A DNA stretch of 58,457 bases from Opitutaceae bacterium (GTDB taxonomy: Bacteria > Verrucomicrobiota > Verrucomicrobiia > Opitutales > Opitutaceae), in contig NZNM01000156.1 of assembly GCA_002694885.1 (NCBI GenBank), positions 1 to 58,457 on the forward strand, in the 5' to 3' direction. The notes below the pieces were generated by a model, which had not been told where the DNA came from, searched no databases, and saw only the letters and a program-made list of their open reading frames with translations. This document shows, piece by piece, positions 1 through 58,457 of this stretch (the first letter of the stretch is position 1; each line of letters starts with the position of its first letter). The position numbers and the translations under genes were made by a program.

Positions 1-287
1 ATATCAAGGTTCCATTGATTGTCTGTTAGTCGATCACCCGCCTGTACCACGACGACCTTCCTGACGCCATTAGCCTTGGCTACGGGAATAAAGTTTTCAG
101 GCATGGACTCTCGGAAGAGAGTCGAGTCATCTTTCGGAGGCCAAGGAATGCCATCCTCGCGGTGAATATCGTAAACGTGAACGTGTGTATCAACTACTTC
201 TATACTGCTTTTTTTGAAAGAATTACAGCCGATGCAGAATAAAAGCACGGGGAGTATAGGCGTTAATAAAAAGTTCTTAAGAAACAT
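1..287 (-). CDS. Amidohydrolase-family lipoprotein, N-terminal part (cut by window edge)
   Basis: Only the first 95 codons lie in the window. The protein starts with a lipoprotein signal peptide ending in a LLFCIGC lipobox, so it is probably anchored in an outer or inner membrane facing the periplasm. Directly after it comes VVDTHVHVYD, the HxH metal-binding start typical of amidohydrolase-2 (TIM-barrel, PF04909-like) enzymes, then a strand-like VRKVVVVQAG segment. The family hydrolyses or decarboxylates small cyclic or lactone substrates; the substrate cannot be told from this fragment. The ATG at 285-287 is the only start that places the signal peptide correctly. The remaining catalytic residues are outside the window. 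Confidence 0.75.
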   Translation of the reverse strand, partial: MFLKNFLLTPILPVLLFCIGCNSFKKSSIEVVDTHVHVYDIHREDGIPWPPKDDSTLFRESMPENFIPVAKANGVRKVVVVQAGDRLTDNQWNLD

Positions 288-441
288 ATCCCAGCGTATT
301 TCAACCTCGCACAATCTGGCAAGGGCGAACGACCACACACACATTAACCGTGAGAATGAATTATAGGGTGCAGGTTTTAATCCTCAGAAGCGGTTAACTT
401 CCATCTTAAAAGGGTAAATTAAGCAAAGTGAATGTCGCCAG

Positions 442-1083
442 CTAATTTGGATCTTCAATAAATATGTACCGCTCAAGCCTAGAGACTTCTCTATCGCTCA
501 CGTATTTGCCGATTTCGCTACGAAACTCCTGTATGGAATTGTAGGGACGATATTCTTCGAATTCGTGAACCATCTTGCGACTTATGCCAGGAATGCTCAT
601 GAAAGCATTTGATGAAGCCGAGTTCAGGTCCATGGGAACGAAAACGTATTGTTCGAAACGGACGACTTCTTTGTTGTCGACGTACTTCCCGATTTCCCGT
701 CGAAATTGATTGATCGAGACATATGGCCGATACTCCTCAAATTCGTGCTTTATTTTTCGACTAATTCCTGGAACAAGCCCCAACTCTTCATCGGATACCG
801 TATTGAGGTTAATCGGGAGAAAAAGTTTAGTCCGCAAGTTGTCTCTCGCTTCTAAAGATAGATACCTTTCTATAATCTTTTCAGTATTTAGATTAGAGGA
901 AATCGGCCTGGCCTCAAATATACTTTTGACGATCGCAGGCGTCATTCCTTTGAGTGCCATTAACTCTTCCTCTGTTGCCAGATTTGGATTCAATACATTA
1001 CTATTTTCCCCGACTTGAGAAACGCCCGAAGGCAAACAACTAATTAGAAAAATTACGGTAATTGGTTTCGTGATCTTAATCAT
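442..1083 (-). CDS. Secreted helix-hairpin-helix repeat protein (ComEA-like motifs)
   Basis: A 213-residue protein with a signal peptide (MIKITKPITVIFLISCLP...). The mature part has three helix-hairpin-helix units. The first is ATEEELMALKGMTPAIV. The second and third are near-duplicates, each containing PGISRK, HEFEEYRPY and EIGKYV. HhH units of this kind in ComEA bind DNA non-specifically outside the cytoplasm, but tandem HhH proteins in Verrucomicrobiota and Planctomycetota often have no known role. A TTG eight codons upstream would also be in frame; the ATG at 1081-1083 is preferred because the signal peptide starts there. No competence genes are nearby, so a DNA-uptake role is not supported by context. 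Confidence 0.65.
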   Translation of the reverse strand: MIKITKPITVIFLISCLPSGVSQVGENSNVLNPNLATEEELMALKGMTPAIVKSIFEARPISSNLNTEKIIERYLSLEARDNLRTKLFLPINLNTVSDEELGLVPGISRKIKHEFEEYRPYVSINQFRREIGKYVDNKEVVRFEQYVFVPMDLNSASSNAFMSIPGISRKMVHEFEEYRPYNSIQEFRSEIGKYVSDREVSRLERYIFIEDPN

Positions 1084-1389
1084 TATACATGTGAACAGTT
1101 CTTCCAAAGGATACCAATGAAGATAGTGATAAAATAGTGAAAGAATTTATTCAAATTTTCTACCCAAAGAGGGATAAAAATAACTCCAAGCGGGATTATT
1201 GTTTATGAATTTTTATCGAATTTCTTCTTTGCCGCCTTTGCTCACTACCATTCTTCGATGGAGCTTTAATAAGGTACGCATTTGATTTCAGAATTAGCTC
1301 CCAACGCTATTTTACGTTTAAGCATAGGGCTCCAAGATTTAGTTGAAATACATTGCACTCAATTGTAACTCTTTATTAAGTTTTAATCT
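1084..1389. other. Intergenic, AT-rich, no gene recognised
   Basis: This stretch separates two divergent secreted-protein genes and is AT-rich. It probably contains their promoters, but I see no convincing paired -35/-10 boxes, no RNA gene and no strong hairpin. Confidence 0.4.
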
Positions 1390-1839
1390 ATGAAATGTTT
1401 GATTCCAATCATTATTATAGTAGTTGCCTCTCTCGGACCTAGCCATCGTCTCGGGGCCACCGAGGATGCTAATGATTTTATTGGGCCGGTTCTTGCAGCA
1501 GCAGATAGCGGAAATGCAACTGCCCAAGCTTTGGTAGGTACGATGTACTATTACGGGTATGGATTGAACCAGGATTACAAAAAAGCTTTTTTTTGGTATA
1601 AATTAGCAGCAGAATTTGGAGAGGTCTCAGCCCAAGCGACACTTGGCCGAATGTACTATCTTGGTCATGCTGTCCGCCAGGACCTTGTTCAGGCTCATAA
1701 ATGGTACGATATTGCATCGATAAATGGACACGAGGACGCGGGGAGCTACAGGCATAGAGTGTCGGAAAAAATGTCCCATGATCAAATCATCGAAGCCCAA
1801 GAATTAGCTGCTTCCTGGATTTACAAATTCAAAAACTAG
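1390..1839 (+). CDS. Secreted Sel1-repeat (TPR-like) protein
   Basis: 149 residues with an N-terminal signal peptide (about residues 1-24). Two Sel1-like repeats follow, marked by AQALVGTMYYYGYGLNQDYK and AQATLGRMYYLGHAVRQDL, each ending in a (K)AFFWYKLAAE or AHKWYDIASI helix. Sel1 repeats are alpha-solenoid modules that mediate protein-protein contacts, often in the periplasm; they carry no catalytic residues. The C-terminal helix has EKMSHDQIIEAQELAASW, common after the last Sel1 repeat. The start is an ATG at 1390. No operon partner is evident, so the binding partner is unknown. Confidence 0.7.
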   Translation: MKCLIPIIIIVVASLGPSHRLGATEDANDFIGPVLAAADSGNATAQALVGTMYYYGYGLNQDYKKAFFWYKLAAEFGEVSAQATLGRMYYLGHAVRQDLVQAHKWYDIASINGHEDAGSYRHRVSEKMSHDQIIEAQELAASWIYKFKN

Positions 1840-1876
1840 AGTTTCAGCCGTTCACTGCTAATCCAATAAGTTGTGA

Positions 1877-2287
1877 CTAACGATCGATGTGAGCCGACAA
1901 AAAATCGCTACTTAGTGCGACCGAGGGGCCAAAGCTCGGAGATTCGATTCCAATATTTTCTCCAACTTGGCTCCAACTCCCAAAACTGTATCTGTAAACC
2001 TTAGCATGGTAATCGAATGATATGTTCCCGTCGAATGAATGGGCCGAGAAAGCAACAACTGACCCATCCTCGCTTAAAGCTATACTTTCGCCGAATTCCC
2101 ATGCATTACCCGCGATAGGATTGCCGAGGATCCTCCAATCGCCAAATTCATAGAGGTAGACTCTTATCCGGTCAGATATACGGGTCGAAGCCGCAAGCAC
2201 CTTTCCATCGCCGCTCAACTCGACGGAATCTACATGCCTTACGATTGAAACCTCGCCATTGATTCTGCCCCCTAAATTAGCCCATTC
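1877..2287 (-). pseudogene. Remnant of a beta-propeller repeat protein beside tRNA-Thr
   Basis: The reading frame contains propeller blades of the type VELSGDGKVLAAST ... IALSEDGSVVAFSA ... VALSSD, as in secreted proteins that repeat 'S-x-DGS-x-A'. It has no proper start: upstream of EWANLGG the frame runs into the tRNA-Thr gene and its residues there are just translated tRNA. It also breaks off in the middle of the third blade, after VALSSD, with an unrelated FLSAHIDR tail. Both ends are therefore missing. The simplest reading is a fragment left by recombination at the tRNA end. Confidence 0.55.
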
Positions 2288-2323
2288 CGCATATCCCAAT
2301 TGTAAAACTATTAGGAGTTTAAA

Positions 2324-2399
2324 TGGAGCCGCCCATCGGAGTCGAACCGACGACCTATTCATTACGAGTGAATTGCTCTACCAACTGAGCTAGGGCGGC
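2324..2399 (-). tRNA. tRNA-Thr (anticodon CGU)
   Basis: Read on the minus strand, GCCGCCC (2399-2393) pairs with GGGCGGC (2334-2328). The D arm contains AGTTGGTAGAGC. The anticodon loop is CTCGTAA with anticodon CGT between ATTCA and TGAAT stems. The T arm is GTCGG-TTCGACT-CCGAT. The discriminator T is followed by an encoded CCA, giving 76 nt. It decodes ACG. The gene is a lone tRNA at the edge of an AT-rich block. Confidence 0.95.
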
Positions 2400-2537
2400 G
2401 TCCAAGTTGCGGGATCCTGCAAGCGGGCAATTGAAAAGCAAGCGGAAAACGATTAGCCTTATTGCGGCTTCGAGTGACTATTTTCTCGAACTTGTGAGGA
2501 ACTCCAGCAACCTCTCAAGGCAAAGACTTAACGCTGC

Positions 2538-3965
2538 GTGATCTCAGACAAAAAATCCATACGCTTTCATTGCCAAAACATCCACCTCGACTCAGGCGAG
2601 TTCGCCAGCGGCGAAGTCAGCTGCACTCCCGGAGAGCCCATGGAAGTTTTCCTGGGAGAGGAAACCTCCGCCAGTATTAAGCTTCCCGATACGGCTCATT
2701 TGGCTCTGGGCCGAGTCGACCCCCACGTCCATTTCCGGGAGTCAGCTATACCCTCGCCCGAAGAGCATGCAGAGCACGGACCCACTGAAATCGACTACCA
2801 ATCGCTCGTCGACAATATCCGCAAAGCGAATAGCGGCTATTCAGTTAGATCCGGCTGCTTGTCCGCCCTCAAAGGCGGTGTCAGTATCGTCGGAGCAATG
2901 GGCAACACTCCTTGGGGTCCGGTGGGGCCCTACCGGCATCAACGGACTCAAGAGCATTACGACAAGCAGAGCCTGGTTCCGATCATTGTTTGGCCTCGCA
3001 TGGAACCTGGAGCCGCTCCCATACCTGGACATGAGGGGAAAGATTTCGGGTCGACCTTTGGGGGATCAGGTCTCACGGGCCAGATACGAAAAGACATGTA
3101 TGTCTTATGGAAGGGTGAATCGGTCTCCTATCACAATGATCAAGTAAGAGCCGATGAATCCATTGAAGCCTTCAGGGATCGGCTCCATCCTGACGAACGG
3201 CTCCTGCACCACCAATATTTCGATGGCTCTACCGTCTTGGCCTGCCAGAAAGAAACCATGGATATCGCCGAATCCGCAGGCGTATCCAGTTTGCTCGCGC
3301 GCCATATTCCAAACGGTTCCGCCCTCAAGCAGATTCTCGATCGGTCTAAATTGGCGTCATTCAAACTCCCCGCAGAAATCGGTTTAGACTACATGTACTG
3401 GAATCAAGATCGACTATTGCAGCAAAAGAGAGAAACCGCTCTTATAAACTACCGCCGGCCCGCCCACCCAACTCGAGAAGATCAATTGGCCCTAATAGAG
3501 CTTACGCTTGAGACCGTCCGCGATGGATACGCGATTTTCTTCGGTAGCGATCACGCGCCCCATTCACGGGAAGCCAAGGAGTTCCACAACGGACTACCTG
3601 GTAGCCCAGGAACCCGCAATATCGAGCACAGCCTGCAATTCTATTGTGAGTTGGTGAACCATTATGGCTACACCTGGCCAGACATAGATCGACTGGCTTC
3701 TATCAATCCAGCCAAACATATCGCCCAATTCTACAAATTCCCCTACGAAATCGGCGCCTTGAAAACCGGCGCTATGGCCAATTTGGCCATCTTCGATCCG
3801 GAAGTCCCCTACCAAGTGGACGAAGCGGCCTTGGCCTCCGAGCTCGAGGATCCCGAGTATCACAGCGCCATGACTGGCGAGAAAAGACTACGCGGCCAAT
3901 CGCTTTTCACCGTCTCCAACGGTCGAGTCTTCCAGGTCGATAATGGCATTAAGGCCCTGAATTAA
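2538..3965 (+). CDS. pyrC: Dihydroorotase-like amidohydrolase (PyrC family)
   Basis: A 475-residue cyclic amidohydrolase. Dihydroorotase closes N-carbamoyl-aspartate to dihydroorotate in pyrimidine synthesis. Metal-binding features are visible: DPHVHFRE (H63, H65), a His in SVSYHND (H199), a His in LLARHIPNG (H256) and the signature GSDHAPHSREAKE (D338). The carboxylated lysine is not certain; K192 in VLWKGES is a candidate. The length fits class I/III dihydroorotases. The usual PHHL segment is not recognisable, so a related hydantoinase-like enzyme or a divergent paralogue remains possible. The start is GTG at 2538. The gene stands alone between tRNA-Thr (divergent) and tRNA-Phe. Confidence 0.75.
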   Translation: MISDKKSIRFHCQNIHLDSGEFASGEVSCTPGEPMEVFLGEETSASIKLPDTAHLALGRVDPHVHFRESAIPSPEEHAEHGPTEIDYQSLVDNIRKANSGYSVRSGCLSALKGGVSIVGAMGNTPWGPVGPYRHQRTQEHYDKQSLVPIIVWPRMEPGAAPIPGHEGKDFGSTFGGSGLTGQIRKDMYVLWKGESVSYHNDQVRADESIEAFRDRLHPDERLLHHQYFDGSTVLACQKETMDIAESAGVSSLLARHIPNGSALKQILDRSKLASFKLPAEIGLDYMYWNQDRLLQQKRETALINYRRPAHPTREDQLALIELTLETVRDGYAIFFGSDHAPHSREAKEFHNGLPGSPGTRNIEHSLQFYCELVNHYGYTWPDIDRLASINPAKHIAQFYKFPYEIGALKTGAMANLAIFDPEVPYQVDEAALASELEDPEYHSAMTGEKRLRGQSLFTVSNGRVFQVDNGIKALN

Positions 3966-4006
3966 AGTCATTTGCCTTCATCAACTCAATTTCGCGAAAA
4001 TGATCA

Positions 4007-4034
4007 TTGACGGAAGAGGCCGCCCTTCTATTGT
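4007..4034 (+). promoter_or_regulatory. Probable sigma-70 promoter of tRNA-Phe
   Basis: TTGACG at 4007-4012 and TATTGT at 4029-4034 are separated by 16 nt and lie about 40 nt before the tRNA 5' end. Box match and distance suit a stable-RNA promoter. No transcription data support it. Confidence 0.45.
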
Positions 4035-4073
4035 CCGAAGGCTTTTCTAGGAACTGCCTAGAAAGAAAGGCGG

Positions 4074-4149
<76 letters not shown>

Positions 4150-4154
4150 CTTTT

Positions 4155-4189
4155 AAGCAACTAATAAAAAGTAGCTTGCGGCCCTTTTT
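4155..4189 (+). terminator. Possible intrinsic terminator of tRNA-Phe
   Basis: AAGCAACT (4155-4162) can pair with AGTAGCTT (4170-4177) with one A-A mismatch. A T5 run follows at about 4184-4189 after a GC-rich GCGGCCC. The hairpin is weak, so this is tentative. Confidence 0.35.
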
Positions 4190-4332
4190 CTGCACTTCAG
4201 ATACCCCCCTAAATCATCGATGGGGAACTGATGGGCCATTTTTTCAGCCGATTTCCAAAGAAGACCCGCAATCATCCAGCTCCTGTGTGATGAAGATTCG
4301 GGGACACAAGCTGGTAATCTTAAGCTGAACTC

Positions 4333-4533
4333 CTAGTCATACATCGCAGATCCGATCCCTTCATGGACAAGAGTTCCCTCACTGAAACCGATATCCGAAC
4401 AAAGTTTAACATACCTGCTATCCTCGCAAGTGGGTGGGACACTGAATATCAGATCCGAGAGCTTTCGTTCACGCGAAGCCACTGCTTTGTGAAAGTCGCT
4501 CGCTTCTTTTAGGACGCGGAATGCGAGGTCCAT
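4333..4533 (-). CDS. Short hypothetical ORF downstream of the esterase-like gene
   Basis: A 66-residue frame starting 6 nt after the stop of the upstream hydrolase gene. I do not recognise it. It is mildly charged, with no signal peptide, membrane segment or cysteine pattern pointing to a family; two cysteines occur (PTCED, KLCSD). No Shine-Dalgarno sequence is apparent. It could be a small gene in the hydrolase operon, the remnant of a longer gene, or chance. Confidence 0.25.
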   Translation of the reverse strand: MDLAFRVLKEASDFHKAVASRERKLSDLIFSVPPTCEDSRYVKLCSDIGFSEGTLVHEGIGSAMYD

Positions 4534-4539
4534 GCAAAC

Positions 4540-5451
4540 CTAATTTTTCAGGTGATGTAATAGAAAATCTACATCGCTGCTGAACTTTGGGGATGCACCC
4601 GGATACTTGAGAACCACTTCCACGCCCGATTGGAGAAGCCTTTTCTCCATGGCGAGACCAAAATTAACATGGTGGATTATCCAGCCCCTCGCGCGTCTTA
4701 TATCATTTGGCATCTTTGAAGATGGAGCCATCCCGTAGCTCATAAATGTCGGAGGGTCGCTTCCATCTATGTGATTGATTATCGAGAGCTCGTTTAGTAT
4801 TGCCCTTTCCTCGATCTTTGAATATGTGCCAGCTCTCCGGCCGCTATGAAATTCCCGCCTATATCCCGGTATGTTGTCTACCCACCAATCGAAATCCAAG
4901 GTGGACTGACCACCATTAAGCGCCACTGCCATGAGCTTTGTTGACTCTCGTTCAAGCGGATCATCGCTTTCAGGATCAGCCAGGTCATTGCCCCAACCGA
5001 GATAGGCGACCAGCTGGGCTCCTGCCGAGCCGCCAAAAGCAGCAATTCTCGATTTATCCAGCACCCACTCGTCCGCCTTGCTCCTAATAAACTGAAGCGC
5101 GCTCACTACATCCTCGTGTGGTGCCGGGAAATAGGCGTGCTTCAGAAAGCGATATTCCACAGACGCAAAGTGGATATCCGCGTCTAAATAGCGCTGAATT
5201 TTGGCATTGGGAACCTTGTCATGGGACCCACCCGTAAAGCCGCCGCCATGTATGTATATAACTAACGGAGCCGGCACATCAGTCTCTGCCTGCCAAAAAT
5301 CAAGCACTTGGTTAGCATGATCCCCGTAAGCTACATTCTCAAACGTCGCTTCAGGACCAGTTTTTTCAACCTGGGCTGCTAGAGTCGTCGCAACCAATCG
5401 CACAAGGGAAGAGAAGCGAACTGAGGCCAATAACGAAAAAAGTTTTAGCAT
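4540..5451 (-). CDS. Alpha/beta hydrolase (BD-FAE / esterase-lipase type), secreted
   Basis: 303 residues from the ATG at 5449-5451, which starts a hydrophobic signal-like segment (MLKLFSLLASVRF). The fold markers are the oxyanion-hole motif HGGGF (H68-F72) and the nucleophile elbow GGSAG (S142). The family hydrolyses ester bonds in acylated sugars, peptides or lipids. The C-terminal catalytic region is unusual: the usual Asp-containing HGxxD segment reads SYGMAPSSKMP, and the usual G-x-G-H segment reads YPGASPKF, with no His there. A His pair in GWIIHHVNFG nearby could take over. A longer start 13 codons upstream is possible but would bury the signal peptide. Confidence 0.65.
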   Translation of the reverse strand: MLKLFSLLASVRFSSLVRLVATTLAAQVEKTGPEATFENVAYGDHANQVLDFWQAETDVPAPLVIYIHGGGFTGGSHDKVPNAKIQRYLDADIHFASVEYRFLKHAYFPAPHEDVVSALQFIRSKADEWVLDKSRIAAFGGSAGAQLVAYLGWGNDLADPESDDPLERESTKLMAVALNGGQSTLDFDWWVDNIPGYRREFHSGRRAGTYSKIEERAILNELSIINHIDGSDPPTFMSYGMAPSSKMPNDIRRARGWIIHHVNFGLAMEKRLLQSGVEVVLKYPGASPKFSSDVDFLLHHLKN

Positions 5452-5656
5452 CTGAATCCACAATACCCCGCCACTTTCCAACGCAAGCAAATACGGTCCG
5501 AAGCTCGCTAAAACGAGATCACTGATTATGTCTCAACACCCTGGCGAAGAAAGCTTCCCTCCTTAGCTCCATCAGGTCGAGCTTTGCCTAAAGGTTCGAT
5601 GGCCCGCGCCATAGCCAACTAGCCCAACCAGCGACAAATGATAAGCTACCTCGAAT

Positions 5657-5890
5657 CTACAAGCTGGAGAAGCTGGACCCCAAAGGACTGCCGAGGCAAT
5701 ACGCACGCTTTGGATCCTGCAGATGCTTGAGGGCTGCTTCTTCAGACGCTTCAGGTTTTACAGCGATCACGGTTTCTGCTCCAGTTGCGAGAAAAACTGG
5801 CTTTTGCTCTACCTTCGCAGCCTCTCTACTGCAACTGCAGAGGGACAATAGAAGCATCATGGTGATTATAAGGGTATCCAGCTCTCCCAT
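5657..5890 (-). CDS. Small hypothetical lipoprotein
   Basis: 77 residues. The N-terminus MMLLLSLCSCSREAAK has a hydrophobic stretch followed by a lipobox-like LCSC, so it is probably lipid-anchored. The rest (VFLATGAETVIAVKPEASEE...) has no domain I recognise. It lies divergent from the beta-lactamase-family gene at 6150. The start could be the ATG at 5890 or one of two ATGs ten codons later. The short length and lack of a recognised family keep confidence low. Confidence 0.4.
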   Translation of the reverse strand: MGELDTLIITMMLLLSLCSCSREAAKVEQKPVFLATGAETVIAVKPEASEEAALKHLQDPKRAYCLGSPLGSSFSSL

Positions 5891-6149
5891 TGGGATCGCG
5901 GTTCACTGTATTCTCAAATTGCTCAGCTGTTTATTTGTCCCTCGGTGCGGGATGGGAATTCTTGAGCTCGTAGGGCCCTACCGACCAGTGACGCCCCCTG
6001 CCAATTCCTAAACTTACCACTAAGTTTGGTTTGAACCAGCGAGTCAGGGCGGCAAGTATCCAGGCTTCCTATTCCACCCAATTTACCCGGCGAAGATCTC
6101 GTTGAACCCCAAAATGGTCGACGATCTCTACCGACCGACCCATTTTTCC

Positions 6150-7409
6150 ATGAAGATCACACCCAAGAAAACTCAGCTATTTTCCATAGCCACGGCTCTT
6201 TGCTGTCTCTGTTTATGTCCCTACTTTGCAGATGCAACGCCAACCTTGGAAGATCCAGCATCCGTTGGTATATCGAAAAATAGACTTGAACGCATCGGGA
6301 CAGTAACCCAGCAGTATATCGATGACGGCTATATTTCCGGAGCGGTAACTTTAGTGGCCCGCAAGGGGCGAGTGGTTCATCTGGAAGCCCAAGGCTATCG
6401 AGACATCGCAGCCAAGCTCCCGATGACAGCCGATACCGTTTTCTCGATCGCATCGATGACGAAACCCATCACATCCACGGCGGTGATGATGCTTTGGGAA
6501 GAAGGGCTTCTCGAGTTGAATGATCCCGTGGACCAATTTCTTCCTGAGTTCAAGAATGCGATGTTATCCTCTACCGGCGACATAACGGGAAAGACGGGAA
6601 CGCTCGTTCCGCCAAAGTCCCGGATGACCATTCGCCAATTGCTATCTCATACTTCCGGGCTGGCGGCGAGCGGTCGCAATCCGAGCAACGCCTACTACAC
6701 GAAGCATGTCCGCACCTCCCCGCTCGGGGACACTATCGAGGATTGGGTTAAACGGATCTCCCAACTTCCGCTCACGAACCAGCCTGGCGAGAAATGGGTG
6801 TATTCACATGCTACTGACGTTTTAGCCCGGGTCGTAGAGGTCGTTTCAGGTATGGAATTCGGCGAGTTTCTAAGAGAGCGGGTATTCCTTCCCCTGAGAA
6901 TGAACGACACCGCTCACTATCCGGGCTTATCTCAAAAAGATCGATACGCCAAGCTGTACTCTCCGCAAGAGGGAGGCGGTATCGCCGAGTTCGTTCCTCC
7001 CTCAAACGAGGGCAATTCTCTAGACCTTGAAAGAGGTGCCGGTGGACTCACCTCTACCGCATTGGATTATTTCCGATTTTGCCAAATGCATCTCAACGGC
7101 GGGGCCCTTGACGGCAAACGACTTTTAGGCCGAAAGACGGTAGAACTAATGATCCAAGACCACGTAGGGGATTTTCAACGACCAGGGAAAGGATTCGGCC
7201 TTGGCTTCGCGGTTTACGAGGATCGTGGAGAGGCAGGCGAGCCAATGACCGAGGGAACCTACTATTGGGGAGGTGCGTACGGCACTCGTTTCTTCATCGA
7301 TCCCACCGAAGAGTTGATAGGTATCATGATGATCCACTTGACCCCAAATGGCCACCTGGACCTGCGGACCAAGTTCAACAACCTAGTCTATCAATCCATT
7401 ATCGACTAG
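6150..7409 (+). CDS. Beta-lactamase-family serine hydrolase (class C / esterase type), secreted
   Basis: 419 residues from the ATG at 6150, which begins a signal peptide (MKITPKKTQLFSIATALC). The SxxK motif is S102-M-T-K105 in SIASMTKPITS. The second motif position reads YSHATDVLA (Tyr present, Asn replaced by His). The third motif region is YYWGGAYGTRFF. RQLLSHTSGL is typical of the family, PF00144. Members include class C beta-lactamases, DD-carboxypeptidases and many secreted esterases. The absence of YxN and KTG makes a true beta-lactamase unlikely. An in-frame ATG 16 codons upstream exists, but it would give an atypical export signal. Confidence 0.8.
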   Translation: MKITPKKTQLFSIATALCCLCLCPYFADATPTLEDPASVGISKNRLERIGTVTQQYIDDGYISGAVTLVARKGRVVHLEAQGYRDIAAKLPMTADTVFSIASMTKPITSTAVMMLWEEGLLELNDPVDQFLPEFKNAMLSSTGDITGKTGTLVPPKSRMTIRQLLSHTSGLAASGRNPSNAYYTKHVRTSPLGDTIEDWVKRISQLPLTNQPGEKWVYSHATDVLARVVEVVSGMEFGEFLRERVFLPLRMNDTAHYPGLSQKDRYAKLYSPQEGGGIAEFVPPSNEGNSLDLERGAGGLTSTALDYFRFCQMHLNGGALDGKRLLGRKTVELMIQDHVGDFQRPGKGFGLGFAVYEDRGEAGEPMTEGTYYWGGAYGTRFFIDPTEELIGIMMIHLTPNGHLDLRTKFNNLVYQSIID

Positions 7410-7431
7410 AACCATCCATCCTTCATGCTTT

Positions 7432-7456
7432 TTACCCTGAGCCCGTAGAAGGGCTA
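7432..7456. repeat. Short palindromic intergenic repeat (CCCTGAGCCCGTAGAAGGG)
   Basis: TAcCCCT at the left pairs with AGGGcTA at the right around GAGCCCGTAGA, just after the hydrolase stop. Sequences of the form CCCTGAGC...GAAGGG are widely seen as short extragenic palindromes in bacteria. It may also help terminate the upstream transcript. Confidence 0.35.
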
Positions 7457-7706
7457 CCATCAACCTTATCACAGCCCTCTTCCTTCTCCGTAAATTCCGA
7501 AAGAAGGAACTTCACAAACGAAGCTTTTTGATAGGAAGTTACTCCGCCCTCTTCGCTCCTCTACGTCAATTGCTCCGATTTGACTCGGAGGGAACCCATC
7601 AACGGGTCCACTCAAGTGGAAGGGCTGCTGTCCGAACTAAATGTGACGCTTCGTTGATCGGATCTACGATTCGCCGACTCAATTAACTGCGCCTATTAGT
7701 CTTATA

Positions 7707-7883
7707 GTGACGATTGATGGTGATGCTAGCTCTTGTGCTGAGGGATCCAAAATCCTAGAGCGTTTTCTTGGATCTCATGCAATTGACGAGCTTAACATCG
7801 TCGGCCCGCGAGCGAGTGAAGCGCCAAAAGCCTACGAATACACATACGCTCTCTTCCAAGAATCGGCGAAACGAGCCTCATAG
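7707..7883 (+). pseudogene. C-terminal remnant of a putative molybdenum-carrier-like protein
   Basis: One frame reads VTIDGDASSCAEG, then ILERFLGSHAIDELNIVGPR and ASEAPKAYEY, then stops at 7881-7883. The segment LN(I/V)xGPRASEAP is close to what I recall as the conserved C-terminus of the putative molybdenum carrier family (PF12694). The frame has no start codon with a full domain upstream, and a stop lies just before it at 7644. It is therefore a fragment in an otherwise non-coding gap. The family call is from memory of the motif only. Confidence 0.4.
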
Positions 7884-7960
7884 AGGACTGCCAAATAGCG
7901 CGAATATCTAGGTTTGATCCTGTCTTTGACCATAAGCTACTCGCCACCCTCGCTTCCGCT

Positions 7961-8210
7961 ATTGCGTATTGGCGTAAACTTAAGTTGCCGTCGAACGTAG
8001 AAGCGGGTCTATCCCGCGATAATCTTATGTGATCGCGGCATAAAGCCGCTCCTACAACCAGCAACGAAACAAGATTTCTTCTATCGTGCGGATAGATCGA
8101 TGTGCATGGATAGTGGCGGGATCGAGCTCCACCCTTCTTTGTCCTACAAGAGGTGGGCCGCGACACGCTTCCTCGGTGAAGCTCGAAGCGAAAACGGATC
8201 CCGTCATGCT
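7961..8210. repeat. Dispersed intergenic repeat, copy 1 (TATTGGC element, palindrome and GAGCTCCACC tail)
   Basis: Three parts follow each other. TATTGGCGTAAACTTAA lies at 7967-7983. Next comes a palindrome in which GTAGAAGCGGG...CCCGCGAT (7998-8020) pairs with ATCGCGGC...GCCGCTCCTAC (about 8031-8055). The tail contains GCGGGATCGAGCTCCACC at 8116-8133 and CCTCGGTGAAGC further on. The same head and tail recur at 52694-52830, and the head recurs at 56886. The tail ends just before the stop codon of the DUF1295 gene. Apparent short ORFs here are translations of the repeat. Confidence 0.6.
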
Positions 8211-8215
8211 CTTAG

Positions 8216-9085
8216 TCACCATAGTTTGGGGACAAGAACCGCTGTGTTTTTCTTGTAAGATTCGTAGTCGCTTTGCCCACCCCATTTTTCATCCGCCTTT
8301 TTTTCCAATAGGGGGATTCCACTGATACGTATTAGCAGCAATGCAACAAAGAAGGGCGAACTCAACATAGCCCATTGCCAACCTTGAAGAACAGGTATCG
8401 CTACGATTGATACGCCTACCCAAAGAATGATTTCGCCCAGATAATTGGGATGGCGGGAGATCGACCACAATCCGTATTGAATAAACCTATCTCGATTCCC
8501 CGGATCCTTCTTGAAGGCCGATTTTTGATAGTCCGCGATTGCCTCTAGCAGAAAACCGCTCAGCCATATTAGCGCTCCAAACAGGGCCAGCGCTCCGATC
8601 GGCTCTCGTTTGGCCGAAGTAATTCCCGCCAATGCGGCTGCCAAGGTAAAGGTGACCCACAATCCTTGCAAAGTCCAGGCTCCAATGAATTGGACAAACG
8701 AGTTCTTTAGCTTGTCGAACCGCTGATCGCTCCCCGCTTTATGAATACGGATAAACAGAAAGCTCCCCAGGCGCCCCGCCCAAATGCAAACCATGGCAGC
8801 CAGCAAATAGGAACGCAGGTCCGCCTCGGGAACTACGGCCAAAGACAGAAGGGTGACCGATAAGTACGTAATGCTCCCTACCAGATCGAAAAACTTTTCC
8901 GTTCGCTTCAGCATCGCTGGTACAAACGCTATCCATTGGATCAAGAAAGCAATGACCACCCCAATAGTGAACACGGGGATTCCAGCAAAAGACGCTCCCC
9001 CATAGCTCCCTGCCCAAGCGAAGGCCACTCCCAGCAAAAGCACTAGCCCAATGCCCGCAATGGTCTTGCTGTTTTCACTACTCAT
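8216..9085 (-). CDS. DUF1295 / steroid 5-alpha-reductase-like membrane protein
   Basis: 289 residues with about seven hydrophobic segments. The C-terminal signature YGLWSISRHPNYLGEI matches the conserved SRHPNYxGE motif of DUF1295 and of steroid 5-alpha reductase / isoprenylcysteine methyltransferase-like membrane enzymes. That motif binds a cofactor at the membrane surface. The substrate in bacteria is unknown. The ATG at 9083-9085 is chosen; a GTG three codons earlier is also in frame. The gene is monocistronic, divergent from the GPH transporter at 9254, and its 3' end touches a dispersed repeat. Confidence 0.75.
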   Translation of the reverse strand: MSSENSKTIAGIGLVLLLGVAFAWAGSYGGASFAGIPVFTIGVVIAFLIQWIAFVPAMLKRTEKFFDLVGSITYLSVTLLSLAVVPEADLRSYLLAAMVCIWAGRLGSFLFIRIHKAGSDQRFDKLKNSFVQFIGAWTLQGLWVTFTLAAALAGITSAKREPIGALALFGALIWLSGFLLEAIADYQKSAFKKDPGNRDRFIQYGLWSISRHPNYLGEIILWVGVSIVAIPVLQGWQWAMLSSPFFVALLLIRISGIPLLEKKADEKWGGQSDYESYKKNTAVLVPKLW

Positions 9086-9253
9086 GCTACCCACTACTCA
9101 ACGTACCGTACGGGCCAACGACGACTCTGCGAGACATTTGAACAATTATTGACCGGATCAAAACCGCCTCTCTAGGGCAGTGTGCTAGTATTCTCTTCGT
9201 TAAACCTGGTTAGCGCAGGCTAAATTTCCAATCGCAGAGCCCAACCACTTTAC

Positions 9254-10624
9254 ATGCAAAACGAGGACACGATAAGATGGCCCACAAAAGCCGGTTACGG
9301 GACGGCATCCATCGGACTTGGGGCGGTCGAATTGATGCTCCAAGTCTATCTGCTCGAACTCTACATTCTTGCCGGCTTGAAACCCTCCCTAGCCGGACTC
9401 GCCATCGCCGTAGCCGTTTTTTGGGACGCCATAAGCGATCCTCTAATGGGGATCATCTCAGACAAAACTTCCTCGGACTCCCTGCTCGGTCGTCGTGTAC
9501 CCTACTTGCTCATGGGAGCAGTCCTTCTTGGTGTTGGCTTCAGTTTCCTATTTTCTCCTGAAACGGGCGCCAGCCAAACCGTCCTATTCAACCAATTGCT
9601 AATATGGTATCTGGTCGTCAATACTGCCATGACCCTGTACAGCGTGCCCTACCTGGCCTTGATCAACGATGTATCAGCCGGGGAAAAGGAGCGAGCTTCT
9701 TTCTTCGGATGGCGAATCGTCCTAGGCTCTATCGGGCTACTCGTTGGCATAGGGCTGCCCGCCCACTTTTCGCCAGGTAATCCCCAGCCAAGCATTGAAG
9801 AGCTCCTGTCTTCCCGAGCTACCACCGGGATAGCCTTAGGAATAATCGCTGGAGTAGGTTGTATTTTTTCCGCCATTACAATTTTGAAATTCCTTCGAGG
9901 GCACACCGATCGACGAAAGAGCATTCCATCTGCTCCCTACAATACCGGAGCCATTTTCAAGCAAGCCCTGGGATCACCGCTTTTTCGATACTTGGCTTTC
10001 GGGTTCGTAGCAATCGCTATCGGTCGCTCGTTCAACTCTAGCTTGGCCCTTCCCTATTATCGATCGACACTGAAATTCACTGAGGAACAATTCGGGCTAA
10101 CCATACTGATGCTAACTATATTCATAATAGCCTCCGCGCCCATCTGGGTGCGTCTCGCAAATCGCTTCGCCAAGACGACTTTATTTCTTTCCACCGTAGC
10201 TGCTCTGGCCATTATCTCTTCTATCGCCTATCCATCGATCCCGCCCAAAGCGATTTCATGGGTCATTCTTGTCGCCAGCATCGGTGGGATACTCGTATCC
10301 AGCATTGTCCTGCTCGACTCCCTATTTTCCGATTTCGTCGAATCGGAAAAGGAAAGCCAATCACGAGACGTATCCGGCGCCTACTACGGCATCTGGCGCA
10401 TGCTTTCGAAAGTGGCCCGAGCTTTAGGGATAGCCTGCTCCGGGTTATTGCTTTCCGCTATCGGCTACGAAGAAGGGTCCCTCTCCCAAGACTATTCAAC
10501 TGAGAGAGCCATTGCTTGGGCATTCGGTCCCGGCGTAGCTATCTTTCTCGCGGCGGGAGCTTTTCTCATATCCCGAACGCGACAAAATCGGAACTCTGAG
10601 AGCCAGCATGTATCCAATGCCTAG
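9254..10624 (+). CDS. GPH-family (MelB-like, MFS_2) sugar/cation symporter
   Basis: 456 residues with about twelve membrane segments. The N-terminal GYGTASIGLGAVELML and the cytoplasmic loop DAISDPLMGIISDKT (with D-x-x-x-D-P and the following GRRVPYLLMG) are signatures of the glycoside-pentoside-hexuronide:cation symporter family. These import sugars, glycosides or uronides with Na+ or H+. The specific sugar cannot be read from sequence. A lipocalin lipoprotein gene starts 22 nt downstream in the same direction, so the two may be co-transcribed. The uronate-dehydrogenase-like gene at 57 kb is too far away to be linked. Confidence 0.85.
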   Translation: MQNEDTIRWPTKAGYGTASIGLGAVELMLQVYLLELYILAGLKPSLAGLAIAVAVFWDAISDPLMGIISDKTSSDSLLGRRVPYLLMGAVLLGVGFSFLFSPETGASQTVLFNQLLIWYLVVNTAMTLYSVPYLALINDVSAGEKERASFFGWRIVLGSIGLLVGIGLPAHFSPGNPQPSIEELLSSRATTGIALGIIAGVGCIFSAITILKFLRGHTDRRKSIPSAPYNTGAIFKQALGSPLFRYLAFGFVAIAIGRSFNSSLALPYYRSTLKFTEEQFGLTILMLTIFIIASAPIWVRLANRFAKTTLFLSTVAALAIISSIAYPSIPPKAISWVILVASIGGILVSSIVLLDSLFSDFVESEKESQSRDVSGAYYGIWRMLSKVARALGIACSGLLLSAIGYEEGSLSQDYSTERAIAWAFGPGVAIFLAAGAFLISRTRQNRNSESQHVSNA

Positions 10625-10646
10625 AACCAATTGAAAACCCAGCGCT

Positions 10647-11177
10647 ATGAAAATCCAAGTATTCAGTCTTTTCATCCTGGCTCTGCTAGCCGTTGCCGGC
10701 TGTTCCAAGGAACGGGAGCCCAATCAGAAACTGGCCGACAAAGTGGATCTGGATCGCTTCATGGGGACTTGGTACGTGCATGGATACACCCCCACTGCCA
10801 TAGACAAGAATGCCTGGAATCCGACGGAAACCTACGAGATGCGCGATGATGGCAAGATTCAGACCATATACCAATTCAGCAAAGGCTCTGCCCACGGAAA
10901 AGTGAAAACATACAAACCGGTTGGCACTATCAAAAATACGGAAACGAATGCCGAGTGGCGGATGCGATTTTTTGGTGTCATTAACGCCGCTTACTACGTC
11001 GTCTTTGTCAGCGATGACTACCAGGAGTGCATCATTGGGCATCCAAATAAAAAATACGCCTGGATCATGACACGTTCCAAATCAATCGACGACCGTTCCT
11101 ACGAGAATCTCTTGAAGGAATTGAAAGACCGAGACTACTATCTAGATCGATTCCAAAGAGCGCCACACGAATGGTGA
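10647..11177 (+). CDS. blc: Blc-type bacterial lipocalin, lipoprotein
   Basis: 176 residues. A lipoprotein signal ends in LLAVAGCSKE. The lipocalin fold markers are FMGTWYVHGY (the GxW motif of strand A), a mid-strand YYVVFVSDDYQECIIGHP, YAWIMTRSKSI near the end, and a final helix YENLLKELKDRDY. Blc proteins sit in the outer membrane and bind lipids such as lysophospholipids. Bacterial Blc is usually about 175-180 residues, which fits. Its likely co-transcription with a sugar symporter is only positional. Two hairpins follow the gene. Confidence 0.85.
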   Translation: MKIQVFSLFILALLAVAGCSKEREPNQKLADKVDLDRFMGTWYVHGYTPTAIDKNAWNPTETYEMRDDGKIQTIYQFSKGSAHGKVKTYKPVGTIKNTETNAEWRMRFFGVINAAYYVVFVSDDYQECIIGHPNKKYAWIMTRSKSIDDRSYENLLKELKDRDYYLDRFQRAPHEW

Positions 11178-11255
11178 GGTGGTAGCAATCGGGCGATCTC
11201 ACGCCTTCGTCCCGCCGTGACGGCGGCGCAAACCGAGCACCCTTTCAAAAAGTAG

Positions 11256-11310
11256 CACAGGCATCCTGCCTGTGTAAGAAGTACGAGGCAACAGGCTGGA
11301 AGCCTATGCC
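11256..11310. repeat. Two adjacent palindromes between convergent genes (possible bidirectional terminator)
   Basis: CACAGGCATCCTGCCTGTG at 11256-11274 is a perfect 8-bp hairpin with a 3-nt loop. GGCAACAGGCTGGAAGCCTATGCC at 11287-11310 forms a second hairpin. They lie between the converging lipocalin and sulfatase genes. The type resembles extragenic palindromes common in Verrucomicrobiota and could stop transcription from both sides. There is no clear T-run. Confidence 0.5.
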
Positions 11311-11324
11311 ACCATTCAGAGCCT

Positions 11325-12752
11325 TTAGAAATCCTTTAACCGCCCTTCGTACTCGGGGCGTTTTTTCCAATCCTTGAAATACGGCTCATACTCCGGCATT
11401 TCAGTCCAGAACACGCGCCTTGGATCGGAATCGGTGAGCCGCTCTTCGCGATAATCTTTACCTTCACCGCTGGCTACAGCGCCCTCATTCCACTTCTCGA
11501 ACTCCCGCTGCATGCGCTTGGCGATTTTGGTTTGATCGTCGAACAAGTTTTCCGATTCATCGGGGTCCGCTTTGAGGTCATATAAAGCGTATTCCCTTTT
11601 CGCCACGTCCTCGACAATAAGCTTTAAGTGGTTGTCCAGCCATGCGCCCTTTCCTTGAAACCGAAATGGAATCGGCTTTGAACGCTTCCCAAACCTTCCC
11701 GCTTCGATCCCTTGCCGCAAGCTGATACCATCCGCCGGTTGCAGCTGAGCTTCTTGCGGTAAGCCGACAATGTCCGCAATGGTGGGAAACATATCCATTA
11801 CGCAGGCTGGCATTTCCGTTCGGACACCACGTGTGATGACATCGGGCCATTCAATAATACCGGGAACACGCAAGCCACCTTCATAAACGGTTCCTTTTAA
11901 ACCTCGGAGACCTCCAACCGATGGTGGATTGACCTTTAGACCACCGTTATCGCTGCAATACCAGAACAGCGTATTCCCCGCGATACCTAGCTCCCTGAGG
12001 CCCTTCCGCAGAGCGCCAACACTGCGGTCTAGAGCAACCAGTTCACCGTAGTGGTGCTGGTCCGACTCTTTCAGGTCAGCGAATGGCTTGCGGTCCGCGT
12101 CGCTGGCCACCATGGGCGAATGCGGCGACCCATACCATATCGTCGTGAAAAAAGGACGATCGTACTTGGCTTGCTGAGCCATGAATTTCAAGGCTTCGTC
12201 GACGATGACCTCCGACGAATCGCCTCGGAACTCCTCGAAGTCTCCGTTGCGGCTCAACACCGGATTCATATCGAAAAAATTCGTCACAGAAAGCCATTGG
12301 TCGTAACCGTATCGACCTGGATGATACTTATCTGCACCCAAGATTGGCACTCCTGGTCCCCTCACCCCATTCAAGTGCCACTTGCCGAAATGCCCAGTCG
12401 CATACCCGGCCTCTTGTAACGCTCGAGGCAAAGTTCTCTCCTGAAGCCGCAGCGCGTTTCCATGCTGATAAACACCCGTTCTATCGTTGCTCCTGCCTGT
12501 CAGTACCGCCGCTCGCGTTGGCGAGCATACAGGAGCCCCTGCGTAGAAACGATCGAACCGCAGGCCATTGGCGGCCATAGCATCCAAGTTAGGGGTTTTC
12601 AGCACGGGATGGCCGTAGTAGCCAACTTGGCCCCATCCTTGGTCGTCCGCCATAACCAGGATGACGTTGGGCCTAGTATCCCCGGAAGCGATACAAAGTG
12701 AAACGAGATAAACAACAAGCGAGAGAGGGAAAATGGGACGCGAATTTAGCAT
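11325..12752 (-). CDS. Secreted type I sulfatase (arylsulfatase family)
   Basis: 475 residues from the ATG at 12750-12752, which begins a signal peptide (MLNSRPIFPLSLVVYLVS). VILVMADDQGWG supplies the calcium-binding DD near the N-terminus. The sulfatase signature C76-S-P-T-R80 (CSPTRAAVLTGR) carries the cysteine oxidised to formylglycine. Further markers are GKWHLNG and WYCSDNGG. It hydrolyses sulfate esters, probably of sulfated polysaccharides outside the cytoplasm. A formylglycine-generating enzyme is encoded at 28576-29550. An in-frame GTG 18 codons upstream would spoil the signal peptide. The exact carbohydrate target (S1 subfamily) needs phylogeny. Confidence 0.9.
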   Translation of the reverse strand: MLNSRPIFPLSLVVYLVSLCIASGDTRPNVILVMADDQGWGQVGYYGHPVLKTPNLDAMAANGLRFDRFYAGAPVCSPTRAAVLTGRSNDRTGVYQHGNALRLQERTLPRALQEAGYATGHFGKWHLNGVRGPGVPILGADKYHPGRYGYDQWLSVTNFFDMNPVLSRNGDFEEFRGDSSEVIVDEALKFMAQQAKYDRPFFTTIWYGSPHSPMVASDADRKPFADLKESDQHHYGELVALDRSVGALRKGLRELGIAGNTLFWYCSDNGGLKVNPPSVGGLRGLKGTVYEGGLRVPGIIEWPDVITRGVRTEMPACVMDMFPTIADIVGLPQEAQLQPADGISLRQGIEAGRFGKRSKPIPFRFQGKGAWLDNHLKLIVEDVAKREYALYDLKADPDESENLFDDQTKIAKRMQREFEKWNEGAVASGEGKDYREERLTDSDPRRVFWTEMPEYEPYFKDWKKRPEYEGRLKDF

Positions 12753-13079
12753 GACTCGGGAGTGAAACAGAAAAATCCGATTTGTCCAACAGATGTGAAC
12801 GCTCACTCAAAAAGTATATTATAAATTCTTTGTAGGAGCGGCCCACGCTCTGCGGAGCCGCGATTCCTCACACTCTCTTTTCGCCAATCTTTCTATCGAG
12901 CAAGTTCCTCAACTTGAGCTCGCCCTTTTTGATTCTTATTAAAGGGTGGAACTCGACTTCCCGGCGAGTTTATGCCAGCAAATTCTAGTTAAGCTGACGC
13001 ACATGTTCTATCGCGAGATTAACCCGCTCCTACATTTGGATAGACCAAGTGAAATCCTTTTACTCAACTTTCGTTTAGC
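12753..13079. repeat. Intergenic gap with GTAGGAGCGG palindrome halves and an inverted TATTGGC copy
   Basis: TGTAGGAGCGG...AGCCGCGATTC at 12831-12866 and TATCGCGAGATTAACCCGCTCCTACA at 13009-13034 are two arms of the palindromic repeat family. TTAAGCTGACGCACA at 12989-13003 is a reverse-oriented, degenerate copy of the TATTGGCGTCAACTTAA head. No coding sequence is seen between the sulfatase and the MDP-1 gene. Confidence 0.5.
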
Positions 13080-13577
13080 CTATTCCGGCAAGGCTATGGC
13101 CATTCGAACCAAACCTTTCTCGAAGACTTCCCAGTGGAACCCGTCGGCAACGTGGATTGAATGGACCCCCAAAGCCCCCACTTCGTCGATATTTCGCATT
13201 TCGTCATCGAAAAAGAGCATTTCCGAATAGGACGCCTGACTCGCAGCAGCGAGTTCCCGGAAATGGGCCACCTTCGAGGATGGATATATTTCGCTCCAGC
13301 GGAAACGGTTGGCCAGGCCATGCAGAGAAAGCAGCTCCCTCGCCCAACCTGGCTGATTCGTCCTCGATGCGGCCGCTATCGGGATCCCTAACTCATCGAT
13401 AAAATCGAAAGCCTTGAAAATATCCGTGTAAATGACGACTTCATCCCCATTGGAATCGAAAACCCGATCTCCTGTCTGATGAAACGGCGGCGAAAGGCAA
13501 TCACACCAAACGCCGCCTGCATCCCACACCGTAAAATCGAGATCAAAGACAACAAGCTTAAGCTGGCCGCTTTTCAT
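13080..13577 (-). CDS. Magnesium-dependent phosphatase-1 (MDP-1), HAD superfamily
   Basis: 165 residues from the ATG at 13575-13577. HAD motif I is F-D12-L-D14-F-T-V-W, the MDP-1 form with Trp after the Thr. Motif II/III candidates are AAASRTNQP (Ser/Thr) and SSKVAHF (Lys), and motif IV is FFDDEMRNI. MDP-1 enzymes dephosphorylate protein tyrosine or fructosamine-6-phosphate-type substrates in eukaryotes; the bacterial role is open. A TTG start 14 codons upstream is also in frame, but the domain begins right after the ATG. It is divergent from leuA. Confidence 0.8.
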   Translation of the reverse strand: MKSGQLKLVVFDLDFTVWDAGGVWCDCLSPPFHQTGDRVFDSNGDEVVIYTDIFKAFDFIDELGIPIAAASRTNQPGWARELLSLHGLANRFRWSEIYPSSKVAHFRELAAASQASYSEMLFFDDEMRNIDEVGALGVHSIHVADGFHWEVFEKGLVRMAIALPE

Positions 13578-13644
13578 GGCTTCAGCTAATCGTCTAATCG
13601 CATTTCCTTGGCCAGCCAAAACAATCCTCTAAGGCTTAAGCGAC

Positions 13645-13890
13645 TTGACACATTGGCCGATATGCCTAGTGATAGAGCACAGTAAATGATACATCACGTC
13701 TTCAGCCTTCTACGACTTACGAAGCTAGACACCCTCCTACTTGGATAAGGACGGAGTGTCGGGACGCATTTACTAATCTCGCCTTTATATAATTTATTGG
13801 TGGCGGGAACCCACCCTTCAACGAAGCACGGCCTTTTGTATTGCGTCGCCACCCTACCCATCCATTCGTAATTTTAATCACGATACCGCC
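13645..13890 (+). promoter_or_regulatory. leuA upstream region: perfect -35 box and two hairpins
   Basis: TTGACA at 13645-13650 is a perfect -35, but the best -10 after it (TAGTGA, 16-nt spacing) is poor. The following leader has two possible stems: GACACccTCC...GGAGTGTC near 13729-13762, and GGTGGCG (13799-13805) with CGCCACC (13849-13855). I see no leucine-rich leader peptide and no T-box. Confidence 0.3.
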
Positions 13891-15567
13891 ATGCAAAAAC
13901 CGCCAATAAGCAAGTACAAGCCGTACCCTGTCGTCAATTTGCCCGACAGGCAATGGCCCGATAGTGTTATCGATAAAGCCCCCATGTGGTGCAGCGTCGA
14001 TCTTCGCGACGGCAACCAAGCGCTAGCGATTCCCATGAATGTCGACGAGAAAGTCGAAATGTTCAAATCGCTCGTCGACATCGGATTCAAGGAGATCGAA
14101 GTAGGATTTCCGTCCGCGTCCGACACGGAATTCGCATTTCTGAGGAAACTGGTATCTGACAATCTGATACCGGATGATGTCGACATACAAGTCCTGGTAC
14201 AGTGCCGCGAACACCTGATTCGCCGAACCTTCGAGTCCTTGGAGGGAGTAAAAAACGCCATTGTCCATATATACAACTCAACCAATCCCCTGCAGCGACG
14301 CGTCGTCTTCGGAATGGATCGGGAGGAGATTCGTCAGATCGCCGTAGACGCGGCGAAGCTGGTCAAGGAATTGGCAGCAGGCGTTCCAGACACCAACATT
14401 CGCCTCGAATATTCCCCGGAAAGCTTCAGCGATACGGAATTGGAATTTTCTCTGGAATGCTGCGAGGCCGTATCCGACGTATGGGAACCTAAACCCGACA
14501 ATAGGATCATCCTGAATCTTCCCGCGACCGTGGAGCTGTTCACTCCCAATGTGCACGCCGATCAGATCGAGTGGTTTTGCCGCAATCTTTCTCGACGCGA
14601 CAGCTCCATAATCAGCTTGCATACCCACAATGATCGCGGAACGGGAATAGCAGCTACCGAACTGGGACTCATGGCTGGCGCGGACCGCGTCGAAGGCACG
14701 CTTTTCGGCAATGGAGAACGTACCGGGAACCTGGATATCGTAACGGTTGCCTTGAACATGTATACACAAGGCGTACATCCCAACTTAGACTTCTCGAATT
14801 TGAACCATATACGGGAAATGTACGAGCGCGTAACGCGAATGGATGTTCATGCCAGGACGCCTTATTCCGGCGATCTCGTGTTTACCGCGTTTTCAGGATC
14901 GCACCAAGATGCCATCAAAAAGGGATTCGCTCAGAAGGACGACGATTCGACTGCTCTATGGCAAGTACCCTACCTGCCCATCGACCCTGCCGATATGGGA
15001 AGAAGCTATCGCGCAATCATTCGTATCAATTCCCAATCCGGCAAAGGGGGCGTTGCCTACGTCATGGAAAAGGAGTACGGCTACCAACTGCCGAAAGAGA
15101 TGCACAAGGAACTTGGCAAGGCCGTTAACCGGCTCGCGGACGAGACCGGGGAAGAGATTACGCCGGAAGGCGTCTTCCAGTGCTTCAATACCGAATACAT
15201 CGAGCTTTCTCAGCCCATAGATCTAATCGAGTTTCGAAGCGAACGCTTGGATGATGAAACCGTAGAGGTTTGGGCCGTTGTCGTCTACGACGGAACCAAA
15301 AAAAACCTGCGGGGAGTCGGCAATGGACCTATAGCCGCTTTCTTCAACAGCCTAGAGGAAGTCGCTATTTCCGATTTCGAACTTCTCTCCTACAGCGAGC
15401 ATTCGCTAGGCCGAGGAGCGGATTCCAAAGCAGTTTCCTACATTCAGCTGAAGAATAAGTCGAGCGGGGCCCGATGCTACGGAGCAGGAATCGACACCAA
15501 CATCGCCCTGGCATCCATTCGAGGCGTAGTCAGCGCCTTGAACAGGCTGATGGGGAACCGTTTTTAG
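13891..15567 (+). CDS. leuA: 2-isopropylmalate synthase (long, type 2 LeuA)
   Basis: 558 residues. It condenses acetyl-CoA with 2-oxoisovalerate, the first committed step of leucine synthesis. The N-terminus KYKPYPVVNLPDRQWP and APMWCSVDLRDGNQA are typical of the long actinobacterial-type LeuA. The TIM barrel carries EVGFPSASDTEF, SLHTHNDRGTG (metal-binding HxHND) and GNGERTGN. The C-terminal third (from about residue 430) is the leucine-sensing regulatory domain, ending in the conserved GIDTNIALASIRGVVSALNR, so feedback inhibition is expected. Start is ATG at 13891. Other leucine genes are not adjacent. Confidence 0.95.
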   Translation: MQKPPISKYKPYPVVNLPDRQWPDSVIDKAPMWCSVDLRDGNQALAIPMNVDEKVEMFKSLVDIGFKEIEVGFPSASDTEFAFLRKLVSDNLIPDDVDIQVLVQCREHLIRRTFESLEGVKNAIVHIYNSTNPLQRRVVFGMDREEIRQIAVDAAKLVKELAAGVPDTNIRLEYSPESFSDTELEFSLECCEAVSDVWEPKPDNRIILNLPATVELFTPNVHADQIEWFCRNLSRRDSSIISLHTHNDRGTGIAATELGLMAGADRVEGTLFGNGERTGNLDIVTVALNMYTQGVHPNLDFSNLNHIREMYERVTRMDVHARTPYSGDLVFTAFSGSHQDAIKKGFAQKDDDSTALWQVPYLPIDPADMGRSYRAIIRINSQSGKGGVAYVMEKEYGYQLPKEMHKELGKAVNRLADETGEEITPEGVFQCFNTEYIELSQPIDLIEFRSERLDDETVEVWAVVVYDGTKKNLRGVGNGPIAAFFNSLEEVAISDFELLSYSEHSLGRGADSKAVSYIQLKNKSSGARCYGAGIDTNIALASIRGVVSALNRLMGNRF

Positions 15568-15619
15568 GAGTCGCAGAATTTAAATCGGACCAATGCGTCA
15601 GATCGATTTATCGTTGTGC

Positions 15620-15692
15620 GTAGGAGCGGGTTTATCCCGCGATATCTTGTTGTTCAATCCCAGAGAAATCGCGGCGTAAAGCCGCTCCTACA
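15620..15692. repeat. GTAGGAGCGG palindromic repeat
   Basis: GTAGGAGCGGGTTTATCCCGCGAT at the left pairs imperfectly with AATCGCGGCGTAAAGCCGCTCCTACA at the right, around a short AT-rich loop. It matches the palindrome at 7998-8055 and the halves at 12831-13034. It lies just after leuA and may end its transcript. Confidence 0.6.
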
Positions 15693-15717
15693 AAACACAA
15701 ATAATGCTAAAATCATC

Positions 15718-15748
15718 TGCGGTTGCTTGGGGACAAGCAGCCCTACCC
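15718..15748. repeat. GGGGACAA palindromic repeat
   Basis: GCTTGGGGACAAGC sits inside TGCGGTTGCTTGGGGACAAG-CAGCCCTACC. A nearly identical unit (GCGGCTGTTTGGGGACAAAC-AGCCCTACC) occurs at 32805-32837, and a shorter relative (GACTGAGGACAGTCAGCCC) at about 22090-22107. It is intergenic on the 3' side of leuA. Confidence 0.5.
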
Positions 15749-15785
15749 CGCATCAATTCTCCATACTTAAAGCCGATCCACGTAA

Positions 15786-16295
15786 CTACTTGGATCGATG
15801 CCCGCCGCCGCCTACATAGCCAACTTCTCGTAGCCCTCTACCGAATACGCGATAAGCTCTTCCAAACCCTAGGACGAGCCTACCTTCGCTTGGAGTCAGT
15901 CGAATTAAATCAAAATCAGTCATTCCTTTAAGCGAAGAAACGGTTTCCCCCAAGCGTTTCTCCATAAGCGCCATGGTTTCTCCCCAATCCTCGGAGCCGC
16001 GATCTACAACCTCGGCCCGGCAGTCAACTGTCAGACGCTTTCTAGCGAAGAGATTTTCCGCATCGGATTCATCCTCGATAGTCATAACGCTCGCTACTCC
16101 AGAACGCTTAATCTGCGATGTATGTTTAGCCAATGAACTGATATAGACGTGGAATCGCCTATCGTCGTCGACCCAAACCGGAGCATAACTGGAAAGCGGC
16201 TGGCTCTTCGAATCGACGGAAGCTAGAATCGCGGATCGAACTCGTTCCAGCAAAATCCCCATCTCCTTCTTGGCTGTATCGAATTCTTCACTCAT
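15786..16295 (-). CDS. HugZ/HutZ-like pyridoxamine-5'-phosphate-oxidase-fold protein
   Basis: 169 residues of the split-barrel flavin/heme-binding fold. The N-terminal half has PLSSYAPVWVDDDRRFHVYI and LAKHTSQIKRSGVASVMTI, and the C-terminal LVLGFGRAYRVFG matches the conserved GGFGRAY segment of heme-utilisation proteins HugZ/HutZ. Those proteins bind heme and may degrade it for iron. The ATG at 16293-16295 overlaps the stop of the upstream methyltransferase gene (ATGAGTGA), so translation is coupled. It is the last gene of an SDR-methyltransferase-HugZ operon. A general stress-type FMN-binding role is the alternative. Confidence 0.7.
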   Translation of the reverse strand: MSEEFDTAKKEMGILLERVRSAILASVDSKSQPLSSYAPVWVDDDRRFHVYISSLAKHTSQIKRSGVASVMTIEDESDAENLFARKRLTVDCRAEVVDRGSEDWGETMALMEKRLGETVSSLKGMTDFDLIRLTPSEGRLVLGFGRAYRVFGRGLREVGYVGGGGHRSK

Positions 16296-17493
16296 AGACG
16301 GCAGCATTTTCTCTGACGCGGATGCATTTTAGCAATCGCCGTTTTCCAGAAACATCCATCGCCCCAATGGCATACAGGCTCCCGCCGTCACGGAGCTTCA
16401 ACCTATTCTTCAATTCTTCGCTCGAAAGCCCCACATTTCTGGCCATCACATTGGCCTGCCTGTCAGGAAACAACTCCGACGCTGATTTTCTTCGAAGCTC
16501 ACCCTGGCCTAAGATTTCGAAAACTCTTCCCGGAAAGTCCGAGATCAGCTGATCGGAAGCGTAGAATCGCGTTCGCGGATGGACAAGCGGTATACCGATG
16601 CGATCGCCCAAGACTTTGAAGCCTCCCCCTTTCATTATGGATGGATTCGCTTCGTATAAATACCGTTGAAATCCGCCATAACTTCCCTCGCAGCTTTTTT
16701 CCTCCTCTCTGGAAAATTCGAAGCAATTCCATTCGAATTCTCGGCAATGATTCGCGCAGACGATTCGGGCTCCGCCTTTCCAATCTCGCCTGGCCAGATA
16801 ACAGCATTCCTTGCACTCGTTTCCAATCGAAAGAATATGCACTTCGCAAATGCCAGGCAGCTCCTTCAATGTGGCATCGATATCCAAACCGGGAGAAAGC
16901 TTAACTGCCACAACCTTCGCTTTCGACAGCAAATTCCCCCAAATCCGACTCAAATCCGGTTCGCAGGCTTCCAATGAAGACACTTTCAATCCTCGATGAT
17001 CTCTCCGAGCAGGATCCAAATACAGAGCGTCGAATCCATTCTCCTGGCTGTCCAGCCAACGAATTCCATCGGCATGAATCACTTCAAATTTCTCTCCAAG
17101 ATCCAACGCTTCTATATTTCTAGTGACTAGATTCGAGAGCGATTCGTCCTGCTCGACATGATACACTTTGGAAAAAGTCCTTGCAAAGCCGGCGGCATCA
17201 ACGCCAAAGCCGCCAGTTAGATCCGCTAACAACTCCCCGCTGAGCAGAGAAGCCCTGTAGTGAGCTGCCAATTCAGATGAGCACTGTTCGAGAGGCAACG
17301 TATCGGGAAATTCGATATCTTCGTTGGCGAACCAACTGGGCAGCTTCTTCCGTATTCGCTGCCGAGCTTTGACTTGCTGAGCGATAAACGCCATCGGCAA
17401 ATCCGGATGTCTCCTCGCCATCAAGGCAATCGACTCTGGCGATTCGGAACTTAGGTCGCGAATCCTGGATTTCAGATCCGCTGTCAGGCGCAT
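16288..17493 (-). CDS. Class I SAM methyltransferase with THUMP-like domain
   Basis: 401 residues. The methyltransferase core has the SAM-binding motif ADLTGGFGVDAAGFA (about residues 90-104), an acidic VYHVEQDE second strand, and ALYLDPARRD (D160-P161), a DPPY-like active-site loop. The C-terminal part (from about 300) carries a THUMP-like RNA-binding region as in the PF18096 family of Bacteroidota, so a tRNA or rRNA base methyltransferase is likely. The ATG overlaps the stop of the preceding SDR gene by one base (TGATG), and its own stop overlaps the HugZ-like gene: the three genes are translationally coupled. The exact RNA target is unknown. Confidence 0.75.
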   Translation of the reverse strand: MRLTADLKSRIRDLSSESPESIALMARRHPDLPMAFIAQQVKARQRIRKKLPSWFANEDIEFPDTLPLEQCSSELAAHYRASLLSGELLADLTGGFGVDAAGFARTFSKVYHVEQDESLSNLVTRNIEALDLGEKFEVIHADGIRWLDSQENGFDALYLDPARRDHRGLKVSSLEACEPDLSRIWGNLLSKAKVVAVKLSPGLDIDATLKELPGICEVHILSIGNECKECCYLARRDWKGGARIVCANHCREFEWNCFEFSREEEKSCEGSYGGFQRYLYEANPSIMKGGGFKVLGDRIGIPLVHPRTRFYASDQLISDFPGRVFEILGQGELRRKSASELFPDRQANVMARNVGLSSEELKNRLKLRDGGSLYAIGAMDVSGKRRLLKCIRVRENAAVYE

Positions 17494-18251
17494 CAGGAAA
17501 AACCGGGGCTTACCGTGATGCCACCATCTGCAGCGATCGTTTGACCAACGAGATAGGTATTCAATTCGGACACCATGAAAGCTGAAAAACGAGCGATCTC
17601 CAATTCATTGCCCATCCGGCCTATTGGAACGATTTCTTCCAGACTCTTACGTCGCTCCACGCTGAGCATCGACTTGGTCATATCCGTCAATATAAATCCC
17701 GGAGCGATCGCGTTCACCAATATGCCCTCTCGAGCCAATTCTAGGCCCGCGGATCGCGTCACGCCTGAAAGGGCTGATTTGGTCGCCGTGTAGCAGTGCC
17801 GATTGGGGCGGCCAATCACGCCAAACAAGGAGCTAACATTCAAAATTCGGCCACCGGCACGGGCATTCTTCATTACTTTGGTAGCTGCCCGCATCAATTT
17901 CATGGGAGCGGTCAAATTCACATCCAAAACCGTTGCCCAGTCCCCGTCCTCAAGCCCTTCGACAGAGTCCACGCGATTGATCCCAGCATTATTGACGAGG
18001 ATGTCCAAACTCGACAGATCCATCATTCGATTTTGAAAAGCCTCTACACTCGACTCATCGCTGGCATCGAGCTGCCAATAGTCTTTGCGTTCGCCGGCCG
18101 CTACTTCCGAAAAACGCTTGGTTCCGGTATAAATCACACTGGCCCCGCAATCCCAAAGCAAATCAGCGATGGCTCGGCCTATTCCCCTAGTGGAGCCGGT
18201 TACAATGGCGGTTTTTCCTTCAAAGTCCAATTGGCAACTACTCGCGTCCAT
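17493..18251 (-). CDS. SDR-family oxidoreductase, FabG-like
   Basis: 252 residues from the ATG at 18249-18251. The Rossmann motif TGSTRGIG (residues 18-25) binds NAD(P)H, NNAG is at 87-90, the catalytic Ser is around 140-141 (LNVSS), and Y154-x-x-x-K158 is in CYTATKSA. The tail PIGRMGNELEIARF and GQTIAADGG are typical of FabG-type 3-oxoacyl-ACP reductases and related SDRs. It is 247-255 residues as usual for FabG. No other fatty-acid gene is near, and it is coupled to an RNA-methyltransferase gene, so a true FabG role is uncertain. Earlier in-frame ATGs would add an unrelated 29-residue tail. Confidence 0.8.
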   Translation of the reverse strand: MDASSCQLDFEGKTAIVTGSTRGIGRAIADLLWDCGASVIYTGTKRFSEVAAGERKDYWQLDASDESSVEAFQNRMMDLSSLDILVNNAGINRVDSVEGLEDGDWATVLDVNLTAPMKLMRAATKVMKNARAGGRILNVSSLFGVIGRPNRHCYTATKSALSGVTRSAGLELAREGILVNAIAPGFILTDMTKSMLSVERRKSLEEIVPIGRMGNELEIARFSAFMVSELNTYLVGQTIAADGGITVSPGFS

Positions 18252-18461
18252 ATCTCGCAGTCTCACAGAGAATGAAGCAGGGTAAACACGAAAATCGGAA
18301 TAAGAAACCCCTCTTGTATTACCTTTACCCATCGGCATACCCAGCCTCGTAAACAGTCTGTTTTACATGTAACGCTCAACGGCGCTCCGTATATCGTTGA
18401 CCGAGTTTCCGCGATTCGGATTAATCGACCTTCCTTCAATCGCCGATCGTCCTCAAACTCA

Positions 18462-19439
18462 ATGTCGGTAATCAAACACACCTCGCCCATCTCAAAACCC
18501 TTTCTCTGGCTCTCGCTATCCATTCTTTGCTTCGGCTCAGGCCAGTGGCTGCGGGCTGAATACCCCGAGCAACCCATAAAGGTTATCATCCCCACCAACG
18601 CGGGAGGCGAAGTGGATACCATGGCCCGGATATTCCAGCGGGCGATTGAAGACAATGATCTGCTCCCCGTTAAACTGGCGATCATCAACCTTCCCGGCGC
18701 TGGAGGCACCCTGGGAACTAGAAGAATAAAAGATGCCCCTCCAGATGGCTACACGATCGGATTGTGGACTCCAGGAATCGTGACATCCAAAGCTATGGGT
18801 ATCGCGAATTACGACCACAATGAGTTCGCGATCATTGGCAGAACCGGCTATTCGGATTTGGGCCTCGGCGTCATGGATGATTCCGGATTCGACTCCATTC
18901 AATCCGTGATCGACCATTCAAAAAAGTCCCCCAATTCCATCAAAGTAGCCACCAATATTGGACTTCCGGTACACCTTATACCCCTTATGTTCGCCGAAGG
19001 AGCAGGGATCGAATTCAAGTTCATCCAAAGCGGGGGAGGCTCGAAGCGACTGGCCTCCATTCTAGGAGGGCATACGGACCTTTCCATGTTCAGCTTGCTC
19101 GCCTTTATCCAATTCGAGAATACAGGCATCAAGCCTCTTGTCGTGCTTTCCGAAGAGCGGGCGACTCGTTTGCCTGACATACCAACCGCCAAGGAAATTG
19201 GCGTGGACTTGGTTATGCGGGACACGCGAATATGGCTAGCTCCCAAATCCACGCCTCCCGAACGAGTCGCCCTTATTGCCGATACCCTGCAAAAAGCTAT
19301 GGCACTTCCTGAGATCCGAGAGAAATTCGAAAACTTGGGAATACATCGCAGCTTTGGCGACGAAGGGGAAATCCGCCCCTTCCTGGATGACATGCGCGCC
19401 CGAGTCACGCCACTAGTCGCCAAGGCTCGCAAGCCCTGA
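18462..19439 (+). CDS. tctC: Tripartite tricarboxylate transporter, periplasmic binding protein (TctC/Bug family)
   Basis: 325 residues with a signal peptide (FLWLSLSILCFGSGQWLRA). Family features are YPEQPIKVIIPTNAGGEVDT, NLPGAGGTLGTRRI (the conserved G-x-G-G-x-x-G ligand loop), DGYTIGL and LPDIPTAKEIG. Bug proteins capture carboxylates or similar small anions (citrate, aromatic acids and others) in the periplasm and hand them to TctA/TctB. Start is ATG at 18462. It heads the operon tctC-tctB-tctA-kinase with short gaps of 10-23 nt. Confidence 0.92.
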   Translation: MSVIKHTSPISKPFLWLSLSILCFGSGQWLRAEYPEQPIKVIIPTNAGGEVDTMARIFQRAIEDNDLLPVKLAIINLPGAGGTLGTRRIKDAPPDGYTIGLWTPGIVTSKAMGIANYDHNEFAIIGRTGYSDLGLGVMDDSGFDSIQSVIDHSKKSPNSIKVATNIGLPVHLIPLMFAEGAGIEFKFIQSGGGSKRLASILGGHTDLSMFSLLAFIQFENTGIKPLVVLSEERATRLPDIPTAKEIGVDLVMRDTRIWLAPKSTPPERVALIADTLQKAMALPEIREKFENLGIHRSFGDEGEIRPFLDDMRARVTPLVAKARKP

Positions 19440-19455
19440 ATACTCTGCCCAGTCA

Positions 19456-19932
19456 ATGTCGGAAAAAAAGCGTATTCCCTATCAGGATATCATTATTAGC
19501 CTCAGTCTGATAGCTCTGGCTGTAGTCGTTCTAATCGCAGCTAAAGATATCCCGCCTCCCTTTTTCGACCCAATCGGGTCTGCCGCCTTTCCGAAATACA
19601 CAGCCTACCTGATCATATTCCTGGCTCTGGTAATAGGCATTCGATCAATTCTTCTATCTCAGCTACTGGCTCGCGAGTCCAAGCGCGGCTTCAAACTGGA
19701 GCCTCTTCTAGCAGCCTACACGGTGGGGATCCCGGCGCTTTATGTCCTTAGCATGAATCTGGGTTGGGCCAGTTTTCGAAGCGCCACAACATTGTTTATT
19801 TTCGCTCTGGCAGCATTGCTGTCGCGTTTCGATAAACGCGTTTTAATAGTCAGCGCAATAATTGCGACCGTGTTCGGTTTTGGGGGACAATACCTACTTA
19901 CGGAAGTATTCTACATGGACCTTCCTCAGTGA
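19456..19932 (+). CDS. tctB: Tripartite tricarboxylate transporter, small membrane subunit TctB
   Basis: 158 residues with four predicted membrane helices (ISLSLIALAVVVLIAA; YTAYLIIFLALVIGIRS; a third near residues 80-110; a fourth near 130-150). The segment PIGSAAFPKYTAYLI is the conserved TctB N-terminal feature (DPxGxxxFP). It is the poorly conserved small subunit that partners with TctA. It starts 16 nt after tctC and ends 23 nt before tctA. Confidence 0.85.
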   Translation: MSEKKRIPYQDIIISLSLIALAVVVLIAAKDIPPPFFDPIGSAAFPKYTAYLIIFLALVIGIRSILLSQLLARESKRGFKLEPLLAAYTVGIPALYVLSMNLGWASFRSATTLFIFALAALLSRFDKRVLIVSAIIATVFGFGGQYLLTEVFYMDLPQ

Positions 19933-19955
19933 ACTAGCCGGGCACTCGAAACCAT

Positions 19956-21461
19956 ATGGAAGCGCTAGAAGCATTACAGCACGTACTAAGTCCCTTTCCA
20001 TTCCTTTGGATCTTCATAGGAGTCGCTAGCGGGATATTTGTTGGGGCGATTCCCGGCTTGGGCGGGGGCATGCTCATGGCTCTCACTGTGCCGCTCACCT
20101 TTTCCATGGATAGCACCAATGCAGTGCTCCTGCTCATGGGCATGCATGTCGGTTCTGTTAGCGGAGGATTGATAAGCGCCACGCTTCTAAAAATGCCAGG
20201 AACACCGTCCGCCATGATGACCACTTTCGACGGCTATCCCATGGCCCAACAAGGTCAGCCAGGCAAAGCGCTTAGCCTGGGGGTGGGCTCCTCCCTTTTC
20301 GGGGGAATCATTTCTGGGGTCTTTCTAATCGCTCTAGCGCCTCCACTATCTCATTTCGCCCATAAGTTCGGGCCCTGGGAATATTTCACCATGGTTCTGA
20401 TGGCTCTCGTACTCATTGCCTCCATCAGTCAAGGTTCCCTGCTCAAAGGTCTCATGTCCGCAACGCTAGGCCTTTTGGCCGCCATGCCTGGGCTAAATGA
20501 ATCCGATGGTCAACTACGCCTCACATTCGGTTTCGATTCCATGGGGGATGGATTCAATCTCCTTCCGGTGCTACTGGGCATATTCGTCATGAGCCAGATT
20601 ATCAAAGACGCCCTGGAGATAAATAAAAAGGGGGTCGGCATTAAGATGGGCAGGGGCGAGGGAGTTTTTCCTAAGTTCAACGAGTGGAAACAGCATCTTT
20701 TCAACATTATCCGCTCCTCATGCATCGGCACTTGGGTGGGAATACTCCCCGGTATCGGGGCAAGCATTTCCTCGATGGTCGCCTACGGAATCGCCAAAAC
20801 CTTTAGCAAAACTCCCAGAAAATTCGGAACAGGCCACGACGAGGGAATCGTCGCCGCCGAATCGGCGAACAACGCCAATGCTGGTGGAGCCTTAATACCG
20901 CTTATAACAATCGGCATTCCCGGAGCTCCCGTAGACGCCATTCTTCTAGGCGCTATGATCATGCATCAGATCCAGCCAGGGCCCCTGCTTTTCCAGACAT
21001 ACGGAGCCCTAGTATGGTCACTGATGATCGGATACATAATAGCCAATATCATTATGTTCCTCGTCATGGTATTTTCCGCGAGACATATCGCCAAGGTTGT
21101 AAACATCAATCGCGCTTACTTAATTCCGATCGTATTCGTTTTCTGCTTAATCGGAGCCTATGCATCGACAAATCGGATGTTCGACGTTTGGGTCGTCATC
21201 GGCTTTGGCCTGGTTGGTTTCTTCCTGGACCGAGCGCGATTCCCCTTGGGCCCGTTCGTTATAGGATACGTTCTTGCCGGAATCATGGAAGCCGAGCTCA
21301 GGTCTGGATTGCAAATGTCGGAAGGCTCTTTCTTGCCCATGATTACTCGTCCGATTGCCGCCACTTTCACCATTGTGGCCCTGTTATTCCTAGGATACTC
21401 CATTTTCCAAGAGTGGCGAGCCCGTAGAAATCTGCCGCCACCTGAATCGACTGCGGAATAG
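19956..21461 (+). CDS. tctA: Tripartite tricarboxylate transporter, large membrane subunit TctA
   Basis: 501 residues and about twelve membrane segments. TctA markers are GVASGIFVGAIPGLGGGM near the N-terminus, GSVSGGLISATLLKMPGTPS and its second-half counterpart SANNANAGGALIPLITIGIP, both of which form the duplicated substrate-translocation motif. It is the proton- or sodium-coupled permease of the TTT system. Length is typical. The stop lies 10 nt before the P-loop kinase gene. Confidence 0.92.
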   Translation: MEALEALQHVLSPFPFLWIFIGVASGIFVGAIPGLGGGMLMALTVPLTFSMDSTNAVLLLMGMHVGSVSGGLISATLLKMPGTPSAMMTTFDGYPMAQQGQPGKALSLGVGSSLFGGIISGVFLIALAPPLSHFAHKFGPWEYFTMVLMALVLIASISQGSLLKGLMSATLGLLAAMPGLNESDGQLRLTFGFDSMGDGFNLLPVLLGIFVMSQIIKDALEINKKGVGIKMGRGEGVFPKFNEWKQHLFNIIRSSCIGTWVGILPGIGASISSMVAYGIAKTFSKTPRKFGTGHDEGIVAAESANNANAGGALIPLITIGIPGAPVDAILLGAMIMHQIQPGPLLFQTYGALVWSLMIGYIIANIIMFLVMVFSARHIAKVVNINRAYLIPIVFVFCLIGAYASTNRMFDVWVVIGFGLVGFFLDRARFPLGPFVIGYVLAGIMEAELRSGLQMSEGSFLPMITRPIAATFTIVALLFLGYSIFQEWRARRNLPPPESTAE

Positions 21462-21471
21462 TCGCGCTGCC

Positions 21472-21981
21472 ATGCCAACCTTACACATAGTTGGCGGCCC
21501 TCCCGCTTCGGGTAAAACGCGATTCGGGAAAGAATTGGCGGCTCGCTTCGGAGCGGCGTTCTTGGACATCGACACGGTCACTGAACCTGTGGTCCAGGCC
21601 GGTCTATCCTTGGCCAACAAAAACCCGGACGATCGCGATAGCCCAGAGTTTAAGTCCGCGTATCGAGAACCTATATACGAGGCTCTTTTCAACACCGCTA
21701 AGGTCAATCTTAGTCACATTGACGTCGTAGTAGCCGGACCCTTCACCAAAGAATTTCGGGATGCCAACTGGCTCGATGCCGTAAGAGCGAAAGTCGGTCA
21801 TCCCGCAAAAGCCTACTACGTAACCGCCGACCCGAGAATCCGAAAGAAGCGGCTAACGAAGCGAAACAATCCACGCGATCGGGCGAAACTGGAGGATTGG
21901 GAACGCTACCTCCGCTACTACGGAACAGAATCAAGCCCTCCCTTCGAACACCATTTCGAAGACACCTCTCAGTGGGGCTAG
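21472..21981 (+). CDS. P-loop small-molecule kinase-like protein (AAA_33/zeta-toxin-like) in TTT operon
   Basis: 169 residues. Walker A is GGPPASGKT (residues 8-16). LDIDTVTEP and VVVAGPFTKEF are the base- and substrate-binding strands, and DPRIRKKRLTKRN near residues 120-135 is an arginine-rich LID. The pattern resembles AAA_33 / gluconate-kinase / zeta-toxin-like kinases that phosphorylate small molecules. It follows tctA by 10 nt, so it is probably made with the transporter and may phosphorylate the imported compound. That is inference from position; no specific substrate motif is seen. Confidence 0.65.
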   Translation: MPTLHIVGGPPASGKTRFGKELAARFGAAFLDIDTVTEPVVQAGLSLANKNPDDRDSPEFKSAYREPIYEALFNTAKVNLSHIDVVVAGPFTKEFRDANWLDAVRAKVGHPAKAYYVTADPRIRKKRLTKRNNPRDRAKLEDWERYLRYYGTESSPPFEHHFEDTSQWG

Positions 21982-22116
21982 CTTGGATGATTCAAATAGC
22001 GTCTAAAAACTACAGCTTGCTCGCATTGAGAATGCTAGGGCTGAATGTCCCTAGTCAGCCGAATTATAGAAAAGCCTACTGAGGCGCCCGACTGAGGACA
22101 GTCAGCCCTACCAACT

Positions 22117-22150
22117 GGAATACGGTTTGCGACGCATACCGTCACATTCC
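22117..22150. repeat. Strong hairpin between the kinase gene and trpE
   Basis: GGAATACGGTTTGC and GCATACCGTCACATTCC pair around a GAC loop (ACGGTTTGC against GCATACCGT with one T-T mismatch, plus GGAAT/ATTCC beyond a CAC bulge). There is no T-run, so it is either an extragenic palindrome or part of a longer trpE leader. Confidence 0.5.
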
Positions 22151-22174
22151 AAAGAGTTTGCCATATATCCGGGC

Positions 22175-22236
22175 TATAATTTCGTAGACACCCGGCGGCG
22201 GAGGCTTAGGGTGTCGCCTCCAATTAGTTTGCCAAG
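22175..22236 (+). promoter_or_regulatory. trpE promoter -10 and structured leader with two interleaved stems
   Basis: A perfect TATAAT lies at 22175-22180; no good -35 stands at 17 nt. The transcript would start close to ACACCC (22188-22193), which pairs with GGGTGT (22209-22214). GGAGGC (22200-22205) pairs with GCCTCC (22216-22221). The stems interleave, so they exclude each other or form a pseudoknot, ending 15 nt before the trpE ATG. The stems are short and may be chance. Confidence 0.35.
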
Positions 22237-23736
22237 ATGTCGCACGAATTGCAGCCCAGCATAGACCTAAAGGAATTCGAGGCCCTCGCTTCGCAGGGAA
22301 ACCTCATTCCCGTCTATGCCGATCTGATGGCCGATCTAGAATCGCCGGTCACCGCATATTCGAAGCTAAAGTCCAATAGCCCTGCATTCCTTCTCGAATC
22401 CATCGAAGGAGGTGAACGCCTTTCTAGGTACACCTTTATCGCCTGTCGGCCCCGAAAGATTATCACTAGCTACTGGGATCGAACGGTTATCGAAGAACCC
22501 GGCAAAGAGCCCGTGGAAATCGACACGCCCGACGACCCCCTCTCCTTGATCGAGGAAGAAATAGCCCAATACCAGCCAATCGATTTTCCAGAACTTCCTC
22601 CATTCACCGGGGGAGCTGTCGGGTACCTCTCCTACGAATACATTTGTCGTGTCGAACCAACGGTGCCCCGGGCGAAGAACAACTGCCATGAGTCTCCACT
22701 AAGCTACTACATGCTAGCCGACTCCATGGTGATTTTCGATCGGGCCAAGCAAACCATTCGGCTACTTGTCAATGCTCGGCCTAACGCCTACGAATCCACG
22801 GAGGACGCCTACCAGGCAGCGATCGACGAGCTTCAGCACCTTCAGGCCACATTAGAAAAGCCCAGCCAAGTAGAACCCGCAACGCTGAAATCGCCAGAAG
22901 GAATCCAGATTCCCGCCGGAAATTTTATAAAAGAAGATTTCGAAGAATTAGTCGAACGCTCCAAGGAATACATTAGAGCTGGCGACATTTTTCAGGTGGT
23001 GCTCAGTCAACGATTCGAAAAAGCCTTTTCAAAAACGCCTTTGGACCTGTACCGAGCCCTTCGTACAGTGAATCCCTCGCCCTACATGTTTCTTTTGGAA
23101 TCCGAAGGATTCTCAATCGTCGGCGCATCGCCTGAAGTTCACGTTAGACTAACAGGTGACAAAGTCGAGATTCGCCCTATTGCAGGCACTCGCCCTCGAG
23201 GGAAAACGGAGGCGGAAGATCTCGCCCTAGAAGAGGAATTGCTAGCCGACGAAAAAGAAAAGGCCGAGCATTTGATGCTCATTGACTTGGCCCGCAACGA
23301 TATTGGCAGAGTATGCCAATACGGATCGGTAAATGTGCCCGATTACATGATAATCGAGCGCTACTCACACGTGATGCATATCGTATCGCAGGTGGAAGGG
23401 GTAATCGCCTCGGATCGCAATGCTTTCGACCTTATGAGAGCCACCTTTCCAGCGGGAACGGTGAGCGGCGCTCCGAAAATACGAGCAATGCAAATTATAG
23501 CCGAAGGGGAGCCGGACCAACGCGAGTTTTACGCCGGAGCGCTCGGCTACTTCAGCTACAACGGAAATCTCGATTCCTGTATTACCCTAAGAACCTCCAT
23601 GGTTCAAAATGGAACGGTCATCATACAAGCCGGAGCTGGCATCGTAGCGGACTCCGATCCAGAATCCGAGTACAAGGAAACGATCTTCAAGGCTTCAGCG
23701 CTATTTAAAGCCGTGTCCGTAGCTGAATCCTTCTAG
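22237..23736 (+). CDS. trpE: Anthranilate synthase component I
   Basis: 499 residues. It converts chorismate plus ammonia (from TrpG) to anthranilate, the first step of tryptophan synthesis. The N-terminal PAFLLESIEGGERLSRYTFI holds the LLES/S motif that binds tryptophan for feedback inhibition. The catalytic half has DIFQVVLSQRF, RPIAGTRPRG, HLMLIDLARNDIGR, ATFPAGTVSGAPK and QAGAGIVADSDPE, all hallmark TrpE motifs. Start is ATG at 22237. No trpG or other trp gene follows within the window, as the next gene is a sigma factor. Confidence 0.96.
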   Translation: MSHELQPSIDLKEFEALASQGNLIPVYADLMADLESPVTAYSKLKSNSPAFLLESIEGGERLSRYTFIACRPRKIITSYWDRTVIEEPGKEPVEIDTPDDPLSLIEEEIAQYQPIDFPELPPFTGGAVGYLSYEYICRVEPTVPRAKNNCHESPLSYYMLADSMVIFDRAKQTIRLLVNARPNAYESTEDAYQAAIDELQHLQATLEKPSQVEPATLKSPEGIQIPAGNFIKEDFEELVERSKEYIRAGDIFQVVLSQRFEKAFSKTPLDLYRALRTVNPSPYMFLLESEGFSIVGASPEVHVRLTGDKVEIRPIAGTRPRGKTEAEDLALEEELLADEKEKAEHLMLIDLARNDIGRVCQYGSVNVPDYMIIERYSHVMHIVSQVEGVIASDRNAFDLMRATFPAGTVSGAPKIRAMQIIAEGEPDQREFYAGALGYFSYNGNLDSCITLRTSMVQNGTVIIQAGAGIVADSDPESEYKETIFKASALFKAVSVAESF

Positions 23737-23792
23737 CCGAATCCAGTTTGCGGACAGTATCCAGAAAGGCGCTATAAGCCAGTGTCATTAGC

Positions 23793-23812
23793 AGCCTATT
23801 TATAAATGGGCT
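23793..23812. terminator. Possible terminator hairpin after trpE
   Basis: AGCCTATTTATAAATGGGCT is a 20-nt near-palindrome with one T-G pair, 56 nt after the trpE stop and before the sigma-factor gene. Only a short T-run (ACTTTTACG) follows, so termination is uncertain. Confidence 0.3.
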
Positions 23813-23891
23813 ATGAATACTTTTACGTCTCTGGACAAATCGATGATTTAGCTCCACTCGCTTGCGCCCCCCATCTAGAGCCTTTCTCGAA

Positions 23892-25025
23892 ATGACTGCG
23901 TTGTATTCGGTTAACCGTCCGATCACCAAGTCTCCTGCTCCCCCAAACGTATCGGGTAGCGCGGTTTTAGGTCCGACTCTAACCGTCCCAAACGGCGATC
24001 ACCAAAATCGAAATACCCTTGTCGTATTAAAGGATTCTCATTCTGGGACTCCCAATAAACGCAAGAAAGCCCCCAATCCTGAAAACACGGAACGTCCCGA
24101 TTCTCGGGAGCGTAGCGGTATCCAGCTTTATCTTAACGAAATCGGGAAATTCCCCCTTCTTACTCGAGAAGAAGAAGTCGAATTAGCGGAAAAAATAAAG
24201 GCCGGTGACAAGAAAGCCCGCGACCGCATGATTTCCTCTAACCTGCGCCTTGTAGTTAAAATTGCATACGACTATCGAGACTACGGTCTACCGGTAACAG
24301 ATCTCATCAGCGAAGGAAATATCGGCCTAATTAAAGCGGTTGAGCGCTTCGACCCAGAAAAAGGCGGTAAGCTTAGCACATACGCATCCTGGTGGATAAA
24401 GCAGTCGATCAAACGGGCATTGGCCAATCAAAGTAAGACGATTCGCCTTCCGGTTCACCTGGTTGATCGTATATCTCAAATCCGCAAGGTTTCCCGTCAA
24501 CTTGCCGAGGAGCTTGGGCGAGAGCCCACCAACGAAGAGCTCGGCGACATTCTGGAGATATCGGCAAGCAAAGTCGCCCACTTGAAATCGGTTAGCGCCA
24601 GGCCTACCTCTCTCAACGCCCCTATAGGCGATGATCAAAATGGAACGGAATTAGGCGATGTCGTTGGCGATGAAAACTCCCCCTCCCCCTTTGAACGTCT
24701 CAACCAAAAATCAATTCAAGGCGATTTGTCAGAGCTGATCAATCGTTTGGAGGAAAGGGAGTCGGAAATCATCAAGCTCAGATTCGGCATCGAACGCGAC
24801 TCTCCCTTAACCCTCGAAGAAGTTGGAAGCATTTTCGGCATCACTCGGGAACGTGTGCGCCAGCTTCAGAATATGGCCCTGCTGAAAATGCGGCGCATCA
24901 TGTTCAGCAATGAACGCCAACTAAGTCGAGCCGAAGTGGACGAGGCTAATCGCGAACGAGAACGCATGCGCGTATTCCAGGAATTCTATCAGGAATCAGG
25001 CCTCACTCGAGCGTCGGCTCGCTAA
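23892..25025 (+). CDS. RNA polymerase sigma-70 family factor (RpoD/RpoS-like)
   Basis: 377 residues from the ATG at 23892. The order is a variable basic N-terminus (about 80 residues), region 1.2 (IQLYLNEIGKFPLLTREEE), region 2 (MISSNLRLVVKIAYDY, DLISEGNIGLIKAVERFDP, STYASWWIKQSI), region 3 (PVHLVDRISQIRK, LGREPTNEELG) and region 4 (ESEIIKLRFGIE, LTLEEVGSIFGITRERVRQL). It lacks the acidic region 1.1 and the long non-conserved insert of large RpoD proteins. It could be a group 2 (stress/stationary) sigma or the short primary sigma of this lineage. An in-frame TTG ten codons upstream is less likely. Confidence 0.88.
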   Translation: MTALYSVNRPITKSPAPPNVSGSAVLGPTLTVPNGDHQNRNTLVVLKDSHSGTPNKRKKAPNPENTERPDSRERSGIQLYLNEIGKFPLLTREEEVELAEKIKAGDKKARDRMISSNLRLVVKIAYDYRDYGLPVTDLISEGNIGLIKAVERFDPEKGGKLSTYASWWIKQSIKRALANQSKTIRLPVHLVDRISQIRKVSRQLAEELGREPTNEELGDILEISASKVAHLKSVSARPTSLNAPIGDDQNGTELGDVVGDENSPSPFERLNQKSIQGDLSELINRLEERESEIIKLRFGIERDSPLTLEEVGSIFGITRERVRQLQNMALLKMRRIMFSNERQLSRAEVDEANRERERMRVFQEFYQESGLTRASAR

Positions 25026-25055
25026 TATCTTAAACGAAAGATAATTTCTTTGGGT

Positions 25056-25075
25056 GCAAGCCGTTCCTCGCTTGC
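25056..25075. terminator. Hairpin between convergent sigma-factor and pckG genes
   Basis: GCAAGC (25056-25061) pairs with GCTTGC (25070-25075) around an 8-nt loop, in the 65-nt gap between two converging genes. No T-run is seen on either side, so it is a weak bidirectional terminator candidate. Confidence 0.3.
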
Positions 25076-25090
25076 GGTTGTATCGACCGC

Positions 25091-26905
25091 TTAGAGACGG
25101 CAAATCAGCAGCTCGCGTTCGAATAGGAGTTCCTTGGGAAGGTGTTCACTTAGATCGATAAAAAGTTCTTCGTGGAGAATCACCTCGCGTTTCCATTTTT
25201 CGCGGTCGACCTCCATGATGGCATCCCAATCTTCTTCGGGATAATCAAGGCCGTCCCAGTGAAAATCATCGTAGCGAGGAATCCAGCCAATCGGAGTTTC
25301 CATCGCTCTTGTACGGCCTCGCACGCGATCCACTATCCATTTAAGGACCCTCATATTCTCGCCGAATCCAGGCCACATAAATCCCCCGTCTTCATTCTTC
25401 CGGAACCAGTTCACATGGAAAACGCGAGGCGTTTCGCTCAATCGGCGCTGCATTTTGAACCAATGCCGAAAGTAGTCGCCCATATGATACCCGCAGAAAG
25501 GCAACATCGCCATAGGGTCTCGTCTGACTTTTCCTAGTTCCCCAAAGGCGGCGGCCGTCATCTCCGATCCCATAGTCGCTCCCGTATAGACGCCGTCCGA
25601 CCAATTGAAAGCTTGGTACACCAAGGGCAAGGTGGTCATGCGTCGCCCTCCAAAAATAAACGCCTTGATCTCCACGCCTTCCGGATCCTCCCAGGCTGGA
25701 TCAATCGTTGGGCACTGGCTCGCCGGAGCTGTAAATCTGGCGTTCGGATGGGAGGCAGGAGACTCGGAATCTGGCGTCCAGTCCTGGCCTTTCCAATCTA
25801 TTAAATGCTGAGGAGTATCCTGAGTCAAACCCTCCCACCAAACATCCCCATCATCCGTCAAAGCAACGTTGGTGAAAATGGTGTTCTCTTTGAGAGAGTC
25901 CATCGCGTTGGGGTTCGTATCGTACGACGTGCCCGGAGCGACTCCGAAAAATCCGGCCTCCGGATTAATCGCTCGTAGTCGCCCTGAAGCGTCCGGCTTA
26001 ATCCAAGCGATGTCGTCGCCCACCGTCCAGATCTTCCAGCCTTCGAAACCCTCAGGTGGGATTAGCATAGCGAAATTCGTTTTGCCACAGGCGCTGGGAA
26101 AAGCAGCCGCTACGTAGGTTTTCTCCCCCTCTGGATTCTCTACACCTAATATTAGCATGTGCTCCGCCATCCAGCCCTCGTCTCGAGCCATGCAGGACGC
26201 GATTCTCAAAGCAAAGCACTTTTTTCCAAGCAACGCATTTCCACCGTATCCGCTTCCATAAGACCAAATAGCTCTCTCCTCTGGAAAGTGGACGATGTAC
26301 TTGTTTTTCGGATCAGGCTCGCAAGGCCAAGGAACGTCTTCTTGGCCAGGCTCCAAGGGCATCCCCACGGAATGCATGCACGGCACCACCCGTTTGTTAC
26401 CCAAATTGTCCAGGACCTCCTTTCCCATGCGAGTCATGATACGCATGTTAACAGCCACATAAGGAGAATCCGTTAGCTGAATTCCGACGTGAGCGATCGG
26501 CGAACCTATGGGACCCATGCTAAATGGAACGACATACATAGTCCGCCCCCTCATTGAACCCGAGAAGAGAGTTTTGAGCTCCCGCTTCATCTCGTATGGA
26601 TTTCGCCAATTATTAGTGGGTCCCGCGGCATCCTTACTTTGGCTGCAGATGAACGTGCGATCCTCTACTCGAGCAACATCAGATGGATCTGATCGGCATA
26701 GAAAGCTGTTAGGCCGCTTTTCTGGATTGAGCCTGATGAAGGTTCCGCTGTCTACCATTTGCTGGCAAAGCATATCGTACTCTTCTTGAGAACCGTCGCA
26801 CCAATGAATATTTTCCGGCAAACAGAGCTTTCGCATCTTTTCCACCCATTTCAGCAACGGTTTGTTGTCCGTTAAAGGCGTATCATAACTCTTTTTTTCG
26901 CGCAT
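25091..26905 (-). CDS. pckG: GTP-dependent phosphoenolpyruvate carboxykinase
   Basis: 604 residues. It converts oxaloacetate and GTP to phosphoenolpyruvate and CO2, the gateway of gluconeogenesis. The GTP-type enzyme is shown by the active-site cysteine P-loop [15 protein letters not shown], the upstream [22 protein letters not shown], and [19 protein letters not shown], all diagnostic of PckG and absent from the ATP-dependent PckA. Length matches the family (about 600-620). Start is the ATG at 26903-26905. Together with pyruvate carboxylase at 36 kb it controls oxaloacetate flow. Confidence 0.96.
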
Positions 26906-27137
26906 AAGGAATCTGATTCAACAAAGTGGAAAACTCTGGACCCAGAATAAACCGTCCCGACAGGTCCTGAATCGACACTAGTTTGCTACGTCATTCTAGA
27001 CGAAATAGGACCCATTTCGAAACTTCGAGCCTCGTCTTGTATAAAAGACGTAAATCAAGACTACGGCCGTTCAGCGAGTAAACAGAGGCGAATTGTCGTC
27101 CCAAGCCAAGCAACAATCCTATTAGAAAAGGCAAGTT

Positions 27138-27845
27138 TTGAACGAAAAAATTCTCATCGTTAAAAGCGAAACGGAGGAGGCGAAAGCGCTATCCTTTCTG
27201 CTTTCCGGAACCGGTTATTCCACGTCTGCCCATTCAAACGGCTGGGAAGCGCTAGAAGCTGCTCAAAATGAGAGATTCGATTTGGCGATCACGGATAGAG
27301 CCCTAGAAGAAAACCAGAGCGAACTCGGTTTGGTCGCGCAGCTCAAAGAAACGAAGCCCAAACTTCCGGTGTTTCTCCTTTCAGAAGGGCACGAGCTCGA
27401 AGACATCATCTATTGTATCCGAGCAGGAGTTACAGATATCATCGACGAGCCAAAGAATCTCAAAAAAATATTCGATTCTACAAACGAGTTTTTCAATCAT
27501 GGCACGACTTCCGCCGACGCGGTTACTTGGGAAGACATGATGGAAGTCGAGCAGGCGCTTTCCGCCCTGTTCAAAATGAACGATCCAAGCAAAGCCCTCG
27601 CGGAAGAGGCTCCTGCCAAGGCGCTGCAAAACGAGCTCGATGAAGCTATACAAAAGGTAGAACAGCTCGAAAAATCCAATCAGGAGCTGATTACTAACAA
27701 GGCCAAGGCGGAAACGCTGCTCGAGGAGCTTGGTAAGCAAAATGGCGGATCTGGTGGAGCAACACCAGAAAGGATCGAGCGGATGACCGACCTAGAGGAG
27801 CGGGAGAAGAAGCTCAAAGAGCACGAAGCTCGAATCGCTCAATGA
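27138..27845 (+). CDS. Receiver-like domain plus coiled coil, first half of a frameshifted gene
   Basis: 235 residues to a stop at 27843-27845. The first 115 residues follow the CheY-like receiver fold (ILIVKSETEEAKALSFLLSG, FDLAITDRA, LPVFLLSEG, IRAGVTDIIDEPKN). The acid pair that binds Mg is KSE instead of DDE. The Asp in AITDR is kept, and the conserved Lys before Pro reads Glu (DEP). It is probably a degenerate, possibly non-phosphorylated receiver. Residues 135-235 form a heptad-rich coiled coil. The start is TTG at 27138, supported by AAAAGG eight bases upstream. The coiled coil continues in another frame after the stop. Confidence 0.6.
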   Translation: MNEKILIVKSETEEAKALSFLLSGTGYSTSAHSNGWEALEAAQNERFDLAITDRALEENQSELGLVAQLKETKPKLPVFLLSEGHELEDIIYCIRAGVTDIIDEPKNLKKIFDSTNEFFNHGTTSADAVTWEDMMEVEQALSALFKMNDPSKALAEEAPAKALQNELDEAIQKVEQLEKSNQELITNKAKAETLLEELGKQNGGSGGATPERIERMTDLEEREKKLKEHEARIAQ

Positions 27846-28563
27846 GTCCTTTCAACAAGCAAAGGAGTCCATCGCCGAGAAGGATTTCATCATCGAGCAA
27901 CGGACCAAAGAAATCGAGGATCTCAAATCAAAGATCGAAACGCGGGCTTCCAATCTCGACATGGAAGAGCTTGAGGAAGCGAAACGACTTTTGGAAGTAG
28001 ATCGCTTCAAGCTGCAAGAACAGAAGGACAAGCTCGATGAAGCCCAGCAGTCTTTCGACCAGGACTTCGAAAAGAAACAACGCGAGATCGAAGTGAATCG
28101 CAAGGACGCAGAAGTCACCCTTCGCGAACTGCAAAACAAGGTTAAGGAAGAGCAATTTAAACTCGCCACAGACCAGGCCACCTTTAAGGAAGAGTTCCGC
28201 CAGTTCGAGTGGGCCAAACAAAATTTCCAAGAGGATATTGAAGAGCTGCAATCGAAGCAGAGCGAACTGAAGCAGTTCGAGGATCAACCGAATCGCATGA
28301 AAAGCAGCCTCGACCAGCAGGAGAATACGCTTCCCAAGCACAGACCTTCCGAAGACAGATGCTTCGATAGGGCCCAAGATAATGAGCCGGAAGAAGAGAC
28401 TTCCCAAGCGTCGTCCCCTACAAACGAAACCGATTCATCTCAGCCCAAAGCTGGAGACGATAAATCGGACCCAGATACCTGGAAAAAGCCACCAAGGAAA
28501 CGCCGTCGCAAAGGCGCTCGAGGACCGCTACGCATTGGACGCAGCGCTTCTGTCAACGACTAA
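27844..28563 (+). pseudogene. Coiled-coil continuation of the receiver-like gene in the +1 frame
   Basis: Directly after the stop, the neighbouring frame reads ESFQQAKESIAEKDF and stays coiled-coil for about 150 residues (EELEEAKRLLEVDRFKLQEQ, REIEVNRKDAEVTLREL). It ends in an acidic linker and a strongly basic tail (KKPPRKRRRKGARGP). Upstream in this frame the preceding codons read LESLNES, so the join probably lies within a few codons of 27830-27843. A single inserted base explains it. Either the gene is broken or the base is a sequencing error; joined, it would encode about 475 residues. The basic tail suggests binding to nucleic acid or membranes. Internal ATG: 27961. Confidence 0.55.
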
Positions 28564-28575
28564 GCTCTTATGGCT

Positions 28576-29550
28576 CTAGGCATCGTTCGCCGTTCGAAAG
28601 CCCATATTCCCAGTTGACGTGTCAGGCGTGTTCGACGTCCGAGCAGCTACCCGATACCGGTTGCAGTAGCTGTCGTGGCACAAATACGAACCGCCTTTCA
28701 TCATCCTGCCCTCGCCGGTATCCGGCCCTTTGGGATTAGGTTCATCATGTGTTAGTCGCCATGTTGGCGAAAACCAGTCTTGGCACCATTCCCAGACGTT
28801 TCCCGCAACATTGTACAATCCATAGCCATTCGCCCGGAATGATTTCGCAGGAGCGGGTCCTACATGGCCATCTTCCGCTGAGTTTACTAGCGGAAAGTTG
28901 CCCTGCCAAATATTGCATCGGTGTTTTCCGTCAGGCATCAAGTCGTCGCCCCACGCATACATTTTCTGCACGAGCCCTCCTCTAGCAGCCTTTTCCCATT
29001 CTGCTTCCGTCGGCAAGCGCTGCCCCTTCCATTGGCAATAAGCAGCCGCGTCGTTCCAGCTTACGTGCACTACTGGATGGTCCCTTCGCTTCTTAATGTT
29101 CGATCCCGGACCCTCAGGTTTCCTCCAGCACGCTCCCTCGACACCGTACCACCACTCGAGGCCCTGAACGTTGCGTGGCTTCAAACGTTTGAGAAGCGAT
29201 TTTGGCAGCAGTATGTGAAACACATAGGACCAGCCGAACTGCTCAGCTTCCGTCACGTACCCGGTATCGTCAATGAAGGACCCAAATTCCTCGTTGGTGA
29301 CGCAACAGCGGGATATCCAATAGTCGTCAACATGAACCTCTTTAACCAGCTTTTCCCCATCGGCTTCCCAAGCTTCATCACTGTCCGTCCCCATTAGAAA
29401 AGGCCCGCTCTTAATTAACTCCATATTGCTTCGACTGCCATAGTCGGGGGCGCGAGCCGAAATCTCGCTTGAAGTTTCGCAATTACTAGATGAGAGAGCG
29501 TTTTCGGGTTTGGTAGGCGTGCAGCAACTTGGCTTTATCTTGGATGACAT
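28576..29550 (-). CDS. Formylglycine-generating enzyme (SUMF1/FGE family)
   Basis: 324 residues. FGE oxidises the cysteine in sulfatase CxPxR motifs to formylglycine using O2 and copper. The C-terminal signature [20 protein letters not shown] with [14 protein letters not shown] contains two cysteines, C291 and C296, spaced as in the human active site (C336/C341). This points to a true aerobic FGE, not a general FGE-sulfatase-fold protein. Other conserved parts are [50 protein letters not shown] and [15 protein letters not shown]. No signal peptide is obvious, which fits maturation of sulfatases before export. A CxPxR sulfatase is encoded at 11325-12752. Confidence 0.92.
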
Positions 29551-29570
29551 ATCACAAAGTCGACCAATAG

Positions 29571-30305
29571 TCAGGTTCCACTATCGCCCTCGTCACACCC
29601 CCATGTCAATGCATCGGCGCGATCTCCATCGCCCCTACTTCTCTGCAGAAAATACGAAGCCACGACTGGACTCTTCTTATGGTCCATCGTCTTGTTCATC
29701 GTACTGGTAGCATTCCTGAAAAGCTCCCTTTGAGAGTTCCAAATTCCAATACGATTGTCTTTGGCGTACTTCTCCGCCTCGAGCATAGCTTCCTGAAATC
29801 CAATCCCCATCGCCGAATAGCGAGCATACCCCTTTCGCAACATCAGTTGGTTTACCGATTCGCCGCCTAGCGCGTAGAGGGTGACATATCGCGTATCCTG
29901 ATACTCCTTCAAAATTTCCATATTGAAGAAAAACCCCTTGGCCACGGTTTCTATCATCCATTGCCCGTCACTAATAGATTTTTCGTCCCCTGGGGGATAA
30001 GCGATACTAGCGAGAATCACTTCACACTCTCTACCCTCTTCGAGAACCCTCACCCTCGATTCATCGATGACGTCTAGCACTTTGACTCGAACACTCCGTT
30101 CTTCGTTAAGGCTTTGCATAACGAAAAATACGGAGCCGACCCCTAGGCCAATGTTGCTAGAATTCCGAATACCATCGATCCACTTTTCCCACGATAATCC
30201 AAATTCTAATTCGGACTTTGAGACCGCAGGTTTAGCCTTTCCGTACCTTGCAGAAGAATTTCGCAATTTTTGGCATTCCAAGCCTGACCCAGAGCCCCGT
30301 AGCAA
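29571..30305 (-). CDS. Staphylococcal-nuclease-like (SNase fold) protein, catalytic residues lost
   Basis: 244 residues. A possible short membrane anchor ([13 protein letters not shown]) precedes an SNase-like barrel: [15 protein letters not shown], then [17 protein letters not shown] and [16 protein letters not shown], the classic end of the domain. Catalytic positions of thermonuclease are not kept: the D-G-D-T strand reads DESR, V-R-L reads VIL, and D-A-P-E reads AYPP. It is probably a binding protein rather than a nuclease. The start is taken as TTG at 30303-30305, six nt after the stop of the upstream peptidase gene, and is uncertain. A basic or low-complexity tail follows the domain. 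Confidence 0.6.
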
Positions 30306-30310
30306 GAATC

Positions 30311-31429
30311 CTAGGACAAAAAAAACGATTCCAAAATGCCTAGAGACCGCTCCATCTCGCCTTCATCAATATACTCATCCACTTTGTGAGCCTGCTCTAT
30401 ACCCCCAGGTCCAAATACTACGGTTGGAATTCCGACACTGGCATAGGCAACGCCATTGGTCATGAAAGCCGCTTCTCCAAAATCGGCATCGGTCCCGAAA
30501 TCGAGAGCCCGCTGAGCTAAGGCTTGCGGAAACCAATTCTGATTGTCCGTGTTCAATGGCGGCCTTTCTAAAACCGTGGACAAGCTCACGCCCAGTTCCG
30601 TCTTGGCAATCACTTCAATCGCTTCCCGTGCCTCTTCCATCTCCTCAGAGACGCCTAGTCTACGGTCCAGATCAATCGAGCAGTTGTCTGGGACGATATT
30701 GAATCCAATTCCTCCAGCAATCCGACCCACATTTAGGCTACCTCGCTCGATCGACTCTCGATTGTCTTCTTGGGAGAGCAATTCTGCCAAACGCTCCAGC
30801 TTCTCAACCAGCCTGGCGGTTTTATAAATCGCGTTTTCGCCAAGATGAGGAGTGGAGCCATGGGCAGCCTTGCCCGCGGCCTCGATCGTGTATCGGCAGG
30901 CCCCTTTGTGTTTCGTTATTATCCCGCTTCGTGTCGGTTCCCCGGTAAGCGCCCCTTTGATGTCATAGCGGTCCCTCAACTCAGCCAGCTTGTAGGCTCC
31001 AAGTTGCGCTGCCTCCTCATCCGCTGACGCGGCAAAAACCAGGCTATGGTTTAGTTCACTAGCGTTTTCGTTGCAGCGTTCTGCAAGCAACATAAAGGTC
31101 GCTAAACTTGCTTTCGTATCGCACGAACCCCGGCCATACCACTTTCCTTCTCGGCATTGAAGTTCGTATGGGCTTCCAATCGCCCATCCATCAACACCGA
31201 CCGTATCCATGTGCGCTTCGATAAGCACTGATGGTTTATCGTGAGCACCGATGCGGGCCACAACGTTGCGCCTGCCAGGCAGGACCTCATGGCAGTGGAA
31301 TTCGATTCCCTTTTCAGACAGCCAATCTCTGACGAACGCCTCTACATCTTTCTCGCCAGGACCCCCATAAACCGGATTTACGCTGGGTATCGCTACCAGT
31401 TTTTGTAATAGCTCAATGCACGCGCTCAT
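30311..31429 (-). CDS. M20 family deacylase (ArgE/DapE-like)
   Basis: 372 residues. Metal and catalytic motifs of the M20 family are present: VLIEAHMDTVG (His and the Asp two residues later), WYGRGSCDTKAS (bridging Asp), SADEEAAQLGA (catalytic Glu pair), TGEPTRS, and the final His in GIEQAHKVDEYI. The dimerisation domain insert has the typical KAAHGSTPHLGENAI. ArgE cleaves N-acetylornithine and DapE cleaves succinyl-diaminopimelate; the sequence alone does not decide. The ATG at 31427-31429 starts the gene. The SNase-like gene follows closely and may be co-transcribed. Confidence 0.85.
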   Translation of the reverse strand: MSACIELLQKLVAIPSVNPVYGGPGEKDVEAFVRDWLSEKGIEFHCHEVLPGRRNVVARIGAHDKPSVLIEAHMDTVGVDGWAIGSPYELQCREGKWYGRGSCDTKASLATFMLLAERCNENASELNHSLVFAASADEEAAQLGAYKLAELRDRYDIKGALTGEPTRSGIITKHKGACRYTIEAAGKAAHGSTPHLGENAIYKTARLVEKLERLAELLSQEDNRESIERGSLNVGRIAGGIGFNIVPDNCSIDLDRRLGVSEEMEEAREAIEVIAKTELGVSLSTVLERPPLNTDNQNWFPQALAQRALDFGTDADFGEAAFMTNGVAYASVGIPTVVFGPGGIEQAHKVDEYIDEGEMERSLGILESFFLS

Positions 31430-31573
31430 TGGTGCCTATCCCAATGGCTGGCTTGCCAAAAAGCAACGGCCTTCAGTCCTAAATCGGCTTTCATTTTATT
31501 TTAACCAAGTTCTAAGGGCAAGGTCGATACAGGCGATTGACAGACCTTTCTTGGCTCTCAAAATCCACTTTCC

Positions 31574-32722
31574 ATGGCTTGGAGAATCGACCAATTCGTT
31601 GTTAAAGGAGAGATTCACAACCGAGCGCCAGGTGATGTTTCGGGACTTATCTGGCTCAAGGGTTTAAACCGGCCCCTTGAATTGAAACTCAAAGGGAATT
31701 GCTATCGCGACTTAGCGGGAGCGAAGCTTGTATTCGAAAATCCAAAACCAGTTGAGGGAGACTATTCCGGTCTGGACGTTTTTCAGGATGGAGTCGTCGG
31801 AGACATGACCGCTTCCAAGAAAGTCAAAATTCCAGTCGATCCAGACGAAATCGTCGGCCAATTCGGAAACGGCAAGCACCCCTACATTATCGGTAATTGC
31901 CTTTATTTGGAGTGGTTTAGCGAACGAAATGGACGGGTATTGATCGAGACGACTGATTTCGACTGGAATGTATCTCTTCCTAGCTGGACTCTTTCGGAAA
32001 CCGACGAAGTCGATCAGCGGCTGAAAAACCAGCAAGCGATGTTCGACTTTATGGATAACTTGTCCCAAGCCATCGAAACAGACGATGAGCAAGAAATTCC
32101 AGTCACCGAAGAAATGAACGAGTTTCAATGGGAAGCATTTTTGCAAAAGTCAGATGCTCGGAGCGATATGCTTCTGGAGCTCTTCGAAAAGTACGGGGAC
32201 GATCCTAGGTGCGAAGAGCTGGTTGCGGAAGCAATGGGCTGGGAGATCGAGAGTGTTGAGTTCCCAGAAGCGGAACAAGATGACTGGGAATCGCAAACCG
32301 AAGGAGCTCTGTTTCAAGAGGACGAGAGCGATCCAGAAGAGTACCTCCCAAATCACCCCCTCATATCCGAGATGATGGATATAACCTCCCGGATTTTCTT
32401 TGAAACGGAGTCTCGGAAACTCCTGAACGATGAAACTAGCAACCCGTGGAACCAACTCCTGTGGCATTCCCAAATGACGGTAAGCAAACTCATCGGAGCC
32501 TTGGAGGAAGTGACCCGCGAGGTTGATCCAGAACCCGGGTTTGTCGTCGCGACTCTAAAGCGGGCTCTCCACCTCGTGCACATGACGATATCCACCTTGG
32601 AGGCAGCTCAATCCCTTCAGACGAAGCATGAGAATTGGCAGTTGGACATCCGGCGCTCCTTATTTGGAGTGCGGGAATCCATTCTCGATTTGATGCAAAC
32701 CTATCGCCGCAACGGCGCGTAG
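31574..32722 (+). CDS. Conserved hypothetical protein, beta-rich N-terminus and helical C-terminus
   Basis: 382 residues, no signal peptide. Residues 1-130 form a beta-rich unit starting WRIDQFVVKGEIHNRAPGDV and SGLIWLKGLNRPLELKLKGN, with CYRDLAGAKLVFENP. The remainder is acidic and helical (EEMNEFQWEAFLQKSDARSD, LISEMMDITSRIFFETESRK), with a C-terminal helical bundle. I recall similar proteins annotated as hypothetical in Verrucomicrobiota and Planctomycetota, but no function. The high acidity suggests a cytosolic binding or scaffold protein. Start is ATG at 31574, divergent from the M20 gene. Confidence 0.6.
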   Translation: MAWRIDQFVVKGEIHNRAPGDVSGLIWLKGLNRPLELKLKGNCYRDLAGAKLVFENPKPVEGDYSGLDVFQDGVVGDMTASKKVKIPVDPDEIVGQFGNGKHPYIIGNCLYLEWFSERNGRVLIETTDFDWNVSLPSWTLSETDEVDQRLKNQQAMFDFMDNLSQAIETDDEQEIPVTEEMNEFQWEAFLQKSDARSDMLLELFEKYGDDPRCEELVAEAMGWEIESVEFPEAEQDDWESQTEGALFQEDESDPEEYLPNHPLISEMMDITSRIFFETESRKLLNDETSNPWNQLLWHSQMTVSKLIGALEEVTREVDPEPGFVVATLKRALHLVHMTISTLEAAQSLQTKHENWQLDIRRSLFGVRESILDLMQTYRRNGA

Positions 32723-32776
32723 TCGCAAGGCGCTCTGAGCCAGTCCCCGATCATTTCATTTCAGGTAGCGTTGCTC

Positions 32777-32837
32777 GTTCCCAAACAACCGCCCTGACAA
32801 CGCTCCCGCGGCTGTTTGGGGACAAACAGCCCTACCC
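32777..32837. repeat. GGGGACAA palindromic repeat, second copy
   Basis: TTCCCAAACAACCGC at the left pairs with GCGGCTGTTTGGGGA at the right. The right arm continues as CAAACAGCCCTACCC, nearly the same as the unit at 15718-15748. It lies between the convergent hypothetical gene and ggt and could act as a terminator. Confidence 0.55.
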
Positions 32838-32897
32838 AATTTCTTGCGAAATCATAGTATCTGGCAAGGAATGCAAAAGGGAGCTCAAGGAACCCGC

Positions 32898-34577
32898 TCA
32901 ATAGCCCACCGCCTGGCCATCTTTACGGCTTTCGGATGCTCCGGTGTAAACGCCTGACTCCGGATCTCGCCAAATTCCCTGGTACCCGCCAAATAGGCCT
33001 TTACCAGAGATCATGTCAATTTGATGGCCCATCGCCGCCAAATCGGCTCGGGCGACTTCGCTAAATCCATTTTCTAGATACACCGTTCCACCTTCCGTCA
33101 TTTCACGGGGCGACCCGAATGGCTGTGAGGAACGAACATGATTTACGCGGGGAGCGTCGCCCGCCTCTTGCAGATTCATGCCGAAATCCTTTAAATTGAC
33201 GATAACTTGGACGTGACCTTGAGGCTGCATGCTTCCCCCCATCACTCCGAAAGCCATCAACGGCCTACCTCCCTCTGTCACGAATGCGGGAATAATCGTA
33301 TGGAAAGGGCGCTTTCCAGGCCGGTATTCATTCGCATGCCCCGGTTGGAAATTGAACGAAGCTCCTCGATTCTGAAATCCAAACCCAAGCTCCGGAATGC
33401 ATACGCCCGATCCCATGCCAATAAAATTGCTCTGTATCAGCGAAACCATCATGCCGCTAGAGTCTGCCGCGCAGAGATACACGGTGTCTCCTCGTTCCAA
33501 GATTCCCGGACTATAGTCTAGGGCCGCTTTCTGGGGATTGATTAGAGTCCGCTTCTCGGTTGCATAATCTTTGGAAATTAGAGTTTCCACTGGCGCTTGA
33601 GAAAAGTCCGGATCCGCATAGAACCTCGCTCGATCTTCGTAAGCTAGCTTTTTTGCCTCGATGAATGCATGCAAATGCTTGGCCGACCCGAATCCAAAAC
33701 TAGAAAGATCGTAGCCTTCTAGAATATTAAGCATCTGAAGGGTGGCTATTCCTTGGCCATTGGGAGGCAATTCCCAGATATCCCAACCTCGATAATTTGT
33801 CGATACCGGACCAATCCAATTACCCTCGTGACGGGCTAGATCTTCGTAAGACAAATAAGCTCCCAGGCGTTTCATCTGTTTGTCGATCACTTGGGCAATT
33901 GGGCCTTCATAGAAGGCATCTCGACCATTCTCCGCGATCGAAGCTAATGTATCGCCAAGGGCAGGATTCTTCCAAATATCACCCTTTTCCGGATACCTTC
34001 CTCCTGGAGCAAATGTATCTAACAAGCCAGGACAGCTGCTTGGGTCCCTGCTTCGCGACTCAATTTCTCTCTTCCACGATCTCGCTATAATCTCGGGAAC
34101 AGGATGCCCGTCAAAGGCGTATCCAATTGTGGGCTTCAGAATCCTCTCCATTGGAAGATTGCCGAATTCCCCATGAAGTTGGTACCAGCCATCTACGCAC
34201 CCAGGGGTGGATAGGGAGTATCTGCCAAATAACGGGATTTCATCTGTGATCCCTTCTTCCTCGAAAGTCTCTTTAGAAAGGCCCATCGGTGATCGGCCAC
34301 TTCCATTAAATCCATGCAATCGCTGCGTCTTAGGGTCCCAAACGATAGCGAAGAGGTCACCCCCGATGCCATTACTGACAGGCTCCATCAAGCCCAGAGC
34401 CGCATTAGAGCCAATGGCCGCATCCATCGCAGTACCCCCATCCCTGAGAATTTCCAATCCAATCTGAGATGCCAAAGGATGACTTGTGGCCACAATTCCA
34501 TGCCGGGCAAAAATTTCCGAACGTGATGCCCGGTGCCCGCTAGCTGAAGGATCTACTCCTATCAACTCCCTATCCAT
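32898..34577 (-). CDS. ggt: Gamma-glutamyltransferase / glutathione hydrolase-like
   Basis: 559 residues from the ATG at 34575-34577. GGT is made as one chain that cuts itself before a Thr, which then removes gamma-glutamyl groups from glutathione and related peptides. Features: GIVATSHPLASQIGLEILRD, GGTAMDAAIGSNAALGL, GGDLFAIVWD, the processing site GDTVYLCAADSSG (Thr as predicted nucleophile), IQSNFIGMGSGV and SSMxP-like region MGGSMQPQG. There is no signal peptide, unlike E. coli Ggt, so it resembles the cytoplasmic YwrD-like branch. The start overlaps the stop of the dipeptidase gene by 8 nt, so the two are translated together. Confidence 0.88.
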   Translation of the reverse strand: MDRELIGVDPSASGHRASRSEIFARHGIVATSHPLASQIGLEILRDGGTAMDAAIGSNAALGLMEPVSNGIGGDLFAIVWDPKTQRLHGFNGSGRSPMGLSKETFEEEGITDEIPLFGRYSLSTPGCVDGWYQLHGEFGNLPMERILKPTIGYAFDGHPVPEIIARSWKREIESRSRDPSSCPGLLDTFAPGGRYPEKGDIWKNPALGDTLASIAENGRDAFYEGPIAQVIDKQMKRLGAYLSYEDLARHEGNWIGPVSTNYRGWDIWELPPNGQGIATLQMLNILEGYDLSSFGFGSAKHLHAFIEAKKLAYEDRARFYADPDFSQAPVETLISKDYATEKRTLINPQKAALDYSPGILERGDTVYLCAADSSGMMVSLIQSNFIGMGSGVCIPELGFGFQNRGASFNFQPGHANEYRPGKRPFHTIIPAFVTEGGRPLMAFGVMGGSMQPQGHVQVIVNLKDFGMNLQEAGDAPRVNHVRSSQPFGSPREMTEGGTVYLENGFSEVARADLAAMGHQIDMISGKGLFGGYQGIWRDPESGVYTGASESRKDGQAVGY

Positions 34578-35946
34578 GCTTCGCAATGGAGAAGAGAATC
34601 TTCTTCGAAGCGTCTATCCCGCGATTCAGCACGTCGAGGTTCATGCTCTCGTTTGGTGCATGCAAATTGTCCTCGGGGAGGAATAGGCCTATCATAACGG
34701 AATCCAGTCCGAGAATGCTCTTGAAGTCGGCGATTATCGGGATGCTTCCGCCCTCTCGTAAAAACAATGGCGAGCATCCAAAAGATTCATCAATTGCCTT
34801 TGTTGTGGCTTCAAATGCGTAGACCAGGCGACCCGGCATATCGGCTGGCGAGTTTGGGCGGCCGGGGGGCGTGACCAGGTAAGGAGCGCCTTCATGGCCC
34901 ATCTCCACATTTATGGAAACACCAGGGGGCGCCCGATCCAGAACAGCCTGTTTGACACGCTCTCCTATCACTTTCGGATCCTGGTTTCCCACAAGTCGGC
35001 AAGAAATTTTTGTCATCGCCTTTGACGGGACAATCGTCTTGCTACCTTCTCCCTGATAGCCCCCTCCTATTCCGTTAAACTCCAGGGTCGGAAGATAGCG
35101 CGTAGCTTCGAATGGCGTGTATCCCTCTATTGGATGCAAAGCTCCAACTCCCAAGGTCTTTTTGTACGCTTCCTCGTCGGCTCCCAGCTTCGCGAGTTCA
35201 TCTCGTTCCCAATCTTCAACATCAGTAACGCCTTCGTAGAAGCCATCGACCGTTACGCGATTGTTTTCATCGTGTAGCGATGCGCAAATTTCGCACAAGG
35301 CCTGAACGGGATTGTAAACCGCTCCCCCATGAAGCCCCGAATGCAAATCTGCGCTAGGACCTTGAACCTGCACATCTAAAACTGCGATGCCTCGCAATCC
35401 TACCGTAACGACGATTTGCTTTTCCGTAGGGCTTAAGGTATCGGAAAGCAACACCAGATCCACATCCGAAAATGAGTCCTTCCTCGATTCTAGGAAAGGC
35501 TTGAGGCTGGGACTTCCAATTTCCTCCTCGCCCTCGATGAGAAACGTAATTCGCAAGGGCAACTCCGGATCTTCCTCCAATGCTTGAGCGACCGCGGCGA
35601 TATGAGCCATTTGCGGCCCCTTGTTATCCGCAGCTCCTCTAGCAAAGAGACGTCCATCCTTAACCACGGGATCAAAGGGATCGCTGCGCCATTCTTCCAG
35701 CGGGTCAGCCGGCTGCACGTCGTAGTGTCCGTATATTAGAACGTGGGGCCACTCCGGATTTCCTTCTCGGCGAGCGAGCACTATTGGATGCATAGGCGTA
35801 TTCACCACTTCAACACTTAGACCCATATCGGCAAACAGGGATTCCAAGAATCGTCGCGACCCATCCATTCCCTCTTTAAAATTCGAGTCTGTTGACACGC
35901 TTGGGAACCGCAAATGCTCCTTCAATTTCTCGATAGGATCGAACAT
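34570..35946 (-). CDS. M20 family dipeptidase (CNDP/PepV-like)
   Basis: 458 residues. Motifs are VLIYGHYDVQP (metal His and catalytic Asp), ARGAADNKGP (bridging Asp), LIEGEEEIGSPS (general base Glu and metal Glu), LLSDT and GGSIPIIADF; the insert domain has DLHSGLHGGAVYNP. This is the carnosinase/DUG1-like branch that cleaves dipeptides such as Cys-Gly. Its stop codon overlaps the ggt start, which links it to breakdown of the Cys-Gly left after glutathione loses its gamma-glutamyl group. Start is the ATG at 35944-35946. Confidence 0.88.
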   Translation of the reverse strand: MFDPIEKLKEHLRFPSVSTDSNFKEGMDGSRRFLESLFADMGLSVEVVNTPMHPIVLARREGNPEWPHVLIYGHYDVQPADPLEEWRSDPFDPVVKDGRLFARGAADNKGPQMAHIAAVAQALEEDPELPLRITFLIEGEEEIGSPSLKPFLESRKDSFSDVDLVLLSDTLSPTEKQIVVTVGLRGIAVLDVQVQGPSADLHSGLHGGAVYNPVQALCEICASLHDENNRVTVDGFYEGVTDVEDWERDELAKLGADEEAYKKTLGVGALHPIEGYTPFEATRYLPTLEFNGIGGGYQGEGSKTIVPSKAMTKISCRLVGNQDPKVIGERVKQAVLDRAPPGVSINVEMGHEGAPYLVTPPGRPNSPADMPGRLVYAFEATTKAIDESFGCSPLFLREGGSIPIIADFKSILGLDSVMIGLFLPEDNLHAPNESMNLDVLNRGIDASKKILFSIAKHG

Positions 35947-36083
35947 GCGGTCTATGCAAGATCAAGAATCTCGGATTGGCAATTTAAGATTCGAGCGAAA
36001 TCGTGTCCGGTGTGCCTTGACTCTTCCGCCTGCCCCAACTTCATTCCAATCTTCAGTTCCCAACCATCGGAACTATCAGCCAT

Positions 36084-39000
36084 ATGAAAAAACTGCTCGC
36101 CGCCAATAGAAGTGAAATTGCCGTCCGCATTTTTCGGAGCGCCACGGAACTCGGTTGTCGAACCGTCGCCCTGTACGCTCATGAAGATCGCTTCGGCGTT
36201 CATCGATTTAAAGCTGACGAGGCCTACCTGCTAGCCCGTGGCAAAGGTCCTGTAGCGGCCTATCTAGATATCGATACCATCATCGAGATCGCCAAAGACA
36301 ACGATGTCGAACTCATCCATCCTGGATATGGATTCCTTTCCGAAAACGCGGATTTCGCTCAAGCATGCGAGGACAATGGCATTAATTTCGTCGGGCCCAA
36401 CCCCAAGCTGCTCAAGCGGATGGGCGATAAGATCGAGGCTCGCAAGATTGCCGACAAGGCTAACGTTCCAACGCTACCAGGCACTCAGGATCCCGTTTCT
36501 GACCCGCGCGAAGCTCGCAAAATAGCCAAGAAAATCGGTTTTCCGCTAATTATTAAGGCTGCATTTGGTGGTGGCGGTCGCGGCATGCGAGTCGTCAAGG
36601 ATCCTAAAGATTTGGACTCCTTTTTGGAGGAGGCTCAAGGAGAAGCGCAGAGGGCTTTTGGGAACCCAGCAGTCTTCCTGGAACGCTACATTCAACGAGC
36701 CAAGCACATCGAAGTCCAGATACTCGGCGACAAGCACGGTAATGTCGTTCACTTGCACGAACGCGATTGCTCGGTACAGCGCCGGCATCAAAAGGTCATT
36801 GAAATCGCTCCCTCCGTTGGCTTGCCCGATGACGTTCGGAAGGAACTCTGCGATGCCGCCGTCAAAATCGCTCAGTCTATCGGCTATTACAATGCCGGAA
36901 CTGTCGAATTCCTGCTCGACCTAGATAGCCACGATTGGTTTTTCATCGAAATGAATCCTCGTATTCAGGTCGAGCATACCGTTACCGAAGTTATCACAGG
37001 CATAGATATCGTTCGAGCTCAGATACTGATCGCGGAGGGCCGTTCCTTGCATGGCAAAGAGATCGGCATTCCCAAACAGAATGCCATTCCACGAAACGGC
37101 GTGGCCATTCAGGCCCGCATCACTACGGAAGACCCGGAAAGAAATTTCGCTCCTGACTACGGCAAGATCGTCAACTACCGAAGCGCCGCGGGATTCGGCA
37201 TTCGTTTGGACGGAGCCATGGGCGACACGGGTTCCGTTATAACGCCTTACTACGACTCTCTTCTCGTAAAGCTAACTGCATCAGCCAGAACTTTCGAGCT
37301 CGCCATCCAACGCATGGTTCGAGCCTTGAATGAAATGCGTATCCGCGGTGTAAAGACGAATATACCGTTTATCGAGAATGTCATAACTCACCCGATATTC
37401 GATGCCGGAGACGCGACGACAACGCTGATCGATACGACACCCGAGTTGTTCAATTTCAGACGCAGGCGCGATCGGGCTACAAAACTTCTGAAACTGCTAG
37501 GCAATACTATCGTTAATGGAAACGACCAGGTCAAAGGTCGACCGGTTCCAGAAATGAATCTGCCTGTAATCGTCCCTCCGCATGATCCTACTAAAAAAAT
37601 TCCAAAGGGCACCAAGGACTATCTAGACAAGCATGGTCCTGAGAAATTCGCTGAATGGACACGCAAGCAAAAGCGGCTCTTGATTACCGATACCACCATG
37701 CGGGACGCCCACCAGTCTCTACTGGCGGCCCGCATGCGTAGCTATGATCAACTGCAAGTAGCCGACGCTATCGCTTATCGGGGAAGCGAATTGTACAGTC
37801 TCGAATGCTGGGGAGGCGCCACTTTCGACACCACCATGCGGTTCCTCTATGAGAACCCATTCAAGCGACTTCGTCGACTGAGAGAACGCATACCTAATAT
37901 TTGTTTTCAAATGCTGCTCCGAGGAGCCAATGGAGTCGGGTACTCAAATTATCCAGACAACGTCATCCGAGGGCTTGTGAAGCATTCCGCGGAAGCGGGT
38001 ATGGACATATTCCGCATTTTCGATTCCCTCAACTACTTGCCGAATCTTCGAGTCGCCATGAAGTCGGTTCGAGAAGACACGAATTCCGTGTGCGAAGCCA
38101 CGATCTGCTACACCGGCGACATCCTGGACCCCAAACGAGACAAGTACTCACTAAAATACTACGTAGATATGGCCAAGGAGCTCGTGAAAATGGGAGCTCA
38201 CATCATTGCCATCAAGGACATGTCCGGCTTGTGCACGCCTCACGCGGCCTTTAAGCTTGTGAAGGCGCTTCGATCGCAAGTCGGTGTTCCAATCCACTTT
38301 CACACCCATGACTCGTCGGGAATCGCTGGCGCCTCGGTAATCAAGGCAGCAGAAGCCGGCGCGGACGTCGCTGATCTAGCAGTCTCTTCGCTTTCTGGAC
38401 TGACGTCTCAGCCTAACCTGAATTCCATGATTAAGGCGCTCAAAGGCAATCCGCGAGATACAGGGCTGGATTTGGAGTTCTTCAACGAATTATCCATTTA
38501 TTGGGAGGCCGCGCGTCAGTATTACGGCCCATTCGACACGAGTCCGAAATTTGGGAGCGCGGAAGTCTACACGCATGAGATGCCGGGTGGCCAATACACC
38601 AATCTCCGCGAACAGGCCCGACAGCTAGGACTCGGCTCTCGATGGACGGAGGTCGTTCGCTATTACCACGCCGTCAACGAATTGCTTGGGGACATCGTCA
38701 AGGTCACCCCTTCGAGTAAAGTAGTTGGCGATCTCTCCATGTTCTTGCTCACTAAAGGAGTTGAGCCAGAAGACCTCGTGAATCTCGAACCGGGTACCGC
38801 TTTCCCGGAATCCGTTGTCGACATGCTATCGGGAGGGCTCGGTCAACCAATCGGAGGCTGGCCCAAAAAGGTGCAGAAGGTCGTCCTCGGCGATCGCAAG
38901 CCTTTCCGTGGACGGCCTGGTACCCGGGCCGAGAAGATCGACTTGGAAGCGACGCGAAAGGAAATTTCCGAAAAGTACAAGCGGAAGATCAATGACGACG

Positions 39001-39521
39001 ATCTCTACGCTCACTTGATGTACCCAACTGTGTTCGCGGATTTGGTCAAGTACGTCAGCGAATACGGCCACGCTCGGGTTTTGCCCACGCCCGTATTTTT
39101 CTATGGACTCAATCCCGGAGAGGAAATCTCGGTCGAGATTGAGCAAGGCAAAGTTCTGATCGTGAAACTGATCTACGTTAGTGACCCTAATGAAGATGGC
39201 GAACGAACGTTGACCTTCGAGCTAAATGGACGAGCTCGAGAGTGCGTTATCATGGACCGATCGATCAAATCCAAGTCCAAGCGTCGGGAAAAAGCGGATC
39301 CTGCCAACAAAAAGCAAGTAGGCGCCCCAATTCCGGCAATGGTCAGCAGCGTATCCGTTACGGTGGGACAACAGGTCAAGAAGAAGGACAAATTGATTGT
39401 CCTCGAAGCGATGAAAATGCAGACAACCGTTTATGCTCTCGAGGACGGATTCGTTGACCGAATTGAAGTCTCAGCTGGCGACCAGGTGGAAAGCAAAGAC
39501 TTGCTGATAGCTCTGCGATAG
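36084..39521 (+). CDS. pyc: Pyruvate carboxylase (single-chain)
   Basis: 1145 residues, as usual for the alpha-4 type. It makes oxaloacetate from pyruvate, bicarbonate and ATP. Domains in order: biotin carboxylase (about 1-450: LLAANRSEIAVRI, KAAFGGGGRGMRVV glycine-rich loop, ERDCSVQRRHQKVIEIAPS, EMNPRIQVEHTVTE); carboxyltransferase (about 520-800: ITDTTMRDAHQSLLAARMR, ECWGGATFDTTMRFL, FHTHDSSG metal site); allosteric/tetramer linker; biotin carrier (from about 1075) with VLEAMKMQT, biotinylated at K1111. The ATG at 36084 directly precedes the KKLLAANRSEIA start. It is divergent from the dipeptidase gene. Confidence 0.97.
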   Translation: MKKLLAANRSEIAVRIFRSATELGCRTVALYAHEDRFGVHRFKADEAYLLARGKGPVAAYLDIDTIIEIAKDNDVELIHPGYGFLSENADFAQACEDNGINFVGPNPKLLKRMGDKIEARKIADKANVPTLPGTQDPVSDPREARKIAKKIGFPLIIKAAFGGGGRGMRVVKDPKDLDSFLEEAQGEAQRAFGNPAVFLERYIQRAKHIEVQILGDKHGNVVHLHERDCSVQRRHQKVIEIAPSVGLPDDVRKELCDAAVKIAQSIGYYNAGTVEFLLDLDSHDWFFIEMNPRIQVEHTVTEVITGIDIVRAQILIAEGRSLHGKEIGIPKQNAIPRNGVAIQARITTEDPERNFAPDYGKIVNYRSAAGFGIRLDGAMGDTGSVITPYYDSLLVKLTASARTFELAIQRMVRALNEMRIRGVKTNIPFIENVITHPIFDAGDATTTLIDTTPELFNFRRRRDRATKLLKLLGNTIVNGNDQVKGRPVPEMNLPVIVPPHDPTKKIPKGTKDYLDKHGPEKFAEWTRKQKRLLITDTTMRDAHQSLLAARMRSYDQLQVADAIAYRGSELYSLECWGGATFDTTMRFLYENPFKRLRRLRERIPNICFQMLLRGANGVGYSNYPDNVIRGLVKHSAEAGMDIFRIFDSLNYLPNLRVAMKSVREDTNSVCEATICYTGDILDPKRDKYSLKYYVDMAKELVKMGAHIIAIKDMSGLCTPHAAFKLVKALRSQVGVPIHFHTHDSSGIAGASVIKAAEAGADVADLAVSSLSGLTSQPNLNSMIKALKGNPRDTGLDLEFFNELSIYWEAARQYYGPFDTSPKFGSAEVYTHEMPGGQYTNLREQARQLGLGSRWTEVVRYYHAVNELLGDIVKVTPSSKVVGDLSMFLLTKGVEPEDLVNLEPGTAFPESVVDMLSGGLGQPIGGWPKKVQKVVLGDRKPFRGRPGTRAEKIDLEATRKEISEKYKRKINDDDLYAHLMYPTVFADLVKYVSEYGHARVLPTPVFFYGLNPGEEISVEIEQGKVLIVKLIYVSDPNEDGERTLTFELNGRARECVIMDRSIKSKSKRREKADPANKKQVGAPIPAMVSSVSVTVGQQVKKKDKLIVLEAMKMQTTVYALEDGFVDRIEVSAGDQVESKDLLIALR

Positions 39522-39534
39522 CCTGAAAGCCGCG

Positions 39535-40959
39535 CTACAATTTCGCCAATCCCGATCCTGTCGCTACTAAACCAATTCCCAATTCGTTCGAGTGATCGAC
39601 CAATTCAGGCTCTCGATTCCCATCCAGTCCCGGATGAATCACGAGGGACGCTCCTAAGCGTTGAGCAGCTTCTAGCGAGTCGGGACCGGCAAGGTCCTCG
39701 TCAAATACGAAGATAGCGTTTTCCAAGCGGTCTCTTGTTGTCGAGAAGGCCTTCTCGAAATCCAATTGGCTTGTCATGTGGGACGCCAAGCGAACAACGC
39801 GTTCCTGGGACACGGCCAAACAAGCGGATGATTGCAAGTGGCGGACAATTTTTACCCCAAACATCATCGTCTCCCAATCATCTACCAATGGTTGAACTGA
39901 GCTAACAATGCGCCACGTCATGGGATTTATCGGAATGCGATTCTTGTCTTGAACCAACCAGCCCCCGGCAATGGAGCGAATCTCTTGCAACGACTCATAA
40001 CCCAGGCCCTCTTTGCTTGCGACAAGTCGGATACCTGGCTCGTCATCAAAGCCCAAGAAGTTCGGAGCCACGATCGAGGAAACGCTCGCTACACCATGCT
40101 TCTCTAGTGTCCCGTAGTCTAGAGCGCCATTAACAACAAGCATGGAGGCGCCTCTATCCTCCCCCTCCTCAGAATTAATATTTTGAAGCGCCTCGCTCAA
40201 TTGGCCCGAGCTGGATCCTGCTAACAGTTGGCCCTTGGATACCAGCAAAGCGGTCGGTTTCTCAAATTCTCCAATAGCAAAGGTCGCCAACGTTAAATCG
40301 AGCAAACATGCGTAGTCTGGCTCAGGCCCGGATAGCAATTCGAAGTGCTCGCTAAACCTTCCATAGATGGCAGCCTTCTGATGAGCCGCGACTCCCTGCA
40401 ACGTACAGTCCCGCTTCACGGAAAAATACAGCGTCTTCGGGTAGCCGCTTAACGCGTCTAAATCTGGAGTTTCACCCGATTGAGACTCCAGAAACTGGGC
40501 AACCGCAGCGTCAAATACAGCTACGGCATGCAAAGCGTCACAGGCTTGTTGAACCCTGAAGGGCTCAGGCAACCTCCCCTGGTTCGCTGCAAGCAAATCG
40601 ACTACGCTTGAATATAACCTAGAGTCACCCACTACTCCAATCGCGACTGGATTCAGAGCAGCGCCTCTTATCAAACCTACGATCTCATGGTCCATCTCCG
40701 CGAGGGCTTTTTTCCACGGGTGCCCTCTATGGCCGCCAATGGTCGGGCTGGCAAAATTCGCTACCACTAGCGATACGCCCCCATCCCGAATCATTTTTTC
40801 CGCATACGCGAAATCGACGGTCTCGCATTCCTCCAACAACGCCGATGGTGCCAATGATTCTACTGTTATCAATTGGTAGTCGAACGTTTCAACCAGCTTC
40901 CTCGCGAATTCAACCACTCCTGACGGGTCTCTCGTGGCCAGTAACGCTGTCCTTTTCAT
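39535..40959 (-). CDS. PurH-like protein lacking both catalytic motif sets
   Basis: 474 residues from the ATG at 40957-40959; an in-frame TTG 28 codons upstream is the alternative. Overall it aligns along its length with PurH (IMP cyclohydrolase / AICAR transformylase). It starts MKRTALLATRDPSGVVEFAR like PurH, then SLVVANF (VVVNLYPF), EIVGLIRGAALNPVAIGVVG (DIGGPxMIRAAAKN), AHQKAA (NPHQKAA), IVAPNFL, GGWLVQD, FGVKIVRHLQSSA (WKVVKHVKSNA), FDED, and LVIHPGLDG (IQPGGS). The catalytic KHTNPCG reads VSKGQLLAG (residues 240-248), the GRVKTLHP segment is missing, and the ends GIGAGQxSR and RHFRH are absent. It is probably a catalytically dead, regulatory or structural homologue. It is convergent with pyc. 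Confidence 0.7.
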   Translation of the reverse strand: MKRTALLATRDPSGVVEFARKLVETFDYQLITVESLAPSALLEECETVDFAYAEKMIRDGGVSLVVANFASPTIGGHRGHPWKKALAEMDHEIVGLIRGAALNPVAIGVVGDSRLYSSVVDLLAANQGRLPEPFRVQQACDALHAVAVFDAAVAQFLESQSGETPDLDALSGYPKTLYFSVKRDCTLQGVAAHQKAAIYGRFSEHFELLSGPEPDYACLLDLTLATFAIGEFEKPTALLVSKGQLLAGSSSGQLSEALQNINSEEGEDRGASMLVVNGALDYGTLEKHGVASVSSIVAPNFLGFDDEPGIRLVASKEGLGYESLQEIRSIAGGWLVQDKNRIPINPMTWRIVSSVQPLVDDWETMMFGVKIVRHLQSSACLAVSQERVVRLASHMTSQLDFEKAFSTTRDRLENAIFVFDEDLAGPDSLEAAQRLGASLVIHPGLDGNREPELVDHSNELGIGLVATGSGLAKL

Positions 40960-41090
40960 TCCCGCAGTACCGTAGCAATGAAGTCCTCGATCAAACAAAA
41001 TCTCATCCCGAATGAGTAGATTCGGAAACGGAACGGTTTTCAATTTGAATTGCTACCAAACTCCGGTCAAAAGATAGTCTCTCAATCCAA

Positions 41091-41885
41091 ATGACTTCAA
41101 GAACTACCCAGACACTAAAAATCGGAGATCGAGAATTCGACTCTCGCCTCCTCGTGGGAACGGGGAAATTCAGTAGTAACGATTCCATGAAAGAGGCGCT
41201 GCGGGCCTCGGGATCCGCTCTCGTAACCGTGGCCCTCAAGCGGGCGAACCTAGATTCTTCGGAAGATCCCTTTGCCAACATACTAGATTTTCTGGAAACG
41301 GAACGCTATCTCATTCTGCCCAACACGGCAGGAGCCATGAATGCCGAGGAAGCCGTCAGAATCGCTAGATTGGCGGTCGCCGCAGGCTTGCCGAATTGGG
41401 TAAAACTAGAAATTCATCCGGACCCAAACTACCTGCTTCCAGATCCTATTGAGACCTTGAAAGCCACCGAGACTCTCGTCGCTGAAGGTTTCACCGTCCT
41501 CCCGTACATAAACGCGGATCCCGTACTTGCTCAACGGCTCCAAGACGCCGGCGCGGCAACCGTGATGCCACTCGGTTCGCCAATAGGAAGCAATCAAGGA
41601 TTGGATACACGATCGCAGATCGAAATAATCGTCGAGCAAGCCAGAGTTCCCGTTGTTGTGGACGCCGGAATAGGCGCTCCTTCTCATGCAGCTGAAGCGA
41701 TGGAACTGGGAGCGGATGCCGTTTTAATCAATACCGCGATTGCCATCGCCAATGACCCTCCCGCCATGGCCAGAGCTTTTGCCAAGGCCGTCGAGTCTGG
41801 CCGCGAGGCTTACGAGATCGGCCTAGGATCCACATCGAAAAGAGCAGAGGCCAGCAGCCCGCTAACCGCGTTTCTCGGGGCTTGA
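41091..41885 (+). CDS. thiG: Thiazole synthase
   Basis: 264 residues. ThiG joins deoxyxylulose-5-phosphate, dehydroglycine and ThiS-thiocarboxylate sulfur into the thiamine thiazole ring. Signature segments are [56 protein letters not shown] (Schiff-base Lys), [12 protein letters not shown] and [20 protein letters not shown]. Start is ATG at 41091. It leads thiG-thiH-thiS; the gap to thiH is 61 nt. No TPP riboswitch is visible in the short upstream region. Confidence 0.96.
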
Positions 41886-41946
41886 ATCCCATTTGCGGAT
41901 CTGAAATGGAGCGGATACACTGCATCGAACGCGCGATCGCTAGCTC

Positions 41947-43182
41947 ATGAAACTTTCTTTTTCCAAGATATTCGAAACTATAGATCTTCAGGGTCTTTCC
42001 GAGATCTCCGCCCAAACACGGACATCGGAAGTTCAACGAGTTTTGAATAGAGGCGAAGCAAACAGCCTGGAAGAATTCGCAAACCTAATTTCCCCCGCTG
42101 CTGAACCCTACTTGGAATCGATGTGCCGCTTGTCACAAGCGGTCACGCTGAAGCACTTCGGAAAAACCATGCGGATGTTCGCTCCGCTATACTTGTCCAA
42201 TGAATGCGTAAACGTTTGTCGCTACTGCGGTTTCTCGCGACACAACGATATCCCTAGAATTACCCTATCGATCGAAGACGTTGAACGTGAAGCCAAGCTC
42301 CTCCACGAGCAAGGGTTTCGCTCCATCCTTCTCGTCGCAGGAGAACATCCAAAGTATGTTTCAAATGGATACGTTGAATCAGTAGTAAGGCGTTTATCCC
42401 AAGAATTTCCCAGCATCGCCCTTGAGCTGGGGCCTCTGGAAGCCTCTGGGTATTCGCCTTTGGTAAACGCGGGTTGCGAAGCTCTGATCGTCTATCAAGA
42501 AACCTATGACGAAGACACCTATCAGAGCTTGCACACAGCCGGACCCAAGAAGCATTTCAGTTGGCGAATGGATACCGCTGAAAGAGCCTACCAAGCGGGA
42601 TTTAGACGTCTAGGAATCGGAGCCCTTTTTGGTCTCCATGATTGGCGCCGGGAGGCCATCTCTCTCGCCTGCCATGCCCAACACCTATCACGAACTTGCT
42701 GGAAAGCCCAAGTCTCGCTTAGCCTACCTCGAATGCGTCCGTCAGCAGGAGAATTCGAACAAGTGGAGTTTTTGCCAGACCATCATTTCGTCCAGCTAAT
42801 CGCTGCCTTTAGACTGTTTGCCCCCAAGGCCGGAATCACGCTTTCTACCCGCGAGCCCGCACCTCTTAGAGATGGACTCATCCCGTTGGGCATCACATCG
42901 ATGAGCGCAGGTTCCTCCACAGAGCCGGGCGGCTACAGCGCTTTTGACGAATCTAGTTTTACACCGATAGATGAGCAGCCAGGCGAACAATTCCACATTG
43001 CCGATGAACGACCACCCGCGGTGGTTGCCAAAGCCATCGCTAATGCAGGATACGAGCCTGTCTGGAAGGATTTCGATCAATCATTGCTTTCTGAACAATC
43101 AGCCAAGGAACCGATCAACCGACCGGACGATCAAACAGATAAAGCTGATCCCGTAGAGAGCCTGGATCCCCTATCTTGCTAA
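41947..43182 (+). CDS. thiH: 2-iminoacetate synthase (radical SAM)
   Basis: 411 residues. It splits tyrosine to dehydroglycine and p-cresol for the thiazole synthase. The radical-SAM cluster motif is CVNVCRYCGF (CxxxCxxC). Further ThiH features are EASGYSPLVNAGCEALIVYQ, YQSLHTAGPKKHFSWRMDT, GIGALFGLHDWR and SLPRMRPSAG. It is an oxygen-sensitive enzyme, in contrast to the flavin-dependent ThiO. Its C-terminal tail is extended and polar. Its stop overlaps the thiS start (TAATG). Confidence 0.95.
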   Translation: MKLSFSKIFETIDLQGLSEISAQTRTSEVQRVLNRGEANSLEEFANLISPAAEPYLESMCRLSQAVTLKHFGKTMRMFAPLYLSNECVNVCRYCGFSRHNDIPRITLSIEDVEREAKLLHEQGFRSILLVAGEHPKYVSNGYVESVVRRLSQEFPSIALELGPLEASGYSPLVNAGCEALIVYQETYDEDTYQSLHTAGPKKHFSWRMDTAERAYQAGFRRLGIGALFGLHDWRREAISLACHAQHLSRTCWKAQVSLSLPRMRPSAGEFEQVEFLPDHHFVQLIAAFRLFAPKAGITLSTREPAPLRDGLIPLGITSMSAGSSTEPGGYSAFDESSFTPIDEQPGEQFHIADERPPAVVAKAIANAGYEPVWKDFDQSLLSEQSAKEPINRPDDQTDKADPVESLDPLSC

Positions 43183-43382
43183 TGAAAATTTTCGCTAACG
43201 ACTCTGAGTTTGAAGTAAATTCCGGATGCAGCCTATCGGAATTCTTGGAATCCATAGGATATCAGATTGGACTGGTTGTCGTGGAGAGAAATCGCCAGGC
43301 TCTATCGCCATCGGAAGCGACCAATACTATCCTGGAAGCTGGCGACCGCCTCGAAATCGTCAAGATCGTTGCCGGGGGCTAA
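43182..43382 (+). CDS. thiS: Sulfur-carrier protein for thiazole synthesis
   Basis: 66 residues from the ATG at 43182, which shares a base with the thiH stop. The ubiquitin-like fold is shown by LSEFLESIGYQIGLVVVERN, ILEAGDRLEIVKIVAGG, with the C-terminal Gly-Gly that is adenylated and thiocarboxylated. It feeds sulfur to ThiG. ThiF and ThiI are not in the window. apaG follows 8 nt downstream. Confidence 0.95.
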   Translation: MKIFANDSEFEVNSGCSLSEFLESIGYQIGLVVVERNRQALSPSEATNTILEAGDRLEIVKIVAGG

Positions 43383-43390
43383 GCAACAGG

Positions 43391-43780
43391 ATGAGCCAGT
43401 CTTCGCTACTAGTGGGCCTAAAAGTCACGCTCGATAATCTCGAGTACCACTACGGGGGACCTAGAGTGCCCGAAGAAACCCCTCACGTTTTCGTTTACTA
43501 TATCACCATCGACAACCAATCCGAACGACGTGTAAAACTACTGGGCCGCAAATGGATCATATCTTCGCCCGATGGGGAGAAACTCGTGGTCGAGGGCGAC
43601 AAGATCGTTGGAAACGAACCGGATTTGGCCCCTGGAGAAACCTTTTCATACAATAGCTTCCATCTCTCAGCTTCAGACGCCTCGGCTGTCGGCAGCTTCC
43701 ATGGAATTGATGAGGATGGAAATCGCATACATACGCGAATTCCTCGGTTTGCCATGCGCATCCCCGACCAAACTTGCTAG
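43391..43780 (+). CDS. apaG: ApaG-domain protein
   Basis: 129 residues from the ATG at 43391, 8 nt after thiS. The single ApaG domain (DUF525, fibronectin-like beta sandwich) is recognised by VFVYYITIDNQSERRVKLLG, RKWIISSPDGE, VEGDKIVGNEPDLAPGE and FSYNSFHLSASDASAVGSFHG. ApaG in E. coli is linked to Co2+ resistance and diadenosine tetraphosphate metabolism, but its chemistry is not settled. Its placement behind thiS is probably operon hitch-hiking; a longer frame upstream overlaps thiS and is not the true start. Confidence 0.9.
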   Translation: MSQSSLLVGLKVTLDNLEYHYGGPRVPEETPHVFVYYITIDNQSERRVKLLGRKWIISSPDGEKLVVEGDKIVGNEPDLAPGETFSYNSFHLSASDASAVGSFHGIDEDGNRIHTRIPRFAMRIPDQTC

Positions 43781-43906
43781 ACCGGCTAGATTTTCATAGC
43801 TTGACCCAATGCCTAGCTCTCCTCTATCAGGAGCTAAATAGCCCTAATCGTTTTTCAGCCAGACTGGAATCGATTTAGAGAATGAACCCTGCGGATTATA
43901 GTATTT

Positions 43907-44008
43907 ATGGGACAACAACACAGAAAGAAGATCAAACGAATCCGGCGTAAAGCTTACCAAACCAGAAAAAAGGAGCGAGACGCCAAAGCCGCTAAAAAAG
44001 GGAAATAG
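43907..44008 (+). CDS. Very small basic protein (33 residues)
   Basis: The ATG at 43907 opens a 33-codon frame starting MGQQHRKKIKRIRRKAYQTR and ending in KKGK at the TAG. Almost half the residues are Lys or Arg, and none is acidic except one Glu and one Asp. Similar MGQ...KIIK-RRR-AY peptides occur, as I recall, in Verrucomicrobiota and resemble short ribosomal proteins such as the bS22/AURKAIP1-like or bL34-like peptides. It stands alone 31 nt upstream of the hemX-like gene. Ribosome binding is the best guess, not proven. Confidence 0.6.
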   Translation: MGQQHRKKIKRIRRKAYQTRKKERDAKAAKKGK

Positions 44009-44039
44009 CGAATAGCTCTGCTAGTCCTCCCTTCGACCG

Positions 44040-44903
44040 ATGATACTACTTGGACTCGAAGATCGCCAATGGATTTTCCTCGCGACAGTCGTGTTCGCGT
44101 CAACCACTGGACTAGCAACCTACGCAGCCCTTAGATTGCGTAGAAAGTCGAGTCGTGCCTATACGCTCGCACTCGTAAGTTTTGGTTGGATACTGCAGAC
44201 CATTGGTCTATACGCTCGAGGGCTTCAGTACGGCGGCTGCCCGCTCTCGAATCGATACGAGCTAGTACAGTTCATGGTTTGGTCCGCGATCGCGTTGTAT
44301 ATCTTCGTGGGACCAGCATTTCGAGTAAGTCTACTCGGGATGTTCACGTCAGCATTCGCCACGATATTTTCAATTTTATCGCTAACTTTCGATAGTTGGG
44401 ACACTGCGACGGGAGCGCCTATATTCGGCGATTCTCCCTGGATCGAAGCTCATGCAGCTCTAGCCCTCTTTAGCTACGGAACATTCGGAATACTGGCCCT
44501 AACCTCTGCCATGTACTTGCTCCAAAGCCGAAGCCTAAAGCAAAAGAAGATGGGCGGCTTCTTCCCCTTCTTGCCTTCTCTTTTCGAGCTAACTTCCATT
44601 AATCTTCGATTGCTGCTAATCGGTTTCATGATTCTTTCTAGTTCACTCGCGATCGGCTCCGTTTATTGGACACGAGAAACCGGCGCAGTTGATGTGCCTA
44701 AACTTTCCGCTACAATCGCGGTTTGGCTAGCCTATGGAATCCTGCTCCTGCTGCGTTACCGCCAATTTCTCTCCTATAAGCAATTCTCATGGGCCTGTAT
44801 TGGCGTTTTCGTGGCAGCCCTTCTTTCTCTAGAAGCCGTGGATAGCTCGTCCAGCAAGGAAGCGAGCTTGAACCAATACGTTCCGCTTTCCACCAAGCGA
44901 TGA
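44040..44903 (+). CDS. HemX/CcsA-like cytochrome c assembly-type membrane protein
   Basis: 287 residues with about eight membrane helices. The pattern RKSSRAYTLALVSFGWILQT, GGCPLSNRYELVQFMVWS, and WIEAHAALALFSYGTFGILA with a conserved His (helix 5) matches the HemX / CcsA-like family (cytochrome c assembly domain). HemX is encoded beside hemA in many bacteria, where it regulates glutamyl-tRNA reductase in Bacillus or serves heme transport. The stop overlaps the hemA start (ATGA), so the two proteins are made together. A classic WWD motif is not seen, so a full heme-lyase role is unlikely. Confidence 0.8.
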   Translation: MILLGLEDRQWIFLATVVFASTTGLATYAALRLRRKSSRAYTLALVSFGWILQTIGLYARGLQYGGCPLSNRYELVQFMVWSAIALYIFVGPAFRVSLLGMFTSAFATIFSILSLTFDSWDTATGAPIFGDSPWIEAHAALALFSYGTFGILALTSAMYLLQSRSLKQKKMGGFFPFLPSLFELTSINLRLLLIGFMILSSSLAIGSVYWTRETGAVDVPKLSATIAVWLAYGILLLLRYRQFLSYKQFSWACIGVFVAALLSLEAVDSSSSKEASLNQYVPLSTKR

Positions 44904-45952
44904 GCTTTCACCATGGAGAACTTCTGCTAATCACCGTCAACCATGAGACTGTATCCATGGAGGACCGAGAGCGGTATTCACTGGATGAAAGCCAGATTCG
45001 AACACTCTACCAGCGATTGCACCGATCTCCGGACATCGAAGAATCGCTAATTTTAAATACGTGCAATCGATTCGAGCTCTACACCAAAACGAGTGATCCT
45101 AGAAACGGAATATCGATTGTCTTTAAGACATTACAGGACTTCTACAAAATCGATATCCAGGAATTAGAATCCCACGCTTCCACACGATATGGACCGGAAG
45201 CCATAAAACACTTGATCGAAGTATCTGCGGGGCTTCGCTCACAAATAACGGGTGAAGCCGAAATATTCGGCCAGGTGAAAGAAGCTTACGCGATGTGCCA
45301 AAATCTCGGGTACGCAGGAAAATTGATTAACCGGATGGTGCAGAAAGGCTTCCAAGCCGTTAAACTGATACGGAATTCAACACCCATCGGCGAAGGTCAG
45401 ATCAATATTTCGAATGTCGCGGTAGATCTTTCCATGAAGATCTTCGGGGCGCTTCACAAAACCAGCGTTCTCATCATCGGCACCGGGGAAATTGGAGAAA
45501 AGACCGCGAAAGCCTTGAATAGCCGTGGGGCCAATGAATTTGGTATTGCTAGCCACTCCTCCGAACGGGCAGAGATAGCTTCTCACCGCTGGGGAGGCTC
45601 TCCCAGAAATCTGGAAAACATTCAGTCCTACCTGAATGAATACGATATCGTTATTTCTTCGACAGATGCGGAACGCCCCATTCTCGATGCTCGAGTTTTG
45701 AGCGAGATTGTACGCGCCCGAAAAAATCGGCCGCTCTTTTTAATCGACCTTGGGATGCCCCGAAATTTCGATCCCTCCTGCGAGGAAATGGAAGACGTCT
45801 TCCTTTACAATCTCGACGACTTAGCGGAAATCGCGGAAGCCAATTTAAAGGAAAGAAAAGCGGCCATCAAGCGAAGCGAGGAAATCGCCGACCAAAAATC
45901 GGTCTCCATCTGGCGGATGCTAGAAAGCCGCGGCTTGGTTAATTTCCAATAA
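44900..45952 (+). CDS. hemA: Glutamyl-tRNA reductase, short C-terminus
   Basis: 350 residues; it reduces glutamyl-tRNA to glutamate-1-semialdehyde, the first step of C5 heme synthesis. LNTCNRFELY holds the catalytic C55, and GLRSQITGEAEIFGQVKEAY and STPIGEGQINISNVAVDL lead into the NADPH domain with VLIIGTGEIGEKTAKAL. The LIDLGMPRNFDP segment closes that domain. Most GluTRs are about 410-470 residues with a long dimerisation helix and C-terminal domain; here the chain ends soon after the spinal helix. This may be lineage-typical. The start overlaps the hemX-like stop. Its 3' end overlaps pilT by 14 nt. Confidence 0.93.
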   Translation: MSFHHGELLLITVNHETVSMEDRERYSLDESQIRTLYQRLHRSPDIEESLILNTCNRFELYTKTSDPRNGISIVFKTLQDFYKIDIQELESHASTRYGPEAIKHLIEVSAGLRSQITGEAEIFGQVKEAYAMCQNLGYAGKLINRMVQKGFQAVKLIRNSTPIGEGQINISNVAVDLSMKIFGALHKTSVLIIGTGEIGEKTAKALNSRGANEFGIASHSSERAEIASHRWGGSPRNLENIQSYLNEYDIVISSTDAERPILDARVLSEIVRARKNRPLFLIDLGMPRNFDPSCEEMEDVFLYNLDDLAEIAEANLKERKAAIKRSEEIADQKSVSIWRMLESRGLVNFQ

Positions 45953-47042
45953 TCCGATTAGAATCACTAAGGAATATTCCCTTGAGATACATTTCCAGGC
46001 CATGGCGATTAGGAGAATTCCGAAGGGCATTTCCTTTGCTGACCTTGCCCTCCTTGACCAGGCGGAATAGCTCTTTGTTGAAAGAACGGGAACCCGATTC
46101 TGGCGATACGTCCAGCAACGATTGAATTTTGTCGAACTTGCCATACTTGATCGTGCTACTGACAACGGAATCCACAACCATGATTTCCTGGGCTGGAACG
46201 AGACTGTCTTCCTCGAGCGAAGGTAAAAGCTTTTGCACGATTATGCCGCGCAAGGATTCCGAGAGTTTACGCCTAACCAGCTCGTGTTTCTCTGGAGGAA
46301 AGTATTCGAACAAACGCATGATCGCTTGCTGAGCGCTAGCCGCGTGCAACGTAGTGAAAACCAGGTGACCCGTTTCTGCGGCAGAGATCGACGTTTCAAA
46401 AGTATCCGCATCGCGCATCTCCCCGATCAGAATTACATCAGGATTTTGTCGAAGCACGGCCCGCAGAGCCTTTTTGAAATTGGGTGTATCTATACCGATC
46501 TCGCGTTGATTAAAGACGCAACGACGATCAATGAAATTGTATTCGATAGGATCTTCTAGGGTCACGACGTGCTTTTCAGCGAGGTCGTTCAAATAGTTGA
46601 GCATACAAGCCATAGTCGTGCTCTTACCCGATCCCGTCGCTCCGCATACCAGTACGATCCCATCCTTCGCCTCGATGAATTGCTTCAAGGTGTCCTTATC
46701 TAGATTGAGATCTTCGAAGGTCGGGATCTTGCTCTTGATATGACGGAATACCATACTCACAGATCCGCGCTGAAGGAACGCATTGACGCGGAATCTGCCC
46801 GCTTGCTCCAGAAAATAGGCGAAGTCGACCTGCCCTTCCATTTCCCAAATCTCGCGAAAGTTCGTCGGCAAACTTTCCTCGACGAATTCCAGCGCGTCTT
46901 CCCCATCGATAGGAGGCATGTCCACTTCTTCTAAACCTCCGTTTATGCGGAGCATTCCCGCCTTATCGGATTTAATAACGATATCGCTGGCGCCGTTCTG
47001 CACAGCGAGCAATAGAAGTTCATCGAAAATTTCTACAGACAT
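45939..47042 (-). CDS. pilT: Type IV pilus twitching-motility ATPase (PilT/PilU family)
   Basis: 367 residues. PilT powers pilus retraction as a hexameric ATPase at the inner membrane. The N-terminal PAS-like domain (DELLLLAVQNGASDIVIKSD) is followed by the RecA-like core with Walker A GATGSGKST (134-142), the Asp box VVTLEDPIEY, Walker B VILIGEMRDADTFE, and the His box TGHLVFTTLHAASA. C-terminal identity to PilU versus PilT cannot be set here; the C-terminus MYLKGIFLSDSNRI is not the classic AIRNLIRE end. No other pilus genes adjoin it. It is convergent with hemA and divergent from dapA. Confidence 0.9.
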   Translation of the reverse strand: MSVEIFDELLLLAVQNGASDIVIKSDKAGMLRINGGLEEVDMPPIDGEDALEFVEESLPTNFREIWEMEGQVDFAYFLEQAGRFRVNAFLQRGSVSMVFRHIKSKIPTFEDLNLDKDTLKQFIEAKDGIVLVCGATGSGKSTTMACMLNYLNDLAEKHVVTLEDPIEYNFIDRRCVFNQREIGIDTPNFKKALRAVLRQNPDVILIGEMRDADTFETSISAAETGHLVFTTLHAASAQQAIMRLFEYFPPEKHELVRRKLSESLRGIIVQKLLPSLEEDSLVPAQEIMVVDSVVSSTIKYGKFDKIQSLLDVSPESGSRSFNKELFRLVKEGKVSKGNALRNSPNRHGLEMYLKGIFLSDSNRIIGN

Positions 47043-47062
47043 GGGGTCGATTTTACTGAGTT

Positions 47063-47092
47063 TTGATAATTCTCCTTCGAGAATAGCATAAA
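47063..47092 (+). promoter_or_regulatory. Candidate promoter of the dapA-dapB-ruvA operon
   Basis: TTGATA (47063-47068) and CATAAA (47087-47092) are separated by 18 nt, in the 112-nt region between the divergent pilT and dapA genes. No lysine riboswitch fits in the remaining leader of about 60 nt. Confidence 0.4.
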
Positions 47093-47154
47093 GATTGACC
47101 GGCTATTTAAATCGTCTTGGAACTCAAAACCTTCAACCTAGACTGCCCAGAAAA

Positions 47155-48078
47155 ATGATTAATACCCGTTTCACAGGATCCATTACTGCCATGGCCACGC
47201 CTTTCGATGCGGACGGTTCCCTATCGGTCCCCAGCCTCAAGGCATTCGTCAATCGGCAGATTGAAGGCGGCATCAATGGTTTGCTGCCCATGGGAACAAC
47301 CGGTGAGTCTCCTACGCTCAACCATGAAGAGCACGGTGAAGTCGTCGAAATCGTGGTAAACGAAGCGGATGGTCGGGTTCCCGTAATAGCCGGAGCAGGT
47401 TCGAATTCCACCCGAGAAGCCATCGCTATGACGCGACATGCCGACCAAGCTGGAGCAGACGGCACGCTCCACGTAACCGGCTACTACAACAAACCCACAC
47501 AAGAAGGTATTTTTCAGCACTTTTCCGCCATCGCCCAAGAAACCGATAAACCCATAGTCCTCTATTCGATCCCGGGCCGGTGCATCGTTGATATCTCATT
47601 AGCCACTGTTGAACAGCTGGTAGCCAGGCATCCAAACATTCGGCACATCAAGGAATCCGGTGGCCAAGTGAGTCGCGTCGATGAATTGAAACAAACGCTT
47701 GGCGACGACATCACAGTTCTGAGCGGAGATGATGGTCTAACCCTGCCCTTCATCGCATCAGGAGCTGAAGGAGTCATTTCTGTAGCATCCAATCTCTTTC
47801 CGACGGAAATCACGGAACTCGTAAAATCGGCTTTGTCGGGCGACTTGAAAACCGCTTCCGACTTTCATCGATCGCTGTATCCGCTATTTCGCGATCTTTT
47901 TATTGAGCCAAGCCCCGTACCGGTAAAAGCTTGTCTCAAAAAGCTTGGATTTTTCCCGACCGACCGCGTTCGATTGCCTTTGTGCGAAATGGGGCAAGAT
48001 AATCTTGCCGTAGTCCTAGATTCCCTACAACAGGTACGCGAAAATCTGAAAACGGCCGACACAGTGCCCGCTACCTGA
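47155..48078 (+). CDS. dapA: 4-hydroxy-tetrahydrodipicolinate synthase
   Basis: 307 residues from the ATG at 47155. It condenses pyruvate with aspartate semialdehyde in lysine and diaminopimelate synthesis. MATPFDADGSLS, LLPMGTTGESPTL, VPVIAGAGSNSTREA, VTGYYNKPTQEGIFQHF (Tyr) and IRHIKESGGQ (Schiff-base Lys) are the standard DapA markers. An in-frame TTG 20 codons upstream would add an unrelated tail. The stop is 1 nt before dapB, which indicates an operon for two consecutive steps. Confidence 0.96.
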   Translation: MINTRFTGSITAMATPFDADGSLSVPSLKAFVNRQIEGGINGLLPMGTTGESPTLNHEEHGEVVEIVVNEADGRVPVIAGAGSNSTREAIAMTRHADQAGADGTLHVTGYYNKPTQEGIFQHFSAIAQETDKPIVLYSIPGRCIVDISLATVEQLVARHPNIRHIKESGGQVSRVDELKQTLGDDITVLSGDDGLTLPFIASGAEGVISVASNLFPTEITELVKSALSGDLKTASDFHRSLYPLFRDLFIEPSPVPVKACLKKLGFFPTDRVRLPLCEMGQDNLAVVLDSLQQVRENLKTADTVPAT

Positions 48079-48079
48079 A

Positions 48080-48811
48080 ATGAGTCTGAAAATATGCATC
48101 AACGGCTTTAAAGGCCGAATGGGAAACGCCATTGCCGAAACTGCATCGGAAGCGGGCCACGAAATTTCAGGCAAAGTCGATATCGGAGACAATCTTGAGG
48201 AGGCTCTAGGTAGCAGCGACGTAGTTATCGATTTTTCCTTCCATAACGTTACTCGAACAGTATTCGAAACCGCTGTAAAACTAGGCAAACCCATAGTCTG
48301 CGGCACGACAGGACACACTCAGGAAGATAGGAATGAGCTTCTGAAAATCGCTGAAGCCGTACCTACGGTATGGGCCGGCAATTTTTCGATCGGAGTCAAC
48401 CTGCTTTGCTACCTCACCGAACGGGCTGCCGAGATACTTCCACTTTCCTATAACGCCGAGGTCGTGGAAATGCATCACCGGATGAAAAAGGACGCGCCCA
48501 GCGGAACGGCATTGATGCTAGCGGAGTCCATACTCGGCCCAAGAAATTTGAGCTACGACGATTTACGCCACGGTCGGGAGGGCGTTCCTGGTGAACGTGG
48601 GGAACGCGAAGTGGGCATGCATTCCTTGAGAGGGGGCGATGTTGTGGGCGATCATACCGCAATCTTCGCTGATATCGGAGAGCGAATCGAGCTAACCCAC
48701 AAAGCCTCCAATCGTACGATATTTTCTCGCGGGGCTGTTCGAGCGGCGGAATGGATCGTTGGTAAGTCCCCAGGAATCTATTCGATCCGTGACGTCCTCG
48801 GCCTAAAGTAA
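48080..48811 (+). CDS. dapB: 4-hydroxy-tetrahydrodipicolinate reductase
   Basis: 243 residues. It reduces the DapA product with NAD(P)H. The N-terminal KICINGFKGRMGNAI has the dinucleotide-binding loop GFKGRMG, CGTTGHTQED is the conserved linker, and VVEMHHRMKKDAPSGTALML carries the catalytic His and Lys. The last helix region FSRGAVRAAEWIVGKSPGIYS is typical. It lies 1 nt after dapA and 2 nt before ruvA, in one transcription unit. Confidence 0.96.
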   Translation: MSLKICINGFKGRMGNAIAETASEAGHEISGKVDIGDNLEEALGSSDVVIDFSFHNVTRTVFETAVKLGKPIVCGTTGHTQEDRNELLKIAEAVPTVWAGNFSIGVNLLCYLTERAAEILPLSYNAEVVEMHHRMKKDAPSGTALMLAESILGPRNLSYDDLRHGREGVPGERGEREVGMHSLRGGDVVGDHTAIFADIGERIELTHKASNRTIFSRGAVRAAEWIVGKSPGIYSIRDVLGLK

Positions 48812-48813
48812 GG

Positions 48814-49437
48814 ATGATTGTCCTGATCGAAGGAATACTCATAAAGGCGACCCCGCTATCGGCTATCATTTCCGCTGGGGGCATCGGATACTCCGTAAGT
48901 GTCCCCATCACAACTGCGGAAAAGCTGCCCCAGAATGGCGAAAACGTCCGATTGCATACGCGAGCTGTATATCGAGAAGATTCCCAGGCCCTCTATGGAT
49001 TTTGGGAAGAAACGGAACGAGACTTCTTCACCCTCGTGATAGAGAAAGTCTCTGGAGTCGGGCCCAAGGTTGCGATCAGCCTGATGAGTAAATTGCCTCT
49101 GAGAAGTCTAATTTCGGCAATTGCTGCCGAAGACGCTAATCTTCTAGCCAAGACTCCTGGAATAGGGAAAAAAACGGCGGAGCGGATAATCATAGAACTC
49201 AAAGACAAGCTTGCCGAATTTGCGACGATTTCCCACCCCCCCGAAATCGCAGACGCCGGAGAAGCAGCCACAACTGGCGAGTCGGTCCAAGGTCATTCGA
49301 AATCGGAAGACGCCATTCTCGCACTCCAAGCACTCGGCTACAAGAGGGCCGAAGCTGAGAAAGCAATTGCCAAGGCGATCCAGAGCGGAGGCGCTAATGT
49401 GAGCACCGAAGCGCTTATAAAAGCTGCTCTGGGCTAA
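48814..49437 (+). CDS. ruvA: Holliday junction branch-migration protein RuvA
   Basis: 207 residues. RuvA binds four-way DNA junctions as a tetramer and loads RuvB. MIVLIEGILIKATPLSAII and GGIGYSVSVP form the OB domain. Two helix-hairpin-helix motifs follow (KVSGVGPKVAISLMSKL and KTPGIGKKTAERIIIELKDKL), then a flexible linker and the RuvB-binding domain III (DAILALQALGYKRAEAEKAI). It trails dapAB by 2 nt. ruvB and ruvC are not in the window. Its stop overlaps the converging anti-sigma gene by 4 nt. Confidence 0.96.
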   Translation: MIVLIEGILIKATPLSAIISAGGIGYSVSVPITTAEKLPQNGENVRLHTRAVYREDSQALYGFWEETERDFFTLVIEKVSGVGPKVAISLMSKLPLRSLISAIAAEDANLLAKTPGIGKKTAERIIIELKDKLAEFATISHPPEIADAGEAATTGESVQGHSKSEDAILALQALGYKRAEAEKAIAKAIQSGGANVSTEALIKAALG

Positions 49438-50135
49438 TCCACACCGATTGAAGAAACGGTTGTTGGAGTTACCTCGAACCCCAATCGATGGAAGCTTACT
49501 CTTCGGTCTTGAGATAAACCGTTCATCGGGACCGTCTCGAAATCGATAATCTCATCAATCGATCCCCCGAATTCAGGCCGGCCAAAAACTTCCCCAAGTC
49601 CATCTCGAAGGAGTTCCTCGATCGATTTGCGAAAGTCCTCCTCTTGAACCTTTAATCGTAAACGCGATTCCGCAGAGCGCACATTACTGATGTCTATTTG
49701 CGAGCCTTTCGTAAATCCAACGGGCTCCAAAACTAACCGCTCCGTCTTCGGATTGCGAGAAGTAGCAAGGACTTCAGTCGCGACAAACTCGGGAAAGCGT
49801 TCCTCCGCTTCCTCGCTCGGCTGAACGGCGATCGCCTCATCGCCCCCACTGACTAAGGGAACAAGATTCCGACCTGCCATCGCCAGCAGAACGAATGCCG
49901 CAGCCAATCCTCCGAAAGCGTAGATCAGCTGCCTAACCGAACGACTACCCGCAGGTTCGGCATTCAGCTCGTTTCTGAGAAGCGAACAAGCTTTGTGGAT
50001 ACGACAATACTCGAGAAACAATTCCTGGCGCTCAGGATCTCGACCTGTCTCCGAAATTAGCTCGGACAGTTCAGCCGAACTAATCTCGTCGTCTAAATAC
50101 AGGTTTAAAAGTTCTTTGAAGCGATCGATATCCAT
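49434..50135 (-). CDS. Anti-sigma factor-like membrane protein, partner of the ECF sigma gene
   Basis: 233 residues. The cytoplasmic N-terminus (KELLNLYLDDEISSAELSEL, then LFLEYCRIHKACSLL) resembles the anti-sigma domain of ECF regulators; the usual Zn-binding HxxxCxxC is only partly kept (CRIHKAC). One membrane helix (IYAFGGLAAAFVLLAMAG) follows, then an extracytoplasmic region with no recognised domain. It starts 6 nt after the ECF sigma-factor stop, so the two are co-transcribed and it probably sequesters that sigma factor until an envelope signal arrives. The 3' end overlaps ruvA. Confidence 0.7.
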   Translation of the reverse strand: MDIDRFKELLNLYLDDEISSAELSELISETGRDPERQELFLEYCRIHKACSLLRNELNAEPAGSRSVRQLIYAFGGLAAAFVLLAMAGRNLVPLVSGGDEAIAVQPSEEAEERFPEFVATEVLATSRNPKTERLVLEPVGFTKGSQIDISNVRSAESRLRLKVQEEDFRKSIEELLRDGLGEVFGRPEFGGSIDEIIDFETVPMNGLSQDRRVSFHRLGFEVTPTTVSSIGVD

Positions 50136-50141
50136 TCAGAT

Positions 50142-50744
50142 CTACAAGAGCTCGTTTCCTAGCTTCTCGCGAAGAGCCTCTCTAGCCCTAGCGATACGGC
50201 TTTTCACGGTGCCGATGCTAATCTCTAGCTTGTTGGCAATCTCCTCATAAGATAGGCTCTTAACGTTTCTCAAAATCAATGCTTCCCGGTGCATGTCGTT
50301 CAACAACTCCATGGCTGCCGTTACGCGCTCCTGAAACTCATTTGTGACTGCCACATCTTGCGGCGTTTCGATATCGGCTTCGAAGATCTCCGCGAGAGTC
50401 GTATTAGAATCCTCGCCGACATTCATGTCGAAGGAAACGGATTTATCGCGCTTCCGTCTCCACCAATACCAGTACCGGTTTCGGGCCAGATTCGTAGCGA
50501 TCTGGTAGAGCCAGGTCGAAAAGCTGGAATCCCCACGAAATTTATCTAATCCCCGGTGGGCCCGGATAAACGCGTCTTGCGTAACTTCTTCGGCATCCTG
50601 CGAATTCCGGAGCAGCTGGAGTACCATTGCGTAGATCCGATCCCAGTAGCGACCCACCATTTCTTCAAAGGCAGCTTCGTCGCCGGCCTTGAACCGCGCC
50701 ACGGCCGCCTTGTCCAGCGCCACTTCTTGAGCTTTCGTTGACAT
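50142..50744 (-). CDS. ECF-type RNA polymerase sigma factor
   Basis: 200 residues from the ATG at 50742-50744, which has an excellent AAGGAGG Shine-Dalgarno at 50754-50760. Region 2 has FEEMVGRYWDRIYAMVLQLL, DAEEVTQDAFIRAHRGLDKF and STWLYQIATNLARNRYW. Region 4 has MHREALILRNVKSLSYEEIA and LEISIGTVKSRIARAREALR. An acidic linker separates them. ECF sigmas of this RpoE-like type respond to envelope stress or stationary-phase cues; the downstream membrane-anchored anti-sigma supports this. Confidence 0.92.
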   Translation of the reverse strand: MSTKAQEVALDKAAVARFKAGDEAAFEEMVGRYWDRIYAMVLQLLRNSQDAEEVTQDAFIRAHRGLDKFRGDSSFSTWLYQIATNLARNRYWYWWRRKRDKSVSFDMNVGEDSNTTLAEIFEADIETPQDVAVTNEFQERVTAAMELLNDMHREALILRNVKSLSYEEIANKLEISIGTVKSRIARAREALREKLGNELL

Positions 50745-51134
50745 AGCAGAGTGCCTCCTTTGACGTTCCTGTTTAACTAAAGTTCCCAAAATTTTCCCTC
50801 CAATTTCCTCATTCCCAAGTCCCCCCTGCTTTCAGAGAATCCGTTACCAAACTCAGCGAAAATCGCGTGCTTCGGTAATTAGACGCAAGGAAACCAGCGC
50901 TTATTCACTATTATTAAGAGATAACTACGTGCCGAAAGCCAATCTGGTTGCTAAAATCGCCCACTTTCGCTTTGTTCAAAACTTGCTCGAAAGCTAAACG
51001 TAACCTCGACAAACCATGGTATAAGCTGATTTTCACACCTACCGCTGGTCGAAAACAGCCACAATCTAGGTTCCGCTGAAGCCGTGACAGCCCAGGGATC
51101 GTCGGGCGTCCTCACCATTGTCCTGCTTCAAGGA
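50745..51134. other. Intergenic region upstream of the ECF sigma gene, no gene recognised
   Basis: This 390-nt stretch should hold the promoter of the sigma/anti-sigma pair on the minus strand and that of the decayed isomerase gene on the plus strand. No convincing coding frame, RNA or strong hairpin is seen beyond the Shine-Dalgarno of the sigma gene. It includes an AT-rich part near 50900-50930. Confidence 0.35.
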
Positions 51135-52001
51135 ATGCAAACTTCTAAACACCAATCCTGGCTCGCCCTTGCCTTGGCTAGCCTTTTTCTGCTCGGCTGC
51201 GCTCCCCAGAAGCTTTTCCAAAAGTCAAATCTCGTCGCCTGGTGCATTGTCCCATTCGGTGTCGAAGAGCGCTCGCCCGAAGAGCGGGCCCAGATGCTGA
51301 GCGAACTCGGGATTACCCGTTTCGCCTACGACCGGAGAAGCCAGCATGTCTAGGAGTTCGAGAGGGAGATTATCGCTTGCCAAGAGAAAGGTATCGAATT
51401 CTTCGCCTTTTGGAACGAACATCCTGAAGTCTTTCGTCTGTTTCGGAAATATGGGATGCAGCCGCAAATCTGGAAAACTCTGCGATCCCCCGATGGCGAC
51501 CTTTCCCAAGGCGAACGGGTGGCAGCCGCTGGAACCTCGTTTTTGCCTCTCGTCGAAACAACACGGCAGATGGGTTCTAAATTGGGCCTCTACAATCATG
51601 GAGGCTGGGGAGGCGAGCCGGCGAATCTCGTTGCTGTGCTAGATTGGCTGAGAAACCAAACCGACGCCGAGCACGTCGGCATCGTCTGCAACCTTCACCA
51701 TGGGCACGACCAACTCGACACGCTCGCGGAGAGTATAGAGCTCATGAGGCCCTACCTCTTGTGCTTCAATTAGAACGGCATGAATCCAACGCCCGACCCA
51801 AAAATCCTGGCGATCGGCAAAGGTTCTCGCGACCAGGAATGGTTTCGGATTCTCTCCGAAAGCGGATACGAAGGCCCCATCGGCATCCTGGGACATCAGT
51901 CCGATCGGGATGCCCGTCGCTGCCTTGAGGAGAACTTGGCCGGATTTCGAGAGCAGGATTTTTGCTTTAACCAGGATAATCCACGAGCCAGTTCCGATTA
52001 A
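51135..52001 (+). pseudogene. Sugar-phosphate isomerase/epimerase-like lipoprotein with two in-frame TAG codons
   Basis: One frame runs the whole length and reads as a xylose-isomerase-like TIM-barrel protein of the type often paired with PQQ-propeller genes in Verrucomicrobiota. It starts with a lipoprotein signal (LFLLGCAP), then NLVAWCIVPF, LGITRFAYD, KGIEFFAFWNEH, KLGLYNHGGWGGEP, VGIVCNLHHGHD, LLCFN, NGMNP and PIGILGHQSD. TAG interrupts it at 51351-51353 (before EFEREI) and at 51771-51773 (before NGMNP, where homologues as I recall read LNLNGMN). Each is explained by a single-base change. No frameshift is needed. The neighbour is also decayed. Confidence 0.7.
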
Positions 52002-52041
52002 AACTCGACTGCTGAATGCCAAGGGTAAAACTGTTTTGCAG

Positions 52042-52623
52042 ATGACAGACTGGGATCAGCTCTACCGCGAAAAGGAAACGCCCTGGGATCGGGGCGAACC
52101 TGCCCCGCCTTTGGTGGAATTCGTCGAAAAACAATCCTTGTCAGGCCAAATTCTCGTACCCGGCTGCGGCATTGGCCACGATGCTCGCTACCTTGCTGAA
52201 CAAGGATATATCGTTCATGCAATCGACATTTCCGGTACCGCTCTGAATAGGGCGAGATCGCTGCATGAATCCAAAGCCCTAAACTTGAAATTCGAAAAGG
52301 CGAACTTCCTGGACGAAAGCAACGGCCTCCCGCACGCTCATTTCGACCTTCTCTTCGAGCACACCTGCTTTTGCGCGATCGATCCAAGCGACCGAGCTCG
52401 TTATGCCCAAGCGGCCAACCAGATCCTCAAACCCAACGGCCTACTGCTTGGCATTTTCTTCACCGACATGGAGAATGACGATGGACCACCGTATCCATCC
52501 TCCAGAGACGAAATCCGATCGCTATTTTCAACCTACTTTGATACCTTAAACGTCTGGAAACCTGAGCGATCCTTCCCCGGCCGCGAAGGCGAGGAAAGCA
52601 TGTACCTAATGAGGCGGCTGTAG
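52042..52623 (+). CDS. TPMT-like SAM-dependent methyltransferase
   Basis: 193 residues from the ATG at 52042. The N-terminal WDQLYREKETPWDRGEPAPP is the hallmark of thiopurine S-methyltransferase-like enzymes. SAM-binding motifs are ILVPGCGIGHDARYLAEQGY and VHAIDISGTALNRA; FDLLFEHTCFCAIDPSDRARY continues the family pattern, and GLLLGIFFTD is the later strand. Bacterial members methylate tellurite, selenite or thiol-containing small molecules. The frame is intact although both flanking genes are broken, which argues for retained function. Its stop lies 71 nt before a dispersed repeat. Confidence 0.85.
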   Translation: MTDWDQLYREKETPWDRGEPAPPLVEFVEKQSLSGQILVPGCGIGHDARYLAEQGYIVHAIDISGTALNRARSLHESKALNLKFEKANFLDESNGLPHAHFDLLFEHTCFCAIDPSDRARYAQAANQILKPNGLLLGIFFTDMENDDGPPYPSSRDEIRSLFSTYFDTLNVWKPERSFPGREGEESMYLMRRL

Positions 52624-52693
52624 GCATGCCTCGTATAACCCATGCAAAAAGTTTTGATAAAATCGTGTAGGCTTGAGAGGGAGCCGCGCCCGG

Positions 52694-52830
52694 AGACGTA
52701 TTGGCGTCAACTTAAACTCGCTCCCGCAGTCGCGGGATCGAGCTCCACCTTTCTTGACCTGCGCCAAGGGTGCAACCCGACAACCTGCCTCGGCGAAGCG
52801 TGAAGCGAAGACGGGTCCCTTTTGCTCGAT
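52694..52830. repeat. Dispersed intergenic repeat, copy 2
   Basis: TATTGGCGTCAACTTAA (52699-52715) and GCGGGATCGAGCTCCACC (52732-52749) recur in the same order as at 7967 and 8116. The tail CCTCGGCGAAGCGTGAAGCG-AAGACGGGTCCC matches CCTCGGTGAAGCTCGAAGCG-AAAACGGATCCC of copy 1. The repeat stops just before the decayed PQQ-propeller gene and seems to occupy the place of its missing 5' end. Confidence 0.65.
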
Positions 52831-52846
52831 CACACTAACCCTAGAG

Positions 52847-54137
52847 GCAGTCGACTGGCCTCGATGGCTGGGAGAAGGGGGCGATTCCGTGTGGAGAGAG
52901 AACCGAGTGATTTCCGAAATCCCTCAAAACGGACTAAAGACCAAATGGGAGACGGAATTGGGCCTCGCCTATAGTGGACCCGCGGTGGCGAATGGCAAAG
53001 TTTACGTTATGGACTATCTCCGCGAAAGTGGCGATATCGCTAACTATGCAGGGGCGCCTGATCAGCTTTCCGGGACGGAAAGAGTCCTGTGTTTCGACGA
53101 GCAAACGGGAAAATTCTTCTGGGAGCACGCCTACCAAAGAGACTACATGGTATCCTACGGTTCAGGCCCCAGGAGCACCCCGACTGTCTCTGACGGTAAA
53201 GTCTACGCTCTAGTAGCTGAAGGCGATCTTCTGTGCTTAGATGCTAACTCCGGAAAAGTCATATGGAGCAAGCGATTCTCTGAAGACTAAGGCGCCACTA
53301 CTCCCATGTGGGGTCATGCGGCCCATCCTCTAGTTTACGAAGATATGCTCATTTCAATCGTAGGCGGAGAAGGAAGCGTCGTCGTTGCTTTCGACAAGAA
53401 CACTGGGAATGAAAAGTGGAAAGCCCTGTCGGCTAGCAGCCAAGGATACTGTCCGCCCACAATCGTTACCCACAATAATATATAGCAACTTATCATCTGG
53501 CATCCAGAAGCGGTAAACGGACTGAAGCCAATTACGGGTGAACTATACTGGTCTCAGCCGCTACGGCCAAACTGGGGAGGATCGATTCAGGTCCCTCGCA
53601 AGCGGGGGAGCCCGCCTATTCGTCGGAGGCCCCAGCGTCGCCTCCCTGTACCGACTCGGAAATCAGTCCGGCGATCCTTCCGCTAGGCAATTGTGGAAGG
53701 GCAATCCACGAAGCGCCGTCTATCCCGTGAATAGCTCCGTCATTTTTACCGAGGAAGCGATATACAGTGTGGATAGCGGAACCAGCGCTCTAACCGCCGT
53801 CAGTATCGAAAATGGAGAACGACTCTGGGAAACTACTGAGCCGGTTTTAGCCGACTCGAACAAACGAGGGCGCCACGGCACGGCATTTCTTGTCCGGTAT
53901 AAGAACACGGAAACCTAATACATCTTAAATGAGAATGGAGAGCTCATCATAGCTGAGGTGACTCCCGGGGAATACAGCGAAAAAGGAAGAACACAGGTAA
54001 TAGAACCTTCCAACACCGCCAATGCTGGAGGCACGCGGCCAGTAGTCTGGAGCCATCCAGCGCTCGCCAATAGGACACTGTATGTTCGAAACGACAACAA
54101 GCTTGTCGCGGTGGACCTTGACGCCAATAGCTACTGA
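52847..54137 (+). pseudogene. PQQ-binding-like beta-propeller (BamB-like) protein, multiply disrupted
   Basis: The remnant begins DWPRWLGEGGDSVWRENRV, without start codon or signal peptide. Recognisable propeller blades follow (YSGPAVANGKVYVMDYL, ERVLCFDEQTGKFFWEHAY, GDLLCLDANSGKVIW, GSVVVAFDKNTGNEKWKALS, GYCPPTIV, QLIIWHPEAVNGLKPITGE, YILNENGELIIAEV, VVWSHPALANRTLYVRNDN). TAA at 53288-53290 and TAG at 53483-53485 interrupt it. A one-base shift follows near the G5 run at 53604-53608, and another TAA lies at 53916-53918. It is clearly inactive. Homologues often sit beside the isomerase-type gene, also broken here. Confidence 0.8.
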
Positions 54138-54275
54138 TATCGCGTCGCGGTTTCCAGCTCTTGGCATCCAAACTGGTTAAGAAAATTGAATTGCCCCGTT
54201 GACATACGCCGACTGGGCTTTTGGGCTTTTCGTTTTAAGAACTGATAATCCTGAAACGCAAACCCCTAAATCAAC

Positions 54276-54422
54276 ATGCCATCCACACCTAGCAAAGACT
54301 ACAAACGCCTCGAGCGGGAACAGAAGAAACGGGAAAAGCGAGCAGCTCGCGAGGCAGCTCGAGAAGAGAAGCTCCGAGCTAAACGAGAGCAGGAGATGGA
54401 GACAGAGAAAAACGAGGATTAA
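54276..54422 (+). CDS. Small charged coiled-coil protein (48 residues)
   Basis: The ATG at 54276 opens a 48-codon frame. It reads MPSTPSKDYKRLEREQKKRE and continues as an alternating Lys/Arg/Glu single helix (REAAREEKLRAKREQEM). Such short, highly charged alpha-helical peptides are found in Verrucomicrobiota with no known function. It lies alone after the decayed PQQ gene. Its codons and composition look coding, but it is short and has no strong Shine-Dalgarno sequence. Confidence 0.45.
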   Translation: MPSTPSKDYKRLEREQKKREKRAAREAAREEKLRAKREQEMETEKNED

Positions 54423-54530
54423 CACCCTCAATACTAGTCAAGCAGCCGCCTAGGGCTTCCCAAAAACTAGATATTGCTAAGAAGGTGGCGAATTCCGGCT
54501 AGATCCGCTCCAGAGAATCGCCCAATCTAT

Positions 54531-55007
54531 CTACAAACCTACACCCTGCTCTGCTCGATCAAGCAAGCGGCGTTTCTCGTCAGGTGTCAGATAATCGCTC
54601 CAGTCAGCGATATCATCTCTGCCCGCTCTTTGGCGTATACGACGCTTTTCTTCCTCCGTCATAAGCGCCCCGTAGTCAACTCGGGTCGCGTCATAGACGG
54701 GAGCGCTCGATGGTCCATCATAGGGAGGCCTCGATCCATAATCCGCCTGGTCGCGCTTGCGGCCCAATTCGCGGCCAATCAACGCCCCAGCAACGGCTCC
54801 AACCGCAGCCCCTTCCCCTGGCTCGCCAGACTGATTGCCGATAATCGTCCCGAGTACGGCCCCAGTAGCCGCACCGGCTAAGGTTCCGCGATCCTCGTGA
54901 TGCCCAGTCGAAGCGCATCCGGAAATCAAGACGCTCGCGCCCAGCAGCAAGGACGTGCTGGATAGCTTATTAAAGAAAGTAAATCGAATAAAAGACTTCG
55001 TTTTCAT
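54531..55007 (-). CDS. Glycine-zipper lipoprotein (Rick_17kDa/OmpA-anchor-like)
   Basis: 158 residues. The signal peptide ends in VLISGCAST, a lipobox. A glycine-zipper region follows (RGTLAGAATGAVLGTIIGNQ and GAAVGAVAGALIGRELGR), as in the 17-kDa surface antigen family that sits in the outer membrane. The C-terminal half is polar and charged (LMTEEEKRRIRQRAGR, YLTPDEKRRLLDRAEQG). The ATG at 55005-55007 is preceded by AGAGG. It is not part of a clear operon. Confidence 0.75.
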   Translation of the reverse strand: MKTKSFIRFTFFNKLSSTSLLLGASVLISGCASTGHHEDRGTLAGAATGAVLGTIIGNQSGEPGEGAAVGAVAGALIGRELGRKRDQADYGSRPPYDGPSSAPVYDATRVDYGALMTEEEKRRIRQRAGRDDIADWSDYLTPDEKRRLLDRAEQGVGL

Positions 55008-55328
55008 AACCTCTCGAACCTCACAACTAAATTACTCATTCACACAAATGAATCGGCTCTTAAAGAACCACCTGTAGATCATACGGGAATTAGGACGTTC
55101 CGGATCAGCATTTATTCTAATTTTATTTGCGGAATAGCCACACCGCCCCCGATTCAGGCACGGCATCAAAGGTCGACTGCAGAGAATCATAGTCGGATGC
55201 TCGAATGATCTACTAAGGATGCGCTGGAATTGTGGAGAGGTGCAGAAAGGAAACGCGGAATAGGGGCATTTTCATGTGCCCAAAGAGAGAAAGAGAACTC
55301 CCTCCGACCGATTGATCGAATAATACCC
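55008..55328. other. Intergenic region upstream of the glycine-zipper gene, no gene recognised
   Basis: This region lies between the glycine-zipper lipoprotein (start at 55007) and the 3' end of the MATE gene. No coding frame, RNA gene or strong palindrome is seen; it should hold the lipoprotein promoter. Confidence 0.35.
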
Positions 55329-56729
55329 CTAGACCTCCTTTTCTTTCCACATTCCGCGCGCGAAGAGAATCCCCCCCACTATCGCCATAGCGATATCAGA
55401 AGCCAAAATAGCCCAAACAACGCCTGTCGGACTCATGAGACAGCGTGATAGCATCCAAGCCAGTGGAATTTGGAACATCCAAAAGCAGAATACATTGATC
55501 CATGTAGGCGTCATAGTGTCGCCAGCTCCATTGAATGCCTGAACGAGGATCATTCCCCATGCGTAAAACGGATAAGCCAAACTGATGAACCGGAGCGTAA
55601 TTACGCCCATTTCTACAACCTCAGGATCGTCGATAAAGATTTCCACGATCGGCTGGGCGAACGCGAGAAAAGCGACCATGACCAGAGTGAGAAAAACCAT
55701 ATTGAACACTCCCGCCTCTTTCACTGAAGCGACGGCTCGGTCAGAGGATCCCGCACCCAGATTTTGTCCTACTAAAGTGGCGACAGCATTCGACAGTCCC
55801 CAACTAGGAAGAATGGTGAAAAGAATCACTCTAAGGGCGATTGTGTAGCCCGCTAGGGCAGCGCTGCCGAATGGAGCCAGTATTCGCATAAGGGCAATCC
55901 AGCTGGTGGTTGCGATGAGCATTTGCAGAATGCCACCGAGGGAGATACGGACCATCCGGACAATCACCCGTGTGTCTATCGACCAGGAACTCCGGTTGAG
56001 CTGAATCAGGCTCTTATGGCGATAGAAAGCCCAAAATTGGTAGAAGACAGCCGAGCCACGGCCGATTACAGTAGCCATTGCTGCCCCGGCAAGTCCCATT
56101 TCAGGAAACGACCCCCATCCATAAATCAAGCAGGGGTCCAGGGCTATGTTGATGCCATTCCCCAACCAAAGAGCTCGCATGGCCAAAGCGGCATCGCCCG
56201 CACCGCGGAAGATGGCGTTGTTGAGGAACAGGTAGATGATGACTATGTTGGTGCCGAGCAATATGGCGGTATAGTCAGCCCCTACTTCCACAACAGCCGC
56301 TTCGGCTCCCATCAATTGAAGGATTTCTCGGCCGTAGACAAAGGCCGGCAGACCCGTCACCACCGCCACGGCAGCGCCAATGTAGAGCCCTTGGGCCGCC
56401 GCCACCGAGGCTCCTCGGGCATTCTTTTCACCTATCCGGCGAGCAACTGTAGCCGTCAGGGCCATGGATAGACCTATCGCTACCGCATATATCAAAGTGG
56501 ATACAGACTCCGTCAAACCAACGGCTGCAGTGGCTTCCTTGCCCAGCGTTGAAATCCAATAGATGTCGGTGATGGCGAAAAGCGACTCCATGGCCATCTC
56601 CAGCATCATAGGTATAGCTAAAACAATCACGGCTTTACGTACACTTCCCAAAGTGTAGTCGCGCTGCTTGCCCGTGAGGGAATCACGGATGATCGAAAAC
56701 CACGAATCTGAGTCATTCGCGTTGCTCAT
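55329..56729 (-). CDS. MATE-family multidrug/metabolite efflux transporter
   Basis: 466 residues with about twelve membrane helices in two homologous halves. The first begins IPMMLEMAMESLFAITDIYW and ATAAVGLTESVSTL; the second has VATLVGQNLGAGSSDRAVAS with the G-Q-N-x-G-A pattern typical of MatE domains. It exports cationic drugs or metabolites using Na+ or H+. Start is the ATG at 56727-56729. No linked regulator is present. Confidence 0.9.
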   Translation of the reverse strand: MSNANDSDSWFSIIRDSLTGKQRDYTLGSVRKAVIVLAIPMMLEMAMESLFAITDIYWISTLGKEATAAVGLTESVSTLIYAVAIGLSMALTATVARRIGEKNARGASVAAAQGLYIGAAVAVVTGLPAFVYGREILQLMGAEAAVVEVGADYTAILLGTNIVIIYLFLNNAIFRGAGDAALAMRALWLGNGINIALDPCLIYGWGSFPEMGLAGAAMATVIGRGSAVFYQFWAFYRHKSLIQLNRSSWSIDTRVIVRMVRISLGGILQMLIATTSWIALMRILAPFGSAALAGYTIALRVILFTILPSWGLSNAVATLVGQNLGAGSSDRAVASVKEAGVFNMVFLTLVMVAFLAFAQPIVEIFIDDPEVVEMGVITLRFISLAYPFYAWGMILVQAFNGAGDTMTPTWINVFCFWMFQIPLAWMLSRCLMSPTGVVWAILASDIAMAIVGGILFARGMWKEKEV

Positions 56730-56870
56730 GGAGGAAGAGGATAAGAGTAGATCTTACGGGAAGGTCCGCTGGTCTCTGCTCTAGGGCGTCGAAATCCTAG
56801 GCCAGAAAGAGAAGGCGTGACTAGAGAGCGAAAAGCCAAGGGCGTCCATCTATTATGCGTATATCCAACC

Positions 56871-57190
56871 CGTCCCGCGACTGCGTATTGGCATCAACTT
56901 AAGTCGTTCGACGTTGTAGGAAGCTCGCTTGCGAGCGAATCAACGAGGGCTATTCCCAGTGGGCCCATCGCTCGCTAGCGAGATTCAAACAACAATTGAT
57001 CAGCGTATTTTAGGATTACCGAATGGCGTCACAAATTAAACATCTGGAGGCTGCTTTTTTGGAGGGCAACGCTCTGTCGTTGCCTCCAACGGATGGTATC
57101 AGGGGCAACGACAGAGCGTCGCCCTCCAATACGAAATATCAATTTTGAGATGACGCTTGGTATAAATTGACGCCAATGCCCGACTGCGGT
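56871..57190. repeat. Repeat-bounded, MITE-like non-coding element
   Basis: TATTGGCATCAACTTAA (56886-56902) opens it on the plus strand. TAAATTGACGCCAAT (57163-57177), the same motif inverted, closes it, with CGACTGCG next to the left copy and CGACTGCGG next to the right one. Inside are GCTCGCTTGCGAGC with TCGCTCGCTAGCGA (56923-56987) and a large inverted repeat (57059-57129). No transposase frame is present. It occupies most of the 556-nt gap between the MATE gene and the dehydrogenase gene. Confidence 0.5.
57059..57129. repeat. Long inverted repeat (GGAGGGCAACGCTCTGTCGTTGCC arms)
   Basis: TTGGAGGGCAACGCTCTGTC followed by GTTGCC (57059-57084) pairs with GGGGCAAC then GACAGAGCGTCGCCCTCCAA (57102-57129). 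The stem has one bulge and is about 25 bp, with a 17-nt loop. It would fold very stably as RNA or cruciform DNA. It lies inside the element at 56871-57190. Confidence 0.6.
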
Positions 57191-57285
57191 GCATACCAAT
57201 CTGAACAAAAACGATGAATATCGTGACCTGTTCAACACTCGCTAAGACTTGCCAGCCGCTCCCGGATAACGACATTGAATCTGCA

Positions 57286-58092
57286 ATGGCAGTGAAACCA
57301 ATATTGATCACAGGCGTTTACGGATTGGTCGGGAGTTGTGTCTATCGCCATTTGGCCGACATGCCAGATCTCTTTGAAGTCTACGGAATGGATCGGCAAC
57401 GCGAACCTTCTCCAAGGGTCCACCCCAACGGGCTGGCCAACGTACCCGATGACCTTTTTTTCCAATCGGACCTTTACGATATCGGCGAACTCGTAAAGGC
57501 GTTCCAGGGAATGGATACAATTGTCCATTTGGCCGGGGATCCCAACGCTGACGCAACTTGGGAAAGTCTTCGCAAAAACAATATCGAAGCAACCTACAAC
57601 GTATTCGAGGCTGCCAAAAGGGCTGGCGTGCGGCGAGTTATATTCGCCAGCTCGATACACGTTAGCTTTGGATACTTCTTCAACGTGGAGCCCTACAAGA
57701 GCATTCGGGAAGGGAACTACGAAAACGTTCCGGCAAAATTCAAACGCATCACAACCTCCGATCCCACGTGGCCGGTCGTTCCCTATGGATCTAGCAAAGT
57801 ATTTGGAGAGGCTATCGCTCGCATGCACGGCAGCGAATCAGGACTGTCATGCATCTGCCTCCGTCTAGGTGGCGTGCAATCCATGGACGATTTCCCTCCA
57901 TCTATAGTTCCCAACGCCTGCTCGCGCAATGATGTTTCACGACTCATTGAACTGTGTATACAAGCGCCCGATACGGTTAGATTCGAGATTTTCTATGGCC
58001 TTTCCGATAGCGACTACCGATGGGTGGATATCGAAAACGCTGCTAAAATCCTCGGCTATGTTCCCGAAGACCGGATCCGACTGAAAGACTAG
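57286..58092 (+). CDS. NAD-dependent epimerase/dehydratase, uronate-dehydrogenase-like
   Basis: 268 residues from the ATG at 57286. The Rossmann loop ILITGVYGLVGS binds NAD, AGDPNADATWESLRKNNIEA and TYNVFEAAKRAGVRRVIFAS follow, and FASSIHVSFGY resembles the SSxHVxGFY stretch of uronate dehydrogenases. The catalytic Tyr/Lys is in YGSSKVFGE (YxxxK). Uronate dehydrogenase oxidises hexuronic acids from polysaccharide breakdown to aldarolactones. A wider SDR epimerase role is possible. An upstream in-frame ATG at 57214 would add an unlikely 24 residues. Confidence 0.75.
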   Translation: MAVKPILITGVYGLVGSCVYRHLADMPDLFEVYGMDRQREPSPRVHPNGLANVPDDLFFQSDLYDIGELVKAFQGMDTIVHLAGDPNADATWESLRKNNIEATYNVFEAAKRAGVRRVIFASSIHVSFGYFFNVEPYKSIREGNYENVPAKFKRITTSDPTWPVVPYGSSKVFGEAIARMHGSESGLSCICLRLGGVQSMDDFPPSIVPNACSRNDVSRLIELCIQAPDTVRFEIFYGLSDSDYRWVDIENAAKILGYVPEDRIRLKD

Positions 58093-58457
58093 CATCCAAA
58101 GCCTTCAAGCGGCAGGTTTCTTACCCCATGCAGTCGCACAAGCCGCAAGGCTTTCCTTCCAAACCTTTTATCCGCAAAGCGGATACTTATTTCCTGAAAA
58201 TCGCAGAGCGGTTGAAGAAACTAGCGATCCCGCATTCGCGGGTGAGCGATGTTGAAAACCTTAACCCTCCCTTCGAAAAGAGTTAACCTCGTAGTTTCAT
58301 TAACCTTCACCCAGAAACAACTTAAGTTGTTGATAGCCACTTCGCTAGAACGAGCTTCGCCAAGGTTCGGTATTATAACCAAAAATGAACTTACGAATCG
58401 TATGGTTTTTTTAACCACGAAAGACACGAAATCAACGAAAGCCTCTTGTATTTGCGA
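58093..58457. other. Terminal intergenic region, no gene recognised
   Basis: A short hairpin CCCGC-ATTC-GCGGG lies at 58229-58242. Near the end is AACCACGAAAGACACGAAAT, a motif I recall as recurring in intergenic DNA of Verrucomicrobiota. No coding sequence with convincing features is seen up to the window end. Confidence 0.35.

Follow-up and report, generated by a model that had tools for sequence, protein, structure and literature searches.

A catalytically dead PurH homologue at the ancestral purH locus in Opitutaceae: an apparently displaced enzyme retained as a pseudoenzyme

The gene, its fold and its former active sites

The window, by which we mean the whole 58,457-nucleotide stretch of an Opitutaceae contig analysed here, carries on its minus strand a single open frame of 474 codons (40959–39535, with an ATG start at 40959 and a stop codon at 39535–39537), and the plus-strand reading of the same interval is riddled with stops. 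A preliminary description of this DNA had placed a PurH homologue at 39535–40959; the coordinates are right, and the gene lies on the minus strand. Its product matches PF01808 at 9.9e-27 (94.6 bits against a Pfam gathering score of 25) and the two NCBIfam PurH models at 2.1e-34 and 2.1e-32, and a search of PDB sequences returned the M. tuberculosis PurH at 5.9e-14, the homology spanning both PurH domains. It falls below the equivalog cut-offs of the two NCBIfam models (119.2 bits against 402 and 112.7 against 528), whereas the canonical PurH of a relative scores 712.9 and 651.7 bits on the same models; the window protein is thus homologous to PurH but, by the NCBI threshold, is not a functional one. 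We refer to it as dead PurH. Its former IMP cyclohydrolase (MGS-like) domain occupies residues 1 to about 140 (40540–40959, minus strand), in which the GRVKTLHP loop is deleted and phosphate-loop residues are replaced.

An AlphaFold model of the window protein, built from nine sequences and of moderate confidence (pLDDT 71.7, pTM 0.54), has PurH chains as all of its best 11 PDB fold matches (Z 22.7–27.4), with an rmsd of about 19 Å across 397–425 residues that presumably reflects a different placement of the domains in a model of this pLDDT. The Methanosarcina acetivorans PurH (PDB 9ou7) is among the fold matches with a Z of 23.2, and Foldseek matches PurH at 5.1e-26. The N-terminal part additionally matches MGS domains at about residues 1–128 and, at residues 2–163, ForH (PDB 6nko), which we take to be the PurH homologue of formycin biosynthesis; the ForH match has a Z of 19.0 and an rmsd of 2.3 Å over 158 residues. 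The preliminary description had proposed homology to PurH from end to end and had named profile search and structure overlay as the checks on it; profile and fold searches both find PurH, and its homology to PurH is genuine and runs over the full length.

Seventeen dead homologues, the window protein among them, were aligned with 20 canonical PurH proteins of the same order, and 18 catalytic or substrate-contact positions were checked, each of which is conserved in at least 19 of the 20 canonical sequences. These are numbered by the human enzyme, with the numbers and roles that we take them to have, except for those given in a survey of archaeal purine synthesis. The accessible text of that survey gives K66, Y104, D125 and K137 as IMP cyclohydrolase residues and also lists AICAR contacts, under numbers higher by one (PMC3261824). 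Asp125, which is D90 in the window protein, is the sole one of the 18 positions kept in all 17 dead homologues. The GRVKTLHP loop with Arg64, Lys66 and Thr67 is deleted in 17/17; Lys137, Arg207, Tyr208, Lys266, Asn431, Phe541, Arg588, Phe590 and His592 are kept in 0/17, His267 in one, and Tyr104 and Asp546 in four each, the window protein being one of the four with Asp at the Asp546 position. From K66, Y104, D125 and K137 the window protein keeps D125 alone.

Measured against the 20 canonical proteins, the window protein has also lost KHTNPCG, reads QSSA in place of KSNA, and is without GAGQxxR and RHFxH, so that the residue set of an AICAR transformylase (KHTNPCG, KSNA, GxGQxxR, PFxD and RHFxH) is not found in it. 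The preliminary description had listed the losses of KHTNPCG, KSNA, GxGQxSR, RHFRH and GRVKTLHP; they stand in this wider comparison, and losses of the same kind recur in 16 more homologues. Degradation extends to the SxSDK and STGGT segments as well. In the dead homologues 26 of 306 catalytic cells of the alignment are kept, against 1034 of 3012 cells at other positions conserved in canonical PurH, a figure from which 14 cells of L026 are excluded, since a contig end truncates this homologue, whose missing N-terminus appears as gaps in the segment alignment. So low a retention is seldom reached by random sets of positions (permutation p 0.0023, rising to 0.0057 when the deleted loop is omitted), and the loss is therefore concentrated on catalysis.

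These losses bear on the suggestion, made in the preliminary description, that the protein is a purine-ribonucleotide-binding regulator. Such a sensor would bind AICAR, FAICAR or IMP without reaction and regulate purine synthesis; its fold is one that binds purine nucleotides, and N68 and D90, the equivalents of Asn101 and Asp125, are kept in 17/17. The residues that hold substrate and phosphate are mostly lost at both active sites, however, with the R64/K66/T67 loop deleted throughout, nine contacts kept in no homologue, H267 in a single one, and SxSDK and STGGT degraded. With most phosphate and base contacts gone, a nucleotide sensor working at the old sites is disfavoured, and we consider it quite improbable; the fold and the two residues are what stand of that suggestion.

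Probable replacement enzymes and the ancestral locus

Instead of an intact PurH, the window's genome yielded two REPLACEMENTS: an AICAR transformylase that stands alone and a PurO-like protein. A profile search of its contigs found no intact PurH and placed PF01808 in two places only, namely dead PurH and a transformylase-only ORF on another contig, in which the profile covers 78–311. The latter has 387 residues from its likely start, scores 551.5 bits on NF005492 (PRK07106, stand-alone AICAR transformylase; cut-off 415) and contains six of six motifs, and eukaryotic enzymes lead its PDB matches (human ATIC, 1.9e-114). Across the 18 stand-alone transformylases of the family, the catalytic motifs are whole in 17, and the remaining one has a single in-frame stop. 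An MGS domain occurs in this genome in one frame of 1086 residues only, which is carB as judged by its length.

The PurO-like protein, on a third contig, scores 143.9 bits on PF07826 (cut-off 28.1) and lies below the cut-offs of the archaeal PurO equivalogs (34.5 bits against 150 and 26.2 against 158). On its own it has no sequence match in the PDB at 0.001, and a profile of six PurO-like proteins matches the PDB PurO 2ntk at 0.0015, with VSNG and TPRI segments shared. Because the scores are below the archaeal equivalog cut-offs and the single sequence finds no PDB match at that threshold, we treat it as a putative IMP cyclohydrolase. The transformylase and PurO pair is probably the real pathway in genomes with dead PurH.

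A survey of 252 genomes from the family found PurO in 22, all of them in four genera of the order Opitutales (11 in g1, one in g9, two in g13 and eight in g115), and canonical PurH went undetected in 22/22, among the matches listed in the genome rows and in separate profile searches. Dead PurH is present in 17 of these 22 genomes, the transformylase-only gene in 18 and both in 15; carriers of the dead gene include Opitutales bacterium SI072_bin25, Opitutaceae ANT-100, Puniceicoccaceae bacterium K14 and Opitutaceae IP29b_bin.74. PF01808 is matched in 216 of the 230 family genomes that lack PurO, with a best E-value stronger than 1e-80 in 203 (as counted from the listing) and weaker in 13. The five PurO genomes without dead PurH (G002, G004, G006, G008 and G392) and the four without a detected transformylase (G002, G003, G005 and G392) are uninformative, as they are drafts of 85–97% completeness, although some may reflect real loss; in two of them, G006 and G008, the sequence breaks off within the adjacent M20 gene, on the side where the dead gene is expected. 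In an order-wide sample of 273 genomes PurO was found in six, one of which lies outside the four genera (G101, a draft of 370 contigs whose PurO match sits at a contig end). G101, which is outside the family, has PurO together with canonical PurH and runs against the pattern.

The distribution bears on three further readings of dead PurH. The preliminary description had offered a PurH partner subunit as one possibility and a survey for a separate intact purH as a way to check it; no such gene was found in this genome or in the 22 PurO-bearing genomes of the family, and a paralogue or partner of an intact PurH is accordingly rejected, the dead gene itself occupying the ancestral purH locus. Dead PurH might instead serve the stand-alone transformylase or PurO as an accessory subunit that keeps the two enzymes in one complex, as the co-distribution would suggest (PurO in 17/17 genomes with dead PurH and the transformylase in 15/17). 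This co-distribution follows from descent within one clade, though, and may record a single event; the dead gene is absent from the stretches fetched around transformylase or PurO genes, and G005, a genome of 20 contigs and 97% completeness, has dead PurH without a detected transformylase. We regard this subunit as improbable. A residual IMP cyclohydrolase with a rebuilt site, acting alongside PurO, would account for the Asp125 equivalent being invariant in 17/17, and the accessible text of one study describes a reaction that needs little catalysis (PMC3261824). Yet the K66 loop is deleted in every homologue, K137 is kept in 0/17 and Y104 in 4/17, the phosphate loops are degraded and PurO is present in every carrier, which makes residual activity very improbable.

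An M20 peptidase gene, located in the window at 34570–35946 (minus strand), marks the purH locus across the order. It was found in the stretch fetched around the dead gene at 12 of 17 loci, where, with ORFs picked mechanically, it is adjacent in five, separated by one ORF in five and further off in two; in the window a pyruvate carboxylase gene separates it from dead PurH. The same M20 peptidase accompanies the canonical purH of relatives in 8 of 14 fetched loci, and an ApaG gene adjoins canonical purH in three. Mechanical ORF picking dropped the canonical purH genes of L073, L077 and L078 in favour of overlapping longer frames, the effect of which is only to lower the synteny count. The window likewise has an ApaG-domain gene (43226–43780, plus strand), the listed frame of which probably starts too early. 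Recurrent neighbours of the dead gene are the M20 peptidase, ThiG/ThiH-like proteins, ApaG, CcsB and HemA. ThiH, HemA, PilT, pyruvate carboxylase and the M20 peptidase pass curated cut-offs, and ApaG and CcsB score above the Pfam cut-off and below the NCBI equivalogs; the names ThiG and DapA are those that we presume for two of the neighbours, and no NCBIfam ThiG model matched 41091–41885.

In midpoint-rooted trees all 17 dead proteins group in a single clade (100/100), and the M20 neighbours of 14 genomes, 13 in which the dead gene was found together with G006, form one clade (100/99) against eight canonical ones. The tree program warned of long branches meeting at the base of the dead clade. 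Both synteny and trees favour vertical descent, and the dead gene is, judged by the two, the original purH at its ancestral locus; the simplest history would be a single displacement, in the common ancestor, and a later conversion in situ. A displaced original purH, its old locus and the apparent takeover of both activities by other genes are what the preliminary description, confined to the letters of the window, had no means of seeing.

Selection and the shift of constraint

All 17 genomes, which span four genera, have the dead frame open (a contig end truncates one), although synonymous sites have reached saturation between genera. Nei–Gojobori dN/dS in the two closest pairs of g1 is 0.137 (dS 0.18) and 0.085 (dS 1.09), these being the two pairs with dS up to 1.1 of 36 dead-gene pairs, most others of which are synonymous-saturated; in g115 it is 0.068–0.316 for 10 of 28 pairs, those with pS below 0.72. 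For the adjacent M20 gene the ratio is 0.081 in the first g1 pair and 0.01–0.05 in g115, where the value is finite in eight of the ten pairs, and within g1 identity to the window's proteins is 74–75% for M20 against 42–47% for dead PurH. Dead PurH is therefore less constrained than its M20 neighbour, yet far from neutral.

This faster evolution is what a slowly decaying, functionless pseudogene would show. Decay is hardly credible, however, in a frame that has stayed open in four genera despite saturation at synonymous sites, with dN/dS well below 1 and constraint focused on particular stretches. Purifying selection at dN/dS of 0.07–0.32 in comparable pairs, together with loss of the catalytic positions, bears out the earlier proposal of a pseudoenzyme under selection; if the term denotes an enzyme homologue that lacks catalytic residues and is under selection, dead PurH is one by the evidence of its sequences.

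Conservation in 20-residue windows identifies two such stretches, residues 141–180 (40420–40539, minus strand) and 321–360 (39880–39999, minus strand). Mean identity among the dead proteins is 0.455, and windows 141–160, 161–180, 321–340 and 341–360 reach 0.69, 0.61, 0.76 and 0.61, compared with 0.63, 0.36, 0.63 and 0.47 in the 20 canonical PurH proteins of the order. Since the order-wide comparison favours the narrower dead set, it was repeated with 10 canonical PurH proteins of the family, in which the four windows are at 0.80, 0.51, 0.76 and 0.66 and overall identity is 0.787; against these the dead set is higher at 161–180 only, equal at 321–340 and lower at 141–160 and 341–360. The notion that both stretches are more conserved in absolute terms than in working PurH, true against the order and against the family just for 161–180, was accordingly dropped. 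In relative terms the constraint has shifted to 141–180 and 321–360: in the dead set the four windows exceed the mean window by 1.1 to 2.1 SD, in the canonical set of the family they range between 0.1 SD above the mean and 2.4 below, and the same shift is seen with one dead protein per genus. This shift suggests a binding role. Low-confidence parts of the model (161–203 and 328–341) partly overlap both stretches, and would fit segments that become ordered only in a dimer or complex.

Across the 17 dead homologues 53 positions are invariant, among them the polar residues D90, R98, D150, E158, R183, Q194, E326, R328, D338, R373 and H374 and, within 321–360, N345, P346, W349, Q356, P357 and V359. 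Twenty-six positions are newly fixed, 16 of them hydrophobic, aromatic or small and 10 polar or charged; they include Trp82 and Trp181 (16/17 each, the window protein having Val at 181), Trp349 (17/17) and Arg373, where canonical PurH has Lys. The main rival to a binding role is a neofunctionalised enzyme, a PurH scaffold with a new reaction in a remodelled pocket as in ForH, and the close fold match of ForH to the N-terminal domain, the persistence of so many invariant polar residues and the 10 polar or charged positions among those newly fixed all speak for it. Against this, D90, R98, H374 and S377 are invariant in the 20 canonical proteins too and may be structural, the greater part of the newly fixed residues is hydrophobic, aromatic or small, and the recurrent neighbours suggest no single pathway. 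The newly fixed residues look more like repacking of surface and core than like a new catalytic cluster, and we consider a new enzyme unlikely, if still worth weighing seriously.

A proposed binding role and comparison with known systems

Our preferred reading has two parts. The first, which we hold with high confidence, is that an ancestor of the four genera handed the final two steps of purine synthesis to an AICAR transformylase that stands alone and an IMP cyclohydrolase of the PurO type, by which the original bifunctional PurH would have been relieved of catalysis; the old purH would have stayed at its locus and been rebuilt as a non-catalytic protein, with both active sites dismantled and the two-domain PurH fold retained. 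We infer that displacement came first and decay second. The second part, what the protein now does, is more tentative, and we put a non-catalytic binding role at just short of even. The most likely action would be that of a scaffold or assembly protein, presumably dimeric, that keeps a protein contact which PurH had before catalysis was lost, over a surface that would include residues of about 141–180 and 321–360.

A bolder form of this binding role, which we think distinctly unlikely, is that PurH has an old second job separable from purine synthesis and that this clade kept that job alone, as a natural separation-of-function PurH. By analogy with the M. acetivorans PurH, the second job may in one version be a dormancy role in binding ribosomes or translation factors. 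The idea that dead PurH replaces the usual hibernation factor found no support, PF02482 being matched in 16/17 genomes with dead PurH and in 12/13 with canonical PurH, so it is the M. acetivorans precedent that carries the ribosome version. The one dead-PurH carrier without a PF02482 match is the window's own genome, a draft of 165 contigs.

A displaced gene is generally expected to be lost. Here both activities of an essential and widely conserved enzyme have apparently passed to other genes, and yet it has been kept in place under purifying selection in four genera, as a displaced enzyme retained in the form of a doubly dead pseudoenzyme. The clade thus provides a PurH already stripped of catalysis by evolution, which makes the question of what else PurH does a testable one. 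There is also a warning for annotation, as the dead genes score as AICARFT/IMPCHase above the Pfam cut-off. Among the open-access papers that our searches listed we found no description of dead PurH, nor anything on ForH with formycin and PurH or on strain K14.

Among known systems, canonical PurH (ATIC; PF01808 and PF02142) shares with dead PurH end-to-end homology, fold and, in 8/14 relatives' loci, the M20 locus; it differs in that 17 of the 18 catalytic positions are not conserved in dead PurH, the substrate-binding segments are degraded and the scores lie below the equivalog cut-offs. ForH is, like dead PurH, a PurH-derived protein with another job, but its chain in 6nko has 196 residues whereas dead PurH keeps both domains. 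The division of the last two steps between a transformylase-only protein (PurH1) and PurO is a known one in Halobacteria and others (PMC3261824, PMC6797443), with PurO-like genes in 22/1266 bacteria (PMC6797443), to go by the accessible text of these papers. As in the window's genome, such systems use a transformylase domain alone with a PurO-type cyclohydrolase; a retained full-length remnant of PurH is not described in those texts (PMC3261824, PMC6797443). A precedent for purine-synthesis homologues without catalytic residues is provided by 21 archaeal proteins, 2.8% of those inspected, which lack essential active-site residues although their names imply activity; the same accessible portion of that survey gives the active-site residues of archaeal PurH1 and PurH2 as typically conserved and describes no displaced, retained PurH (PMC3261824). 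In M. acetivorans, according to the available part of the report, two 50S subunits are joined through a PurH dimer and aEF2, and the active sites of that PurH are empty (PMC12605026). That PurH is still a purine enzyme, whereas dead PurH has lost nearly all of its catalytic residues, and both the link to the ribosome and aEF2, an archaeal factor, belong to the M. acetivorans system; it nevertheless illustrates the PurH fold in a non-catalytic, structural role of the kind that we propose for dead PurH.

The window locus and genome

A complete pyruvate carboxylase gene (positions 36084-39521; 1698.5 bits) separates the dead purH gene (39535-40959, minus strand), which encodes a PurH homologue lacking nearly all catalytic residues, from its ancestral neighbour in the window, the M20 peptidase gene (34570-35946, minus strand); this gene is absent at that place from all of the other dead-gene loci compared. 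The profile for the ribosome hibernation factor (PF02482) finds no match in the 165-contig draft of the window genome and has one in all 16 other genomes with a dead PurH, and its absence here is possibly a gap in the draft.

Complements of PurO and transformylase genes

In genome G005 (20 contigs, 97% complete) PurO and the dead PurH are present, and a transformylase of the PF01808 family was not detected. The transformylase-only gene of G022 (locus L033, contig C69) contains one in-frame TAG, which may be either an assembly error or real decay, and no single frame was obtained for it on alignment.

PurO (G101:C357:13-588) and a canonical PurH are both found in G101, of genus g57. Four other genomes of this genus (G055, G071, G087 and G121) have two PF01808 matches each, while the dead-PurH profile picks up only one gene in each, of canonical strength. 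The second match may be a stand-alone transformylase, in which case the g57 pattern would be a possible intermediate state. The two PF01808 matches of G133 resemble one gene split across two contigs.

The PurO-like proteins

The PurO-like proteins, compared at loci L042/L092, L087-L091 and L129, form a tight family with 62-72% identity to the copy in the window genome (65% for L129). An NCBIfam search with that copy gave a score well under the archaeal PurO equivalog and no match to any other model, and on these profile scores a curated equivalog may be lacking for this bacterial branch of PurO.
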